Assembly: GCA_002796835.1 (NCBI GenBank)
Contig: LUGL01000026.1
Coordinates: 13,070 to 77,069 of the forward strand
DNA length: 64,000 nt
Reading direction: 5' to 3'
From: Elainella saxicola E1
Lineage (GTDB): Bacteria; Cyanobacteriota; Cyanobacteriia; Elainellales; Elainellaceae
Shown here: positions 1 to 64,000 of the stretch, one piece after another
Position numbering within the stretch: position 1 is the first letter of the stretch
How the letters are laid out: the number at the start of each line of letters is the position of its first letter
Notes under the pieces: generated by a model
The model's database searches: none
Told to the model about the DNA's origin: nothing
Seen by the model: the letters and a program-made list of their open reading frames with translations, nothing else
Made by a program: the position numbers and the translations under genes

Positions 1-104
1 AAAAATCAGCTAGCCCCTTTGATGTCTGGGTTGAATGCAAAACTAGCGTGTTTCGTTCGTTCACCCTCTTTTAATTTTTGTAGATGTAGCAACAGGAAAC
101 AGTC

Positions 105-1256
105 ATGGACGACAAACTCATGTTAATGATCCCCGGTCCCACTCCAGTACCGGAACAAGTTCTGCGAGCATTGGCTAAACACCCGATCGGCCACCGCAGC
201 GGCGATTTCTCGAAAATTATTGCCGAGGTTACAGAAGGCTTGAAATGGCTGCACCAAACCCAAAATGATGTATTGATTTTGGCAGCCAGCGGCACGGGTG
301 CGATGGAAGCAGGTATCATCAATTTCCTCAGTCCTGGTGATCGGGTGCTGGTAGGCAACAATGGTAAATTTGGCGAACGCTGGGCCAAAATCTGTGAAGT
401 CTATGGCCTGAATGTGCAGCAGATCACGGCAGAATGGGGCAAATCCCTTGATACCGAAGCCTTCCGCACCGTCCTGGAAGCCGACACCGCCAAAGAAATT
501 AAAGCCGTCATCGTTACCCACAGCGAAACCTCGACCGGCGTGCTGAATGACCTCGAAACCATCAACCGTCACGTTAAAGCCCACGGGGCGCTGATTATTG
601 TCGATGCGGTCACTAGCCTGGGTGCGACCAATGTTCCGATCGATGCTTGGGGCCTAGATGTCGTCGCTTCAGGTTCTCAGAAAGGCTTCATGTTGCCGCC
701 CGGTCTGGGCTTTGTTGCCGTTAGTCCCAAAGCCTGGGAAGCTTACGCCACTGCAAAGATGCCACGCTTCTATCTCGATTTGGGTAAATATCGCAAAGAG
801 GCTGCCAAGAACAGTCATCCGTTTACGCCGCCGGTAAACATGTACTACGCGCTGCAAGTTTCTCTGGAAATGATGAAAAAAGAAGGCTTAGAGAACATCT
901 TTGCCCGCCATCAGCGCCACATGAACGCGACCCGCGCAGCCATGAAGGCATTAAATCTGCCCTTGTTTGCTGCCGATCAGGCGGCTAGCCCTGCAATTAC
1001 GGCGATCGCTCCCGTCAACGTGGATGCCGAGCAAATTCGGGCCAGCATCAAGAAACGCTTTGACATTATCATGGCTGGTGGGCAGGACCATCTCAAAGGC
1101 AAAATCTTCCGCATTGGCCACCTGGGTTTTGTTAGCGATCGCGATATTCTCACTGCCGTTGGGGCATTAGAAGCCACCCTGCAAGAGTTGAACTACGAAG
1201 GCTCGACTGCTGGAGCAGGTGTTGCTGCGGCTGCTAAAGTTTTGCAAGGCAGCTAA
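105..1256 (+). CDS. Class V aminotransferase (alanine-glyoxylate / serine-pyruvate aminotransferase family)
   Basis: 383 aa ORF; MIPGPTPVPEQVL N-terminus and PLP-lysine region SGSQKGFMLPPGLGF typical of the family. Confidence 0.93.
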   Translation: MDDKLMLMIPGPTPVPEQVLRALAKHPIGHRSGDFSKIIAEVTEGLKWLHQTQNDVLILAASGTGAMEAGIINFLSPGDRVLVGNNGKFGERWAKICEVYGLNVQQITAEWGKSLDTEAFRTVLEADTAKEIKAVIVTHSETSTGVLNDLETINRHVKAHGALIIVDAVTSLGATNVPIDAWGLDVVASGSQKGFMLPPGLGFVAVSPKAWEAYATAKMPRFYLDLGKYRKEAAKNSHPFTPPVNMYYALQVSLEMMKKEGLENIFARHQRHMNATRAAMKALNLPLFAADQAASPAITAIAPVNVDAEQIRASIKKRFDIIMAGGQDHLKGKIFRIGHLGFVSDRDILTAVGALEATLQELNYEGSTAGAGVAAAAKVLQGS

Positions 1257-1286
1257 TCGCCGTTTAGGCTTCAATTCTTCAAATTC

Positions 1287-1327
1287 AGGGTGAGTGGATC
1301 AACAGATTCTTCTCACCCTATTTTTTG
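1287..1327 (+). terminator. Rho-independent terminator after the aminotransferase gene
   Basis: AGGGTGAG (1287-1294) pairs with CTCACCCT (1312-1319), followed by a T-rich run. Confidence 0.8.
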
Positions 1328-1362
1328 TGTTTATAGTTTTTGACCGTATCTTGATTGAGCCA

Positions 1363-1605
1363 TTAAGGCTGAGCTGTCTCTAGCCAATCAAAAATTCGAT
1401 CGAGCTGATCAAGCGTCACGAGCCCGTATTGCCACAGAATCATGGGTAAGGGACCAGGATCCTGCTCACGATAACGCAGCGCGATCGCAATCGAAGCGGA
1501 AGAAAGCGCCAATTCTTCCTGCAAGAAATGAATAAATCGAGAATAGGTTGCGGGTGTCATATTCATCCCCTCCATGTCATTGCCCCTGAGCTGTGGCTTA
1601 AGCAT
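1363..1605 (-). CDS. DUF2949-like small cyanobacterial protein
   Basis: 80 aa; pattern RFIHFLQEELALS...ILWQYGLVTLDQLDRIFDWLE; start may be internal (MNMTPATYSRF or nearby). Confidence 0.65.
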   Translation of the reverse strand: MLKPQLRGNDMEGMNMTPATYSRFIHFLQEELALSSASIAIALRYREQDPGPLPMILWQYGLVTLDQLDRIFDWLETAQP

Positions 1606-2142
1606 CTAATACCTGCTGATCAACCCGTCCTATGCGTCTTCGCTCTTGTTCGATCGGCCATAACCAGCCATGAGACTCATGCTCATGAACAGCATTCTGA
1701 TTTGTATTCCTCGGAAGCAGTGATTGATTTGCTACTTCAGAGGAGGGAAACACACCTGAATTTAAGGATCAAGGATAGATGAAAATTCAAAACGCAGATG
1801 ACATCTTTCGGAAGAAGCTGAGATGATTTAATCGCAAACTGGGAAATTACTGACTGAAACGCAGGTAAGTTTGCAACAAAGATAACATGGCTAAAAGTAA
1901 GCGGTCCCTGGTAAAAATCGGGAATATCAAGCCTACTCTAAGACATCAATTCATTGGACCCAGAGAATAAAGCACTTTACCGAATACACGGCAACAATCA
2001 TGAACTCTCAATAACTTTTGTGACTTTGAACGGATGGCATCAGGGTTTGTAACTTGAGTGTGAGTTGAACCTCCTACTCTCGTGGCAAAGTTCTTTTCAG
2101 CAACTGTGGTATCTTGACGAGAGCGATTTTACGAAGTTTCAC

Positions 2143-2433
2143 ATGCAGGATTTAAGAGCTGAACTAGCAGAAACTCTAGATGAGGCTGAATGGGAATGGT
2201 TAATCCCCCATGCCCAGCGTGATGCAGTTGTCATTGTCGATCCGGCCCTCGATTTGTTGGATGTGGGCGTAGCGATCGCCAGTGATAACGTTTCTGCTGT
2301 GCAACGCTGGATCAGCGAACAGCAAATTTACAAACCTTCACCTGAACAGTTATCCAATTGGGGAGACGATCGCAGTCGCCGCTTTAATGCCTTAATTGTG
2401 CAGCCCTATGTTTTAGTGCAAGATATGCCCTAA
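2143..2433 (+). CDS. DUF2288-like protein
   Basis: MQDLRAELAETLDEAEWEWLIPHAQRDAVVIVDPALDLLDVGVAIASDN; the ATG inside the 2065 ORF is the likelier start. Confidence 0.7.
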   Translation: MQDLRAELAETLDEAEWEWLIPHAQRDAVVIVDPALDLLDVGVAIASDNVSAVQRWISEQQIYKPSPEQLSNWGDDRSRRFNALIVQPYVLVQDMP

Positions 2434-2491
2434 TCACAGACAGAGTGAGGGCAAGATCTAGAGTGCAGAATCACAATACAAGTCACGTAGC

Positions 2492-3787
2492 CTAACGACC
2501 ATCCCATTCGGCTGCTGCATCTGCCAATGCTTGATCAACCGTCTTTTCTGCTAACATGGCCGCTTGCAGGTTGTCATAGATAATTTTTTGCAGCTCCTTC
2601 ACATCTTTAATGCTAGGCAGCAAGATCTCAGCATCCTGCATTTGTTTGGCGCTAATGGCACGGGCCTGATCGATCGCCGGAGCATCAGCAGCAATTTGGG
2701 TAAAGTAGCTGTCTTTTAAAGCAGCCACGGTGGAAGGCAACACATTAGCCGCCTTGGCGAACGCCAGCTGATTCGGATTGTTAGTGACAAATAGGGCAAA
2801 TTTGACAGCAGCATCAGGCTGATCGCTATTGCGCGGTACCACCAGATTCATGACGGCCACATTCTTTTTATTAGTCTTGCCAGAAATTTGGGGAGCAACC
2901 GCCGAAACTTGAGCGATCGCCGGAGCATTCGTGGCAATCGTATTGAGGAACTGAGGTCCAGTTGAAAGCACCGCCGTCTCGCCTGCTTGATAGAGTTCGA
3001 TCGCCCGTCGGTGTCCCTGAGTTAACACTTCTTTAGGCAGCAAATTCTGCTGATATAGACTGGTCCAATATTGAAAGGCGGCTTTCCCTTCAGGCGTATT
3101 GAAGGCGGCCTTCCCTTCTGCATCGACTAAAGTGACGCCCATTTGCACCATCGATTGCAGTAGCTCAGCCGAATCTTCTGGCACAACCGTCGTGAAAAAG
3201 GCATATTTCCCCGTTTTATCTTTCACCTGCTGCGCCACCTGGGCCAGTTCTTCATAGGTGGTTGGGGGTTTAGCGACACCTGCCTTTTGCAGCAGATCTT
3301 TGTTGTAAATCGCCACACTCGTAGATAGATACCAGGGAATGCCATAGCTCTTATTTTCTAAAGTGCTGGCTTTCCAGATGTTTGGCAAATACTCCGCTTT
3401 GACCTCGGCAGGAATACGATCGTCCAACGTCAACCAGGCATTGCGTCCAGCCAATTGAGCCGCGAAATCGGGATTGAGATTCACCACATCAGGCGCTGTC
3501 CCAGCCGACACGGATGTCAAGATTTTGCTCTGCATATCAGCCCAGGGCACATCCACCCAACGAATTTTTACCGTTGGATTCTCTTGTTCAAATTGAGCAA
3601 TTAACTGTTTGAAATAGTCAGCAAATTTGTCCTCAAGCTGCATCGTCCAAAACTCTACTTCAGCAGTTCCAGAAGCAGATTGACCCGAATTTGAAGCTGG
3701 ATTCGGGCTACAGCTGATCATCCAACTGAGCAAAAGGCCCAGAAGCGCAAAAATTCCAAACTGTTTCCATTGTTTTGCTCTGCTCAT
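2492..3787 (-). CDS. ABC transporter extracellular solute-binding protein, family 1 (sugar-type), lipoprotein
   Basis: 431 aa; signal peptide with Cys (LLSWMISCSPN) and SBP features (VEFWTMQLEDKFADYF..., APDVVNLNPDFAAQLA). Confidence 0.9.
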   Translation of the reverse strand: MSRAKQWKQFGIFALLGLLLSWMISCSPNPASNSGQSASGTAEVEFWTMQLEDKFADYFKQLIAQFEQENPTVKIRWVDVPWADMQSKILTSVSAGTAPDVVNLNPDFAAQLAGRNAWLTLDDRIPAEVKAEYLPNIWKASTLENKSYGIPWYLSTSVAIYNKDLLQKAGVAKPPTTYEELAQVAQQVKDKTGKYAFFTTVVPEDSAELLQSMVQMGVTLVDAEGKAAFNTPEGKAAFQYWTSLYQQNLLPKEVLTQGHRRAIELYQAGETAVLSTGPQFLNTIATNAPAIAQVSAVAPQISGKTNKKNVAVMNLVVPRNSDQPDAAVKFALFVTNNPNQLAFAKAANVLPSTVAALKDSYFTQIAADAPAIDQARAISAKQMQDAEILLPSIKDVKELQKIIYDNLQAAMLAEKTVDQALADAAAEWDGR

Positions 3788-3942
3788 AGTTGATCCAAGC
3801 GAGTAATTGACTCAAGCGGATGGTGACTCAGGATGAATAATGCGATCGCAAATCCTTGCAAACTGCCCTTCCTACTCTACAGAGAAAAAGTTGGATTTGA
3901 TCGCGCCATTTTGAGGATTTATCGCTAATATCCGTAAGTGAG

Positions 3943-3990
3943 TGAGCGCCTCGGTTTCATGGTCTAAAACCATACCGGTGGTTGCGCTCA
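3943..3990. other. Long imperfect hairpin in the intergenic region upstream of pilM
   Basis: TGAGCGC-ct-CGGT-ttc-ATGGT-ctaaa-ACCAT-ACCG-gtggtt-GCGCTCA; three nested perfect stem segments. Confidence 0.6.
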
Positions 3991-4259
3991 TCAGGGTGTT
4001 TAAAGTTTCGCAAATTTCCGTAATTTTAAGGGTCGGCGAACCCACACATCTTACTTTTGGATTTGTATGCTGGTGAAAGGAAGGTTCACTATCCAGTTTG
4101 TGGATTCAATTAACGGATTCAGCACAAATTAGCGGATCCAAATTGATGGAGATTCGCTATCCTGAGTTAGCACTAATTTAATCTGACGAAAGTTTATTAG
4201 ATTAGCACTCAGTCTCCTTGCACATTCCCGTTCCTCCCTACTTTTAATGGACAAGAACT

Positions 4260-5384
4260 GTGGTTAGTGGTTTCAAAAACGTATTCTCCAAAAAGACGAA
4301 GGGCATTGGCGTCGAGTTGACATCCGATCGCGTTAATGTCGCTCGTCTCAAGAAAAAGGGTCAGGGGTTTCAGTTGGTGACGTTGGCTTCAGCCGAAGTG
4401 CCGGAGGGCATCTTTCAGGAAGGGCAGATTATGGATTCGGCAGCAATGGCCGAAATTATCCAGTCTGTGCTCGCCGAAAGCAAGCTCAAGGTTAAACATG
4501 CAGCAACTGCGATTCCGAGTGGTCGAGATACCGTCACGCGCATTATTCCAGTGCCTGCTGAACTCGACGATCGGGAACTGCGAGAGATGGTGCTGAATCA
4601 AGAGGCAGGGCTTTATTTGCCCTTTCCCCGTGAAGAAGCAGATGTCGATTATCAAAAGCTGGGCTTTTTCGTCGATGAGGACGGAATTGAGAAAGTCCAG
4701 GTTTTGCTAGTTGCGACGCGCAAGGAAGTGACCGATTCCTATCTGGATACGTTTCGACAAGCTGGTCTATCCGTGGATGTCCTGGAAATCAGCAGCTTTT
4801 CGCTGATTCGCACAATCCGTCAGCAGCTCCGCCAGTTTACGCCGCAAGAGGCTGCCGCGATCGTTGATATCCAGTTTGAGAATACAGAAATTTCGATCGT
4901 CGTGGATGGTGTGCCACAGTTTTCTCGGACCGTCCCGATCGGTACCTATCAAGTTCAAACGGCCCTCAGTCGGGCAATGAATTTGCCGCCCTCCCGCAAT
5001 ACCGATCTGCTGCAGGGCATGACGATTCCGGTAATTCCCATGGATAGTATGGGAACCATGCCTACCAACCCAGCCAGAGGAGGGGTTAATCCGGGAACAG
5101 CCGCCATGTTGCGAGTACTAGGCGAATTGGCAGATGAGCTGCGGCGATCGATCGACTTCTACCACAATCAGGGTGAGAATATGGAGGTGGCGCAACTTCT
5201 GCTGGCGGGACCAGGAGGGGCAATCGGACAGCTCGATGAGTTTTTCTCTCAGCGGTTAAGTTTGCCTGCCAGTCAAGTTGATCCAATTGCAGCCATGTCA
5301 TTGGAAACAGATCAAGAGATTTCTTTAGCTCAGCGAGTCGGACTAGGGGTTGTGCTGGGATTAAGCCTACGGGAGGCATGGTGA
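4260..5384 (+). CDS. pilM: Type IV pilus assembly protein PilM
   Basis: 374 aa actin-like fold protein (GIGVELTSDRVNVARL...), first gene of a pilM-N-O-Q cluster. Confidence 0.93.
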   Translation: MVSGFKNVFSKKTKGIGVELTSDRVNVARLKKKGQGFQLVTLASAEVPEGIFQEGQIMDSAAMAEIIQSVLAESKLKVKHAATAIPSGRDTVTRIIPVPAELDDRELREMVLNQEAGLYLPFPREEADVDYQKLGFFVDEDGIEKVQVLLVATRKEVTDSYLDTFRQAGLSVDVLEISSFSLIRTIRQQLRQFTPQEAAAIVDIQFENTEISIVVDGVPQFSRTVPIGTYQVQTALSRAMNLPPSRNTDLLQGMTIPVIPMDSMGTMPTNPARGGVNPGTAAMLRVLGELADELRRSIDFYHNQGENMEVAQLLLAGPGGAIGQLDEFFSQRLSLPASQVDPIAAMSLETDQEISLAQRVGLGVVLGLSLREAW

Positions 5385-5385
5385 G

Positions 5386-6234
5386 ATGTATAGTCTAGAC
5401 ATTAATTTTCTTAGCGATCGCTCAGATCGCCCCTCAGACGTAGGTCTTGGCAGAACCAGAGGCACGGTTTCTTCTGATCCAAGGCCTTATTACATTGGTG
5501 CTGCCATTGCCATTGCTTTGCCCGCTCTCGTTGCTGGGTTTTGGTTCTATCTGCAAAGTCAAAATCGCACTTTAGAACGGCAACAAGCCGAATTAGATAG
5601 TCAATTAACGGCGTTGAAAGCGCAGCAAGGCGAGGTAAGCAGTATTAATACTCAGATTCAGACGATCGAAGCTGAGAATCAGGCATTGGCGTCTGTCTTT
5701 GATTACATTAAGCCTTGGTCAGGGATTCTCCAAGATATTCGAGCCCGCGTTCCTAACGGTGTTCAAATTGCGACGATCGAACAATTTGTGGATGAAAAGG
5801 CCGCCGCTGCCGCGCCTCCCAGTCCTAGTCCCAGTCCCAGCCCTGCCGCAGGTCAAGCTGGAGCATCCCCCTCTCCTGTGCCAGAAACTCCGATTGCGCC
5901 ACCTCCTAAAGTTGCAGTCTCAGGCGTAGCGCGGTCCTTCAACGATGTCAATGATTTTGTCCTGACTTTACAGCGATCGCCTTTCCTCAAAGGAGATGAA
6001 GTGAAGCTTGTGACCTCTAAGCTGATTGACAATCCCACTACGGTGGAATTTCCAGAAGAAGGAGGTGGCCAAGATCTCGAAGTGAAGTTACCTCAAGTGG
6101 TTGAATATCGCATTGAGGGCAGTTTAACCAATTTACCGGCTTCCGACCTTCTCCAAGATTTAGAGCGAACCCTATCTGTTGGACTCGCCTCTCGGATTCA
6201 AGCCCTTCGTGACAGAGGAGTATTGCAGAAATGA
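5386..6234 (+). CDS. pilN: Type IV pilus assembly protein PilN
   Basis: 282 aa; single TM, coiled coil, position directly after pilM; Pro/Ser-rich linker SPSPSPSP. Confidence 0.88.
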   Translation: MYSLDINFLSDRSDRPSDVGLGRTRGTVSSDPRPYYIGAAIAIALPALVAGFWFYLQSQNRTLERQQAELDSQLTALKAQQGEVSSINTQIQTIEAENQALASVFDYIKPWSGILQDIRARVPNGVQIATIEQFVDEKAAAAAPPSPSPSPSPAAGQAGASPSPVPETPIAPPPKVAVSGVARSFNDVNDFVLTLQRSPFLKGDEVKLVTSKLIDNPTTVEFPEEGGGQDLEVKLPQVVEYRIEGSLTNLPASDLLQDLERTLSVGLASRIQALRDRGVLQK

Positions 6235-7004
6235 CCGTTGGTGGAGATTTTATTCCAGTTGAAGGACGGGAGGATGACGCTCCCGCTTATCCCAAGCTAT
6301 TTGGCATCAGCATTACCCCCACGGTAGGCGCAATTTTATTGGTCTTGCTAGGAGCTGTTGTCGCTTGGGCACTATGGTCCCAACTGGTACAGGGGACTTT
6401 AGACACAAACAACACCTTGAAGGCTGACATTGCTGATAAGGAACAGCAGCTGCAAAATCAAGCAGATACGCAGAAGCAAATTGCAGATGCCAAAGTTAGG
6501 CTTCAGGAGGCAAAGCAGCTTCAAGCAGATGTTCAAAGTCTGTTTGCTTCTGAAGATAGCTTGAATACTTTACTGCTTGACATTAACGAGCGGGTTCAAT
6601 CCGTCAATGCTGGCATCACTGATCCAACCAAGCGGGCCCGTCTATCTCAATTTGATCTGAATGCTGAAGAATCAGGTCCAGTGAATGACAGTTCCCTGGG
6701 TGGTGAGGTGAACGGCAAGCTAGAGCGGCGGGTTTATGATGTCGAGATTAAAGGCACCTTTCCGCAAACTCAGTCGATTATTCGCAATATTGAGCGACTT
6801 CAACCCCTATTGGTCGTCAGTGACTTCAAATCGGATCTCGATCGCTCCACTCAAAAAATCTTGCTGGATGAAAAAGGGCGGTTGGCACCCGCAGGTCAGC
6901 CTGATACTCAGATTACAACCTCATTCAAGTTGGCTGCCTTAATGCCGCTTGAGCAGACTCCAGCCCCTGCTCCTACAGCCAGTCCAGCGGCCCCAACTCA
7001 ATAA
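6231..7004 (+). CDS. pilO: Type IV pilus assembly protein PilO
   Basis: 257 aa; TM followed by coiled coil; start overlaps pilN stop (ATGA). Confidence 0.86.
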   Translation: MTVGGDFIPVEGREDDAPAYPKLFGISITPTVGAILLVLLGAVVAWALWSQLVQGTLDTNNTLKADIADKEQQLQNQADTQKQIADAKVRLQEAKQLQADVQSLFASEDSLNTLLLDINERVQSVNAGITDPTKRARLSQFDLNAEESGPVNDSSLGGEVNGKLERRVYDVEIKGTFPQTQSIIRNIERLQPLLVVSDFKSDLDRSTQKILLDEKGRLAPAGQPDTQITTSFKLAALMPLEQTPAPAPTASPAAPTQ

Positions 7005-7407
7005 ATTTTGGGCTTATCACCAGCATTCGTCTGGATTGTTAGGCATTCTGGATTTTGTAGTTTGGTTGATCGATCAGGTAATGTTTCTTTTCCCTTTCGC
7101 GTAAAGGGATAGTTTCGCTTATCCCAGCATCAGGAGCAATTCAAGCTCAGCCAGCTTGAATTATCAATTCAGCTATCGAAGCAATTCAACTATTCAGGGT
7201 AATTCCACCATAGGAATTGTTAATTTTCGTTAAAAGAAGGCCATTTTTCTACGGCGGACGTAAAGTTTGAGAAAAGAGTTGCGCTAGATATAGCGAATTA
7301 ATCTAGAATTCATTTATGGAAACGCTATATATAATGCTATTCAAAACTCCAAGGATCAACTCAAGCTTGAGTCAGCCCGGTCTCGATCGATTAAGGAGGA
7401 GTGAACT

Positions 7408-9828
7408 GTGAAACGGCGTCTTGGATTCGGAGGCTTTATTAGTAGTGCGGCGATAGTGATGCTATCTGCCCAATCTGCTCAGGCCGCAGCAACGCAAATT
7501 ACCAATGTACAGGTCAACTCGGCCAGTAACGGCTTGGAGGTTGTCTTAGAAACGAGTGATGGGGAGCGGCCTCAGGTTTTTACCGTCAATCGAGGAAATG
7601 CTTTGATTGCAGATCTGGTCAATACAGAGCTGCAGTTGCCTGAAGGTAGCGGGTTTGAAAAGGATAATCCGGCTCCTGGGATTCGCTCGATTAAGGTAGC
7701 CCAACTGGATGAGAACAGTGTTCGGGTTACGATCGATGGTGGAAGTGCCAGCCCGGTCGGCCAGGTGAGCCAGGGGGAAAGTGGCATCGTGCTAAATGTC
7801 AGCCAATCTGGTCCTAATCGTACGGCAGCTTCAGGTCGGCAATCGTCTACAAGCGCCCAGGCAAATCCTCGTACTCCAGCGGCTGCCCCTGCTCAAGTGG
7901 CCCAGGCTGCACCAGACGTAATGATTCCCGATCCACAAATTACGATCGATGGCGTGCCTGCAGTTCAAGGAACTCCTGATTACGCACCACCTCTTCTACC
8001 TCGTGCGATCGCACCACCGCTTGGCGATATTTCAGTTTCCAACGTCGATGCTTCACCCTCAGAGGTGAATTTAGGCAGCAATGAGGTTGTTCCCCGCTTA
8101 GTTTTGCGGGATGCTCCTGCAAGAGATGTGCTTTCTCTGTTAGCCAGAGCTGCTGGAATGAACGTTGCCTATATTAATTCCGCACCAACTGACGCAACCG
8201 AGCAGGGGGCAGAGCAAGGGGCAGCAGCGGGTACACCGGGCGAAGCACCCCAAGAAGTTCGCATCTCTCTGGATATTGAGAATGAGCCAGTCCAGAACGT
8301 ATTTAATTATGTTCTTAGGGTTGCCAATCTTGAAGCAAACCGGATCGGTCGCACGATCTTCGTTGGTCCCCAATTGCCCGATGCAGCCCGGAACGTAGTG
8401 ACTCGAACCCTGCGAGTCAATCAGGTTTCCGCTTTCTCGGCTTCTACTTATCTTTCAACCCTGGGCGCAGAAACTCGGCAGTTCATTCCTGAACGCACAA
8501 CGCGAGAAACGGTGACTGAGGGTGGAGTCACACGGACAGAGGAGCGAATTGAGCCAGCTCGCATCGAAACTTATGGAGTGGAGCGGGGCGCAGGGCCTTT
8601 GCCACTTGCAGGTCTCTCGGTCGCGGCGGATGAGCGGCTTAACTCGGTCACTTTAATTGGTGAGCCGCGTAAGGTGCAAATTGCTGAAGCGATGCTTGCT
8701 CAGCTCGATCTGCGTCAACGCCAAGTTGCGGTTAACGTCAAAATTGTGGATGTAAACCTGCTGGCAACTGAAGACTTTAGCACAAGCTTCTCCTGGGGCG
8801 ATGGTGATGTTTTCGGCGTGATCGATCGAGGCGCAGCGATTCTGAATGTGGGTGGATATAATCCCCCTAACCGAGAAACAACGAACAACAGCGTCAACAG
8901 TCCGCCCATTATCACCAATCCTTACGAAAATGCAACGCCATTCCTTGATCCGCAAGATCGGATCGTAATTCAGGGTCAAGGTGGGGGGTCTGTTGATAAC
9001 GGTAATTTCACCCCGACTGATGCTGTTGGGTTGAGCCCGACTCGTCCGTTAGGAAATAACGGTAACCCCTTGAATCCCGGTGTAACAGACTTTACCCCAG
9101 GTACTCCGACGATCATCACCCGAAATTCGGATGGTACTATTAGTTTCTCTCAAGGGACCGCCGCTGAGATCACAAGCGGTATGCCAAGCCTATTCCAGTA
9201 TCCTCAGCGATTCTTAGCAAAGCTGCAAGCACAGATTGTGAGTGGTAACGCTAAGGTGTTGACCGATCCAACCTTAGTGGTGCAAGAGGGTGAAACTGCC
9301 AATGTGAATTTGGGGCAAGAGGTCATTTCTCAGGTTAATACTACATTTGTTGATACAGATGCTGGTACCCGAGAAACCCAGGATGTTCAAAAGGTTGTAG
9401 CGGGTCTGCAAATGGCAGTTGAAGTTGAGCGGGTCGATGATAACGGCTTTGTCACCTTGCGAGTTCAGCCCACTGTGACCGCTCCGATTGAAACCCGCGA
9501 TGTGGGCAATGGTCAGGTAACGCTGCTATCGGTACGGCAAGTCCAATCCGGTCGGATTCGCTTACGGGATAGCCAAACGCTGATTCTGTCTGGAATTATC
9601 CAGGAGACCGATCGCACCACAGTTTCTAAGGTGCCAATTCTGGGCGATATCCCCATCCTGGGTGCCTTGTTTAGAAGCACGAACCGTAACAATAGCCGTC
9701 AAGAAGTGGTGGCATTGGTGACACCGAATATTCTAGATGATTCTGACTTCTCTAACTTTGGCTATCGCTATACTCCAACTCGTGAGGTACAGGAAATTTT
9801 GCAACGTCGAGGAGTACAGGCTCCCTAG
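7408..9828 (+). CDS. pilQ: Type IV pilus secretin PilQ with N-terminal AMIN-type domain
   Basis: 806 aa; secretin signature (VSKVPILGDIPILGALFRSTNRNNSRQEVVALVTPNIL). Confidence 0.95.
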   Translation: MKRRLGFGGFISSAAIVMLSAQSAQAAATQITNVQVNSASNGLEVVLETSDGERPQVFTVNRGNALIADLVNTELQLPEGSGFEKDNPAPGIRSIKVAQLDENSVRVTIDGGSASPVGQVSQGESGIVLNVSQSGPNRTAASGRQSSTSAQANPRTPAAAPAQVAQAAPDVMIPDPQITIDGVPAVQGTPDYAPPLLPRAIAPPLGDISVSNVDASPSEVNLGSNEVVPRLVLRDAPARDVLSLLARAAGMNVAYINSAPTDATEQGAEQGAAAGTPGEAPQEVRISLDIENEPVQNVFNYVLRVANLEANRIGRTIFVGPQLPDAARNVVTRTLRVNQVSAFSASTYLSTLGAETRQFIPERTTRETVTEGGVTRTEERIEPARIETYGVERGAGPLPLAGLSVAADERLNSVTLIGEPRKVQIAEAMLAQLDLRQRQVAVNVKIVDVNLLATEDFSTSFSWGDGDVFGVIDRGAAILNVGGYNPPNRETTNNSVNSPPIITNPYENATPFLDPQDRIVIQGQGGGSVDNGNFTPTDAVGLSPTRPLGNNGNPLNPGVTDFTPGTPTIITRNSDGTISFSQGTAAEITSGMPSLFQYPQRFLAKLQAQIVSGNAKVLTDPTLVVQEGETANVNLGQEVISQVNTTFVDTDAGTRETQDVQKVVAGLQMAVEVERVDDNGFVTLRVQPTVTAPIETRDVGNGQVTLLSVRQVQSGRIRLRDSQTLILSGIIQETDRTTVSKVPILGDIPILGALFRSTNRNNSRQEVVALVTPNILDDSDFSNFGYRYTPTREVQEILQRRGVQAP

Positions 9829-9883
9829 AATCTAACAGGTTTTGGAGGCCGATCGAACCTCCATATCGATTGGGATGGTGCGT

Positions 9884-9950
9884 GTAGGGATCAGTAAGAG
9901 CGATGCAACAGGTTGCAAACGAGTCGCTCAAACGATCCCTACTTTTGTTT
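9884..9950 (+). terminator. Putative intrinsic terminator / large nested hairpin downstream of pilQ
   Basis: GTAGGGATC...GATCCCTAC outer stem, GAGCGA...TCGCTC inner stem, TGCAA-CAGG-TTGCA apex, then TTTTGTTT. Confidence 0.75.
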
Positions 9951-10447
9951 GAGCATAACTTGCAGTACTCAATGTTTATCTTCAGACATAAATTGGAGGC
10001 TGAGTCAGGAATAAAAATAGATGCATCGGGACTAATTCGGGACTAATACAGAGTACTAATACAGGATAACTAGATCTCTTTCACTGATCAGAACACTAGC
10101 AGGATGGCTCATCCATGGGCCTTCTCTCGACTTCAGCCCCTGACCTGACTCGAAACAATTCGCAATAATTAACGGGTCCAATTTCTGATTTTGATGAGTA
10201 AAACTGCTTAATTTATTCAAGTTTTTTTAAAAAATCTGCGAAATCCACATAAATTAAAGCTTTCACGGTTCCATCTGCAATATCTTGCCTTTAGAATGAA
10301 GCATTGAAAGTGAGAGTTAGTCACACTTCCAGCCTTTAGTTCCAATTCTCAACCCCATTTTCGATATCACACCGTCGAATTTAGCTCTAACTCGATCGAA
10401 GGTTGGGCTCATTACTATCAACGCTGAATTAATTTAAGGAGATTGAC

Positions 10448-10723
10448 ATGAATAAAGGTGAATTAGTAGATAAAGTTGCAGAGAAAGCGAATATTACCAA
10501 AAAGCAAGCCGATGCGGTGCTGACAGCAGCGATCGATGCCATCATGGAAGCCGTTTCCCAAGGCGATAAGGTTACCCTGGTTGGTTTCGGTTCGTTTGAA
10601 CCGCGCGATCGGAAAGAGCGGGAAGGGCGCAACCCCAAAACTGGTGAAGCAATGCAAATTCCGGCTACCAAAGTTCCTGCTTTTTCGGCAGGAAAGCTGT
10701 TTAAAGAAATGGTGTCGCAATAA
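10448..10723 (+). CDS. hup: HU-family DNA-binding protein
   Basis: 91 aa; MNKGELVDKVAEKANITKKQADAVL...GFGSFEPRDRKEREGRNPKTGE. Confidence 0.97.
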   Translation: MNKGELVDKVAEKANITKKQADAVLTAAIDAIMEAVSQGDKVTLVGFGSFEPRDRKEREGRNPKTGEAMQIPATKVPAFSAGKLFKEMVSQ

Positions 10724-10728
10724 ACCTC

Positions 10729-11868
10729 TTGGAAGCCTCACCTTTAAAACCCATGCATGGGGGGAACTTAGTTTGGGCAGCAACGCTGGCAGGCTGTTCC
10801 CCTTCTGCAATTCTCGATTTTTCGGCCAGCATCAATCCCCTGGGTCCGCCCCAATCTGCCCTGGATGCCTTGCAGGTCAGCATTCCTGATCTGCGCAACT
10901 ATCCCGATCCAGACTATCGAGCATTACGACAGGCGCTGAGTCAGCATCACGATCTACCGATCGAATGGATTTTGCCGGGAAACGGTTCAGCTGAATTGCT
11001 CACCTGGGCCAGTCGCGAACTCGCCACCCTGCCGCTAACTTACCTGCTAACCCCTGCGTTTGGGGATTACTTTCGGGCACTCAAAGCATTCAACGCACCG
11101 TTGCAATTGCAGCCCCTGTCAGGCTTTGACGATCGCCCTACTCCAGCAAACGCCGCTTCTCCGCTAGATGACCTCGCTCAGTTAGCTCAACTGGCCAATC
11201 CGACTGCCGGACTCCTGATCAACAATCCCCATAATCCTAGCGGCAGGTTATTTTCAGCCGAGGCCATCCTGCCCTTACTGCCGCAGTTCAAACTCGTGGT
11301 GATTGACGAAGCCTTCATGGATTTTCTGCCGCCTTCGACCCAACAAAGTTTGATCGATGCCGTGGTGGACTACCCGAATCTGGTGATTTTGCGATCGCTC
11401 ACCAAGTTCTATAGCTTACCGGGGTTGCGTTTGGGTTATGCGATCGCCCATCCGGATCGGTTGCAGCAATGGCAGCAATGGCGCGATCCTTGGTCAGTAA
11501 ACACCCTGGCAGCAGCAGCAGCGATCGCCGCGTTACAAGACACCGCCTTTCAACAAAAAACCTGGGATTGGCTAGCTGAAGCCCGATCGCAACTCGTCGC
11601 AGGCTTAGCCCAACTGCCCCACTTGTTTCCTCTGCCCAGCAGCGCTAATTTTCTCCTTGTCCGTTGCCAAATTTCTGTAACCGCATTGCAACAGCAATTA
11701 TTGACGCAACATCAAATTCTGATTCGCGACTGTGTCAGTTTCCCAGAATTAGGCGATGGCTATTTTCGGGTAGCAGTTCGCACAGTTGCAGAAAATCAAC
11801 GGCTCATTGATGGCCTTGCCCAAGTTTTGTCACAGCATCTGTCACAGCATTTGCCACAACAACCGTAG
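10729..11868 (+). CDS. cobD: Threonine-phosphate decarboxylase (CobD-like, class I/II aminotransferase fold)
   Basis: 379 aa; HGGN...DFSASINPLGPP...NPHNPSGRLF...SLTKFYSLPGLRLGY. Confidence 0.85.
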   Translation: MEASPLKPMHGGNLVWAATLAGCSPSAILDFSASINPLGPPQSALDALQVSIPDLRNYPDPDYRALRQALSQHHDLPIEWILPGNGSAELLTWASRELATLPLTYLLTPAFGDYFRALKAFNAPLQLQPLSGFDDRPTPANAASPLDDLAQLAQLANPTAGLLINNPHNPSGRLFSAEAILPLLPQFKLVVIDEAFMDFLPPSTQQSLIDAVVDYPNLVILRSLTKFYSLPGLRLGYAIAHPDRLQQWQQWRDPWSVNTLAAAAAIAALQDTAFQQKTWDWLAEARSQLVAGLAQLPHLFPLPSSANFLLVRCQISVTALQQQLLTQHQILIRDCVSFPELGDGYFRVAVRTVAENQRLIDGLAQVLSQHLSQHLPQQP

Positions 11869-11912
11869 AGTAATCTGGTGTGAGCATCTTGCTCTTCTAA
11901 GCGGTCTTCTCT

Positions 11913-12494
11913 ATGCCCGATCGATTTCTGCTGTTTTATAAACCCTATGATGTGCTGTCGCAGTTCAGCGAAGAGATTCTGCCGGATGGCACCGCGCACC
12001 GAACGCTGAAAGAGTTCATTGCAATTCCAGGGGTTTATCCAGTGGGTCGGCTCGATCGCGACAGTGAAGGGTTGATGTTACTGACCAACAACGGCCAAGT
12101 TCAGCATCGTCTCACCGATCCGCGCTTTCAACATCCCCGTACCTATTGGGTCCAGGTGGAACGAATTCCTTCCCCAGAAGCGTTGCAGCAACTTCGACAA
12201 GGCGTGGAGATTCAAGGCTATCGTACCCGTCCTGCTAAAGTTCAGTTATTTGCCGCCGAACCTGATTTGCCGCCGCGCGATCCACCCATCCGCTTTCGCA
12301 AAAATGTTCCCACAGCCTGGTTAGAAATGACGCTGACGGAGGGAAAAAATCGGCAGGTGCGCCGCATGACGGCTGCGGTTGGATTTCCAACGCTTCGGCT
12401 GGTGCGAGTGGCGATCGGCCAATTGCGGCTCCAGGATCTCGCCCCCGGACAATGGCGTGAATTAACCTCAACTGAAATCAAAACGCTGATCTAG
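11913..12494 (+). CDS. rluE: rRNA large-subunit pseudouridine synthase, RluE-type
   Basis: 193 aa; [17 protein letters not shown] catalytic motif and [22 protein letters not shown]. Confidence 0.88.
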
Positions 12495-12511
12495 ATCGAA
12501 TCTGAAAATCT

Positions 12512-13189
12512 CTAACGACCCAAATCATGCAGGGTATGGATTGCGACCACGCATTGCTGCGTAATTGCTTCTAATACGTCCCGATCGGTCGAAGCGGGTG
12601 GAGAAATCGGTTCACCAATCCGAACAGTGATGGGAACCGGGCGCGGCAATTTGCTGCCTTTGGTGATAATGCCTTGCGTGCCCCATATACTGACGGGCAA
12701 CAGAGGAGCCTGGGATTTGGCTGCCAAGAGGGCTGCACCGAGCTTGGGCGCAGAAATTCGAGCATCGGCAGTCCGCGTTCCCTCCAAAAACACGCCCACT
12801 GCCCAACCCGCTTCAAGCTGAGCCAAAGCGGCCCGAATGGCACTCCGATCGGCAGAACCTCGCTTCACTGGATAGGCTCCGTATAACCGAATGGCCTGAC
12901 TGAGTACAGGTACTTTGAATAATTCCTCTTTTGCCATAAACGACACTGGCCGCCGCACACAGTTAGAAACAATCGGCGGATCAAAATCGCTGGCATGATT
13001 AGCCACTACGATCAGAGGCCCCAAACGTGGCACATTCTCAGCCCCTTCGATGCGTCCCCGAAAGTAGAGATGCAGCATCGGACTAACGACCGACCACTTA
13101 AATAAATGGTAAAGAGCAAGACTAATCAGGGGTTCGCGCTCACGCATGGAGGTTTGGCTAATCGATCGTAAAAATTCGGACTGAGTCAA
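12512..13189 (-). CDS. plsC: 1-acyl-sn-glycerol-3-phosphate acyltransferase (PlsC family)
   Basis: 225 aa; VANHASDFDPP (HX4D) and FLEGTRT motifs. Confidence 0.9.
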   Translation of the reverse strand: MTQSEFLRSISQTSMREREPLISLALYHLFKWSVVSPMLHLYFRGRIEGAENVPRLGPLIVVANHASDFDPPIVSNCVRRPVSFMAKEELFKVPVLSQAIRLYGAYPVKRGSADRSAIRAALAQLEAGWAVGVFLEGTRTADARISAPKLGAALLAAKSQAPLLPVSIWGTQGIITKGSKLPRPVPITVRIGEPISPPASTDRDVLEAITQQCVVAIHTLHDLGR

Positions 13190-13312
13190 CTTTTGTTAAG
13201 GTAGCTTCCGTGCAACCACTCTTCATTAACCAGCCTACCAAAGGCTAGGATGCCAGACGAGCTTTACAGAAAAACCAAGAATTGCTGGCGGAATTGGGAG
13301 GATAAGTTCGGA

Positions 13313-13780
13313 ATGATCAGAAAGAATGCCGTACTCTTCTTTAAGCCTGTGATTTCTCTGTTTCCTGTTGTTCCGTCTCAAATGCGCACTCACGCAGTGG
13401 CCGGTAAGCTGAAGACAGTTTACACTGCTCCGGGAGAATGCTACGACTATTTTGACAAGCTGACCAGCGAGCGCTCCCACAGTTTTGCGTTCCAGCTTGA
13501 TCAGACCCGCCGCGTCTCGATCGATATTGCCAATCACCATCAGATCAACTTACTGGCAGGGTGGTTCAACAGCCAAAACATCAAGGTGGTGCTCTGGAAT
13601 GAAGGGGGCTACCGCCAGGATCTTTTTTCAGTGGCTCCGGGCGATCGCGATCGCGAAACACTCACCTTGCAACCGGGACGCTATTTACTGGAATTGAGAA
13701 CCTATACCCATCAAAAAATTGATTACGTGCTGAAGTTCACTGCCATGAAGTGGCTCCTGCTGGAATGCTTTGCTGGCTGA
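13313..13780 (+). CDS. Hypothetical protein with pre-peptidase C-terminal-like beta domain
   Basis: ORF 13250-13780; ATG at 13313 is the plausible start; GRYLLELRTYTHQKIDYVLKFT resembles a PPC-type beta sandwich. Confidence 0.45.
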   Translation: MIRKNAVLFFKPVISLFPVVPSQMRTHAVAGKLKTVYTAPGECYDYFDKLTSERSHSFAFQLDQTRRVSIDIANHHQINLLAGWFNSQNIKVVLWNEGGYRQDLFSVAPGDRDRETLTLQPGRYLLELRTYTHQKIDYVLKFTAMKWLLLECFAG

Positions 13781-13876
13781 GATGCATTGTCTGTACACCC
13801 GCCTTGCCCACCCACCAGAGACGCAGCGGCCCAAATCATTTAGGATGGCTATAGGCGTCGATCGGAATCAGTTCAG

Positions 13877-14182
13877 ATGAGTTTATCGGTAATCAAATTT
13901 TCTTCGGAAGACTGCGGCCTGTGCCACAAGATGTCCTTTTACGATCAAAAAGTGGCCGAAGAACTGGGGCTGCAATTCATTGATGTCAAAATGCAGGACA
14001 CCGCAACCTATCGCAAATATCGCAAAGTTCTGCTCACCCAATATCCCGACAAAGCCGAAATGGGATGGCCGACTTATATCATTTGCGAAGATCCAGAAGG
14101 TGAGTTCAAGATCGTGGGCGAAGTCAAGGGAGCACATCCCAAAGGCGATTTCCGCACAAAATTGCAGGCTGTGATCGGATGA
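13877..14182 (+). CDS. Thioredoxin-family protein
   Basis: 101 aa; N-terminal VIKFSSEDCGLCHKM (CxxC). Confidence 0.82.
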   Translation: MSLSVIKFSSEDCGLCHKMSFYDQKVAEELGLQFIDVKMQDTATYRKYRKVLLTQYPDKAEMGWPTYIICEDPEGEFKIVGEVKGAHPKGDFRTKLQAVIG

Positions 14183-14204
14183 TTGACCTGTTTCAAGGCT
14201 TCAG

Positions 14205-14432
14205 CTAAGGCTTCAGCAATTCAAAGCTTTTCACCTCAAGCACCGGACCGATCATCGCGATCGTCATCACGTCATTGCGGATTTCCCCTTTGACGCAAAC
14301 TCGCAGTTCCGGCTGCAACAGATCTTTCGGCGCACCTTGATGAATCTCGTAGGTCTGTCCCTCTGAGGTGACAAGCGCCCAGGTGCCCATCCCCATCCCC
14401 GATCGCTGAATGGTGCCTTCGACGGTAATCAT
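14205..14432 (-). CDS. Conserved hypothetical small beta protein, start overlaps stop of upstream subtilase gene
   Basis: 75 aa; 4-nt overlap (14429-14432) with the S8 peptidase ORF. Confidence 0.7.
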   Translation of the reverse strand: MITVEGTIQRSGMGMGTWALVTSEGQTYEIHQGAPKDLLQPELRVCVKGEIRNDVMTIAMIGPVLEVKSFELLKP

Positions 14433-16219
14433 GCAGTGTGGCCTCCGGAACTTGCGGCTTTAGCTGCCAACGATCCTAACCCAAAGCACAGCCCCGCATT
14501 CAACAGCAAAAATCCCCGGGCCAGCCAACCCTCACCCAGCCATAGCACCGCCGGATCGATCGCCGCACTGCCGATCAGACAGGCAGCGACCCCCAGCGTC
14601 GAACCAACGGCAAACCATTTCCACCAGGAATGGCCCAACAGCAGCGCAATCAGGCAAAAGGGAATGAGCACGCTGGCAAAGAAGGGATTCAGCAACGGAC
14701 TGCCTTGAATCGCCCCACCCAGTTCAGGAATCGAACTGCCCAGAATGCGAAAAGGAGCCTGCGGCAGATCGAAAATGTAGAAGCCGCGCAGGAAAAATAG
14801 TCCAGCACTGCCGGTCACCAAGCCACTCGCCAACGCGAAACTGCCCATCGGCAAATAGTTGCGTAAAAACCAGGCCAGCAGATAGGAACCCAACACCATG
14901 CCCAGCTTTGGCAACAGGGCCGTGACGCCTCCATCAATCCAGAAGCGCAAATTGAAATAGCCGTTATCGCGCAGCCAGCGGAAGAAGTCTTTCACATCCA
15001 GATTTTCCCGCTGGGCTAACTTCACCGCCGCCGTTGCATCCAACCGACCTGCCCCAAAGTGATTCAATGCATCATCCTTCACGACCTGAGCCGATTGCTG
15101 TAATACAAAGGCCACCTTGTCGGGTTCTTTCATCCCAACTGACTGAATCAAAGCTGCCACCCCTGCCACATGTGGAGCGGCCATACTCGTACCCTGTAAC
15201 GGCACCATTTGCGGTTTGCCAGTTTCTGGATCGATCGTCTCCTGCAAAATACCGCCCAAGGGATTCTCATCGACGATCGCCCCACCCGGAGCGGAAATAT
15301 CCACGCCTGCCCCGAAGTTGGAATAGGGTGCTTTTGCTCCAGTCGAGTCGAGTGCTGATACCGAAATCACGTTGGCATAGCGAGCCGGAAATGCGGCTGA
15401 ATTAGTGTTGCTATTGCCTGCTGCCGCCACAACCACCACGCCTTTTTGATGGGCATAGTCGATCGCCTCTTTCAACACGTGCGTATCGCCAAAGCCACCC
15501 AAACTCATATTGATTACAGTGGCTCCCTGATCGGCTGCGAATCGAATCGCTTCAGCAATATCGGCTACTGTGCCACCCCCAAAAGAACTGAGCACCTTCA
15601 GCGGCATCAACTGTGCTTCGTAAGCAATGCCTGCCACACCGTAATCATTATTGGTAGATTGGGCGATCGTGCCAGCCACATGGGTTCCATGACCGTTATC
15701 ATCGCTGGCATCTTCACGATCGTTTACAAAATCATATCCCCTCACAAACTTGGTGTTGGCCAGATCTGGGACCTTGGTGATTCCCGTATCGATCACGGCG
15801 ACAGTAACATCTTTGCCTTTGGTTTCGTCCCAGGCCGTTTCAATATTAATGCTGCGCAAATTCCACTGTTTGCTGTAGTCCGGATCATTCGGCACTTCCA
15901 ACGCCTGATAGGTGTAGTTTGGATCGATCGCCTCAACGGATTTCCGTAAGTCCGATCGCCTTAATGCCTGCAACAAACGCGAATCGCCATTCAGGACATA
16001 GAGATGATCTGCTTGAGAAAAGGCACTATTGAGATGCGCTGTAACCCCATATTGCTGAGACAGGGTTTGCAACTGCTGGTCGATTTGGCTTGGGGATAAG
16101 TCTTCTCGAAAGTCCAGCACGATCGAATCATAACTGCCTCGATTCGCAAAGCCGGGATAACCCAATACCGCCCAGGCCAGCCCCAAACAAAACAACCCGA
16201 TCAGCAACAGCCTTCTCAT
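14429..16219 (-). CDS. S8 family (subtilisin-like) serine peptidase with C-terminal multi-TM region
   Basis: 596 aa; catalytic motifs VAVIDTGI, GHGTHVAGTIA, GTSMAAPHVAGVAAL; about 150 aa hydrophobic C-terminus. Confidence 0.94.
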   Translation of the reverse strand: MRRLLLIGLFCLGLAWAVLGYPGFANRGSYDSIVLDFREDLSPSQIDQQLQTLSQQYGVTAHLNSAFSQADHLYVLNGDSRLLQALRRSDLRKSVEAIDPNYTYQALEVPNDPDYSKQWNLRSINIETAWDETKGKDVTVAVIDTGITKVPDLANTKFVRGYDFVNDREDASDDNGHGTHVAGTIAQSTNNDYGVAGIAYEAQLMPLKVLSSFGGGTVADIAEAIRFAADQGATVINMSLGGFGDTHVLKEAIDYAHQKGVVVVAAAGNSNTNSAAFPARYANVISVSALDSTGAKAPYSNFGAGVDISAPGGAIVDENPLGGILQETIDPETGKPQMVPLQGTSMAAPHVAGVAALIQSVGMKEPDKVAFVLQQSAQVVKDDALNHFGAGRLDATAAVKLAQRENLDVKDFFRWLRDNGYFNLRFWIDGGVTALLPKLGMVLGSYLLAWFLRNYLPMGSFALASGLVTGSAGLFFLRGFYIFDLPQAPFRILGSSIPELGGAIQGSPLLNPFFASVLIPFCLIALLLGHSWWKWFAVGSTLGVAACLIGSAAIDPAVLWLGEGWLARGFLLLNAGLCFGLGSLAAKAASSGGHTA

Positions 16220-16400
16220 ACTTCACCCCTAGGGCAAAATTTTGTTCCTCCACCATAGCTCATGCCCATTGATGACCGGGAACTGCCTGTGCAAATCATT
16301 TCAACTGGCTGTTATTAAACAGCCCATCAAAAAGTAAAAGGGACGATCGATCGCCCCTTGCGTGAGTTTTAAACGAGTAATGGCCACTCGACAAGACGAA

Positions 16401-16712
16401 TTAACCTGCTGCCTGAGCTGGCTTTTGAGCAGTTGCAGTCGCCTTTGTCCGAGACTTCGCTTCCGCTGCCGGATCCACTGAGGAAAATTCAATGTGATTT
16501 AAAAGGGTGGTCACAAAGGCAAACAATAGGAACGGCAAAGAAAGTACCAGAATCAAGCCCACCGTTGCCAATGCATAAATGGGACGACTTGCGCCCATCA
16601 ATGCTAATGCAGATGCCAAACTTAGGAACAAAACCACCAACCAGACAATAATCTGACCATAAATGTCGCCAAACGTGAGCGTGCAGACTACACGGTATCT
16701 TTGCATGTCCAT
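16401..16712 (-). CDS. Small two-TM membrane protein, hypothetical
   Basis: 103 aa; MQRYRVVCTLTFGDIYGQIIVWLVVLFLSLASALALMGA...LPFLLFAFVTTLLNHIEF. Confidence 0.7.
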   Translation of the reverse strand: MDMQRYRVVCTLTFGDIYGQIIVWLVVLFLSLASALALMGASRPIYALATVGLILVLSLPFLLFAFVTTLLNHIEFSSVDPAAEAKSRTKATATAQKPAQAAG

Positions 16713-16905
16713 AACGTTTCCCCAGCGATATGCTTATTAACGTTTTACAGTAAGTCACAGAAGCAGGGATAGAGGTTGAATCTAAACCTTTCTAAAGGGT
16801 TGCAATATTTTGTAACAAGTAACTCGCGAAAGTTCAGCGTGAGTGCATTGATTTGAGGTTCATCTCCCTACCCTGATATGATCGCTTGCCCTCTCGTTGC
16901 ATCCT

Positions 16906-18363
16906 ATGACTGTTGATTATGACTTGATCATCTTGGGCGGTTCACCTGCCGGACGGTATGCCGCCGCTCAAGCCCACCATGCCGGAGCTAGAGTTGCCTT
17001 AATTGAGCCGCCCACTTCAACCCTGGATAACACTCTCTTCCACCATTTTCTGGTCCAGCTTAACCCCCAACTTCGATCGGACCTCGAACGATCGCACTGG
17101 CATCAAACTCCTCAAGTCCCTGTTTATTCTGAGCGGAAATGGGACTGGCAAAAAATCCTTCGATCGGCAGAAATTAGCGCCGAGACGCTGACTCACTCCA
17201 GTTTAAATCCCTATTCGCTACCCAGATTAGCCACCGTTGGAGTTGAGGTGATTGTGGCCGCAGGGTCCTTCTGCCGCCAGCCACGCCTGGGATTTGCGGT
17301 GGCCGATCGGCTTTTGCGCGCCCGGTCTTATCTACTAGCGATTGCTAGCCAAGCAACATTGCCAGCGATCGAAGGAATTGTCACAGTTCCAGTTACCTGC
17401 ATTGATGCCCTGACGCCCCAAATCTGGCCGACTCTACCGGAAAGCCTGATGATTTTGGGCAACGATCCGCGTGGCTTGGTGTTGGCACAGGTGCTGAATC
17501 GCTTGGGGACACAGGTCACTCTACTGACGAGTCATCCCCATGTGTTATTTGGTGAAGATGCAGCTACGGCATTTGGGCTGCAGGCCCAGCTTGAAGCTGA
17601 AGGGGTGACCGTGTTGACGCAAACCCAAATCCAACAGGTGCAGCAACAGGGCGATCGAATTGTGCTGACAACGAACCAGACCGCAGCCTCTTGTCGGACG
17701 ATCGAAACAGCCACACTGGTTCTCGCAACTCGACCGCAACTCTGCTGTGACTCTCTGCATCTAGAGGCGGCAGGCGTAAAATGGCAACCCGATCGAATTC
17801 CCGTGAATCGCAAATTGCAAACCACCCAGCCCAGAATTTACGCTTGCGGCGAAAGTTTAGGTGGTTTTACAACGACCGCGATCGATCGCTATGAAGTTGA
17901 CGTGGCCCTACACAACGCTTTGTTCTGGCCCAAGCGATCGGTCAACTACCGCAGCATTCCCTGGACTGTCATGACTGATCCCGGCTTTGTTCGCATTGGT
18001 TTAACCGAGACTCAAGCCAAACAGCAGTGCAAGCAGGTTTTAGTCGCCCAACAATCTTTCAAGTCGCTGGAGAGAGCCCAACAGTTGGACGATACCTCTG
18101 GCTTTTTGCAGCTGATCGCCCAACCAAACGGTGAAATTTTAGGTGCCCAGGCGATCGGACCAGAAGTTCACGAATGGATGGGATCGATCGCCCTCGCCAT
18201 GCAACACCAATTAAAGCTGAGCGAACTCAGCCAGTCCATTGCCCTTGCGCCCAGCTTCAGCGAATTGATTCAGCAAACGGTCCAACAGCTTCAGCGGCAA
18301 TGTCGTCCAGATTGGCAACAGGAACTATCGGCAGCCTGGTTTGATTGGAGACGATCGCGCTAA
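16906..18363 (+). CDS. FAD-dependent pyridine nucleotide-disulfide oxidoreductase family protein (mercuric reductase-like fold)
   Basis: LIILGGSPAGRYAAAQAHHAGARVALIEP FAD motif; IYACGESLGGFTTTAIDRYE second FAD contact; dimerisation domain; ATG at 16906 rather than TTG at 16897. Confidence 0.82.
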   Translation: MTVDYDLIILGGSPAGRYAAAQAHHAGARVALIEPPTSTLDNTLFHHFLVQLNPQLRSDLERSHWHQTPQVPVYSERKWDWQKILRSAEISAETLTHSSLNPYSLPRLATVGVEVIVAAGSFCRQPRLGFAVADRLLRARSYLLAIASQATLPAIEGIVTVPVTCIDALTPQIWPTLPESLMILGNDPRGLVLAQVLNRLGTQVTLLTSHPHVLFGEDAATAFGLQAQLEAEGVTVLTQTQIQQVQQQGDRIVLTTNQTAASCRTIETATLVLATRPQLCCDSLHLEAAGVKWQPDRIPVNRKLQTTQPRIYACGESLGGFTTTAIDRYEVDVALHNALFWPKRSVNYRSIPWTVMTDPGFVRIGLTETQAKQQCKQVLVAQQSFKSLERAQQLDDTSGFLQLIAQPNGEILGAQAIGPEVHEWMGSIALAMQHQLKLSELSQSIALAPSFSELIQQTVQQLQRQCRPDWQQELSAAWFDWRRSR

Positions 18364-18379
18364 GTCAAGAGAATGGAAC

Positions 18380-18979
18380 CTATACCTTGGCCAGCGTGAC
18401 CTGCTCGCTCTGGTCTTGATATTTGCCGCGACGGGTTTCATAGCTGACTGCGCAGGGCATCCCTTCCAGGAACAGAAGCTGCACCACTCCCTCGTTGGCA
18501 TAAATGCGGCAATCGGCGCTGGAGGAGTTAGAAAATTCCAGGGTTAAATGGCCGCGCCAACCGGCTTCTGCTGGAGTTAAATTGGCGATCAAACCAATCC
18601 GGGCATAGGTACTCTTGCCAATGCAAATCACCGTTACATTTTCGGGGACCTGCAGTCGTTCTAACGCCACACCCAAGCCATAAGAATGGGCCGGAATCAC
18701 AAAATAATCGCCATCTTCATCGGATTGGAGCGGCATCGGCTCCAAATTTTTGGCACTAAACCGCTTTGGATTCACTACCGTGCCGGGAATGTGGCGGAAT
18801 ACGAGAAATTCAGCCGGAGATAAACGAATATCGTAGCCGTAGGAGGACAACCCATAGCTCAACACAGGCCGCAGTGAACCATTGCCATCTACCGGCACCG
18901 ATCGAATTAAACTCGGCTCAAACGGTTCAATCATGCCATTTTCGGCCTGCTCCGTAATCCAGCGATCGTTCTTCAGCAT
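18380..18979 (-). CDS. dcd: dCTP deaminase
   Basis: 199 aa; LSSYGYDIRLSPAEFLVF...GKSTYARIGLIANLTPAEAGWRGHLTLEFSNSS. Confidence 0.93.
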   Translation of the reverse strand: MLKNDRWITEQAENGMIEPFEPSLIRSVPVDGNGSLRPVLSYGLSSYGYDIRLSPAEFLVFRHIPGTVVNPKRFSAKNLEPMPLQSDEDGDYFVIPAHSYGLGVALERLQVPENVTVICIGKSTYARIGLIANLTPAEAGWRGHLTLEFSNSSSADCRIYANEGVVQLLFLEGMPCAVSYETRRGKYQDQSEQVTLAKV

Positions 18980-19108
18980 GGGTCAGTTCTCTCCATCTAG
19001 GGGTGCGTATTTTGCCTGTTTTTTAAAGACAAGCCCATGATACTCAGAACTCACTTTTTGGCACATTTTTCACGATTCGCTTTTAGGGGAACAGGCCCCG
19101 CCGAGGTT

Positions 19109-19645
19109 CTAAGGTCGATGGGTGCGGCGCAACTCGGTGATCTGATCGGCCACCTCCAGCAAAGCTTCTGGCATATCGGGTCCGGTTAAAATCACATCGA
19201 CTTGGCCAGGACGATCCTTCAAGAAGGTCAACACTTCTAATTCTGAAATCAGGCCAAAGTTGATTGCCAAACTCAGTTCATCCAGGACCACTAGGGCATA
19301 TTGGTTTTGAGAGACGATCGTCTGAGTATGCTGCCACAATTCCCGCAATGCCTGTCGTTCGGTTTCAGCAACCTGTGAGGAATCAATGCAGCGAGAAAGA
19401 TTGCAGCGGATCCAATCAAGATTTTGGGCCAACTGGATCGGATGCTGATAGCCCTGACCAATGCCACCTTTGAGAAATTGCACCACCAAAACTGGCGTGC
19501 CTTGACCCGCAATGCGCAACGCTTGGGCCATGACGCTGGTGAAAAAACTGCGATGCGGACAGGTGAACACTTGCACCAACCCTTCGATGGCGTAGGGCAG
19601 GGAAGAATGGCTGTTACGCGCAGGGGCTTCGAGTTGAGAAACCAT
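19109..19645 (-). CDS. CobO/CobA-like P-loop fold protein (degenerate corrinoid adenosyltransferase paralogue)
   Basis: 178 aa; VLVVQFLKGG and YALVVLDELSLAINFGLI as in CobO, but no GKGKT-type Walker A. Confidence 0.75.
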   Translation of the reverse strand: MVSQLEAPARNSHSSLPYAIEGLVQVFTCPHRSFFTSVMAQALRIAGQGTPVLVVQFLKGGIGQGYQHPIQLAQNLDWIRCNLSRCIDSSQVAETERQALRELWQHTQTIVSQNQYALVVLDELSLAINFGLISELEVLTFLKDRPGQVDVILTGPDMPEALLEVADQITELRRTHRP

Positions 19646-20088
19646 AAGAACAGGCGAATTCCAATGCGACAGATCTAAAACAAAGCAAATTGACTAAATC
19701 TGATTTCCCAGCAAGACAGGCAAAATCACAAATCAGAAAATAAGGGGGACTGCCAGTCTCACCTTAAGAAAAAATTAATTACTTATTAGACTAGTACAGA
19801 AGTACGATTTTGGCACGCTGATGTGAGATTAATTCAAACAAAGTTGAAATAAATATAGCGTACGGATTGAGATTTCTCCCCTATCAAACACCAGATATAT
19901 TAAGGCCGTCAAGCCACGATCGGTTGCAGTTTTGGGCGATCGTCTATTGCTTTTTCTCTGCGGTTCACCCTTCTATCTTCGCCAAATCCCCAATAAAAGC
20001 ACACTTCTGTCAGACCGATCTTCTCCCCTTCCCCTTTCACCAAGCGAACGCCTGCTGTATCCTGAGTGAGGTTTTTGAGGCAAAAGAC

Positions 20089-20814
20089 ATGGTGTGGCAG
20101 CGTCCCGATGGTCGGCAGGCCGATCAACTTCGTCCAGTTCGGTTTGAGCGTTCCTTTACTCGCTTTGCCGCTGGGTCTGTTCTAGCGCATTGCGGCAATA
20201 CTCAAGTGTTGTGCACAGTCACCATTCAACCCGGCGTGCCCCGATTTCTAGAAGGCAAAGGGCAAGGATGGCTGACTGCTGAATATCGGATGTTGCCCAC
20301 CGCCACAGTGCAGCGCCAACCCCGTGAGTTCATGAAGCTGTCGGGCCGAACCCAGGAAATTCAGCGGTTAATCGGTCGCAGTCTACGGGCTGCTTTGGAT
20401 ATGCAAGCTTTAGGCGAACGGACGATCACCGTCGATGCGGATGTGTTGCAGGCCGATGCAGGCACCCGCACCACTTCAATTACGGGCGGCTTTGTTGCCC
20501 TTTGCGATGCCATTCAGTCGCTAGTGGACAATGGGGAGCTACAAGAATCGCCGATTCGCCATAGCATTGCTGCAATTTCTGTTGGCCTGATGGAAGAGGA
20601 TCCATTTCTCGATCTGGACTATGTCGAAGATGTGGCTGCCGCGATCGATTTCAATGTGGTGATGAACGAGAAGCTGGAGCTAATTGAAATGCAGGGCACT
20701 GCTGAAGAAGGAAGCTTTAGCCGATCGCAGCTCAATCGCATTCTGGATCTGGCTGAAAAAGGCATCACAGAGCTGATTACTTTGCAGCAACAGGCTTTAC
20801 AGTCAAGCCCCTAG
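20089..20814 (+). CDS. rph: Ribonuclease PH
   Basis: In-frame ATG at 20089 ([32 protein letters not shown]...); [15 protein letters not shown]; [15 protein letters not shown]. Confidence 0.94.
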
Positions 20815-20998
20815 AAACTAAAACTTTTTCTGAATAATGCTGCCTACTCGACTCAAAGGATGCAATGCTAAGATCAGACAGTAGATCCATCACCATTAAT
20901 CCGATCGGAATACTGGGCATATCAGAGTTTGGTCTGGAATTCCTGCGATCGGGTTTCTATTGTCGTGAAGTTGCTTAATCAATATTGCTAAGGCCGCA

Positions 20999-22939
20999 AT
21001 GGTTACCACTCCTGTTTCTGAACCGAAAGTTTCTAAAGTTGAAGGCATTAAAGAACGCAGTCATGGTCTGCGTGAGCCTGTTGCTACCGAACTGCTGCAA
21101 GATACCACTCACTTCAGTGAAGATGCGATTCAAATCCTCAAGTTCCACGGTTCTTATCAGCAAGATAACCGCGACAATCGGGTGAAAGGACAGGAAAAGG
21201 ATTATCAGTTCATGCTGCGCACCCGCAATCCGGGCGGCTTTGTTCCCCCTGAACTGTATCTGGCGCTCGATCGCCTCTCAGAAACCTATGGCAACCATAC
21301 GCTGAGAGTCACCACGCGGCAAGGGTTTCAAATTCACGGCATTCTCAAAAAAAATCTAAAAACTGTAGTTGCCGATATTGTGAATCACATGGGTTCAACC
21401 CTGGGAGCTTGTGGCGACATCAACCGGAATGTCATGGCTCCGCCTGCGCCTTATAAAAACCGGCAAGATTATCTTTACGCGCAGGAATATGCCGACAATA
21501 TTGCAGATTTGCTGGCTCCTCGCACCGGGGCTTACTACGAAATTTGGCTGGATGGCGAAAAAGCCATTACTGCAGAACCTAAGCCAGAAGTCCTGGAAGC
21601 GCTGCAACGCAACGGCAACGGCACCCTGATTGCAGACAATGAAGAGCCGCTTTACGGCACCCACTACATGCCGCGCAAGTTCAAATGTTGCGTCACGGTT
21701 CCGGGCGACAATTCCGTTGATCTGTTTTCCCAGGATGTGTCACTCGTCGTTTTGACCAATGCTCAAGGGGAACTGGAAGGCTTTAACGTCTATGCAGGCG
21801 GTGGTTTGGGTCGCACTCACAACAAAGAAGAAACCTTCGCGCGTGTGGCAGATCCGATCGGCTATGTGGACAAAGCAGATGTCTATGATCTGGTGAAAGC
21901 AATTTTAGCCACCCAGCGCGACTATGGCGATCGGGCCAATCGTCGGCATGCCCGGATGAAGTATCTGCTGCATGATTGGGGCGTCGAGAAGTTCCGGGCC
22001 AAGGTGGAAGAATATTTTGGTCAGCCGATCAAACCCTTCCGTCCGCTGCCCGAATTCAAATATTTCGACTATTTGGGCTGGCATGAGCAAGGCGACGGTA
22101 AGCTATTTTTAGGGATTTCGATCGAAAATGGTCGCGTCAAAGATGAAGGCAGCTTCCAACTCAAAACCGCCCTGCGCGAAATTGAGCAAAAGTTCATGCT
22201 GCCGATGCGACTCACTGCCAGCCAAAATCTGGTGATTTACGAAATCGATCCGGCCAATCAGGCTGAAATTCAAGAAATTCTCGATCGCTGCGGCATTCGT
22301 AAAGAAACCGAAATTGATCCGCTGGTTCGCTATTCGATGGCTTGTCCGGCTCTGCCCACCTGCGGCTTAGCCATTACTGAATCAGAACGCACGCTGCCCA
22401 GCATTCTCGATCGGATTCGGGCAGTGCTCGTCAAAGTCGGCTTGAGAAACGAACATTTCATCGTGCGGATGACTGGCTGTCCGAATGGCTGCGCTCGTCC
22501 ATATTTAGCAGAACTTGGCTTTGTCGGCCAATCCCCAGAGGCTTATCAAATTTGGCTAGGAGCCTGCCCCAACCAGACTCGATTGGCGGAGCCCTATCTG
22601 GATAATATGCCGATCGCCGATCTGGAAACGACGCTGGAACCGTTGTTCATGTGCTTCAAGAAAAATCGCAAGCGCAACGAGAGCTTCGGCAACTTCTGTA
22701 ATCGATTTGGGTTTGATGCCTTACGCGAATTTGCTGCCACCTATGAACCGATCGTCTCTAGAGGCAAAGCTCGCTATCGGGTTGGCATCTATGACGACCT
22801 CTACGGCAAGCTGAAGGCCAATGCGGCAGAACAAGGTAAACCAATGACAGAACTGGTGAATGCCTTGATCGAAGATTATCTGAAATCGCAAGAGCCACAA
22901 GAGCCACAAGAATCACAAGATCCGCAAGAGTCAAACTAA
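20999..22939 (+). CDS. sir: Ferredoxin-sulfite reductase with C-terminal extension
   Basis: 646 aa; siroheme/4Fe-4S motifs [15 protein letters not shown] and [19 protein letters not shown]. Confidence 0.93.
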
Positions 22940-22966
22940 GCAGACTCATCTTAGAAATATGAATTA

Positions 22967-23006
22967 AGGGGCATCAGGATCAGTCGATCGATCGCCCCTT
23001 TTTTGT
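22967..23006 (+). terminator. Probable intrinsic terminator after sir
   Basis: AGGGGC ... GCCCCT followed by TTTTTTG. Confidence 0.7.
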
Positions 23007-23127
23007 TTCTATAACGCCTGACTCAGAACATCAATCGATATGTCTATGGAATTTGATAACGCCAGTTGATCACACGAGGCTGTTGATAAGGTTTAGATGG
23101 TTGGAGTTTACGGTTGTAAGTACTGCC

Positions 23128-23307
23128 TTAGATTAAGGTAACTGTTGATTTACCCGCTGCCACTGCTTCAAGAACTTCTACAGCCTGTGGAATATAGTCA
23201 TAGGTATGTCCTCGATAAATCAGTTTGAGCGACTGATCCGCCGAATTAGAAGCAGCCTGGATTGGGGCAGACATTTCGCAAGCTTGACGACGATAAGTGA
23301 GTTTCAT
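23128..23307 (-). CDS. DUF4278-like small protein (not in the supplied ORF track)
   Basis: Manual translation: MKLTYRRQACEMSAPIQAASNSADQSLKLIYRGHTYDYIPQAVEVLEAVAAGKSTVTLI*; GGAG ribosome-binding site upstream. Confidence 0.75.
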   Translation of the reverse strand: MKLTYRRQACEMSAPIQAASNSADQSLKLIYRGHTYDYIPQAVEVLEAVAAGKSTVTLI

Positions 23308-23368
23308 TGCTAAGACTCCTTGTAGATAAATCAGTGAATTTGCTGGAACAAATTTGGGCTAGCACTTG

Positions 23369-23548
23369 CTATGGCACAGGCGACTCTTGCTGCATCATTG
23401 CGTTATAGGCATAGATAAGATGAGTAATCACCTGCGAACATAGACTACCTAACATCAGAACACCCAAAATAACGGAACTGAGAATGATTAACGTACTGAG
23501 AGATGGCAGGACCATCCTTTGAATCGATCGCTTTGGGAGAAGAGCCAT
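23369..23548 (-). CDS. Small single-TM protein (not in the supplied ORF track)
   Basis: Manual translation: MALLPKRSIQRMVLPSLSTLIILSSVILGVLMLGSLCSQVITHLIYAYNAMMQQESPVP*; lies just upstream of, and co-oriented with, the DUF4278-like ORF. Confidence 0.55.
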   Translation of the reverse strand: MALLPKRSIQRMVLPSLSTLIILSSVILGVLMLGSLCSQVITHLIYAYNAMMQQESPVP

Positions 23549-23803
23549 AACTTTCTTTGAAAAGGTGAGCGAATATCAGCAGCTATTTCGATTCGGTTTA
23601 TCAATCGAGCTTTTTTTACGTTCACAAAATTCAGCTAATTGCTTCCTCTCATATACTCTCGTTGTTCGCTTTCGTTTGACTCTTATAAATTACGGAAAAG
23701 ATTCGATCGCCACAATCACGAAAAGTTAGGGAAAGTTGGCGATCGAAGTTATGGAAAGTTATGGAAACAGCCTTAGTTCTGCTGAAGCTGATTTGAAACG
23801 TTC

Positions 23804-23838
23804 GATCGGATGTAGAGGATATGATCGGATGTAGAGGA
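23804..23838. repeat. Tandem duplication, two perfect copies of GATCGGATGTAGAGGA with 19-bp period
   Basis: Copies at 23804-23819 and 23823-23838. Confidence 0.9.
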
Positions 23839-24041
23839 AATAGCTTTTCAAAGTCCCCCAGAATTGAGGGCTTAGCGCCTGCGGCATTCAAAAAGACCAG
23901 CAGAAGCCTACTCAGGATGAACGATCGCGCCAATTGCCTGCTGCCGCTATTGCTGCAAAACTCGATTATTCTGCGGGAAGTGACTTATTAGCTTTCTCGT
24001 GTTTGGATGGTAAAGATTTTTACGAATACAGCAATGCCGAT

Positions 24042-24269
24042 TTATGAAATTGCGTCGCCATTTGTGATTTGCGGCATCGCCTCGATCAATGCCCTTAAAA
24101 CTTTATTGACTGACTCTGGTGTTGTGAAAACTTGGGCAACATCTTCATCCAAAACTACAACTCTTAATCGTTGCTTACCATCACGAGCAGCAAACCGATT
24201 GGGCTTTGCTTGCTTGTAATCAAAATGATATTCATCCATCACCAGTTCTTCAAAAGGCATTTTACTCAT
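24042..24269 (-). CDS. Hypothetical protein, antitoxin-like
   Basis: 75 aa; MDEYHFDYKQAKPNRFAARDGKQRLRVVVLDEDVAQVFTTPESVNKVLRALIEAMP resembles short cyanobacterial antitoxin-like proteins. Confidence 0.5.
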   Translation of the reverse strand: MSKMPFEELVMDEYHFDYKQAKPNRFAARDGKQRLRVVVLDEDVAQVFTTPESVNKVLRALIEAMPQITNGDAIS

Positions 24270-24279
24270 GATTTGGGAA

Positions 24280-24315
24280 TTTTAGATTTTAGATTTTAGA
24301 TTTTAGATTTTGGAT
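24280..24315. repeat. Tandem heptamer repeat (TTTTAGA)n, cyanobacterial STRR-type
   Basis: Consecutive attttagattttagattttagattttagattttgga. Confidence 0.85.
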
Positions 24316-24685
24316 GGTGAATGAAGAAGAGTTTAAGCGACGGACAAAGGCTGTGGCGTTGCGGGTAATTCAGTTGGTGGAGACGCTGCCATGGAGTGGA
24401 TCTTCTGGAGTGATTGGGAAACAGTTATTGCGATCGGCTACTTCGGTTGGAGCAAACTATAGAGCCGTCTGCCGTGCGAAGTCAACTGCGGATATCATTG
24501 CCAAGCTAGGAATTGTGGAAGAAGAAGCAGATGAATGCCTCTATTGGATGGAATTGTTGGTCGAATCAGGTTTAGTTCCTGAAGTAAAGCTCAAAAGTTT
24601 GATGTCTGAAGTTAATGAAATTGTAGCAATGACTGTCACGTTGATTAGGACGCTACGCAGTAAATTGCGGAAAAATAACATGTGA
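24314..24685 (+). CDS. Four-helix-bundle protein (S23 / 23S rRNA intervening-sequence protein family)
   Basis: 123 aa; LLRSATSVGANYRAVCRAKSTADIIAKLGIVEEEADECLYWMELLVESG is the family core. Confidence 0.88.
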   Translation: MVNEEEFKRRTKAVALRVIQLVETLPWSGSSGVIGKQLLRSATSVGANYRAVCRAKSTADIIAKLGIVEEEADECLYWMELLVESGLVPEVKLKSLMSEVNEIVAMTVTLIRTLRSKLRKNNM

Positions 24686-24845
24686 AATTTTGGATTTTAG
24701 ATTTTGGATTTTAGCAGTTTCATAAGAACGATCGTGTTGTTCAACTCCAAAGCCAAAAAGTCCTATCAATCTGCCAATTCGAATCTGAAGTACAACAAAC
24801 ATTACCTGATCCAAAATCCAAAATCGCAAATTCAAAATCAAAAGT
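24684..24845. repeat. Heptamer-repeat pair in inverted orientation (ATTTTGGATTTTAGATTTTGGATTTT ... ATCCAAAATCCAAAATCGCAAATTCAAAATCAAAA)
   Basis: T-rich block at about 24684-24714 and A-rich reverse-complement-like block at about 24808-24843. Confidence 0.75.
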
Positions 24846-24939
24846 GCTAGGTAACGAATCGCTGAAAAGGAGGAAAACGATGAGAAAGTAGCGTTGTTAC
24901 AAACTTTAAAAAATGGTTAGGACTGAGATGTGCTATAGT

Positions 24940-27234
24940 TCACAAATCTTTGCGCGAGAAAAGAGGTATTTTATCATAATCGCGCTTCGCCCTCTCATTG
25001 CCCTCATCTACATACCATTCTAAATTTAAATCCAAACGCGGAAATTCTCCCGTGAGAGAGTTTTCGAGGGTAAAAGTGAGTTCGTCGTAGCTCACCCAGT
25101 TGCCCTCCTTGCGCCAACCGACGCGATCGCCAAACTTTTCCCAATCTGAATTGTAATTCATTGGGCTACCGCAGTCCTGCCAGATTTTCTTCTGAACACT
25201 AAAGCCCCATTTGCCCTTGCTATATTTCACCCAAAGTTGATCGAGCGTGCGCAAGTCTTCGCAGGGGAAGTTTTCAAAGTCTTTGCTGGAAAACCATCGC
25301 CCTTCTTCTTTGTCCACTGTGGTAATCATCAACCGATAGGTTTCCTGATCTGCTTCACGCCACTGCTGTGTTTTGAGGTATTCCTCTAGCTGAGCATAAC
25401 GGAGAGTTTCTACAGTGCCAGTCAACGCCTTGATTTTCTGTTCCAATCCTGGATCAAGTTTCTCTGGGTTGCGATACTCGCGCAAACAGTCATAGGCAAG
25501 TTGGGCTGCACTTGCACCGAGTTTACAGGCTTCTTTAATTGTATGAGCCATTAGTCGGGGTGGAAGTTGCGCTGTGTAGAGCAAGATGGTTTCCCGCCAC
25601 CAGGCTTTATCCCAGTTCTCCCGAACAAGACCGAGCGCAGTCGCATGATCTTGTTGAGCCAAATCGCTAGCAGCAAAATATCCCTGGAAGCTGAGGTGAG
25701 GAAACTCGTAGTATCCCAGTTCCCGCTCAACCAATAACTCGCTAATCTGCACAATGTATTTGAGAAATGCTTCTGCTTCAACGTCCTCCAGCTTTAATAC
25801 AGAATGTTTTCGCAGAAATCCAATTAAATCTGAGTGCGCAAGGTTGGGACGGTTTTGCTTCACCATTGTTAGAGCGAGCGACTGTAAGATCCGCTGACTT
25901 TTTTCGATCGGTAACAGAACAGGAATTCCCCTGGCTCTAGGGCGATCCTCCAGTTGCAGTTTACAAATTCCGCTGTAGAGTTCAATGCGGCGTTTGGGTA
26001 ACTCCGTTCCCGGATCAAAACGGTGAAAGGTTGCCAGCATGTTTAGCAAAAGTGGGTTTTCTGCCATTGCTCGCAGTTCAGGGCGATTTGTGTCTTGTAG
26101 CTGTGCTAGCAATTTTTGAGCATTGCGCTCGGCTGCTTCCTTCGCCTGCTGAGCGTACTTTTCACTGCGGACACCCTGTTCCTGACAGAGATACCACCGC
26201 CTGATAAACCGCTCCTGCTGATCTGAATTAAACTTTTGCACAAACAGCGGTGCAGTTGGGCGTTTCGCCACGTAATCCTTAAATCCGGCAGGGCGAGATG
26301 TAACGATAAAAGTTGTGCGATCGTATTCCTGCATTTGTTGGCTGATCCAGTGACTCACTTGCTGCCGCTGGCCTTCTGGGAGTTCATCAAAGCCATCAAA
26401 CATCACCAGCGCTTTTCCCTGCACCAGCAAGTTTTCAACCCAGGCAGGAGGAACCTTCAGCGGATTACTCGGCGATAGCTTGGGCAGAAAATGATTTTTA
26501 ATCAACTCAGGAAGGGTTGGTAACGGAGATTGCGAAAGTTCATCTCGCCAGTCGCGCAAGTGCAGCAAAAATGGAATCAGTTTGGGAGCCTGGTAGCGGT
26601 GATGTTTGCCCTGTCCATAGATTAAAGAAATGTGGCGTAATAAGGTTGTTTTTCCAAATCCACCCTGCGCCTGGATCACCATTTGTCGAAAGGTGGGGTT
26701 TTTGCGTGAACTGAGAATTAAATCCCAGATTGTCAGTCCATCAGGCGATTGGTGCCCGCTGAGTTGAAGAGGGACAAAGACTTTTTCTAGCATTGGAATG
26801 GCTGTTTTGTCAGGATTAAACCCTTCAGTTGTGTATTCTTGACAAGGTTTTGCCTGTAGTTTCAAATATTTGGCTTCAAAACCGGACAACTGCCAGTTAA
26901 TCGTCTCATTCAGGCTGGTCAGCCAATTGTTTAAGGCATCCGCATCCTGCTTGCCTTTTTCCGCATAGATTTCGGACAATCGATCGACAAAGTTCTGACT
27001 ATAAGCAGCCCAAACTGCCGTCACAACCGTCACCGGGAAAGTCAGCAACACCTGCGCCCACTCTTGTTTCAACAAAAAGCTGACAAACAGCCAGCTGCTG
27101 CCTCCTAACGGCATCCATTGAATCAAAGGTTGCACAATCTGCCGCTGCACAAACCGCCGCTCTGGACTGGGCGATCGCTTCTCTGGTTGATTTTCAGCTT
27201 TGGACGGCTGCTGAGGCTCTGGTTCTTCACTCAT
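24940..27234 (-). CDS. Membrane-anchored NACHT-type STAND NTPase with C-terminal GUN4 domain
   Basis: 764 aa; Walker A QAQGGFGKTTLL, Walker B ALVMFDGFDELPEG, TSRPAGF; N-terminal hydrophobic segment; C-terminus LRYAQLEEYLKTQQWREADQETYRLM...FPCEDLRTLDQLWVKYSKGKWGFSVQKKIW...WEKFGDRVGWR is a GUN4 domain. Confidence 0.92.
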   Translation of the reverse strand: MSEEPEPQQPSKAENQPEKRSPSPERRFVQRQIVQPLIQWMPLGGSSWLFVSFLLKQEWAQVLLTFPVTVVTAVWAAYSQNFVDRLSEIYAEKGKQDADALNNWLTSLNETINWQLSGFEAKYLKLQAKPCQEYTTEGFNPDKTAIPMLEKVFVPLQLSGHQSPDGLTIWDLILSSRKNPTFRQMVIQAQGGFGKTTLLRHISLIYGQGKHHRYQAPKLIPFLLHLRDWRDELSQSPLPTLPELIKNHFLPKLSPSNPLKVPPAWVENLLVQGKALVMFDGFDELPEGQRQQVSHWISQQMQEYDRTTFIVTSRPAGFKDYVAKRPTAPLFVQKFNSDQQERFIRRWYLCQEQGVRSEKYAQQAKEAAERNAQKLLAQLQDTNRPELRAMAENPLLLNMLATFHRFDPGTELPKRRIELYSGICKLQLEDRPRARGIPVLLPIEKSQRILQSLALTMVKQNRPNLAHSDLIGFLRKHSVLKLEDVEAEAFLKYIVQISELLVERELGYYEFPHLSFQGYFAASDLAQQDHATALGLVRENWDKAWWRETILLYTAQLPPRLMAHTIKEACKLGASAAQLAYDCLREYRNPEKLDPGLEQKIKALTGTVETLRYAQLEEYLKTQQWREADQETYRLMITTVDKEEGRWFSSKDFENFPCEDLRTLDQLWVKYSKGKWGFSVQKKIWQDCGSPMNYNSDWEKFGDRVGWRKEGNWVSYDELTFTLENSLTGEFPRLDLNLEWYVDEGNERAKRDYDKIPLFSRKDL

Positions 27235-27329
27235 AACAGGGGGCGATCGAGCAAATCGGGAAAAATTGCCTCTATTATGGCGTATGCAGCTAGATAGTGG
27301 AATATCTTAAATCCTGCATCAGCAGTTCA

Positions 27330-27596
27330 TTACAAGGGGTATAGAACAGCTTCATTTAGATTGTGAGCGATCGAGTCATGGGAAACCGCTCCGATAAACT
27401 CTGTCAGCGGATCTTGAGCAATGTTCAATTCGATCGATTCAGAGTTTTCTCTATCTTGCTGAATGGAGACAGATTGCTGAGAATACAGCAAAAAATCGAC
27501 AAACTGCAAAACCTCCGATAGGCGATCGTCTGGGAGATCAGCAATCTTTTCCAACAGCAGTTGCTTCACGCTAGAACTAGAAGTCATATCAATCAA
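27330..27596 (-). CDS. DUF2281-like / antitoxin-like small protein
   Basis: 88 aa; VKQLLLEKIADLPDDRLSEVLQFVDFLLYSQ. Confidence 0.6.
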   Translation of the reverse strand: MIDMTSSSSVKQLLLEKIADLPDDRLSEVLQFVDFLLYSQQSVSIQQDRENSESIELNIAQDPLTEFIGAVSHDSIAHNLNEAVLYPL

Positions 27597-27744
27597 TCAT
27601 TCTCGAAATTTTGCTCGTTGTTTTCATCTTACCGCGACAATCATTTATCTAAGAACTGCTGTTTTACATCCACCTAAAAACGCAAAAGAGGCCAGAAGTA
27701 TCCTCCCAACCTCAAAATATTTGCGATATATGCTCAAAATTCAA

Positions 27745-28824
27745 TTAGCTGATGCTACCACCCACCACTTGGCGAACCGTCGCATAATCGCTCACCGTTT
27801 GCAAAGTGTGACCATTCAGCGGCACTAAGCCCAACGCTTTCAGATCTGCTTCCACCATCACGTGAACTAACTGCTCAAACGTAACTGAAGGCTCCCAGCC
27901 TAATTTTTGCTTGGCCTTGGTTGGATCGCCGATCAGCAAATCCACCTCAGCCGGACGCAGATAGCGTTCATCGAACTCAACGTAATCATGCCAATTCAAA
28001 TTGACATACCCAAATGCTAGATCCAGGAATTCTTTGATTTCATGCGTTTCGCCAGTCGCCACCACGTAATCATCTGCTTGTTCTTGCTGAAGCATCAGCC
28101 ACATTGCTTTTACATAATCTTTGGCATAACCCCAATCACGCTTGGAGTCTAAATTTCCCATATAGAGCTTTTTCTGTTTTCCGGCTACGATCCGCGCAAC
28201 AGCACGGGTAATCTTGCGAGTAACGAAAGTTTCACCTCGACGGGGTGACTCATGGTTAAACAAAATGCCATTGCAGGCAAATAAGCCGTAAGATTCACGA
28301 TAATTCACCGTTTGCCAGTGAGCGTACACTTTGGCACAGGCATAAGGACTGCGGGGATAGAAAGGCGTCGTCTCTTTTTGAGGAATTTCTTGTACCTTGC
28401 CGTACATTTCTGAAGAGCCTGCCTGGTAAAAGCGCACCTCACTACCTGTCCGCTGCTGATAATCCCGGACGGCTTCTAGTAGACGTAACGTCCCCATCCC
28501 CACGGAATCAACCGTATATTCTGGCGAATCAAAGCTTACTCGTACATGGGACTGAGCACCCAGATTGTAAATTTCGGCAGGCTGAATTTCTTCAACAATT
28601 CGGCGTAGGGTTGTTCCATCGGTCAGATCGCCGTAGTGCAAGAAAAGCTGCGGCTGCTCTTCATGTGGATCCTCATAAATGTGATCGATGCGATCGGTAT
28701 TAAACGTAGAGGTACGGCGAATGATGCCATGGACTTCGTACCCCTTTTCCAGCAGCAATTCACTCAAATAGGAGCCATCCTGACCCGTGATACCTGTAAT
28801 TAACGCGCGCTTCCGTTGTGTCAT
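27745..28824 (-). CDS. gmd: GDP-mannose 4,6-dehydratase
   Basis: 359 aa; [52 protein letters not shown] active site. Confidence 0.97.
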
Positions 28825-29356
28825 GCTTAAAAATCCCTATGAATCACGTGGGCAAAAAGACGATATCCTGACTGACATGACACGCTGCTAAAGAGCAACA
28901 GGCTGCAGTCGAATCCGTCTTTGAGACAAATTTGAACCTTCAGAACTTATCCATAGAGTTCCCATCCATATTGGCGTTACAACTTACTGCTGTACACACA
29001 AACTCAAGGTTTTTGCTCTGTTTTGGGGTGCGAACCCTAGTCTGTCAGGACAACACAAGGGCGTAATGCATCCGCAAAATTTCTTCACCAACTTAGCAGA
29101 TTAGGGGGAAGAAATTTGTGATCTTAACTCTGTGAATTCCAGCAAGTAATGTAAAGACATGATATAGATGTAACGTCAGACGCTCGCTCATTCATGCCGC
29201 TACAACTTCTCCAGCCTCGGGCAAGCGTCTCATAATTGTCCGGATAGACAATGAATGGGTTAAAGCTAGGGCGACCCCTACAAACAGTTAGCAACAACCA
29301 GTGACTGGGTATTCTTGACCCGTAGATTCAGTATTCACAGTCGCTACAGTCAACTA

Positions 29357-30415
29357 ATGGAAATCGTCCATCCCAATCCGTTCCCTGCAATCGGTCCATC
29401 TGATGCTGTCACATCAACAGCGCTTTTTACAGATGCCAATCTTCCCGGTCAATCTCACACTTACAGCGTTAGCCTCGATTCATCCAGATCGCTTGCCCCA
29501 ACCGATCTGCCAATCGTTCAGCGGCTAGACCAACCAGACTCTAATAGATTGATTCAGTCCAAACCTGCTCACGTCCAATCGATCAATCCAAGAACTGAGG
29601 CGATCAGTTTTGCCAAAGAGCGGGATGAACTCACCGGTTTGCACCGCAGCAGTAGCTTTGTTTCGACAAACCATGATTCTGATGCCTTCAGCTTTACCCG
29701 CAGCAGAGCGGTTGGGCTGCCCTACCCGGGCCACTCGTTGAAATATATGCCTGGTGCTCCGCTCAAGTACGATACTGCGGCGCGCCAATGGCAAACCCGC
29801 ATGAGAGAACGAGGCTGGAGCATTAATGTCGATGGCTTTTATGGTGCGCAAAGCGCAAAAATTTGCAAGCAATTCCAGCAGGAAAAAGGACTTCAGGCAG
29901 ACAGCATTGTGGGACCAGCGACTTGGGCAGCCGCCTTTAAATCCGACAATCTGGCAACGCCGAAACCCAGTTCGAGTAGCGGCTCTATCAACCCCAAAGG
30001 GCTAGACATCGTCAAGCGGTTTGAGGGCCTGTCCCTCACAGCTTATCTGGATCCAGTGGGTATTTGGACGATCGGCTATGGTCATACGGGTCCAGAAGTG
30101 GGGCCAGGGGATGTGATTACTCGCACCGAAGCAGAAACCTTGCTGAAAAAAGACCTGACCAAGTTCGAGAATGCCGTACGGAGTTTGGTGAAAGTGCCCA
30201 TCAACTCGAATCAGTTCTCCGCTTTAGTGTCCTTCACCTTTAACGTCGGGACTGGAGCACTCAGTCAATCTACCCTCTTAGCCCGCATCAACCAGAAAGA
30301 CTATCAGGGAGCAGCCGATCAGTTTTCCCGCTGGGTTTATGGCGGTGGCCAAGTTCTACCGGGCTTAGTGACTCGACGCAACGCAGAGCGATCGCTCTTT
30401 TTACAGCCAGCTTAA
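29357..30415 (+). CDS. GH24 (phage-type lysozyme) protein with N-terminal peptidoglycan-binding domain
   Basis: KYDTAARQWQTRMRERGWSINVDGFYGAQSAKICKQFQQEKGL (PG_binding_1-like) then IVKRFEGLSLTAYLDPVGIWTIGYGHT lysozyme core; ATG at 29357 (TTG at 29315 possible). Confidence 0.9.
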   Translation: MEIVHPNPFPAIGPSDAVTSTALFTDANLPGQSHTYSVSLDSSRSLAPTDLPIVQRLDQPDSNRLIQSKPAHVQSINPRTEAISFAKERDELTGLHRSSSFVSTNHDSDAFSFTRSRAVGLPYPGHSLKYMPGAPLKYDTAARQWQTRMRERGWSINVDGFYGAQSAKICKQFQQEKGLQADSIVGPATWAAAFKSDNLATPKPSSSSGSINPKGLDIVKRFEGLSLTAYLDPVGIWTIGYGHTGPEVGPGDVITRTEAETLLKKDLTKFENAVRSLVKVPINSNQFSALVSFTFNVGTGALSQSTLLARINQKDYQGAADQFSRWVYGGGQVLPGLVTRRNAERSLFLQPA

Positions 30416-30523
30416 AGTTCGAACTGGCTCGGATTTGCTCAGTTCTGCCTGTATAAATCCCTCAGATAAAAATGCTAACGATCGAGGGAATCGCCTACCA
30501 TCTATAAGGGAGGATTGAGCATT

Positions 30524-31567
30524 ATGCAATTCATCGATCAGGCAGAAGTTGAAGTTCGGGCAGGAAACGGGGGCGACGGTATTGTCGCATTCCATCGGGA
30601 GAAGTATGTTCCAGCAGGTGGTCCCTCTGGCGGCAATGGCGGCATGGGCGGCTCGGTCATCTTCGTTGCGGTCGAGCATTTGCAAACGCTATTGGATTTT
30701 AAATTTGCCCATCAATTCAAAGCAGAAGATGGCAAACGTGGTGGTCCTAAGAATATGACTGGGGCTTCCGGGAAAGATTTACGGGTTGAAGTTCCTTGCG
30801 GCACTGTCATCTATAACGCTGAGACCGATGAAGTGCTGGGCGACTTGGTAACCGCAGGTCAAGAACTATGTGTGGCCAAAGGCGGCAAAGGCGGATTAGG
30901 CAATCGCCATTTCCTGAGCAACCAAAATCGGGCCCCTGAGAAAGCTCTTCCTGGTCTGCCTGGTGAAGAATATTTGATTCGGCTAGAACTTAAGCTATTA
31001 GCCGAAGTGGGAATTATCGGGCTGCCTAATGCAGGCAAATCAACTCTAATCTCAGCACTCTCTGCCGCTCGTCCCAAAATTGCCAACTATCCGTTTACAA
31101 CGCTTGTGCCTAATTTAGGTGTCGTTCGTAAACCAACGGGCGATGGTACCGTTTTCGCAGATATTCCTGGATTAATTGAAGGAGCACATCTCGGTACAGG
31201 TTTAGGGCATGACTTTCTACGTCACATCGAACGTACTCGCGTGTTGCTTCATTTAATCGATGTGACTCAGGATGATCCGATCGGTGCCTACCAGACTATC
31301 CAGGCTGAGCTGCAAGCCTATGGGCGAGGATTGTCCGATCGCCCACAGGTGATTGCACTCAACAAAATTGATACTTTACCGCCTGATAGTCCATTACCCG
31401 ATGCTGTGGCTGAGCAACTTCAGCAGTTAACGGCTGATCCCATTTTTATTATTTCAGGAGTCGCCAAACTAGGACTTGATCCCCTCCTGCAACAAATTTG
31501 GCAATTGCTCAGCAATGCAGAACCGGAATCATCTGAACTGCTATCCAGGTCGATCGAACTTCACTAA
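30524..31567 (+). CDS. obg: GTPase Obg/CgtA
   Basis: [40 protein letters not shown]...[34 protein letters not shown]. Confidence 0.97.
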
Positions 31568-31586
31568 TTGGACTTGATGCTGGGAT

Positions 31587-31829
31587 TTATTCATCTTCTT
31601 CCCAGCTTTCTACAGCCAGGAGATCGCTGATGGGATCCTGCATCGTGAAGTCAAAGTCTTGTAGTTCGCGCTTCCAGTACGACCATTCGTCGCCATAGAG
31701 TAACGCGATTTTCCATAAACTGTCGGTGGGTTTAACGGCTTTGGATTGAACCAGCGAGCGGACTTGGCGCTGGAACTTTTCCATCGGGTGGATGGCCCGT
31801 GGGCTCATAACACTTTCTGTCATAGACAA
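31587..31829 (-). CDS. DUF4327-like small protein
   Basis: 80 aa; MEKFQRQVRSLVQSKAVKPTDSLWKIALLYGDEWSYWKRELQDFDFTMQDPISDLL. Confidence 0.75.
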   Translation of the reverse strand: MSMTESVMSPRAIHPMEKFQRQVRSLVQSKAVKPTDSLWKIALLYGDEWSYWKRELQDFDFTMQDPISDLLAVESWEEDE

Positions 31830-32075
31830 GATGGTGAATTAATTGAATTAAGCGAAATTCTGAGACAGACTTTATGCCTTCAATCCAGCCTAGCTAGTCA
31901 ACATGAAGCTGATTGACTAAATTGGCCTGAAAAGCATGTTTTCAATATCTTATGTTAGCACAACCGATTTTTGACCGTTCGAAATAGGGATTTCAGAGAA
32001 TTACGATGATTTCTGTTAATCTTAGATTCCAAAAACAATCAGAAATGGCTATCTATCGAGCTGTTTCCGACCTTT

Positions 32076-32312
32076 TCAAGCCTGAACATCCTTCGATCTC
32101 AAAAAGAGGTTTGGAAGGTTGCAATTGATTCGGTCGTATATTCGATCATAACGAATTTGCGACAGATTGATAGAAATTTCGGAATGCATACTGCATACAA
32201 GTTCACCACAATCGCAAGCTGATCTACGATGACGCTGCAACGCCACAAAATCTTCGATCGCTGCTTCCGCTTCTTGTGAACAGAAGCTATAATGATCCTT
32301 TTGGGTACGCAT
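32076..32312 (-). CDS. Possible small Cys-containing protein, divergent from rpsD
   Basis: 78 aa ORF; CDCGELVCSMHSE; weak support, no family recognised. Confidence 0.3.
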   Translation of the reverse strand: MRTQKDHYSFCSQEAEAAIEDFVALQRHRRSACDCGELVCSMHSEISINLSQIRYDRIYDRINCNLPNLFLRSKDVQA

Positions 32313-32339
32313 TTTTTCAAATTGTAGAGAGGAAGCTAG

Positions 32340-32948
32340 ATGTCGCGATATCGAGGTCCCCGACTGAGGGTGACGCGTCGCCTCGGTGAACTACCAGGTC
32401 TGACGCGCAAAAGTGCAAAACGGCAATATCCGCCAGGACAGCATGGTCAGGCTCGGAAGAAGCGTTCAGAATACGCCATCCGGCTTGAGGAAAAGCAAAA
32501 GCTCCGCTTCAATTACGGAGTTTCAGAAAGGCAGCTCCTGCGTTACGTGCGTAAAGCTCGTCGAGCCGCTGGTTCCACCGGTCAAGTTTTGCTGCAACTG
32601 CTAGAAATGCGGTTGGATAATACGGTTTTCCGTCTAGGCATGGCTCCTACTGTTCCTGGAGCGCGCCAACTGGTTAACCATGGCCACATTACCGTTAATG
32701 GTCAGGTAGTGGATATTCCCAGCTACCAGTGCAAACCGGGCGATGTGGTTGGTGTCCGTGATACCAGCCGTTCTCGTCAGTTAGTTGAGAACAATCTTCA
32801 ATCTCCTGGTTTGTCCTATGTGCCAAGCCATCTCGAGTTTGACAAGAACAAGCTACAGGCGAAAGTCAACAGCGTGGTTGAACGCGAATGGGTCGCTTTA
32901 AACATCAACGAACTGCTGGTGGTTGAGTACTACTCACGCCAAGCTTAA
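32340..32948 (+). CDS. rpsD: 30S ribosomal protein S4
   Basis: 202 aa; [36 protein letters not shown]. Confidence 0.99.
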
Positions 32949-33006
32949 TTCTCTCTGTTTGGTTGCATCTGCGCGGCTGCGGTGCGCCATCTAGTTTTTA
33001 TTCCTC

Positions 33007-33040
33007 AAGCTCTCTGATCCCGTCAATCAGAGAGCTTTTG
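33007..33040 (+). terminator. Intrinsic terminator after rpsD
   Basis: Perfect 11-bp stem AAGCTCTCTGA / TCAGAGAGCTT followed by TTG. Confidence 0.85.
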
Positions 33041-33075
33041 TGTATGGCAAATTTCGGCCACGACCGATCGCCTCT

Positions 33076-34092
33076 TCAACCCCCAATCTGAGACATGGTG
33101 CGCGCGTAGGCTCCCGTCGTACCCGATTCTCGCATTTTGAAATTGATCGCGGGTTTAGCGGTCAAAAGGGCCTTGACTCTAGTTCTCAGCTCCGCTAGAG
33201 ACTCACCCGATCGCAATGCCGTTTTCAAATCCAGTTGTCCGGTCTCATTCAGCAAGCAAGGACGCAACCAGCCATCAGCCGACAACCGCATCCGATTACA
33301 GCGATCGCAAAAACATTCCGACATTTGGCTAATGAAGCCCAACGTGCCTTTGGCCCCCGGAATTTGAAAGACATCGGCAGGACCATTACCCTTCACCTGT
33401 GCCTCAGTCAGGCCCCAGCGGTCTCGAATCTGTTGGCGTAGGGTGGCTGAGTCTACCCAACCTTTGCGATCGAACAGACCTGCATTACCGATCGGCATAA
33501 ATTCAATGAATCGCACATGCCATTGTCGATCGATCGTCAGCGCTGCCAGATCCAGCACCTCATGGTCATTCACACCGGGGATCACCACCACATTCAGCTT
33601 CAACGGATCAAAGCCCACCTGATGCGCCACCTGAATCCCTTGCCACACCTGCTGCCAGCGTGATCGGCCTCGATTTCCAATAATGCGATCGAAGGTTTCC
33701 GGTTCCAAAGAGTCCAGGCTGATATTAATCCGGCGCAAGCCTGCATCATAGAGATCCTGCGCCAACTCAGCCAACCGGAAAGCATTGGTGGTCATGGCCA
33801 GATCTTTCGTTTGAGGCAAAGCGGCAATCGATTGCACCAGATCGACAATGCCCGATCGCAAAAGAGGTTCACCGCCCGTCAAGCGAAAGCGTGTAAAGCC
33901 ACACGGAATTAACACTTCTTGCAGCAAAGTCAGCAGTTCCGCGTTCGTCAGATAGGCTTGCTGCTGCAAATAGGTCAATTCTTCGCCTTCTGGCATGCAG
34001 TATTGACAGCGAAAATTACAGCGATCGATCAGGCTAATCCGGAGATAGTCAACGGTAGGATTCACAGCAGCAGGGGTGACAATTGGATTCAC
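33076..34092 (-). CDS. moaA: GTP 3',8-cyclase MoaA (molybdenum cofactor biosynthesis)
   Basis: 338 aa; radical-SAM CNFRCQYC; C-terminal [21 protein letters not shown]. Confidence 0.96.
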
Positions 34093-34199
34093 AAAGGACG
34101 ATCCATCTAGAGTGCTTAAGCATTTGCAATGATCTTAACGAAATTGCAGCAAAATCCCGGCATGCTGGGGTCAGAAGATGGTTTGGAAAAGCCAATCAT

Positions 34200-34385
34200 T
34201 AGGATTATATTTCTCCCAGCTTGTCCATCCTGACTGGTCTATTCTACGTAGATCGCAAATGAGTCTTGAACGCTGCGTTTCGGTCCCACCTGCGCGTAAA
34301 CGGCAGGCTAACTGATCAAGTCCGCTAAACCGGACTACACCTGGAAAACCTCTTGTAGTGCACTTTAGGGCAGTTTTTCCCATAG
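34200..34385 (-). ncRNA. Candidate structured RNA between lepB and moaA (family unknown; 5' leader or independent RNA)
   Basis: Minus-strand hairpins: AGTCCG-gtttag-CGGACT, ACTACA...TGTAGT, CCTGC-CG-TTTA-CG-c-GCAGG, clustered within about 75 nt. Confidence 0.4.
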
Positions 34386-34468
34386 TCCGCGATTCATCTG
34401 CGGGCGGCTCAGCAACTGAGTTAGGCCTGAATTTGCGATCGACTGATCCTGATTAGGAACTCGATCGC

Positions 34469-35056
34469 TTATTTGGATTGCGTCTGAACTGCACCGAACC
34501 GATCGGGTGGCCAATAGCGCCAGAAGACCTTACCGATCAGATTTTTCTGAGGCAACACTCCCCAATAGTGACTATCCAGAGCATTGTTGCGATTGTCACC
34601 CAGCACAATCAGAGCACCAGCAGGGACGGCGATCGGCCCCCAATCATAGGTAGGTGCTTCAGTCAGATAAGGCTCGCTCAAAGGCCGCTGATTCACATAG
34701 ACCTTGCCCTGCTTCACTTCCACCACATCACCAGGCAATCCAATCACTCGCTTCACAAAAACTGTCTTTGCATCGAGCGGCATTATCCCTTGCAGCATTT
34801 GCGTCAATTGCATCGGCGGCTGGAAAATGACTAGATCCCCTCGCTGAGGTGCATTGCTCTGGTAATAGGCCCGATCGACAATAATTCGATCGTTCACTTG
34901 CAGCGTGGGCAGCATTGATTCGGAAGGAATGTAATAGGTCTTGTAGCGATCGGGCGAGCAGGCAGTGACCAAGCCCACTATGGCAGAGATCAGAATGGCC
35001 TGTTTCTTTAGATGCAAACGGACGATTGCAAGACAACTCATAAGATTGCAGGGCAC
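34469..35056 (-). CDS. lepB: Signal peptidase I
   Basis: 195 aa; IPSESMLPTLQVNDRIIVDR, FVKRVIGLPGDVV, VLGDNRNNALDSHYWG. Confidence 0.95.
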   Translation of the reverse strand: MPCNLMSCLAIVRLHLKKQAILISAIVGLVTACSPDRYKTYYIPSESMLPTLQVNDRIIVDRAYYQSNAPQRGDLVIFQPPMQLTQMLQGIMPLDAKTVFVKRVIGLPGDVVEVKQGKVYVNQRPLSEPYLTEAPTYDWGPIAVPAGALIVLGDNRNNALDSHYWGVLPQKNLIGKVFWRYWPPDRFGAVQTQSK

Positions 35057-35437
35057 AGAGAACTAATCAATCTTCACCTTTGGCGATCGAGGCTATGATT
35101 TGGCCTAGCGAGCGTTGCCATCTTAAATATGATTAAGACGATCGACAGCCATAAGGTCAGCAGTAGAATGGAGAAATAGAAATTCTGTTTGTATTCTGTA
35201 TTCAGGCATAGCGCAGTTGCGGCCCAAAGCAGCACTGAATCGCCTTTTCATCCTTCTACCAACGATTAGCAATGATTAGGGAGAGAGGCTTCGTCTTTTT
35301 CTCAAGTTTTGTTAATCTAGGTAGGATATTCAGAAGCCATTAATTTTTTTAATTGAGCGTTTTAATTTTTCTGCATTCAAAGTTTTGAGTTCAAGCTATT
35401 TTGGTTTCTTTTCCAGAACTTACCTCAGGACGCACCA

Positions 35438-37045
35438 GTGACTCTCCAAACTGAACAATCCCCTGTACAATCGTCTGCAAATCAGCTCAATCGTCAGATG
35501 ATTGTCATCCTGGATTTTGGTTCCCAATACTCCGAACTCATTGCTCGCCGCATTCGCGAAACTCAGGTTTATTCTGAAGTTCTCTCCTACCGCACCACTG
35601 CGGAACAGTTGAGGCAGCTCAACCCCAAAGGCATCATTTTGTCAGGTGGCCCTAGCTCGGTCTATGACGAAGGTGCTCCCCACTGCGATCCAGAAATTTG
35701 GAACTTGAATCTTCCGATTCTGGGGGTCTGCTACGGTATGCAGCTCATGGTACAGCAATTGGGTGGGGGCGTTGAACGGGCTGACCGGGGCGAGTATGGC
35801 AAAGCATCAATTCACATTGATGACCCAACCGATCTATTTACCAATGTCGAAGATGGGTCCACGATGTGGATGAGCCATGGCGACTCTGTAAAATCTTTGC
35901 CGCCCGGTTTTGAACTCCTCGCTCATACAGATAACACGCCTTGTGCGGCGATCGCCCATCATGACCGTAAACTCTATGGCGTTCAGTTCCACCCGGAAGT
36001 GGTTCATTCTCTAGGCGGACAAGCGCTAATTCGTAACTTTGTTTATCACATTTGTGCCTGTGAGCCCACCTGGACCACCGCTGCATTTGTAGAAGAAACG
36101 GTGCGAGAAATCCGGGCCAGAGTCGGCGACAAGCGGGTTTTGCTGGCCCTTTCTGGCGGTGTGGATTCCTCCACCCTGGCCTTCTTGTTGCATAAGGCGA
36201 TCGGCGATCAGCTCACCTGCATGTTCATTGATCAGGGTTTTATGCGGAAAGGCGAGCCAGAGCGGTTGTTGAAACTCTTCCAAGAGCAGTTTCATATCGG
36301 CGTCGAATATGTGAATGCTCGCGATCGGTTTTTAGCCAAGCTCTCAGGCGTTGTCGATCCCGAAGAGAAGCGCAAACTGATTGGCCATGAGTTTATTCGT
36401 GTATTCGAAGAAGAATCGAAGCGGCTCGGACCATTCGACTATTTGGCACAGGGCACGCTCTACCCTGATGTGATCGAATCTGCTGATACCAACGTTGATC
36501 CTCAAACGGGTGAGCGGGTTGCCGTTAAAATCAAGAGTCATCATAACGTTGGCGGACTGCCCAAAGACTTGCAGTTTAAGCTCGTTGAGCCCCTGCGGAA
36601 ACTGTTTAAGGATGAAGTGCGGAAAGTTGGCCGATCGCTCGGTCTACCTGAAGAAATTGTGCAGCGTCATCCTTTCCCAGGGCCTGGGTTAGCGATCCGT
36701 ATTTTGGGCGACATCACCGACGAAAAGCTGGAAATTTTGCGCGACGCCGACCTGATTGTGCGTCAGGAAATCAACCGCTGTGGTTACTATCACGAACTGT
36801 GGCAGGCTTTCGCCGTGCTGCTGCCCGTACGGAGTGTGGGCGTCATGGGCGATCAGCGGACCTATGCTTATCCGATCGTGCTGCGATTTGTCACTAGCGA
36901 AGATGGCATGACCGCAGACTGGGCAAGAGTTCCTTATGACTTACTCGAAACCATTGCTAATCGCATTGTCAATGAAGTTTCGGGCGTCAACCGGGTGGTT
37001 TATGATGTTACCTCGAAGCCGCCGGGCACGATCGAATGGGAGTAA
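35438..37045 (+). CDS. guaA: GMP synthase (glutamine-hydrolysing)
   Basis: 535 aa; [22 protein letters not shown]-terminal [11 protein letters not shown]. Confidence 0.99.
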
Positions 37046-37279
37046 TTGCAGGGTATCTTCTGCCTGAGTTAATCCTTCTGTATTTTCGACAAACCTCATT
37101 TTTAACGAACCCCTAATTTGCGGCGAAGATTCAGACACCAGGGATGCTTTCATTCAAGGGTTTGGATCTTCGTTTTTGTCTTTGTCCCTTTGCCATGACC
37201 ATTTTTTAAGGGCAGTTTTGCCAGAGCAGTTTTCCAGGACGACAGGAACTGCTACATATTCCCCAAGCTAAGCTAAAGC

Positions 37280-37363
37280 TGTGGAAAACTCTGGAAAAGT
37301 CTGTGGAAAACCCCGATCGGCCTGTGGAAAACAGGCAAAATTTCTGTGGAGAACTGGGGAAAA
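37280..37363. promoter_or_regulatory. Array of DnaA-box-like sequences (candidate oriC or DnaA-binding locus)
   Basis: TGTGGAAAA at 37280-37288, 37302-37310, 37323-37331; one-mismatch boxes tctggaaaa 37290-37298, tgtggagaa 37345-37353, tggggaaaa 37355-37363; all same orientation. Confidence 0.6.
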
Positions 37364-37419
37364 GCTGAATTTGCAACTACCGGACCAAATATTAGCTTGT
37401 TGTCGCCTCAGATGCAAGC

Positions 37420-38016
37420 TCATCGATTCATTTGTCGCTTCAATTCTGCTAATTCTTCATCCATCTCCCATTGCTTAAAGGTCTGCTCCAACAGATCCGC
37501 AGCTGTTGAACCTTTAAAAGTAGTGCTTTGATTCCAACCTGTGGTTTGCCACTGTTGTTCTGCTTGCGTTGCGGTTTGGGCTTGATAACTAGCACGACTG
37601 GCTTGAGCCTCAGCCACTTTGGCGCTCACTTCCTTTTTGCGAACTTGGATTTGCTGTTGGAGTTCGATCGTCTGTTGAATTCGCTGCTGCACCACCTGCA
37701 TTTGGCCCCAGAGTTGGTTCCCTTCTCGTAACAAGGCAGCTTCACGCTCTTCTGCAGGCTTCACCAGGTCAAGACGTTGGGCATTTTTCGCTTTTTCAAT
37801 CCGGACATGCCAGCGTTGAATTTCTTGAGCCGTGGCCAAAATATTATCTTGCAGCTTTTTCTCTCTTAAACGCAGATCGCCCAATAATTTGACGGTTTCT
37901 TCTTCCTGTTCCCGCAAATTTTCTTCCAGCGCCTGTAATTCTAAATGGGGATTGTTGCGAAGAAACTCTTCTAATCGCATTTCCAAAAAATTGCTCAGAT
38001 CTTCAAACAGCCCCAT
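37420..38016 (-). CDS. TIGR04376-type cyanobacterial coiled-coil protein
   Basis: 198 aa; MGLFEDLSNFLEMRLEEFLRNNPHLELQALEENLREQEEETVKLL. Confidence 0.75.
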   Translation of the reverse strand: MGLFEDLSNFLEMRLEEFLRNNPHLELQALEENLREQEEETVKLLGDLRLREKKLQDNILATAQEIQRWHVRIEKAKNAQRLDLVKPAEEREAALLREGNQLWGQMQVVQQRIQQTIELQQQIQVRKKEVSAKVAEAQASRASYQAQTATQAEQQWQTTGWNQSTTFKGSTAADLLEQTFKQWEMDEELAELKRQMNR

Positions 38017-38084
38017 TATTCATACTCCTAAGCCTGGTTGCTGACATCATCCTAGCAAGCGATCGCCCAATTGCAAGTCCTTCC

Positions 38085-39983
38085 TCAGTCAGGTGCTTGA
38101 ACGCGAATCTTCAACTCGTAAGTCGATCGTCCTGCTCCCTGGGATGATTGGGGTAACCGCGCCATTTGCATCAACCCCAAACGCAAGACCAGCTTGTACT
38201 CACCCGGATTTTGAGGAAACCGAATCTTCCCAGAGGCCACGGCTGTCTCACCCTGGACAATTTGTCCTGGTAAGTAAAGATAATTCAGTGATGTAACTTT
38301 AATTTGCTGGTCGTTTTGATCAAAGAACTCCACATGGACGATTGTCTGACCTTTCACCAGTCCAGTATCATAACCAAACCAGGCTGACTGTCCCCGATTC
38401 TGCAACTTTGCTCTCAGCAGAATTTCTTGGGAAGGTGGTACCTGTAGGACATTCGTGGCAGGAATGACTTGATTGTTTCCATCCTGGAGCTGCAAAATTT
38501 CGCCTTTCCAGCGACGACGATAAGCCTTTGTGTCGATCACAGGAGGATTCAGCGTAACTTTCAGGTTGCGGGCATGTCTTTCAATTGGACTATCTTGCCA
38601 ATCCCAAAAGCGACTTTGCTCAAATCCAGGTGTAATATCCCAAATATGAGGTTGGCTGAATGCACCGATGACCTGTACCAGCGTGGAGTACAACAACAAC
38701 AAACTAAAAGCAAGCCATATCCCAATCGATTGCAATCGAGACCTATACCTGCCGCCAAACAGAAACTCGATCAAGAAGTAACCGATGAGATAGCAAAAGA
38801 CGGGTAAGGTATCAATTAAAAAACGGGAGCCATAGGTAATTGCCCCCCACCAGGGTCGATAAAAGCAATATTGCAGGAATAAAATTCCGCAGGCTGCTAA
38901 CAGCAGGAGCAGTAATTTTTCGTCGGTTCGCTGACGGTGTTGAAAGATGCGATAAATTCCAGGAATAGCAGATAGCAGAATGGGTGAGAAAATTAAGGTG
39001 CCGCGTCCCGGACTGATTAACAGGCCAAAAAAAGCTTCCTTAAAGTAATCAACGCTAAATATATATTCGCCAGAGGTCTGCATTAAGGTGGAATATCCTC
39101 CAGCGATCGAGCTCTTTAAGCTAAAGCCAAAGTAGAAGATATTCCAGAACAGGTTGAATAAAGCTGAACTTGCACCAATCACCAACCAGATGACCTGCTT
39201 GCGGTAAGTGATACCCACATAGGCAAAGATCGCCAAAACAAACAATAAACCAGTCAAGCGAATGCTGGGTAATAAGCCGCAGAAGAAGCCAGCTACCAAA
39301 AGCAGCCCATGTCTCCTGGATGCTGTCGATCGCTCTGCTTTAAAAAGCGCCAGCATAATGCTGATTAAAGCGAGATTAAAGACGGTATGGGCCCATAATC
39401 CCTGCGCACTGATGGCCCAATTCAATGTAGCAAAGGCATAAATAAAGGTGGCGAATAAGGCAACGGATTTGTTGAATTTAATCTGAACGGCCAAATGAAA
39501 AATCATTACGGCTAAGGCCGTTAAGCAAGCCCCCGCTAGCTTCTCAAACTGTTGTCGCGTTGTCTCAAAAGCGGGATTTGTTAGATCAAGCGCAGGATTG
39601 GCAAATCCGCTTTGCAGCAATGCAATCCCTTTGAGATAAACGAAAAACAGGACATACAGCGGAAAACTGAGAATGGCTGGACCGATCGGATAGGCAGAGG
39701 TCAGATGTCCATTCGGGGCTTCTACAAAAAAATAGGGAATGCCATTCGCACCAAAAATGTCGTTAGGCATGTAATGATAGCTGTCCCGAAAGGCATCAAA
39801 ATTCAAACTGCCATTTTCCAACCAGTGAAAGGCTAGCAGACTGTTTGGGATACTATCGTTTGAACTAATAAGCTGCTGATTGCTGAGGTAGACAAACAGA
39901 GCGGTCAAGAAAACCAACCCGCATTCTAACCCTAGAGTATGTTTTGCGAGCATTAGTCTAATCTGAGTGAAATCCAGTTTCAT
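38085..39983 (-). CDS. Polytopic membrane protein, glycosyltransferase (GT-C/ArnT-like) family
   Basis: 632 aa; multiple TM segments; LYSPGRGTL-like 'LLISPGRGTLIFSPILL' and 'YGSRFLIDTLPVFCYL' regions. Confidence 0.65.
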   Translation of the reverse strand: MKLDFTQIRLMLAKHTLGLECGLVFLTALFVYLSNQQLISSNDSIPNSLLAFHWLENGSLNFDAFRDSYHYMPNDIFGANGIPYFFVEAPNGHLTSAYPIGPAILSFPLYVLFFVYLKGIALLQSGFANPALDLTNPAFETTRQQFEKLAGACLTALAVMIFHLAVQIKFNKSVALFATFIYAFATLNWAISAQGLWAHTVFNLALISIMLALFKAERSTASRRHGLLLVAGFFCGLLPSIRLTGLLFVLAIFAYVGITYRKQVIWLVIGASSALFNLFWNIFYFGFSLKSSIAGGYSTLMQTSGEYIFSVDYFKEAFFGLLISPGRGTLIFSPILLSAIPGIYRIFQHRQRTDEKLLLLLLAACGILFLQYCFYRPWWGAITYGSRFLIDTLPVFCYLIGYFLIEFLFGGRYRSRLQSIGIWLAFSLLLLYSTLVQVIGAFSQPHIWDITPGFEQSRFWDWQDSPIERHARNLKVTLNPPVIDTKAYRRRWKGEILQLQDGNNQVIPATNVLQVPPSQEILLRAKLQNRGQSAWFGYDTGLVKGQTIVHVEFFDQNDQQIKVTSLNYLYLPGQIVQGETAVASGKIRFPQNPGEYKLVLRLGLMQMARLPQSSQGAGRSTYELKIRVQAPD

Positions 39984-40057
39984 GGAGCAAACCTCTAGAC
40001 TTACAACTCGCTGGCAGCCGCCCTGTAGCCACCATTTTTAGAGATGGATGACCAGAT

Positions 40058-41545
40058 TCAAGAGCGACTCAAATATAAATCCCAATAGCTCTCAACCCGT
40101 TCTGATAAACACCGATCGATCGAAATATCTTTGGCTTGCCCGTCGTAATCTACATAACGTAGCTTGAAGCCTTCCGCCTGAATATCTAATAGAAACGCTT
40201 TGGGATCTGGATAGCGCTTGACACCAAACTCCAGCACGATCACGATATTGGGATTTCTTCGCACCGTTTCTCGCATACCCAGCCAAGCCCCTTCCTCTGC
40301 CCCTTCTGTGTCAATTTTGACGAAATCGACCTGCGGCCAATCTGCAGTGAAGGTGTCAACGGTCACGGTTTCGACTTCCATCACTTCAGTGTTATCCGTT
40401 TCGCCAATATACATGGAGGCATGTCCCGTATTGCCCTTGGGCACCATTAACTTCACGCGCTCACCGTCGCGATCGGACACAGCCAGTGGCAAAACTCTAG
40501 CACGATCGTTGAATCCATTAACTTCCAGCGACTTGCTGACCAGATTCACCAGTTTATAGTTGGGTTCAAAGGCAGCCACTCGTCCATTCTTGCCGACTGC
40601 ACCTGCCATCACCAAGGCATAGTAGCCATGATTCGCCCCAATATCCAGACAGTGCCAACCCGGTTTCACCGTATGTAGCATCAGCATAGTAAGCCAGGGT
40701 TCCCAGTAACCATTCAGGCAAAGATGCGGCACAATTCCCACATCTGTTGTATCACCATAGAGAAAATATCTGGCCAATACCCGGCAGATCACCTGATGAT
40801 CGCCCAAGTAAGAGGTCTGACAGGCAGCGCGACAGGCTGTATTGAGTTCGGCCCAGGACATTTGAGCCAGGGGCGTACTATTAATCCAGGCACCCTGACC
40901 CACGCCCTGCTGTAATCCTTCTAGTTTGTTTTGCAACTGCCGAGAGGTTTTTTCAAGCTGTTGCACCCGATCGAGCATGCTTTGTAACTGCTTGGTATTG
41001 GCATCCACCCGGTCGGTACAGTCTAAAATGGCTTGCAATTGACTAGCTTGAGCTGCGGCATCTGCGCCAAACCAGCGTTTAAGCCGCTGTTGCCAGGAAG
41101 CAGGTTGATTTGCAGATCCTCTAGTCAGAGCCGCGACTGGATTAACTTGATCCAGAAAAGCTTGCCAGTGTTGCGGATTCAGGGCAGTATCCGGGACCTG
41201 GGTATGCTGGGTCAGAATTACAAAAACGGGATTGGCAAAGACGGGTCGGCGTTGATCGATCGCTTGCTTCAAAAAATTGCGGTTAAGTCTGCCTAGCGCC
41301 CCTTTGTGAATCACGAACCACTCGAACTGGTCTACATTTTGTCGATAAGTTGCGTCATATGAGACCAGATTCGGAAACGCAGGTTTGAACTTGACAGGGG
41401 CAAGCAACCGATCGCCAGCCTGAACATACTGTTTGACGAAGTTTTCTGCCTCTACCCAGAACAGATCCTCCCCTGACTTCCCCATAGTTCGCTGCGCTGT
41501 TGACGATTTAAATTGCTTCCCCACAATACCGCAACAATGCCACAA
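40058..41545 (-). CDS. FkbM family methyltransferase with N-terminal extension
   Basis: CLDIGANHGYYALVMAGAVGKNGRVAAFEPN...VDFVKIDTEGAEEGAWLGM. Confidence 0.88.
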   Translation of the reverse strand: MWHCCGIVGKQFKSSTAQRTMGKSGEDLFWVEAENFVKQYVQAGDRLLAPVKFKPAFPNLVSYDATYRQNVDQFEWFVIHKGALGRLNRNFLKQAIDQRRPVFANPVFVILTQHTQVPDTALNPQHWQAFLDQVNPVAALTRGSANQPASWQQRLKRWFGADAAAQASQLQAILDCTDRVDANTKQLQSMLDRVQQLEKTSRQLQNKLEGLQQGVGQGAWINSTPLAQMSWAELNTACRAACQTSYLGDHQVICRVLARYFLYGDTTDVGIVPHLCLNGYWEPWLTMLMLHTVKPGWHCLDIGANHGYYALVMAGAVGKNGRVAAFEPNYKLVNLVSKSLEVNGFNDRARVLPLAVSDRDGERVKLMVPKGNTGHASMYIGETDNTEVMEVETVTVDTFTADWPQVDFVKIDTEGAEEGAWLGMRETVRRNPNIVIVLEFGVKRYPDPKAFLLDIQAEGFKLRYVDYDGQAKDISIDRCLSERVESYWDLYLSRS

Positions 41546-41595
41546 TACCGCAACCAGGTTTCAGAATCAGGGCCTATCAGCTATGCAAAGACGAC

Positions 41596-42201
41596 TCAAG
41601 CTTTGATGCCTTTCGTCACGGTGCAAAAGTTATTCATCCAAAGCTGAAAATAGCGATGATTAAAATTGCAAAATTGCGTTTCACCCACTAACACTCGCTT
41701 AAGGCGCGATCGATCATAATAGCGTTTGTGATCTCGGATCTCTCGCTCATCCACAATTTTGAGACGGTAAGAAAGAAACTCCAACACAGGCTGTGCCCAA
41801 ACTGAGGGAACCGTCAGCACTAATTTGCCATTCGGCTTTAATACCCGATGAATTTCTTGGAGAATTTGCTTTTCCTGCTCAATATGTTCTAAAACGGCCA
41901 GCATGGTGACTACATCAAAACTGGCATCCTCAAACGGTAGCTGATCGGCCAATCGTTGCTGCACGGTTTGAATATTCTCGAACTGCATTTCCTTAACTTT
42001 GAAGTCAACGCCCACTGCTCGATCGACCCGAGGTGCGATCGCCTTCAGAAACGAAGCGGCATGTCCACAGCCCACATCCAGCAATTGACACCCCACCGGA
42101 ATATGGGGCAGTACCTTTCGCAGTCGTAACCATCGCAGAAACGGTTCCAGTAATACTTCTTTGGCCAATGTTGCTACTCCTTCTGCATGGGATGAGATCA
42201 C
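41596..42201 (-). CDS. Class I SAM-dependent methyltransferase
   Basis: 201 aa; LLDVGCGHAASFLKAIAPRVDRAVGVDF; ASFDVVTMLAVLEHIEQEKQILQEIHRVLKPNGKLVLTVPS. Confidence 0.92.
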   Translation of the reverse strand: MISSHAEGVATLAKEVLLEPFLRWLRLRKVLPHIPVGCQLLDVGCGHAASFLKAIAPRVDRAVGVDFKVKEMQFENIQTVQQRLADQLPFEDASFDVVTMLAVLEHIEQEKQILQEIHRVLKPNGKLVLTVPSVWAQPVLEFLSYRLKIVDEREIRDHKRYYDRSRLKRVLVGETQFCNFNHRYFQLWMNNFCTVTKGIKA

Positions 42202-42258
42202 GCAATGTGATCCACACCTCGTCTGTGGAATAGCTTATCCCAAGTTACGGAACCCGCA

Positions 42259-44679
42259 TTATCGAGATTGATAAACTGCTGCTGAATTCGCGGGGTTGCA
42301 GCCGTGAACGGTCAGATCTTGCCGCAATTTGGCAATGTTGGCCTGTGCCTTTTGCGCATTCACTTTATTGCCGCGTACCCAGAAAAACTGAGCCGCCAGC
42401 TCAAAATCTCCGATCGCCTCTGTCAGGTTGCCCAACTTTTGCCAGGTTAAGCCGCGATAGTAGTAAGCCACTGGGGAATCGGGGGCAAACCGGATCGCGT
42501 CACTGAAGTCAGTAATCGCCACCGAATAGTTTTCCGATTTTTGATGGGCCATGCCTCGATAAAAATAGGCGATCGCATATTGCGGATTCACCTGAATGGC
42601 ATGGGTATAGTCCTTAATCGCATTCCAATAGTCTCCTTGCTCAGCTCGAATGAAGCCTCGATTGCAATAAGGAGTGGGCTGCTGCGCATCAATCTGAATC
42701 GATTCTGTAAAATCGGTGATGGCGCTCGTATAGTCCTCTGAATCGTAATGGGCCAAACCGCGATAGTTATAGGCTCTGGCATCATCCGGGTACAGGCTCA
42801 AAATATGGGTAAAGTCGGCGATCGCCCCTGCTTTATCTCCCAAATCATACCGGGTCACTGCCCGATTCCAGTAAGAGGTCAGGTCGTCTGTGGCCAGAGT
42901 GGAATCGTCAAAACGTTGAATCAGACGCTGAATTACCCCTGCATCAGTTGTTTTGAGCTTGAGTTGCAGGGCCGGAAATGGCGTTGTGGTTTGCAAAGCA
43001 TCGGTGATACCCAATACGGCAAAGGACTGATCCGAAACTAAAAAATTCTCGCTGGTGCCCAAAATTTTGAATTGAAATCGATCGGGATAGCGGCGCTTGA
43101 GCTGGAGCAATTTATGCAATGTTTCCTGGAGCAAGCTGCGTTGACTAAAATCAGTCATCCATCCCCGCTGCATCTTGCTCAACCAACGTTCTTCTTGACG
43201 ATCGGCTAAATAACACCAGCCAATTTCCAACTGCCGTTGCCGACTGAGGAACTGTTCAAATTTTTGATATAGGGCTTCATCCAAACGACAACGCTCTGAC
43301 CAAGGCCAAATCAAAATCAGGCGCTGTTGAGTACATTCCAATGCCTGTTCTAAAACAGCACGGCTGCCAGTGGCCCGATTTTCCACTTCTACCTCAGTGG
43401 GAGAAAAATCAAAAATCAGCTCTGACTGTGGGCTGGCTTTGCTGGCTGCTCCTGCTCTGTGAGTCTTCAACTCCTGATGTAGCAGATCTTGAAGATGGGT
43501 TTGCAGCGATTCGATCGTGCTTTCTGCATCTGGTAGGCGCTGGGACAATTCACTCAATTGCCGCTGCAAAGCGACCACATCTAATGTTTTGGGCAATCGG
43601 CTCAGATGCTCCTGCACTTGCTGATGCTGTTGAGCCAAATTCGCCGTTTTATTGTGAATTTGGTCGATCTGATCGCGCAGATTGTCAAAATAACGGACTG
43701 CTAAATCTTGTAATTCTGGATAGACACTTGCCGCAATACTGTGATTCGCATCGAGATCATCCCCAAATCCAGAAATTCTGGCGGTAGTTTCACGTCCTCC
43801 ATTCAAGAAGCTGCCAGTGGGTTTCAACAGGTCGCTGAGGGTCCGCTTAAAGTTAAGCGCTACTGTTTCGATCGCCACAATGGAATGCTTCAGGGTTTCT
43901 TGCTGCTGATGGAGCTCATCGATATGACTTACCAAACTGCTCAGATCCCGCCTAGGCACCAGATCGGCCACAATTTTGACCAGTTCAGCAACTTCCTGCT
44001 TTAGCGACGTAATATCGACGGGTGGGGGCAGCTTGCTGAATTGCCGATCGAGACGGGTAACATGCTCTTGCAGCGCCGATAGATTGGGTTTGGTTTGGTA
44101 GGTGAAGTTTTCTAGATTGGCCTGCAACATGGCAACATCACTCTTGAGTTGCTCAACGCTTAGTCGCACACTGTCAGTACGCACCTGAGCCGACAGATTG
44201 CCCACATCTGCACCGAGCTGGTTCACGGTTTCCATCAAAACCCCACATTGCTCGATCACCTGCCGTACATCTTGCCGCATTGGGTTCAATCCCTGCTGCT
44301 CAACCAAAGCAATGCGCTGATGTACCCCCTGTTTCAAACTGCCTAATTCACCATGCAGCTTCTCTGAAAGTTCCTGATTTTTGAAGAGTAAGGTGCGATT
44401 CAACTGATTAAGCGTTTCTGGAGTTGGCAACAGCGCCACTTGATTTTGCAGGCGATCGACTTGCAGCGCCAAATATTGATCCGTTTCGGAAAGCGTTGCA
44501 TCTCGTCGCTCGCTCAATTTCACCATACTACGGCGGTTAATTAGGCCCAGCACCACCAGCAACGAGAGCGGCGCAGTGGTAAAAAAGACTTGCTGTAAGA
44601 GTAAAGATGCAACCGAACCAGCCCCTAAACCAACGAGTGACAAATTCTCCAGGGTATTCAGCCAGGAAGTTTTCTTCAT
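42259..44679 (-). CDS. TPR-repeat protein with N-terminal TM, long coiled coil and central PLD-like region
   Basis: 806 aa; C-terminal TPRs (AYNYRGLAHYDSEDYTSAITDFTESIQID...); central RLILIWPWSERC...FKILGTSENFLVSDQSFAVLGI. Confidence 0.82.
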   Translation of the reverse strand: MKKTSWLNTLENLSLVGLGAGSVASLLLQQVFFTTAPLSLLVVLGLINRRSMVKLSERRDATLSETDQYLALQVDRLQNQVALLPTPETLNQLNRTLLFKNQELSEKLHGELGSLKQGVHQRIALVEQQGLNPMRQDVRQVIEQCGVLMETVNQLGADVGNLSAQVRTDSVRLSVEQLKSDVAMLQANLENFTYQTKPNLSALQEHVTRLDRQFSKLPPPVDITSLKQEVAELVKIVADLVPRRDLSSLVSHIDELHQQQETLKHSIVAIETVALNFKRTLSDLLKPTGSFLNGGRETTARISGFGDDLDANHSIAASVYPELQDLAVRYFDNLRDQIDQIHNKTANLAQQHQQVQEHLSRLPKTLDVVALQRQLSELSQRLPDAESTIESLQTHLQDLLHQELKTHRAGAASKASPQSELIFDFSPTEVEVENRATGSRAVLEQALECTQQRLILIWPWSERCRLDEALYQKFEQFLSRQRQLEIGWCYLADRQEERWLSKMQRGWMTDFSQRSLLQETLHKLLQLKRRYPDRFQFKILGTSENFLVSDQSFAVLGITDALQTTTPFPALQLKLKTTDAGVIQRLIQRFDDSTLATDDLTSYWNRAVTRYDLGDKAGAIADFTHILSLYPDDARAYNYRGLAHYDSEDYTSAITDFTESIQIDAQQPTPYCNRGFIRAEQGDYWNAIKDYTHAIQVNPQYAIAYFYRGMAHQKSENYSVAITDFSDAIRFAPDSPVAYYYRGLTWQKLGNLTEAIGDFELAAQFFWVRGNKVNAQKAQANIAKLRQDLTVHGCNPANSAAVYQSR

Positions 44680-44973
44680 ATTTAGATTGACAGCTTGCTT
44701 ACACGGTTTCTATAGCGGAGAAAGTCGAAGGCACAGCGAGTGGGGAAATCTCAACTGGCATGAATCTGCAATATTGGATCGATCTTTGCTGATCAATCGA
44801 TCGAGGGGCATATATTCCTCTTACGACTTTTCTGCATCTCATCAGGAAAACCGGCAGAAAGCTGGACCAGTCCTTTTTAGCGACCTTTTTAGTCAAGAAT
44901 GCAGAAAAAACAAATGTGGAGCAAACTCTCTGAGAGCCTGCTCCACAACCAATAACTTTGAGGCGAAATGAAA

Positions 44974-47900
44974 CTATGCAGAGAGGGTGCGGCGCTTTGA
45001 GACAAGGCGGAAGACATTGATGATGTCCCCGTTCTCCCAGTCCTTGAAGCTATCTAAGCCGATACCGCATTCATAACCTGCGTTGACTTCACGCGCATCT
45101 TCCTTCATCCGCTTCAGTGAATCCAGGTTGCCTTCGTGAATCACTGTACCACCACGTGTTACGCGCACTCGGCTGTTACGGATGATTTTGCCCGACAGAA
45201 CATAGCATCCAGCAACTGCCCCACGACCAACAGGGAAGACAGCCCGCACTTCGGCTTGACCCAATGGCTCTTCCACCATTTCTGGATCCAGCAAGCCTTC
45301 CATCGCGCCCTGAATATCTTCCAGCAACTTGTAGATGATATTGTAGTCGCGCACATCAACGCCTGCTTCATCGGCGGCTTGTCTAGCACCACTGGCAAAC
45401 GTGGTGTTAAAGCCAACAATGACTGCACTACTGGCCGCTGCCAAATCCACATCTGTTTCTGTGATTTCACCTGGAGCTGCAAGCAGAACCCGCACTTGCA
45501 CTTCTTTTTGCGGTAGCTGCTGCAAAGCACCCAAAATGGCTTCGACTGAACCCTGTACATCGGCTTTCAGAATCAGGTTGAGTTCCTTCAATTCCCCTTC
45601 CTGAACCTGAGCTGAAATCGTATTCAGACTGACCCGACGTGATGCCATAGCCTGCTGGAGGCGAGACTGACGCTGCTGGTCAATCCGGCTAGAGGCGACC
45701 GCTCTGGCTTCTTTTTCATCCCGGTAGACTTCAAATTCATCTCCGGCAGCTGGAACATCCCCTAAACCAAGCACCTCAACCGCAAAGGAAGGCGATGCTG
45801 CTTCGACTCGTTTGCTGCGATCGTCCACCATAGCCCGTACCTTACCAAAGGCAGAACCGGCCACCAGGATATCGCCAACGCGAAGTGTGCCATTTTGCAC
45901 GATCAAGCTGGCTACTGGACCACGAGACTTATCTAAGTGAGCTTCAATCACAGTTCCTCTAGCTGGACGATCGGGATTGGCATGCAGGTCTTCAACTTCC
46001 GCAACCAGCAGAATCATTTCCAGCAGAGCATCCAGGTTTTCACCCTTGATCGCACTAACGGGCACCATGATCGTGTCGCCGCCCCATTCTTCAGAAACGA
46101 GGCCATACTCGGTTAACTCTTGCTTAACGCGATCGGGCTGAGCCTCTTCTTTATCGACCTTGTTGATCGCAACGATGATTGGCACCCCAGCCGCCTTCGC
46201 GTGGCTAATAGCCTCGATCGTTTGAGGACGCACCCCGTCATCAGCGGCCACCACCAGAATAGCGATATCGGTGACTCTTGCACCACGAGCCCGCATTGCT
46301 GTAAAGGCTTCGTGACCCGGAGTATCCAGGAAGACGACCTGCTGAACCTGACCGTTCTGCTCCACATCCACATGGTAAGCCCCAATATGCTGGGTGATTC
46401 CACCTGCTTCACCTTGTGCCACCTTGGTCTTGCGAATCGAGTCAAGTAGTGTCGTCTTACCATGGTCTACGTGGCCCATGATGGTCACGACTGGCGGACG
46501 ACGCTGCAGGTTTTCCAAATCGGCCTCATCCAGCATCTCGGTCACTTTACGAGCTTCCGCTTCCGCTTCCGCCGCTTCAACCAAGACATCATATTCTTCT
46601 GCAACCATCGTCGCCGTTGGAATATCTAGAATCTGGTTGATGTTGGCAGCAATGCCCTTGATGAACAGAAGCCGAATCAGTTCAGTTTCAGGCACGACCA
46701 GCTCTTCAGCTAAATCATGCACGGAAATACTGTCTCGCAGCACAATATGTTCCGGTCGTTGCCGCGCCTCTTCCTGCCGCCGTTCCCGTCGAGACGATCG
46801 AGAAGATTCGCCCGATCGCTTCGCCTTTGGAGGAGCAGGAGCAGTAGAAGGTTTAGCCTGAGTCCGACTCTTCGGTTTGGGAGGTCGAGCTAAGGACAGG
46901 CTCACCTGCACAGGTGCATCCTCATCCTCATCCTCTTCTTCGTCGAGGGTATCCTCTAGTTCCAGATTGGCAATATCAATATCTTCGTCATCTTCAATCA
47001 AAGGCTGAGAACGACGCTTGGTCTTCGTTCCCACCTTCGCTTTGGAAGCATCTATCTCTTCTTCTTCCTCCTCTTCCCAGCCTTTGCCGCGCTTAGGTGG
47101 ACGAGAGAGAGTCGGACGCCGTAACTCAGATTCAGCATCAGGCAGCGGCTGTGTGGACAGTTTCGCAGCATCACCACCTGCTTCAGCAGCAGCCGGATCC
47201 GCACCTGGTCGAACTGGCTTGCGGCGCAACTCGATCACAGGTTTTGGCTTCAGTGCAGGCTCATTCGTTTGGGCCTCTTGGCGACGGGGCGAAGGCTTTG
47301 CGGTACCCGCTTCACTCGATCGTCCACCTTCTTTCGCAACAGCCCCATCTGTTTTAGGTCGTTTTAGAATTGGGCGACTGACAGATGAACCCGTCGATAC
47401 CCCGGCTCCAGCACTCGAAGAACTGACCGATGGGCTCGCTGCACTTGCTGTAGCAGGCTGACTGGCCCTCGGCGGAGCCGCAACTGGACGAGCTGGAGGA
47501 GAAACCAATTCTACTGAAGGTTCTTCTGGTAGTTGAGAAACAGCCTCTGGCTCAGCCTCTGGTTCAACTTCTGGCTCAACTCCTGACTCAGCCCCTGAAT
47601 CCAGTGCTGGCTCAACCATGGGTTCATCAACAACCTCTTCAAGAATAGGCTGCGATAATTCCACTTCGCCCACTGCTGGTTCCATTTCTGATGGAGCGAT
47701 CGGAACATTCAGACGAGTGGGCGGCTCTAATTTGGCTGCACCATTCGACGGGGGTTGAACTGCAGGTGCTTTCACAGGAGCTGAATTGGGAGACTTCGCT
47801 TCCACCTCAGGACGCCGGGGCGGTTCAACTAGGGGACGGTTCTTACGAATTTCAAGGATTTGTTGCTTTTTCACAGGCGGTTGCGAATTCGCTGACTTAG

Positions 47901-48120
47901 AAACAGCACTGGTGCTATGAGATGATGCAGACTTCCCTGAAGCGTGAGTGCTCACATACTTCTCAGCAGCACTGCGAATCCGGGATGCCTCTGCTTCTGT
48001 GATGGTACTACTATGACTTTTAACTGAAATATTGAGCTGATCGCAAACTGCCAAAATGTCTCTATTATCCAAATTCAATTCCTTTGATAACTCGTATATT
48101 CTCACTTTGCCGTTGTTCAT
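44974..48120 (-). CDS. infB: Translation initiation factor IF-2
   Basis: 1048 aa; [42 protein letters not shown]; long low-complexity N-terminus. Confidence 0.98.
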
Positions 48121-48313
48121 CCACTAACCCCTCTGCGTCCCGATCGATTTTACATATTGACCTACTGCTTTTTCTGAAACTACATCTGGACCTGCACTAA
48201 ACTAACTGATCTTAAGGTTTATGTAACTTCCCAGAGTAACAACATGCTGAGCAGCCTGAATCATCTTGAGAGACTTTCATCTCTTGCCAGCGCTGAGCAC
48301 TCTATTGACTAAG

Positions 48314-48346
48314 GAAGGCAGGCCTTGGTCAACGACAACTGCCTTC
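48314..48346. other. 8-bp hairpin in the ylxR-infB spacer
   Basis: GAAGGCAG (48314-48321) / CTGCCTTC (48339-48346); no clear U-tract. Confidence 0.45.
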
Positions 48347-48455
48347 TCCCTAATTTTGCACAAACGCCTGAACCGTTAAAGCTACCTTTGGTGCGATTCC
48401 AACCCCAGATTACGGCTATTTTTCTCGCTTTCTTTTTTGATCTTAACTTGCCAGA

Positions 48456-48782
48456 TTAACCTCCTGCCGCGTCAAATGCCGTCTTCTGTGCTGCGTTGTC
48501 AGAATCTGTATGGTGCACCATGGTTGAGTTTGCCACCAAGCGTTGCCCTAAGGTTTGGTAAATCTCTGCCGGAACCGCAGTCTTCAGCGATCGTCCAATT
48601 CGATCCTTTTTTTGAGCAAGCTGTAGACAGTTTTCATTCGGGCATAGATAAACCGATCTTCCCATCCCCTGATCTAATTGTACTTGCTGAGATGGAAATA
48701 CTCTTACCACTCGCCAAAAAGCAGATTTATGATCGACTTTCCGGCAGCATAGGCAACGGCGATAGTTGGGCAGCATAGGCAT
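48456..48782 (-). CDS. ylxR: YlxR-family (DUF448) nucleic-acid binding protein
   Basis: 108 aa; NYRRCLCCRKVDHKSAFWRVVR...GRSVYLCPNENCLQLAQKKDRIGRSLK, located between nusA and infB. Confidence 0.92.
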   Translation of the reverse strand: MPMLPNYRRCLCCRKVDHKSAFWRVVRVFPSQQVQLDQGMGRSVYLCPNENCLQLAQKKDRIGRSLKTAVPAEIYQTLGQRLVANSTMVHHTDSDNAAQKTAFDAAGG

Positions 48783-48802
48783 TAATACTCAATAGAACAA
48801 GA

Positions 48803-50152
48803 TTAAGGGCGCTGTATCGCTTCTGTTAAACCTGTGCCAAAACCGTCATTGCCGGTCCCCTCTGCCTCAAATTCGTCTTCCAGCTCTGCTTCTTCCTCAT
48901 CTAATTCTTCTTCATCTAAGGGAAAATCATCTTCTTCATCTTCTTCTGCGGCCAAAGCTGCTTCTCGGGCCAGACGCCGTTCTTCTATCATGGCTTCCAT
49001 TTTGCGGGTTTCCGCTTCGTAGTCATACTTAGCCGAATCCTTAATGTCGATCTTCCAGCCCGTTAAACGAGCCGCCAACCGGACGTTTTGACCTTCCTTA
49101 CCGATCGCCAAGCTCAGCTGATCTTCAGGGACTAGCACATGGGCTTGCCGTTCATCCGGATTGATTAAGCGAACTTCCTGCACTCGCGCCGGACTCAAAG
49201 CATTGGCAATATAAGTAGCCGGGTCAGGTGACCAGCGGATCACGTCAATTTTTTCGCCCCGCAGTTCATTCACAACCACCTGAATCCGCGAGCCACGGGC
49301 ACCAATGCAGGCACCAACCGGATCGACATCTCGCTCTAGCGTATCTACCGCAATTTTGGTGCGTGGTCCAACCGATCGCGAAGGTGGATTAGCTTCACGG
49401 GCCACAGCAACAATTCGGACAATTTCATCTTCAATCTCTGGCACTTCAGTCGCGAAGAGGTCCACAACCAACCCAGCATCGGCGCGAGAAACCAGCAACT
49501 GAGGTCCGCGATGGGATCCTTCCAGTACCTTTTTCAAATACACCTTAAAGGTAGCGTTCGATCGATAGGTGTCATTGGGCAATTGATCGCGTTTGGGCAG
49601 TTCAGCTTCTACTTCCGGTTGACCAAAGCCACTGCTGATTGCCATCACAACCGACTGCCGTTCAAATCTCAAGGCTCTTGCCTGCAGCACGGTTCCTTCC
49701 AATTCCTGGAATTCTTCCTGAATCAGCTTGCGCTGTTGATCCCGCAGCTTTTGGGCCAACACCTGTTTGGTTTGAATGGCCGCCATTCGGCCAAACTCAC
49801 CTTGATCGGGAGTGACATCCAGCACCACCGTATCGCCAAGCTGCGCTTCATCAGCCACTTCTTGCACTTCCGTCAGGGAAATTTGGTGATCGGGATTGCT
49901 AACGCTTTCGACGATCGTCTTAGTCGCCAGGACCCGAAAGCCTTCGTCTTCCACATCCAGCTCCACCTCAAAGTTGCTGAAGTATTCATCATCAAAATTT
50001 GCAACATCAGCGCGATGGGTCCGCCGGTAGCGTTCATATCCTTTTAATAGAGCTTCGCGCAAGGCCGCTTGAACTGCATGTTTGGGGAGATTGCGTTCAC
50101 GGCTAATGCTGTCGATCATGTCCTGCAATCCAGGCAAGGTAACCATTGACAT
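48803..50152 (-). CDS. nusA: Transcription termination/antitermination protein NusA
   Basis: 449 aa; GARGSRIQVVVNELRGEKIDVIRWSPDPATYIANALSPA; acidic C-terminus. Confidence 0.97.
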   Translation of the reverse strand: MSMVTLPGLQDMIDSISRERNLPKHAVQAALREALLKGYERYRRTHRADVANFDDEYFSNFEVELDVEDEGFRVLATKTIVESVSNPDHQISLTEVQEVADEAQLGDTVVLDVTPDQGEFGRMAAIQTKQVLAQKLRDQQRKLIQEEFQELEGTVLQARALRFERQSVVMAISSGFGQPEVEAELPKRDQLPNDTYRSNATFKVYLKKVLEGSHRGPQLLVSRADAGLVVDLFATEVPEIEDEIVRIVAVAREANPPSRSVGPRTKIAVDTLERDVDPVGACIGARGSRIQVVVNELRGEKIDVIRWSPDPATYIANALSPARVQEVRLINPDERQAHVLVPEDQLSLAIGKEGQNVRLAARLTGWKIDIKDSAKYDYEAETRKMEAMIEERRLAREAALAAEEDEEDDFPLDEEELDEEEAELEDEFEAEGTGNDGFGTGLTEAIQRP

Positions 50153-50332
50153 CGGAGGAGCCTCCTTTCAATTTTCAGTTTTAGGTGTGTGGTTGAATTG
50201 GTAAAAAAGGTTGAACCGCGACTATTCAGCGGCAGACAGGTAAACGGCAGAACAGAACAATATCTTGGCAAACCAACGCTTGTCAGATGATTTTGGATGA
50301 CGCTTCTCGATGACTGGTTCAATCCAACTGCT

Positions 50333-50794
50333 TTAAGCGCGATCGACCAACTGAACCATGCTAATCAAATGGCGTGGAATGGAAATCGATCGCCCTTTTT
50401 GACTGAGGTAAAGTGTAGTTTCATCTCGTCGAATCAGTTGGCCGGTCCAGCAGGTTTGCCCATCGTGAGGTTCGGTAGTTGTCACTGTCACCGGAAACCC
50501 CTTAAACGAGATGAATTCTCGATCGGTAGTTAGAGAACGAGAAATACCGGGACTCGAAATTTCCAGAATGTAAGCATCTGGAATCACATCTACTGCATCA
50601 AGAGCGGCTTCTAAAGCACGACTCATTCGCTCACAATCATCCAATCCTGTATCTTGTGCCAGGTTACGAATATCCACTCGCAGCACGGGCGGGTGCTGAT
50701 TGGTATGAAATACGGCCCCCACCACATCTAAACCAAGGGCATTTGCCACTGGTGTCGCTAGCTCAATGATTTGAGGAATGAGTGGGTGAGTCAT
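50333..50794 (-). CDS. rimP: Ribosome maturation factor RimP
   Basis: 153 aa; [37 protein letters not shown]. Confidence 0.95.
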
Positions 50795-50981
50795 CTTTCT
50801 AAAGGGACAAATGATGCACGAAACGGTCAGGATAGTTCTTCAGCTCAAATGCCTAAGAATTAAAAAAAGTGGGTACCGACCCACTTCCAGTGAAATGTTG
50901 TCATAACACCGGCAGGAGAAAAATCTTCCTCCCGCTAAGCTCAAGTTTAGCGTATCCATTCTGGATTGGGGTATGGCTAAC

Positions 50982-52457
50982 TCAGCGGGCCTGTCGGCTG
51001 ATTTGGTAAATGCGCTGCTTCTCTGCCCGCAACTTTTCATAGTCTTCCGCTCGGAGCCGCTCCACATAGTTGACTTTCACTTCTTCCAATAAGTCAACAG
51101 ATAGAGATTCTATTTCGCTGAGCGCTTGATTTTGCTTCAGTTCTGCGCCAAACACTTCTCCAAATCGGCTAATCAGCTGGCTCATCAAGGCTGCCCCTGT
51201 TTCATCTTGCAGGGCCGATCGCACCGCTTGATAAGCATTTTGAGAAACATCCGCAATGATTTGCTGCGTTAACTGATGCGAAACCTGGCTGACACCCGGC
51301 AGTCGCTGCAATCCCGCATAAACAGGGGAACTATTCAGCACTTGTAAAACGCTATGGTGCAACAATGCTTCAATTTCGGGGCGAAGACGTGGCAAGACAT
51401 GATCCACTAACACTTCCACCAACTGCTTGCTAATTGCCTCTACTTCATTTACCCCATTTAAATCCACATAGCGATTGGTTTGGAGTAACCAGCGGCTCAG
51501 TTCACCCCGATGAATCAACTCCTGAGTTTGATCGAGAATGCGGATCACGACCATTTCAGTGAGCTCTACCGCAATACTAGAAATCAAAGTGCGGACAATG
51601 CGGTAATTCAAGGTGTGTAGATTGATCAGCTTGGCCTGATCCAACCGAATCGTAACGGGAATCACCCGTAACCAGCGCCAGAAGGGCAAAATCAACAGCA
51701 AATCATAACAACGCCAAATCACAGCATCCAGCCAGCTTGTGTAATGGTAGCGACGGCTGAGATAGAGCGTGCGGGCCAGGAATTCGGCGGCAAATAGGAC
51801 GGTAAATCCCAGGTCAATTTTCCAAAATCGATCGATCGGTTCCCCATTCTCGCCAATCGCACGATAGTAATTCGTCGCAATTAGGGACTGAATTTCTTTC
51901 TGGAAAAAGGCGATCGACTGATTCCAGCCTTGACGACTGAGATAGTCCTGGCTCCAAAATTGGCGAAAGGCATCCTTAGAGGATTCGACGCCGACATGAT
52001 CGCGCATGCGGTTTTTAATGCGCTCCAACGTGCCGGATTTTCCTGCTCCCTCAAATGGATTTTCATCCACCATTTCAACGCTGAGGGTTTGCAGATTCAA
52101 GAGCTGCTGCTGGGTTTCGGGCGATTGCACTCCCGTTAAAGCCACCTGATTTTCGAGCTGTTGGACAGCCTCTAAATAGGCAGTGGTGGTCCGGTGCGGT
52201 TCAATCCCTTTAATGTGAAACCCATACCATTGCGTCAACTGCGGCAGATAGGTGAGATAAAAATTTCGCCAGGGAATAAAGCTTAAATCAAACAGCACTA
52301 ACATCAAATTACTGAGAGCCAGTAACGCCATCAGCCGCTCAAACCATAGCCCCCGTGACTGAATACGGCGTGGACGATCGAGCTCCACTGATGAGTGACC
52401 TGCTTGAGGTTGTTGTGCCATACCAAAAAACTGCCAACACTCCGACTTCTCCGTCAC
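50982..52457 (-). CDS. Conserved cyanobacterial membrane protein (ion-transport-like TM region), unknown function
   Basis: 491 aa; FWKIDLGFTVLFAAEFLARTLYLSRRYHYTSWLDAVIWRCYDLLLILPFWRWLRVIPVTIRL; start may be at an internal Met. Confidence 0.65.
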   Translation of the reverse strand: MTEKSECWQFFGMAQQPQAGHSSVELDRPRRIQSRGLWFERLMALLALSNLMLVLFDLSFIPWRNFYLTYLPQLTQWYGFHIKGIEPHRTTTAYLEAVQQLENQVALTGVQSPETQQQLLNLQTLSVEMVDENPFEGAGKSGTLERIKNRMRDHVGVESSKDAFRQFWSQDYLSRQGWNQSIAFFQKEIQSLIATNYYRAIGENGEPIDRFWKIDLGFTVLFAAEFLARTLYLSRRYHYTSWLDAVIWRCYDLLLILPFWRWLRVIPVTIRLDQAKLINLHTLNYRIVRTLISSIAVELTEMVVIRILDQTQELIHRGELSRWLLQTNRYVDLNGVNEVEAISKQLVEVLVDHVLPRLRPEIEALLHHSVLQVLNSSPVYAGLQRLPGVSQVSHQLTQQIIADVSQNAYQAVRSALQDETGAALMSQLISRFGEVFGAELKQNQALSEIESLSVDLLEEVKVNYVERLRAEDYEKLRAEKQRIYQISRQAR

Positions 52458-52535
52458 CCTATCGCAACTGCTGACAGCCCGCGAGCGATTTCGCAGTTCC
52501 GCTAAAATAATTCATATAACTTCACATTTAGTATT

Positions 52536-53429
52536 ATGCAGACTGTTGTTGCAGCTCCTACTGGTACCTATTGGTCCTGGCGCGGGCATTCCATCTATTA
52601 CGTGAAGGCTGGCGAGCCTCAAGCCGATCGACCTCCTTTGTTGCTGGTTCATGGGTTCGGGGCTTCGACCGATCACTGGCGGAAAAACCTGGCGGGCCTG
52701 GGCGAACAGTTTGAAGTTTGGGCGATCGATCTATTAGGGTTTGGGCGATCGGCCAAGGCAGAAGTGGACTACAGCGGCGATCTATGGCGTGACCAGCTCC
52801 ATGACTTTATTACAGAAGTGATTGGCAAACCTGCTGTATTGGCGGGCAATTCTTTAGGTGGCTACGCTTGCCTTTGTGTCGCAGCTCAACGGTCTGAATC
52901 GGTTGCTGGTCTCATTTTGCTCAATCCAGCCGGACCGTTCACGGAAACTCAGACTGTCGCAAAGCCCGATCCGTTTCGAGAAGTTTTCACGAATATCGTG
53001 CGATCGGTCTTATTGGCACCGCTGCCCAGCTGGTTGCTGTTTCAATATGTGCGGCAAAAATCAATGATTCGCAAAACTCTGGCGAAAGTTTATCTTGACC
53101 AGACTGCAATCACCGATCAACTTGTAGAAGATATTTATCGGCCCTCCTGCGACCCGGGTGCGGCTCAGGTGTTTGCATCTGTATTTAAATCTCCACGAGG
53201 TGAAAAGAATGATGTGCTGCTGAGCCAGATCAGCTGTCCGTTGCTAATGCTCTGGGGAGAAGGCGATCCCTGGATGAATTCCCGATCGCGCGGAGCCCGA
53301 TTTCGAGAGCACTATCCTCAGCTGACAGAATATTATCTCCAGGCAGGTCATTGCCCTCATGACGAAGTGCCTGCCCAAGTCAATGCTCTGATTCAAGATT
53401 GGGTGTTGAGTTTCCCCAGTCATGTTTAA
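52536..53429 (+). CDS. Alpha/beta fold hydrolase
   Basis: 297 aa; LLLVHGFGASTDHWRKN, LAGNSLGGYACL, AGHCPHDEVP. Confidence 0.93.
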   Translation: MQTVVAAPTGTYWSWRGHSIYYVKAGEPQADRPPLLLVHGFGASTDHWRKNLAGLGEQFEVWAIDLLGFGRSAKAEVDYSGDLWRDQLHDFITEVIGKPAVLAGNSLGGYACLCVAAQRSESVAGLILLNPAGPFTETQTVAKPDPFREVFTNIVRSVLLAPLPSWLLFQYVRQKSMIRKTLAKVYLDQTAITDQLVEDIYRPSCDPGAAQVFASVFKSPRGEKNDVLLSQISCPLLMLWGEGDPWMNSRSRGARFREHYPQLTEYYLQAGHCPHDEVPAQVNALIQDWVLSFPSHV

Positions 53430-54004
53430 GCTTCGGCTGTAAAGAACGGCATTACCTGTACATCTTGCTTGAGGTAAAGCGGATGGCGGGGGTGACCGGA
53501 TTGAGTTCGACCCAGACAGGCTAATCGATCGGCTAACAACCCAGAACGATCATTCAAAAGCTGCAAAACAGCTTGATCGCGGCCATGCAGTTTGCCTCCA
53601 TTGCCCCAGGCTAAAATCACTCGATCGGCTTGTTCAACGGCAATTTGGATAAAGCGATCGCATTTGCTGCCGATCGGATCGGGCACCGTTTGGAGCTGCT
53701 GCGGGTAAGGCGTGCGGAAGGCAAACAAATTCACAACTTCTAAAGAGCCGTATTGCCAAGATTGGGCAAACTGTAGACAACGACGGATCGTTGCATCATT
53801 GGTTGAAGCGTCAGCCGTGCTGGGATTGAGCATGATGAATACCACACGAGGCGCATCAGCATGCCAACTTCGCCAGAGCGAATAGCGATAAGTGCCGGTG
53901 GGATCAAAGCAGGCTCCTGCTTTCATGCGATGCTCACCTCTGAGTTGCCAGCAGTCTTCTACGGATATGCTATGACAGAAGCAGAAGCAGCTCAACCTGC
54001 ACAA
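53426..54004 (-). CDS. DUF1643 domain protein
   Basis: RYSLWRSWHADAPRVVFIMLNPSTADASTNDATIRRCLQFAQSWQYGSLEVVNLFAFR; start probably internal (MKAGACFDPTG). Confidence 0.85.
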   Translation of the reverse strand: MCRLSCFCFCHSISVEDCWQLRGEHRMKAGACFDPTGTYRYSLWRSWHADAPRVVFIMLNPSTADASTNDATIRRCLQFAQSWQYGSLEVVNLFAFRTPYPQQLQTVPDPIGSKCDRFIQIAVEQADRVILAWGNGGKLHGRDQAVLQLLNDRSGLLADRLACLGRTQSGHPRHPLYLKQDVQVMPFFTAEA

Positions 54005-54088
54005 TTTTGCAGTGATTCGGTAGGCTAGGAGATAGATTTTGCGAGCTTATCGCCGCTGACCTCGTACACCCCAAAGGAATATAGAGTC

Positions 54089-54862
54089 ATGGGACTATTC
54101 GACCGTGTAAGCCGCTTGGTTCGAGCCAATATTAACGACACGATTAGCAAGGCGGAAGACCCAGAGAAAATTCTGGAACAAGCCATCATTGACATGCAGG
54201 AAGACCTGGTGCAGCTACGCCAAGCCGTTGCAACAGCGATTGCCAGTCAAAAACGGACGCAACAGCAACAGGCACAAGCCCAGTCAGAGGCTGATAATTG
54301 GCAGCGTCGGGCTCAGCTTGCCTTACAAAAAGGGGATGAGAACTTGGCGCGTGAAGCCTTGAGCCGCAAAAAAGTACAGGCCGAAACTGCCACAGCTCTC
54401 AAGACACAGCTGGATCAGCAGAGCGCGACAGTAGATACCTTGAAGCGAAATTTGATCGCGCTGGAAGGCAAAATTTCTGAAGCCAAAACCAAGAAGGATA
54501 TGCTCAAAGCCCGTGCCAGTGCGGCAAAAGCGAATGAGCAATTGCAGAAAACCGTGGGCAGTTTGGGTACCAGCAGCGCCATGGGAGCCTTTGAACGCAT
54601 GGAAGAAAAGGTGCTGCAAATGGAGGCCCGCTCACAAGCTGCCGCCGAACTAGCTGGGGCTGATTTGGAAAGTCAATTTGCCCAACTTGAATCGGGTAGC
54701 GATGTGGATGATGAATTGGCTGCCATGAAAGCTCAACTATTAGGTGGTACGACGGCTCCTAGTCAGGCATTACCAAGTGCAGCTCCTAGTAGCACGACAC
54801 CTCAAGATGCCACCGTTGATGCGGAATTAGAAGCACTCAAATCCCAGCTTGATCAACTTTAA
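54089..54862 (+). CDS. PspA/IM30 (Vipp1) family protein
   Basis: 257 aa; MGLFDRVSRLVRANINDTISKAEDPEKILEQAIIDMQEDLVQLRQAVA. Confidence 0.95.
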   Translation: MGLFDRVSRLVRANINDTISKAEDPEKILEQAIIDMQEDLVQLRQAVATAIASQKRTQQQQAQAQSEADNWQRRAQLALQKGDENLAREALSRKKVQAETATALKTQLDQQSATVDTLKRNLIALEGKISEAKTKKDMLKARASAAKANEQLQKTVGSLGTSSAMGAFERMEEKVLQMEARSQAAAELAGADLESQFAQLESGSDVDDELAAMKAQLLGGTTAPSQALPSAAPSSTTPQDATVDAELEALKSQLDQL

Positions 54863-55035
54863 GTAAAGTATAGATTTCAAATCAAATTTTCAAGATTCAG
54901 CTGTTTTGCTCTGGTCGATCGGTGGGGGTTTTCAATAGATACCTCCACCTTTCTTTTTGGATCTGCATCTTTAAGAAAGCAAATCGCCCAGTAAGCTAGA
55001 AAGAGGTAATTCTAAAGTTTTGTTGAACTTTTGAT

Positions 55036-55365
55036 ATGAGTAGCGTGGTTACTATTTCTGATCCCCAGTTTTCTGAGGAAGTTCTAGATGCGGGCCAACC
55101 CGTTCTCGTCTATTTTTGGGCAACCTGGTGTGGCCCCTGCCGCCTCATGGCCCCAGCCATAGAAGCCGTTGCTGCTCAGTATAGCGATCGGTTAAAAGTT
55201 GTCAAAATGGAAATTGATCCCAATCCAGAATCTGTCGCTCAATATCAAGTTGAAGGCGTACCAGCTTTACGGCTGTTTCAGAATGGTCAAGTGATTCAAT
55301 CCACGGAAGGGGCTATGAATAAACAGAAGTTAGAGGAATTCCTCACAACTGTTTTGTTTGCCTGA
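55036..55365 (+). CDS. Thioredoxin
   Basis: 109 aa; VLVYFWATWCGPCRLMAPAIE. Confidence 0.95.
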   Translation: MSSVVTISDPQFSEEVLDAGQPVLVYFWATWCGPCRLMAPAIEAVAAQYSDRLKVVKMEIDPNPESVAQYQVEGVPALRLFQNGQVIQSTEGAMNKQKLEEFLTTVLFA

Positions 55366-55440
55366 TATGACTCACGACGGTTAGACATTGTTAGCCTCGT
55401 TTAACTTCCCTCTCGATCGTTTCTTTCGCTCATTTCCCTT

Positions 55441-56610
55441 ATGCAACTTGCCGATCGCCTCAAACCACTTCAAGCCAATGTCTTTGCCGATATGGATCGG
55501 GCTAAGGCAAAAGCAAAGGCTGCTGGTCAGCAAATCATTGACTTATCGCTCGGCTCGTCGGATTTGCCCACACCATCCCACATCTTGGAGGCGATCGCTG
55601 CATCTTTGTCCGATCGTAATACCCATGGCTATCTGCTCTTTCATGGCACTCGGAATTTTCGGCAGGCTGCGGCCCAGTGGTACACCCAGAAATTTGGTGT
55701 GGCGATCGATCCAGAAACTGAAGTATTGCCGCTGATTGGCTCCCAGGAAGGTACAGCCCATCTGCCGTTAGCAGTCCTGAATCCTGGCGATTTTGCCCTC
55801 TTGCTCGATCCGGGCTACCCTTCCCATGCGGGCGGCGTTTACTTGGCAGGCGGCCAAATTTACGCGATGCCGCTACAGGCTGAAAACAATTTTTTGCCAA
55901 TTTTCTCAGACGTGCCTGCTCCTGTTTTGGCCCAAGCTCGCATGATGGTGCTGAGCTACCCGCACAATCCGACTACAGCAGTGGCGTCGCTGGACTTTTT
56001 CAAAACAGCAGTGGCTTTCTGCGACCAGCATGATCTGGTGCTTGTGCATGATTTTCCTTATGCTGACCTGTATTTTACTGGGGATCCGCCGCCTTCCATT
56101 CTTCAGGCTGATCCTGAGAAAACCCGATCGATCGAATTCTTCACGCTGTCTAAGTCTTACAACATGGGTGGCTTCCGGGTGGGTTATGCGATCGGCAATG
56201 CCACTTTGATTCAAGCCTTACGTCAGGTCAAAGCATCGGTAGACTTCAATCAATATCTTGGCATCTTAAATGGAGCTGCTGCTGCACTCAACGGTCCCCA
56301 GGATACTGTGCATCAGATGGTGCAAACCTTCCAACGTCGTCGGGATGTATTTGCAGCAGCCCTCCATCGAATTGGTTGGGAGGTGCCTGTACCCACAGCA
56401 ACAATGTATATTTGGGCAAAACTGCCAGAGCCTTGGACTGCTCGTTCGCTCGATTTTGCTATTCAATTGGTAGAGCAAACCGGGGTAGCTGTTTCTCCTG
56501 GAGCAGGATTTGGCAAGACCGGGGAAGGCTATGTTCGCTTTGCGCTTGTGCATGAGCCAGCAATTTTAGAAACAGCGGTCGATCGCATTGCTCAGTTTCT
56601 GCGGTCTTAA
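55441..56610 (+). CDS. Class I/II aminotransferase (LL-diaminopimelate aminotransferase-like)
   Basis: 389 aa; FTLSKSYNMGGFRVGYAIGN PLP-lysine motif; YPHNPTTAVAS. Confidence 0.85.
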   Translation: MQLADRLKPLQANVFADMDRAKAKAKAAGQQIIDLSLGSSDLPTPSHILEAIAASLSDRNTHGYLLFHGTRNFRQAAAQWYTQKFGVAIDPETEVLPLIGSQEGTAHLPLAVLNPGDFALLLDPGYPSHAGGVYLAGGQIYAMPLQAENNFLPIFSDVPAPVLAQARMMVLSYPHNPTTAVASLDFFKTAVAFCDQHDLVLVHDFPYADLYFTGDPPPSILQADPEKTRSIEFFTLSKSYNMGGFRVGYAIGNATLIQALRQVKASVDFNQYLGILNGAAAALNGPQDTVHQMVQTFQRRRDVFAAALHRIGWEVPVPTATMYIWAKLPEPWTARSLDFAIQLVEQTGVAVSPGAGFGKTGEGYVRFALVHEPAILETAVDRIAQFLRS

Positions 56611-56637
56611 CCAGGGAATGACGGCGCAAATATCAAC

Positions 56638-58137
56638 ATGTTCAAGTCAACGAAGGAGCATTTAAGCGGGGAATTTTTGAACTGGAGGTATTTCAGCTGG
56701 AAAGTTCTGATCTGGAAACTTTTCCTGGGCATGATCGTTTTGCTGCCGCTCCCAGCCTTTGCTCAAGTCAATTCAACCTGTCAGGCTGATCTAGCCAATC
56801 AAATCGAAGCAATCACCGATCGTCCAGAATTCCAGCGAACCCACTGGGGAATTTTGGCACAAACGATCGGACCTGATCCCCAAACGCTATATGCCCAGGA
56901 GGCAGACCATTTTTTTATTCCAGCTTCCAATGTGAAGCTACTCACAACGGCTGCGGCCCTGACTCGACTAGGGGCTGATTTTCGTATCCGCACTTCTATT
57001 TATCAACTTCCCAGTTCAGCTAACCAAACCGTTTTGCAAATTGTGGGGCAAGGTGATCCCAGTTTGGGCGATGCCCAACTTGAAACGCTGGCTCAGCAGT
57101 TGTTCGATCGCGGTATTCGTCAGATCGAACGATTAATTGCGGACGATCATTATTTTCGAGGTGAGATGGTGAATCCCACTTGGGAATGGGGTGATTTGCA
57201 AGCAGGATACGGCGCTCCCGCGAACAGCTTGATCTTGAACCAGAACTCGATTGATCTCACTTTGGTTCCGCAACTCCTTCATCAACCTCTGCAAGTATTG
57301 TGGGATAACCCATCTGAAGCCAACGGTTGGCAGATTATCAATCAATCGGATACGGTTGCGGCGAATGCACCTGAGTTTGTAGATGTGGGCCGAGATTTGC
57401 ACCGACCCATTCTCTATGTGCGAGGTAATCTGCGCGTGGGATCAGCCGCTGAACCCGTTGCAGTCTCGATTCCTCAACCGACTGAGCATTTTCTCGATCG
57501 GTTTCGTCAAATTCTGGTAGCCCAAGGCATTCAAGTGCAGCAGCAAAACATTGCGATCGATCCCTTGCCCAGTTCTGCTGAGCCGATCGCCACTCTAGAG
57601 TCTGCTTCCCTCTTAGAGCTACTGCAAGAAACCAACCAGTACAGCAATAATCTTTACGCAGAAGCTATTTTACGAATTCTTGGCAACACTGCTTATCCGC
57701 AGCCTCAATCCAGTCTTGAAGCTGGAATCAAGGCGATTAAACAAGTTTTGACCTCGCTAGGTGTTAATCCTGATAGCTACCATCTAGCAGATGGCTCTGG
57801 CCTTTCTCGCCAGAATCTAGTCAGTCCTGAAGCTTTAGTTGAAACATTACAGGGCATGGCCGTTTCACCCAATGCCAAACTTTACCGGACCACCTTAGCA
57901 ACAGCTGGGATCAGTGGCACATTGCGCAATCGCTTTCAAGACACAGCCATTGCAGGAAAATTCCAGGGCAAATCGGGAAGCCTCACGGGGATTGTTACTT
58001 TGTCGGGCTATCTAGAACGGGAAAACTCCTCCCAACTGGTGCTCAGCATTCTGGTCAATCAAACCGAACAACCACTTACAACAGTTCAAGCCACTATCGA
58101 TCGCATTGTGGAAGTCCTTTGGCGATCGTCTTGCTAG
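56638..58137 (+). CDS. dacB: D-alanyl-D-alanine carboxypeptidase/endopeptidase (PBP4, S13 family)
   Basis: 499 aa; FIPASNVKLLTTAAALTRLG (SxxK), YSNNLYAEAILR (SxN), GKSGSLTGI (KSG). Confidence 0.94.
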   Translation: MFKSTKEHLSGEFLNWRYFSWKVLIWKLFLGMIVLLPLPAFAQVNSTCQADLANQIEAITDRPEFQRTHWGILAQTIGPDPQTLYAQEADHFFIPASNVKLLTTAAALTRLGADFRIRTSIYQLPSSANQTVLQIVGQGDPSLGDAQLETLAQQLFDRGIRQIERLIADDHYFRGEMVNPTWEWGDLQAGYGAPANSLILNQNSIDLTLVPQLLHQPLQVLWDNPSEANGWQIINQSDTVAANAPEFVDVGRDLHRPILYVRGNLRVGSAAEPVAVSIPQPTEHFLDRFRQILVAQGIQVQQQNIAIDPLPSSAEPIATLESASLLELLQETNQYSNNLYAEAILRILGNTAYPQPQSSLEAGIKAIKQVLTSLGVNPDSYHLADGSGLSRQNLVSPEALVETLQGMAVSPNAKLYRTTLATAGISGTLRNRFQDTAIAGKFQGKSGSLTGIVTLSGYLERENSSQLVLSILVNQTEQPLTTVQATIDRIVEVLWRSSC

Positions 58138-58237
58138 TGGAGCGGGGATCAAACTCTGCCGCACTCTAATTTTGATCCCGTTCTATCTTGACAAGGTAAA
58201 GTTTTACACGGATGATTAAGTTATCTTATTGAACCCT

Positions 58238-58582
58238 TCAGGAAAATTGAGCAGCCGCAGGGCGGTACTCGGAGGGTTTAATCTGATATTTCACTAAATT
58301 AGCCAACTCTTGAAGCTGATTGATTGCTTCAGCGCCTTCTAACTTCATGAGTTCTCGATCGTCCCGCATTTCTGTCCAGGTAATCCCATAGTCTGAAACC
58401 AAAAAGCGAATGAGGTGGTTTTCGCCCAAGCTCACCATAAAGGAAGCGCTATTCATTTGGCCTCCACAGGTATAGCAAGAAGCAAGATACCCTCGCTGCT
58501 CCAATACGGTTGCCAGCGCTTGAAGGTTCATGACTAGGTCCTGAACAAATTGGCGGTGCTGTTCTGCAAGTCTGAGGAACAT
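58238..58582 (-). CDS. DUF1815-like protein
   Basis: 114 aa; MFLRLAEQHRQFVQDLVMNLQALATVLEQRGYLASCYTCGGQMNSASFMVSLGENHLIRFLVSDYGITW. Confidence 0.8.
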   Translation of the reverse strand: MFLRLAEQHRQFVQDLVMNLQALATVLEQRGYLASCYTCGGQMNSASFMVSLGENHLIRFLVSDYGITWTEMRDDRELMKLEGAEAINQLQELANLVKYQIKPSEYRPAAAQFS

Positions 58583-59100
58583 TTATTAGACCTCCTATCA
58601 CCACACTATCAGACCATTCTAAATCTTTTTATGTTTTCTTAAACATTTAGCCAAAATCTGGCGATTCAGTTATTCTGGGTGGCTTGATGTAACTGTAAGT
58701 GGATACTGACTATATGAGGCAAGTTCAGGCATAAATTGAGTCTTTTCTAGACTAACCGATGGTTTTTATTGATGCCGTATCAAGCACAACAAGACTAAAC
58801 CACCCTCACTAGCACTAAATCATTTTCAGCCTAGCTTGTCCTTTGAGTTATCGAGGGAAATTGTTAGGCTTTGCAATAGAGATTGGTATCAAAAGCAATA
58901 TCGAGAATCATCAACAAAGATGACTGGCTAAATCCTGTCATGCTGATGACTCCCGTGCTACTTCCAAAAGTAGGACTTGCAGCAAATCTCCAATTGCTTT
59001 TGCATGAAATACCTACTGAGGCATAGCATTTGCTACACCTGGACAGTAGGAACTTCCGGATTCTCGGTGAATTTAGTTCGCTAGATTTAATTCACTAGAT

Positions 59101-59313
59101 TTAATTCACCTGCCACCAGCCAAAAGCAGGGCCGATAAAACGTACTGTCACCCAATACAGTACTAAAACGCCAATGCCAATCCAAGCCCCTCGTGTGCTC
59201 CAGCTGACAAACTGATTGGCTTGGCTTTTCTTGACGGGCAGCCATGGCAGAATATTTTCTTCCTGGCCATACTTATCGCCCAATGACTCTTTGCGTCGTT
59301 TTGAATCACCCAT
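59101..59313 (-). CDS. DUF2839-like small membrane protein
   Basis: 70 aa; MGDSKRRKESLGDKYGQEENILPWLPVKKSQANQFVSWSTRGAWIGIGVLVLYWVTVRFIGPAFGWW. Confidence 0.8.
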   Translation of the reverse strand: MGDSKRRKESLGDKYGQEENILPWLPVKKSQANQFVSWSTRGAWIGIGVLVLYWVTVRFIGPAFGWWQVN

Positions 59314-59411
59314 AATGACCTTTTGCTGTCGTAATACTGGTTTTAAAGGAGTTCTGATGATTCATTGATCATACCGTTTTGGCAGAGCCGGATAAATCAG
59401 GTTGTCAGGCA

Positions 59412-60980
59412 CTAATCGATCGTGCTTAACCCTTCAAAGTGTGCAAACAAACTTGCATCAACATAATTAATCCGGGCCAAGGGACTCATGGCAACCAGAA
59501 CCTGCTGTCCATAGGTACGATGATTGACACGATTATCCAGCAGGGCCACGACTCCTTGAGACTCACGAACAGGAGCGATCGCCCGCTGCAACTCACTCAA
59601 AGCTTCAGGCAACAGATAGAGACGAAACCAGTCTTGCCTAGCCCGTTTGTAATGTGCTACCCGACCGGCAACCAGCGGATCTTCTAAGGAAGGCAGGGGT
59701 AGAGTGGCAATGATCAATAAGTTGGGAGCGGGTAAAACGGCTTGATGTTGTCGCCAAAAATCCCAGCCTGTGACTAAAATGCCATTTTCGTCCAAACAGG
59801 TCTTTTCGACTTGAACCCGCGAACCAAGCTCTGCTGCCAAGATTGAACCCATTTGGCCTTTTAGGGGTACATCACCCACCAGCAAAACCGTCAACCCTTG
59901 ATTTGCCGTATTGGTTGCGTTCAGCAAAGCCCGTACCTCTTGAAGCACAACGGGCTGAAACTGAGGAGTGTTAGGCATCGGCAAGCCATCTGGCAAATAG
60001 AGTTGAATCAACTCATGCTGGCGATCGGGCGAGAACTTGACACAGGTAAGGTCTGTCAATCCCAATCTTTGCCGAAAGGTAGGAGCCTCCGTTTCCATAT
60101 CCAACGCACCGCCAATCAGCACCACGGGCTGCCGCTCCCAGACTGATTGCATCATCGTTGCCACTTCAGCAGGTGCAGAATGGAGTGAGAACTGTCCCTG
60201 TTGCCGCGCCACTTCTATCCAAAATAACTGGTCTTGCTGCAAAAGCTGTTGACCAAATTTTTGCCAGGGCTGAAGCAGCAAGTTGTTAAATGCAATTGAG
60301 CTGCCTTCTTCAGAAGTGACCAAGGGCACAACCTCATACAAATCCTGCAAGACAGCTTGTTCTGAGGATTCTAATAAATAGCGATCGTAAGGATTGACCG
60401 GATGCTGAAAGACCGATCGAGTTAGCTGCACTCGTTTATCGCGAATGAAATCAGCCTGCTCAGGATACTGCTGCATCAGCACATCCCAGTCTTGGGGACG
60501 CAGCGTGACGGTCAATAGCGATCGAGTCCATTCTTCCAGGTCATCCACCCCATCGATCACTGTCAGCACTTCAGAGGGAAATCGGCCCTCATGACGTAAT
60601 CGATCGCTTAACCAAGCCTGAGGCGTCGTGAGCAGCAGCCCTCGAAACTCACTCCCCAACCAGCGATCGCCCGTTTGAATTGGTTTTTCGGTAACAATCC
60701 ACTGCCGCAGACGTGGAATTTCTACCATCAGCAACCGTTGTTGCACTGCTTCCGACACCACAAGCACAGCAGGCTCTTGCCAAATTAACAGCGGCATTAA
60801 ATAGCTCAAACGATAGCGGCCATGGTAACCCGATGGTGCCCCTGCCTGGATGAGAGCACTGCGTCCCAGGCGTAATGCCCGCGCCACTAACCTTGCCATC
60901 GTCAAATGATGGGGCCAGTAAGGCTCGCCTTGCTCTCGTAAAAAAGCGCGCAGTTGTTGGTGAACTTCAACCTCAATCAC
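59412..60980 (-). CDS. DinG/Rad3-like helicase-related protein lacking canonical Walker motifs
   Basis: 522 aa; IQAGAPSGYHGRYRLSYLMPLL at Walker A position; LTVIDGVDDLEEW at DEAH position; C-terminal helicase-like TLPLPSLEDPLVAGRVAHYKR...AVLPEALSELQRAIAPVRESQGVVALLDNR. Confidence 0.7.
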   Translation of the reverse strand: MIEVEVHQQLRAFLREQGEPYWPHHLTMARLVARALRLGRSALIQAGAPSGYHGRYRLSYLMPLLIWQEPAVLVVSEAVQQRLLMVEIPRLRQWIVTEKPIQTGDRWLGSEFRGLLLTTPQAWLSDRLRHEGRFPSEVLTVIDGVDDLEEWTRSLLTVTLRPQDWDVLMQQYPEQADFIRDKRVQLTRSVFQHPVNPYDRYLLESSEQAVLQDLYEVVPLVTSEEGSSIAFNNLLLQPWQKFGQQLLQQDQLFWIEVARQQGQFSLHSAPAEVATMMQSVWERQPVVLIGGALDMETEAPTFRQRLGLTDLTCVKFSPDRQHELIQLYLPDGLPMPNTPQFQPVVLQEVRALLNATNTANQGLTVLLVGDVPLKGQMGSILAAELGSRVQVEKTCLDENGILVTGWDFWRQHQAVLPAPNLLIIATLPLPSLEDPLVAGRVAHYKRARQDWFRLYLLPEALSELQRAIAPVRESQGVVALLDNRVNHRTYGQQVLVAMSPLARINYVDASLFAHFEGLSTID

Positions 60981-61148
60981 AGGCGTTATTGCATCCTAGA
61001 TGAACTTCATTGTGACACAAACTACTAGCCTCCTTGGCAGCAAGGTGAGCCAACCGCAGTCGTGCCAATGTGCTATAAAGTCCAGAGTCCAAACCGCTAG
61101 CGCTGAAGTCTAGCGTCTTAAAAGTCTAGCAAACTGAACTGGGGGGGT

Positions 61149-61994
61149 ATGGAGATAGGAATTGTTGGATTAGGGCTAATTGGCGGGTCGTTAGCGATCG
61201 ATCTGCGGCGGCAGGGGCATACCTTGGTAGGGGTGAGTCGTCGGAAGGAAACCTGCGAACAGGCGATCGATCGAGAAATCGTTGATCAAGCCAGTACCAA
61301 TTTAGCCATCTTAGCCACTGCAGAAGTCATTTTCCTTTGTACGCCACTCCATAGTCTGGCAACCACCGTGGACCAACTGCTTCCTTACCTAGATCCAGCA
61401 ACGATCCTAACTGATGTCGGTTCTGTCAAACTTAGCGTTGTCGCAGAGCTAGAGCCCAAATGGCCCAACTTTGTGGGCGGACATCCCATGGCCGGGAAAG
61501 CCGAAAGTGGATTAGAGGTTGCCCAAGCCAATTTATTTGTCGATCGCGCCTACGTGCTGACACCCACTGCAACCACCCCAGCAGCAGCTACCGAAACGAT
61601 CGCCAGTCTCGCTCGATCGCTGCAATGTCGCGTTTATTATTGTGATCCCGCTGAGCATGATTGTGCGGTCGCCTGGATTTCTCATCTGCCCGTGATGATT
61701 AGCGCCAGTCTCATTGCAGCCTGTTTGAATCAGCCCGATCGCAGCGTATTGAAGCTTGCTCAGGAACTTGCTAGCTCAGGTTTTCGAGATACCAGTCGGG
61801 TTGGGGGCGGCAATCCAGAGCTGGGATTAATGATGGCCCGCTATAATCAACCTGCTTTACTGCAATCGCTTTACGCTTATCGTCAGCAGCTTGATCAGAT
61901 CATCCAGCAAATTGAACAGTCCGATTGGAACACCCTAGAGCAACAGTTGCTGCAAACTCAGCAGGGACGCTCCCAATTCAGCGGGACAACCTGA
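61149..61994 (+). CDS. tyrA: Prephenate/arogenate dehydrogenase
   Basis: 281 aa; IGIVGLGLIGGSLAIDLRRQGH; DVGSVKLSV; FVGGHPMAGKAESGLE. Confidence 0.95.
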   Translation: MEIGIVGLGLIGGSLAIDLRRQGHTLVGVSRRKETCEQAIDREIVDQASTNLAILATAEVIFLCTPLHSLATTVDQLLPYLDPATILTDVGSVKLSVVAELEPKWPNFVGGHPMAGKAESGLEVAQANLFVDRAYVLTPTATTPAAATETIASLARSLQCRVYYCDPAEHDCAVAWISHLPVMISASLIAACLNQPDRSVLKLAQELASSGFRDTSRVGGGNPELGLMMARYNQPALLQSLYAYRQQLDQIIQQIEQSDWNTLEQQLLQTQQGRSQFSGTT

Positions 61995-62052
61995 AAGCGC
62001 AATGCTGAAGTCATTGGCAGAAGCATCAATGATTCCAAACCTAACTTCCAAG

Positions 62053-62604
62053 CTATTCCAATTCCAGAAGCTTTAACCCCAAAGCCTGCCGCAATGCCGT
62101 CAATTCATCTCGGTGAGCAGTCACTGTCAGCAAACTTTGAGAAGACGGCTCTTGATTCAAATCTTGATTTAGAAACTCGACTTGCAGGGCTACCTGCTCT
62201 GGTCGGCCCGCTTTTTTCCAATAGAACAACCCTGCCAAGGGAGCCAATAGCAACAGCAAAGGAACAGCGTTAGTGATCGCGGGAAACAGGAAGGAAAGGA
62301 CTAAGCCTAAACATAAGACCCCGACCGCCGCTAACAATGAAAGAAAAACTGCCAGGAATAAACTGGGACGAACCATTCCTTCATAAATCACCTGATTTTC
62401 GGCTGCATCAACCGTGGCCAAATGATAAGCTCGCTCAGCAAAATACTGCTGTAAGCGCTCCAATAATGGTTCACCTTGCTGATCGGCTAGCAATTTAGCA
62501 ACTTCTGTACGATCTTTGGCAGAAGCTCGAATAAAGAACACAAGCCCGACTGCCAATAAGGCTGTCAATAAAGCAGTGGAGGCTAGAACAGAAGTTTGCA
62601 TCAA
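62053..62604 (-). CDS. Cofactor assembly of complex C subunit B-like (CCB1/DUF3529-like) membrane protein
   Basis: 183 aa; VGLVFFIRASAKDRTEVAKLL...ERAYHLATVDAAENQVIYEGMVRPSLFLAVFLSLLAAVG. Confidence 0.65.
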   Translation of the reverse strand: MMQTSVLASTALLTALLAVGLVFFIRASAKDRTEVAKLLADQQGEPLLERLQQYFAERAYHLATVDAAENQVIYEGMVRPSLFLAVFLSLLAAVGVLCLGLVLSFLFPAITNAVPLLLLLAPLAGLFYWKKAGRPEQVALQVEFLNQDLNQEPSSQSLLTVTAHRDELTALRQALGLKLLELE

Positions 62605-62704
62605 ATCCGTCAGTTAAAAGATCTTCATATTCTATCCTACGACAATCACCGCTCTCCCTGCATCTCGCCATTCCCAGAAAACGCTTTACACAGTTTAATT
62701 GTGT

Positions 62705-63067
62705 TCAAGAATGGGCTGCTGGAACAGGTTTACCTACATAACCCTGCCAGAGATCGGCTAGCTCTTGGGCTTGCTGCTGCCAGTCGGGACAAATTTGATA
62801 CATCCGTCGAGGCCGTCCTCGCCCTTCTACCTTTTTCCAATAGCCAGTAATTACATTTTCATCTTCTAAGAACTTAAGCGCACTATAAAGCACCGTATCC
62901 GACAGTCGGTAATTGGGATACTCTTGCTCCAACAAGCTAATTAACTCTGTGCCATAGGAATCTTTGTGTAACAGCACCGCTAACACATAGCAAACCGCTA
63001 ATTCCTTATTAAGATAGAACGGAGGGGGGTTGCGAAAAAATTGATAAATATCATCAAAAGTAGTCAT
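62705..63067 (-). CDS. PadR-family transcriptional regulator
   Basis: 120 aa; AVCYVLAVLLHKDSYGTELISLLEQEYPNYRLSDTVLYSALKFLEDENVITGYWKKVEGRGRPRRMYQI. Confidence 0.9.
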   Translation of the reverse strand: MTTFDDIYQFFRNPPPFYLNKELAVCYVLAVLLHKDSYGTELISLLEQEYPNYRLSDTVLYSALKFLEDENVITGYWKKVEGRGRPRRMYQICPDWQQQAQELADLWQGYVGKPVPAAHS

Positions 63068-63095
63068 ATCACTTATCTAACCCAGTAGACAGACC

Positions 63096-63110
63096 AATAC
63101 TGGCAGTATT
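63096..63110. promoter_or_regulatory. 15-bp palindrome AATACTGGCAGTATT upstream of padR, candidate operator
   Basis: Perfect 7-bp inverted repeat around one central base, about 29 bp upstream of the padR ATG. Confidence 0.5.
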
Positions 63111-63757
63111 TAGATATCCATCACTAGATACCGTTAATGAGAGACTTGGCAACAAACTTTTGCACTCTCCTGATCATGCAAACAATGTCAAAGTCTCTAA
63201 AGGTCACAGTTCACGATGCACTATAAACTGGCTGGGTTGCATGGAATGCCCAAAGTAATTTGACAATCGCCAGTCGAACAATTCAGACGAAACTTCCAGT
63301 TCTACAAGCAGGTCAGCCCGAAAGAACTGGGGGTGGTCATCATCAGCTTTGTCAGCTTTAACTGAATGCGATCGACCATTCTCAGCGCGCTTCAAAGACG
63401 AGTGATGCAATAGCAGTAAGCCAGATTGCTTGAATCGAGCTGAACAGTCAGGGCCAAATTGAAACCAGAGCAGGATTGCTTGCTGCCAGATAATAATAGA
63501 TTGTAGTCAGATGAGGGGAACTTTGTCTGTTTAGTTCAGCAACTAAATCTGCCAAATTCTTTGCAAAATCGGCATTACAGGCTGATCTATCCCATTTGAT
63601 TTACATCTATACAGAGAGAAAAGACTCTACTGGTAGCGTTTATTTCACTATTTTTTTGAATCTACTCCTACCTACAGGCAAAAGCTGATTTTTATAAAAC
63701 TTAATATGCTTCTGGCGGTGATGAATTAATTTCCACGTAACAGTTAGGCCCCTGCTT

Positions 63758-63997
63758 CTAGACTAAACCTGCTCGCAAAGCGACGACAGCAGCTTGTACT
63801 CGATCGTCTACCGCCAGTTTGTTCATAATGCCTCGTACATGGGTCTTGACAGTGTTAGGACTGAGGTAGAGCTGAGCCGCAATTTCGGGGTTGCTTAACC
63901 CTTCCACCATCAGCTTCAAAACTTCCAACTCTCGCTGAGATAGCTGGCCAACCACATTTGCTTCTGCATTCACTGCTGGCTTAAGGTGATCCATCAC
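63758..63997 (-). CDS. LuxR-type HTH regulator (possibly PedR-like), probably continuing beyond the window edge
   Basis: 79 aa; LSQRELEVLKLMVEGLSNPEIAAQLYLSPNTVKTHVRGIMNKLAVDDRVQAAVVALRAGL. Confidence 0.85.
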   Translation of the reverse strand: MMDHLKPAVNAEANVVGQLSQRELEVLKLMVEGLSNPEIAAQLYLSPNTVKTHVRGIMNKLAVDDRVQAAVVALRAGLV

Positions 63998-64000
63998 CGA

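Follow-up and report, generated by a model that had tools for sequence, protein, structure and literature searches.

To our knowledge, bacteria have one known route to targeted protein hypervariation, the diversity-generating retroelements (DGRs), which use a reverse transcriptase (RT) and a template. In multicellular bacteria DGRs place a C-terminal hypervariable segment in cyanobacterial STAND, kinase, caspase and TIR proteins (PMC10907252, PMC7517822), and the GUN4-associated tails described here have the same position, but differ in that neither an RT nor a template repeat is linked to them, in that they vary in length, occur in all frames, are G/T-rich and random-like and are linked to an HUH transposase, and in that their scaffold is GUN4 rather than a C-type lectin. 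The antiphage STAND proteins of the bNACHT and Avs types (PMC12169576, PMC10907252) are built from an N-terminal effector, a central NACHT module and a variable C-terminal sensor, a layout that the protein analyzed here (P0001) appears to share, with a putative effector at its N-terminus; its modeled core also has the NLR-like fold, although its C-terminus is formed by a GUN4-derived domain with a hypervariable tail. GUN4 has been listed among the domains of cyanobacterial conflict systems by Kaur et al. (PMC7159879, PMC8195603), who proposed a tetrapyrrole-dependent control of GUN4 fusions, and the fusion of NACHT with GUN4 per se therefore belongs to a known kind. The RAYT or TnpA-REP class 2 Y1 transposases (PMC6006769) share with the transposase gene found at our loci the Y1_Tnp domain, the NHVH motif, the YIHANP motif with the catalytic Tyr and a convergent position beside a conserved DNA element; in contrast to them, the clade found here is tied to a coding hypervariable 3' end and apparently not to dispersed REP hairpins, and its 30-bp element is essentially confined to GUN4 ends and lacks a conserved hairpin. 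Finally, cyanobactin precursor genes (PMC6162287, PMC4663559) likewise have a hypervariable core that adjoins conserved DNA on the 3' side and a RAYT of this clade in convergent orientation, but encode a secreted peptide precursor in which the frame of the recognition sequence is conserved. In comparison with these systems, we consider it fairly probable that P0001 is an NLR-like conflict protein in which a degenerate GUN4 domain serves as scaffold for a tail diversified by an untemplated and probably RAYT-linked process.

The window, the whole stretch of 64,000 nucleotides of Elainella saxicola E1 that was analyzed, contains the gene of P0001 as an open reading frame with an ATG start (Table 1). 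The sequence-only reading of this DNA had recognized NACHT and GUN4 in one frame, and the profile search that it proposed found both domains, with E-values of 8.7e-17 for NACHT (PF05729; 61.9 bits versus a curated cut-off of 26.7) and 1.2e-36 for GUN4 (PF05419; 126 bits versus 29.2), each well beyond chance. The Walker A and Walker B motifs were located where that reading had placed them, and their core residues showed no variation in 17 homologues; P0001 carries the NACHT domain and both motifs of a STAND NTPase. Moreover, the domain order supports the proposed STAND switch with GUN4 in the C-terminal position of the sensor. In an AlphaFold model of P0001 (mean pLDDT 76) the best PDB matches of the core were NLRC4, NLRP3 and NOD2 (E ~1e-13 to 1e-11), so that the NACHT core is predicted to be NLR-like. 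Of the suggested membrane anchor, a weak N-terminal hydrophobic segment does exist, but with a best 19-residue Kyte-Doolittle mean of 1.56 (residues 59-77) it is borderline and is modeled with low confidence, which makes membrane anchoring plausible only. None of the specific NACHT defense models of PADLOC and NCBIfam matched P0001 above cut-off, and a PADLOC match to PD-T4-6 was rejected because it covered only model positions 298-423 of 450, corresponding to the GUN4 part. The PD-T4-6 model itself contains a GUN4-like region (matched by P0001 residues 599-732), and cyanobacterial kinase-GUN4 proteins and other GUN4 fusions may therefore be miscalled as PD-T4-6.

Table 1. Features of the NACHT-GUN4 locus, in positions of the window.
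Feature	Position	Strand	Basis
NACHT-GUN4 protein, 764 aa (P0001)	24940..27234	-	ORF and profile matches
N-terminal hydrophobic segment, residues 47-78, possible membrane effector or anchor	27001..27096	-	hydropathy, borderline
NACHT module, residues 183-347	26194..26688	-	profile match; model resembles NLRC4, NLRP3, NOD2
Walker A, QGGFGKTT	26644..26667	-	invariant alignment columns
Walker B, ALVMFDGFDE	26383..26415	-	invariant alignment columns
GUN4-derived domain, residues 610-734, C-terminal NQLRGVR helix absent	25033..25407	-	profile and fold
Left boundary, codons G-E-F-P (GGAGAATTTCCG), conserved	25039..25050	-	locus alignment
Hypervariable segment of 72 bp, tail from residue 733 on	24967..25038	-	disordered in models; no copy elsewhere in genome
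Right DNA element, CCTCT + TTTCTCGCGCAAAGATTTGTGAACTATAGC, spans the stop codon, here in frame b (LFSRKDL-stop)	24932..24966	-	locus alignment
118-bp conserved block, 83% identical to L206, RAYT absent	24844..24961	-	locus comparison

Proteins with a fused GUN4 domain continue into a tail without conserved sequence and then finish with SLAQRLVNCSTSQF, LLSHRDL or LFSRAETCKL. These three endings are the three frames of a single DNA element, in which TCTCTTCTCTCGCnnnnAGACTTGTGAAcTGTAGCA is kept as DNA while the frame varies. With up to three mismatches allowed, the 30-bp pattern of the element was found in 86 of the 390 genomes of the class (in 20 of 60 in a smaller pattern search), while the reversed control gave 0 hits. 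A GUN4 domain lies directly upstream of 74 of the 80 copies whose flanks were read, and the stop frames of these copies are distributed 26:24:23; among the remaining six, one lies at the end of a contig and two or more show GUN4-like ends. The element contains a stop codon for each of the three frames, so that any insert yields a finished protein. The frame b ending SLLSHPDL resembles the end of canonical GUN4, SLLSHPAW, which suggests that the 3' end of canonical GUN4 may be the ancestor of the element and that the site of the insert would be that of the former contact helix. In loci that carry a RAYT gene, the 118-bp block forms the spacer between the element and this convergent gene. No conserved hairpin or covariation was found in the block or the element, and an RNA element or terminator in the block is thus unsupported.

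The segment between the GUN4 domain and the element has a median length of 48 bp (about 20-100 bp) and consists of 43% G, 33% T, 15% A and 10% C, compared to 30% A, 27% G, 24% T and 19% C in the flank. Between genes of different species (the sample holds one genome per species) that are 82-92% identical upstream and whose elements are mostly 73-100% identical, the likeness of the segments does not rise above that of shuffled sequences, as in the pairs L201/L206 (88.8% identity upstream;.50 versus.47 shuffled) and L170/L173 (91.7%;.41 versus.39). Tail turnover may also be active in present-day populations. The copy in the window appears to be less typical, its G+T content of 0.58 being the sixth lowest of 94; together with the 118-bp spacer as the only remaining part of the RAYT-bearing arrangement, this makes it a probable resting or fossil member, and its tail may be an old, frozen copy.

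A RAYT gene convergent to the GUN4 gene is linked to these loci, lying 100-280 bp past the element and being present in intact form at 21 and as a remnant at 26 of 113 loci. The linked gene matches Y1_Tnp (PF01797, E 1.5e-18) and contains the NHVH and YIHANP motifs of the published RAYT scheme (PMC6006769); domain, HUH motif and catalytic Tyr are present in the relatives as well as in contig C63 of the window genome. The only intact RAYT of the clade in the window genome lies on this contig, beside a caspase-GUN4 gene, while a protein search beside the window gene itself revealed no significant RAYT remnant. When 80 genomes were compared, an intact RAYT of the clade was found in 22 of 55 element-positive but in 0 of 25 element-negative genomes. 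Besides GUN4, RAYT was also the sole interpretable recurrent cluster when the neighborhoods were clustered in search of a fixed partner gene; the remaining large clusters resemble antisense frames. Members of the clade away from the strict element pattern mostly adjoin GUN4 genes with a diverged element, and two of them adjoin cyanobactin precursors.

The association with cyanobactin precursors recurred in an independent GTDB scan, in which 43 of 80 RAYT loci adjoined GUN4 and 17 adjoined cyanobactin-type precursors. At the loci L272-L291 (e.g. L276, L281, L287 and L291) RAYTs of the clade are convergent to precursors of the FAGDDAE and CSYDGDDE types, and in the FAGDDAE type the RAYT and the stop are usually separated by a constant 39 bp. 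The cores of cyanobactin precursors are hypervariable (PMC4663559), and the presence of a 'transposase' next to the precursor gene, between E and F, had been reported earlier without interpretation (PMC6162287, PMC4663559). The presence of these RAYTs beside both GUN4 and cyanobactin precursor genes ties the clade to two unrelated gene types with a hypervariable 3' end. Several precursor copies with differing cores stand in series at L272-L291.

The RAYT could nevertheless be a selfish hitch-hiker that uses the 3' element as its home while another activity makes the tails. In agreement with this explanation, 33 of the 55 genomes with the element have near-perfect copies of it but no intact RAYT of the clade, which indicates that the RAYT is not required everywhere at all times, and remnants of it persist at the 26 loci mentioned above. 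However, a mere passenger would not be expected to occupy the same fixed place beside an unrelated hypervariable gene type, the cyanobactin precursors, or to be missing in intact form from all 25 element-negative genomes compared, and we regard the hitch-hiker explanation as unlikely, although it deserves real weight. The G+T content of segments with an adjacent RAYT showed an upward trend only (p 0.057). The RAYT may act in trans or transiently, or it may be a passenger after all.

Selection on the tails can be read from their stop codons. Before the element, in-frame stops occur in 1 of 95 segments, compared to 41 and 47 in the other two frames and an expectation of 46.4 (P 1e-36), which demonstrates that the segment is translated and selected as protein. 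At the same time, segments with high G/T content have no dinucleotide memory (MI p 0.34) and segments lack codon periodicity, in contrast to the flanking coding DNA, which has both; some dinucleotide structure is left when all segments, rather than the G/T-rich ones alone, are pooled. A donor or cassette copy of the segment was not found in the two genomes searched (the window genome and G012). The insert thus looks like the product of a largely or wholly untemplated synthesis that afterwards came under selection as protein. It might be argued that the tail is neutral junk, i.e. a 3' coding stretch freed from constraint by the loss of the GUN4 end and altered by slippage in a G/T-rich tract, as its low-complexity look, G runs of up to 12 and a few local duplications could indicate. 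Such an origin is improbable, since it accounts neither for the near absence of in-frame stops nor for a complete turnover between two boundaries that are conserved together with the downstream DNA, and since the G/T-rich segments are memoryless and not repeat-like.

The C-terminal end of the fused GUN4 domain departs from the canonical one. Canonical GUN4, which is present once per genome in nearly all of 40 genomes, spans profile positions 2-141 and terminates in GHLPLSNQLRGVRVIAALLxHPAW, whereas nearly all non-canonical copies in these genomes end at positions ~124 to 140, most of them near 125, and the match of P0001 ends at position 125 of 141. The domain had been called near-complete, which holds for the positions matched; the missing end, however, is the part that matters. 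Studies of mutants showed that porphyrin binding needs Arabidopsis R211, equivalent to Synechocystis R214, in the LRG motif (PMC8967248); the equivalence of the LRG Arg to Arabidopsis R211 was derived here by counting along alignments. An LRG after the G-x-L-P motif was found in 20 of 20 canonical GUN4s but only in 3 of 95 fused domains, which is the chance level. Nevertheless, a model of the isolated C-terminal domain of P0001 (pLDDT 80) gave significant structural matches to GUN4 structures only (PDB 1y6i, 4xkb and 1z3x; Foldseek E ~1e-6, TM 0.6-0.7), so that its fold is predicted to be that of GUN4, and the core motif DLxTIDxLW..S.GxFGFSVQ is common to the canonical (PF05419) and the fused domain. 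The fused domain differs by the hypervariable tail in place of the NQLRGVR helix, by the lack of a GUN4_N domain and by its union with signaling modules.

According to the sequence-only reading, P0001 would be a STAND switch in which GUN4 binds porphyrins or bilins, gates NACHT and reports damage to pigments or photosystems, an idea that is favored by the presence of both the sequence and the fold of GUN4 and by the regulation that Kaur et al. proposed for such fusions. Of the porphyrin-binding fold and cleft on which this sensor would depend, the fold is retained while the contact helix is absent, and the structure prediction suggested for the cleft likewise returned a GUN4 fold lacking the canonical C-terminal contact helix. 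A tetrapyrrole sensor is decidedly improbable given the loss of the helix with the porphyrin-binding Arg (PMC8967248), the early end of most fused copies relative to the complete canonical GUN4 of the same genomes, and a hypervariable domain end that is incompatible with a pocket for a fixed ligand, although the remainder of the cleft might still bind tetrapyrroles. These results correct the common reading of GUN4 fusions as tetrapyrrole sensors.

That the tail is the variable repeat (VR) of a DGR, which an error-prone RT would rewrite with the help of a template repeat (TR), is very improbable, since, in spite of its C-terminal position and conflict-protein association as in DGR targets, the mention of GUN4-like domains among cyanobacterial DGR proteins and a DGR-like RT in the window genome (L356, motif IGNLTSQFFAN, read from the sequence), four copies checked in this genome are unalignable and of unequal length (77, 53, 43 and 35 bp), segment lengths are random modulo 3, no TR, i.e. 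no second copy of segment or flanks, was found, and changes were not seen to be confined to A, the unequal lengths and the lack of a donor in particular being a poor fit to a DGR. No RT is linked to the window locus, and the RTs of the window genome lie on other contigs. Among these unlinked genes are the DGR-type RT L356 (G000:C248) and L357 (G000:C241), an FGE protein located close to a fragment of an RT. The four-helix-bundle fold of PF05635 is related to the DGR accessory Avd. An S23/IVP-type gene of this family (24314-24685, + strand) is convergent to the NACHT-GUN4 gene, occupies the place of the RAYT in relatives and adjoins AAATCCAAAATC-type repeats; a role as Avd-like accessory was considered and rejected, because an RT is not linked to it and genes of this type are frequent. 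The NACHT-GUN4 gene is immediately preceded by an orphan ORF of the VapB/DUF2281-like antitoxin type (27330-27596, - strand), for which no toxin partner was noticed.

In the RAYT-linked diversification that we favor, a signaling or killing module (NACHT/STAND here; TIR-NACHT, caspase, kinase or KAP NTPase elsewhere) would carry a degenerate C-terminal GUN4 scaffold on which the tail has replaced the porphyrin-contact helix of canonical GUN4. Rewriting would be targeted between the left boundary (codons G-E/H-F/L-P) and the 30-bp right element and would produce ~20-100 bp that are G/T-rich and effectively random in content and in length modulo 3, with the right element stopping all three frames and so finishing each protein. 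The Y1/HUH RAYT, which can be single-copy per genome and would then act in trans, would probably nick the DNA, with untemplated addition and rejoining to follow. The tail would form a recognition surface, a match would free NACHT from autoinhibition, the released protein would oligomerize in the manner of NLRs, and the N-terminal segment would then damage, or signal at, the membrane; antigen sensing and membrane action are proposed here from the architecture and from STAND proteins generally (PMC12169576, PMC10907252). A large set of conflict proteins across cyanobacterial families (NLR-like, caspase and kinase) has tails with targeted hypervariation of random length for which no template was found, suggesting a previously undescribed bacterial way to diversify immune receptors. 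If the RAYT is the agent, this would be a transposase-derived diversification of receptors in bacteria and would bear also on the core variability of cyanobactin precursors. More tentatively, as a possibility that we take seriously without calling it probable, the system could be a bacterial equivalent of the junctional diversity of V(D)J recombination, in which a domesticated single-strand (HUH/RAYT) transposase and untemplated G/T-biased nucleotide addition rewrite the tails of immune receptors built on the GUN4 scaffold and also, within a sister branch, those of cyanobactin precursors, while the three-frame stop element guarantees a finished protein. Judged against the open-access PMC literature without preprints, the untemplated, transposase-linked diversification of conflict-protein tails looks undescribed.

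The distribution of the fusion bears out the accessory character that had been ascribed to this region. Some match to P0001 was present in 60 of 60 related genomes, while the full NACHT-GUN4 fusion (~37-66% identity over most of its length) is patchy and can be present or absent within one genus. It is accompanied by other conflict-type fusions; the window genome has ten GUN4 domains, one canonical and nine others that include caspase, kinase and KAP-NTPase fusions, and the homologue L047 is a TIR-NACHT-GUN4 protein with the TIR domain at the end where P0001 has its hydrophobic segment. In the sister group L049-L056 the N-terminus and NACHT are as in P0001 but the C-terminus is FGE-sulfatase-like, an apparent exchange of sensor domains, GUN4 for FGE, on one chassis. 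The FGE-like class has been proposed as an antigen sensor (PMC10907252). Four relatives (L029, L044, L103 and L218) are interrupted by stops or frameshifts (two TGA in L029), as expected of accessory genes under turnover. At L124 (G057:C1:2038447-2046500) GUN4 fusion genes are clustered within ~8 kb, one ORF having tandem GUN4 domains, and between the GUN4 genes lie RAYT fragments and a single intact RAYT, an arrangement that resembles a small array.

Follow-up and report, generated by a model that had tools for sequence, protein, structure and literature searches.

A conserved DnaA-box array between guaA and a TIGR04376 family gene in Elainella saxicola, a candidate extra-oriC DnaA control site

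The array and its flanking genes

The window analysed here is the whole 64-kb stretch of Elainella saxicola E1 DNA. Within it, the genes for GMP synthase and for a TIGR04376 family protein converge on a spacer that contains a cluster of sequences resembling the boxes bound by DnaA, the initiator of chromosome replication. The features are as follows.

35438..37045, + strand, guaA, GMP synthase (NF000848, TIGR00884 and TIGR00888 above cut-off)
37280..37288, - strand, DnaA box 1, exact TTTTCCACA
37290..37298, - strand, DnaA-box-like site, TTTTCCAGA, one mismatch, 10 bp from box 1
37302..37310, - strand, DnaA box 2, exact TTTTCCACA, 22 bp from box 1
37323..37331, - strand, DnaA box 3, exact TTTTCCACA, 21 bp from box 2
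37345..37353, - strand, DnaA-box-like site, TTCTCCACA, one mismatch, 22 bp from box 3
37355..37363, - strand, DnaA-box-like site, TTTTCCCCA, one mismatch, 10 bp beyond the 37345 site
37420..38016, - strand, TIGR04376 family gene (E 3.5e-76)

The array (37280-37363) thus places three exact and three one-mismatch boxes in 84 bp, reading as TGTGGAAAA-like sequences on the + strand. It starts approximately 235 bp 3′ of the end of guaA, and its last box is separated by 56 bp from the 3′ end of the TIGR04376 gene. All six boxes share one orientation, with start-to-start spacings of 10, 12, 21, 22 and 10 bp. The number of boxes, their coordinates, spacings and orientation were re-found exactly as the original prediction had described them, and family-profile matches bear out the convergent flanks that it named, guaA (+) and a TIGR04376-type gene (-). 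It had also considered a promoter role unlikely; we have dropped such a role for the flanking genes because the array is 3′ of both of them and no sigma-70-like site was found in it.

The clustering, rather than the number of boxes, is unusual. One-mismatch boxes number 28 over the whole window against 21.8 expected, which is ordinary, and the only exact copies of TTTTCCACA in the window are the three in the array. A first-order Markov model was used to simulate 60 windows of 64 kb (3.84 Mb in total); their best cluster contained two boxes, and two exact boxes never fell within 84 bp, as against six boxes, three of them exact, in the array. The cluster is far beyond chance. A genome-wide count, which the original prediction had proposed as a check, reveals exact pairs no more than 30 bp apart at two loci of the 8.7-Mb genome (284 contigs), namely the array and the dnaN-linked oriC (C8:22699-22893); the reversed string gives no close exact pairs in the same genome. 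Single boxes are enriched too, with 98 exact copies genome-wide versus 26 for the reversed 9-mer, and the array holds three of these 98.

Conservation of the array and a second array at DUF2811

The genes guaA, TIGR04376, hemJ, dnaN and dnaA were located in 60 relatives and their flanks were then read; dnaA was found in 60 of the 61 genomes. At least three same-orientation boxes spaced 20-22 bp apart occur at the 3′ end of guaA and/or TIGR04376 in 34 of 36 family genomes, the remaining two, both incomplete assemblies, having two exact boxes at guaA. The array lies between the two genes in ten family genomes. It is at guaA only in 12, where TIGR04376 was read and lacks it, at TIGR04376 only in eight, where guaA was read and lacks it, and at guaA in a further four in which TIGR04376 was not read. 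Where the genes have separated in the family, the array is thus beside one or the other and never both, which argues for selection on the array itself and against its being a by-product of either gene. By this comparative evidence we regard it as a real, selected element, independent of either neighbour. A tie to the function of guaA or TIGR04376 was likewise dropped, because the array stays beside either gene after rearrangement; the two are considered flanking genes that probably take no part in the mechanism.

The triads fall into spacing classes, 22/21 in 16 genomes, 21/20 in 15 and a few others, and box 2 of the window corresponds to the middle box of the 22/21 class. Spacings peak at 20-22 bp, with secondary peaks at 10-11 bp. 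Among 232 genome pairs within spacing classes the boxes are 99.2% identical and the spacers 40%; since the pairs were selected for having boxes, the box identity is partly built in, and it is the low identity of the spacers that is informative. The motif is specific: the array was found in 32 of 59 guaA 3′ regions, and of 40 shuffled 9-mers, 39 gave none and one gave eight.

Outside the family, six genomes carry a guaA array (G037, G042, G043, G054, G055 and G060). These are six of the 25 class-level relatives with dnaA, most of which are without it, so by sequence the array is not a general requirement among dnaA-bearing relatives outside the family. Of the named guaA loci whose downstream sequence is long enough, 77 in all, it is present in 14, the carriers including Elainella sp. 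Prado103, Phormidium tanganyikae, Trichocoleus, Kastovskya and Kaiparowitsia, and in none of the Nostocales; the named-locus and genome surveys overlap, some assemblies being common to both (e.g., L082 and G002). In one genome without a guaA array (G040) an ndhB-like gene has a triad of exact boxes at 21-bp intervals nearby (L074:6046-6096; G040:C1:2444045), possibly a relocated array. Calothrix sp. PCC 7716 has three exact boxes 17 bp apart and so out of helical register (L344; G073:C1:10492012), beside which no known neighbour was found.

Upstream of a DUF2811 gene (PF10929), which usually precedes hemJ (UPF0093), there is a second array, also conserved, with about four boxes at 21-22 bp intervals; the distance to the gene is a few hundred bp. 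This second array was found in 31 of the 34 family genomes read. Among class-level genomes it is present in seven of eight hemJ regions with DUF2811 and in none of 12 without, and it also accompanies DUF2811 genes that are not near hemJ (G040, L011). Examples in relatives are L053:5998-6071, L011:1457-1530, L338, L339 and L360, and carriers include Okeania, Microcoleus, Tychonema, Trichodesmium, Symploca and one Nostoc. Judged by these loci, the second array follows the DUF2811 gene across much of the phylum, Oscillatoriales included. E. saxicola itself has a degenerate version approximately 1.0-1.08 kb upstream of hemJ (L199; G000:C167), with one exact, one one-mismatch and further two-mismatch boxes that keep the 11/21 bp register.

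In one relative (L065:6049-6249; G026) the DUF2811/hemJ array is apparently tandem-duplicated, with two five-box groups approximately 127 bp apart, and in another (G005; L046 and L330) one array is at hemJ and another at DUF2811, the genes being on different contigs. We claim no link between arrays and DnaA-dependence: the named Nostocales guaA loci with sufficient downstream sequence lack an array, yet the DUF2811 locus of Nostoc sp. 106C (L342) has one, Nostocales loci other than guaA being partly surveyed.

The dnaN-linked origin

The canonical oriC of E. saxicola is on contig C8 (22699-22893; L040:9700-9894), directly upstream of dnaN (C8:23142). It contains eight boxes in both orientations, including the tandem TTTTCCACATTTTCCACA, after which comes GCCTCTACTACTACTGG; CTACTACTACT DnaA-trios follow the tandem boxes. 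In sequence this layout matches the box plus DnaA-trio (3′-GAT-5′) arrangement described for basal unwinding (PMC8287927), and the box-trio string recurs at the dnaN-linked origins of several relatives. The dnaA gene of this genome is on a separate contig (C131).

The array resembles this origin in its boxes and their flanking bases. C at position -1 beside exact boxes has a frequency of 0.80 at guaA, 0.82 at hemJ and 0.79 at oriC, and C at +9 one of 0.88, 0.75 and 0.55, respectively; these flanking bases are common to guaA, DUF2811/hemJ and oriC boxes. The array differs from the origin in arrangement, since the two-orientation boxes, tandem pairs and DnaA-trios of oriC are all missing from it. 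None of the guaA, TIGR04376 and hemJ regions tested, the window array included, has a trio.

In cyanobacteria TTTTCCACA has been reported as the DnaA box, and domain IV of Cyanothece DnaA footprints on such boxes (PMC4674748). From this we infer that DnaA binds the window array in E. saxicola.

Candidate function in DnaA control

The established features of the array are its sequence, same orientation, two-helical-turn spacing, conservation and want of an oriC-type unwinding motif. The explanation that we favour, with a probability of about 0.7, is that it is a conserved extra-oriC DnaA-binding array which tunes the active DnaA available to oriC. DnaA would bind the boxes, and neighbouring protomers would line up head to tail along one face of the DNA. 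Because the DnaA-trio is missing, the complex would not melt the DNA; it would instead hold DnaA and/or shift its ATP/ADP state, restraining initiation, although the sign of the effect might be reactivating if the array were DARS-like. A simple sponge would be weak with three of 98 exact boxes, and for this reason a catalytic or nucleating role seems more plausible than bulk titration.

Control sites made of DnaA boxes outside oriC are already known, namely datA, DARS and the Bacillus subtilis clusters, and the array may work by analogy with datA or the last of these. In E. coli, datA is a small non-coding cluster of about five DnaA boxes outside oriC, and between strains its boxes are conserved and its spacers variable (PMC4585315). 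The array is likewise a non-coding, extra-oriC cluster of comparable box number with conserved boxes and variable spacers; it differs in being regular, with 21-22 bp same-orientation spacing, whereas datA requires an IHF site between boxes. datA is a DnaA-ATP hydrolysis locus, and the likeness drawn here is one of DNA sequence. In B. subtilis, removal of all six DnaA-box clusters leads to early initiation (PMC5295017). The array is similarly a cluster located outside the replication origin, with the difference that the cyanobacterial clusters are two, both conserved and of fixed helical spacing, and can be followed through many genera by their neighbouring genes.

A reactivation site of the DARS type, at which the boxes promote ADP release from DnaA, is unlikely for the window array. 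E. coli DARS1 and DARS2 resemble it in having a three-box core outside oriC, here the three exact boxes, and in that a chromosome has more than one locus of this kind. DARS needs opposed boxes, the first being inverted relative to the others. Extra inverted boxes are found no more than 60 bp upstream in 14 relatives, eight of them at exactly 15 bp, but the window array has no inverted box (up to one mismatch) within that distance. The eight guaA arrays with the box at 15 bp (G007, G011, G019, G020, G024, G025, G027 and G032) are possibly a DARS-like variant, by analogy.

A decidedly improbable proposal is that DnaA acts at the array as a roadblock or terminator insulating convergent guaA and TIGR04376 transcription. 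Convergent genes do flank the array in most genomes, but the next gene is co-directional in G005, G023, G054 and G011, and in G021 and G022 the array is upstream of a neighbour gene. Moreover, no terminator hairpin was found at the window array, and DUF2811 has the same architecture a few hundred bp upstream of it.

Still less probable is a main or auxiliary replication origin, at which DnaA would load and open the DNA. The dense DnaA boxes within an intergenic spacer are one feature of a chromosomal oriC, and multiple-origin replication in some cyanobacteria is cited in PMC7198777. Against this, the array is not a recognisable oriC because the canonical one, with tandem boxes and trios, sits upstream of this genome's dnaN; the array's boxes are one-oriented and without a trio. 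The original prediction had suggested looking for an AT-rich element, and no strong AT-rich block is present at the array, where the minimum 50-bp GC is 0.32 versus 0.28 at oriC. It had also suggested GC skew, which we sampled in two closed relatives, G054 and G011, the E. saxicola assembly being in 284 contigs. In G054 the skew is mostly positive over the first 2.0 Mb and mostly negative between 2.2 and 4.7 Mb, with one switch at dnaA (position 37), beside a box run at 1535-1868, and the other near 2.2 Mb; neither switch coincides with the guaA array, which is at 1.49 Mb. The skew of G011 is flat. In forty 20-kb samples from these two genomes, runs of at least two close exact boxes occur only at oriC, guaA and hemJ.

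That the repeat is read by a protein other than DnaA is hardly credible: the array has been assigned to DnaA in this organism from sequence, but its 9-mer and flank preferences equal those of the dnaN-linked oriC boxes, and the 9-mer was already on record as the cyanobacterial DnaA box.

The original prediction of a candidate oriC or DnaA-titration site therefore survives in part. Its origin half falls, and the extra-oriC DnaA-binding half is backed by conservation, spacing and common box flanks, with pure bulk titration being less convincing. Box density by itself could pick the wrong oriC in such genomes.

No cyanobacterial extra-oriC DnaA-box control locus is described in the literature searched, which excludes most subscription journals. 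On guaA and DnaA boxes that literature covers E. coli guaB only, and on cyanobacteria with datA or DARS, and DUF2811 with DnaA, it describes no such arrays. The near-universal retention of the array in one place among relatives suggests a previously undescribed DnaA control site in cyanobacteria. We tentatively put forward, as a possibility somewhat short of even odds, a two-locus system analogous to datA/DARS, with guaA/TIGR04376 sites in this clade and DUF2811 sites across much of the phylum. In Synechococcus elongatus, DnaA activity is said to be regulated by unknown factors in addition to its intrinsic ATPase (PMC6478999); if true, the two-locus system would be one candidate for these. It would set DnaA activity and, through it, how many of the polyploid chromosome copies replicate. 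A conserved non-coding DnaA array outside oriC offers a concrete locus for studying DnaA restraint in polyploid cyanobacteria.
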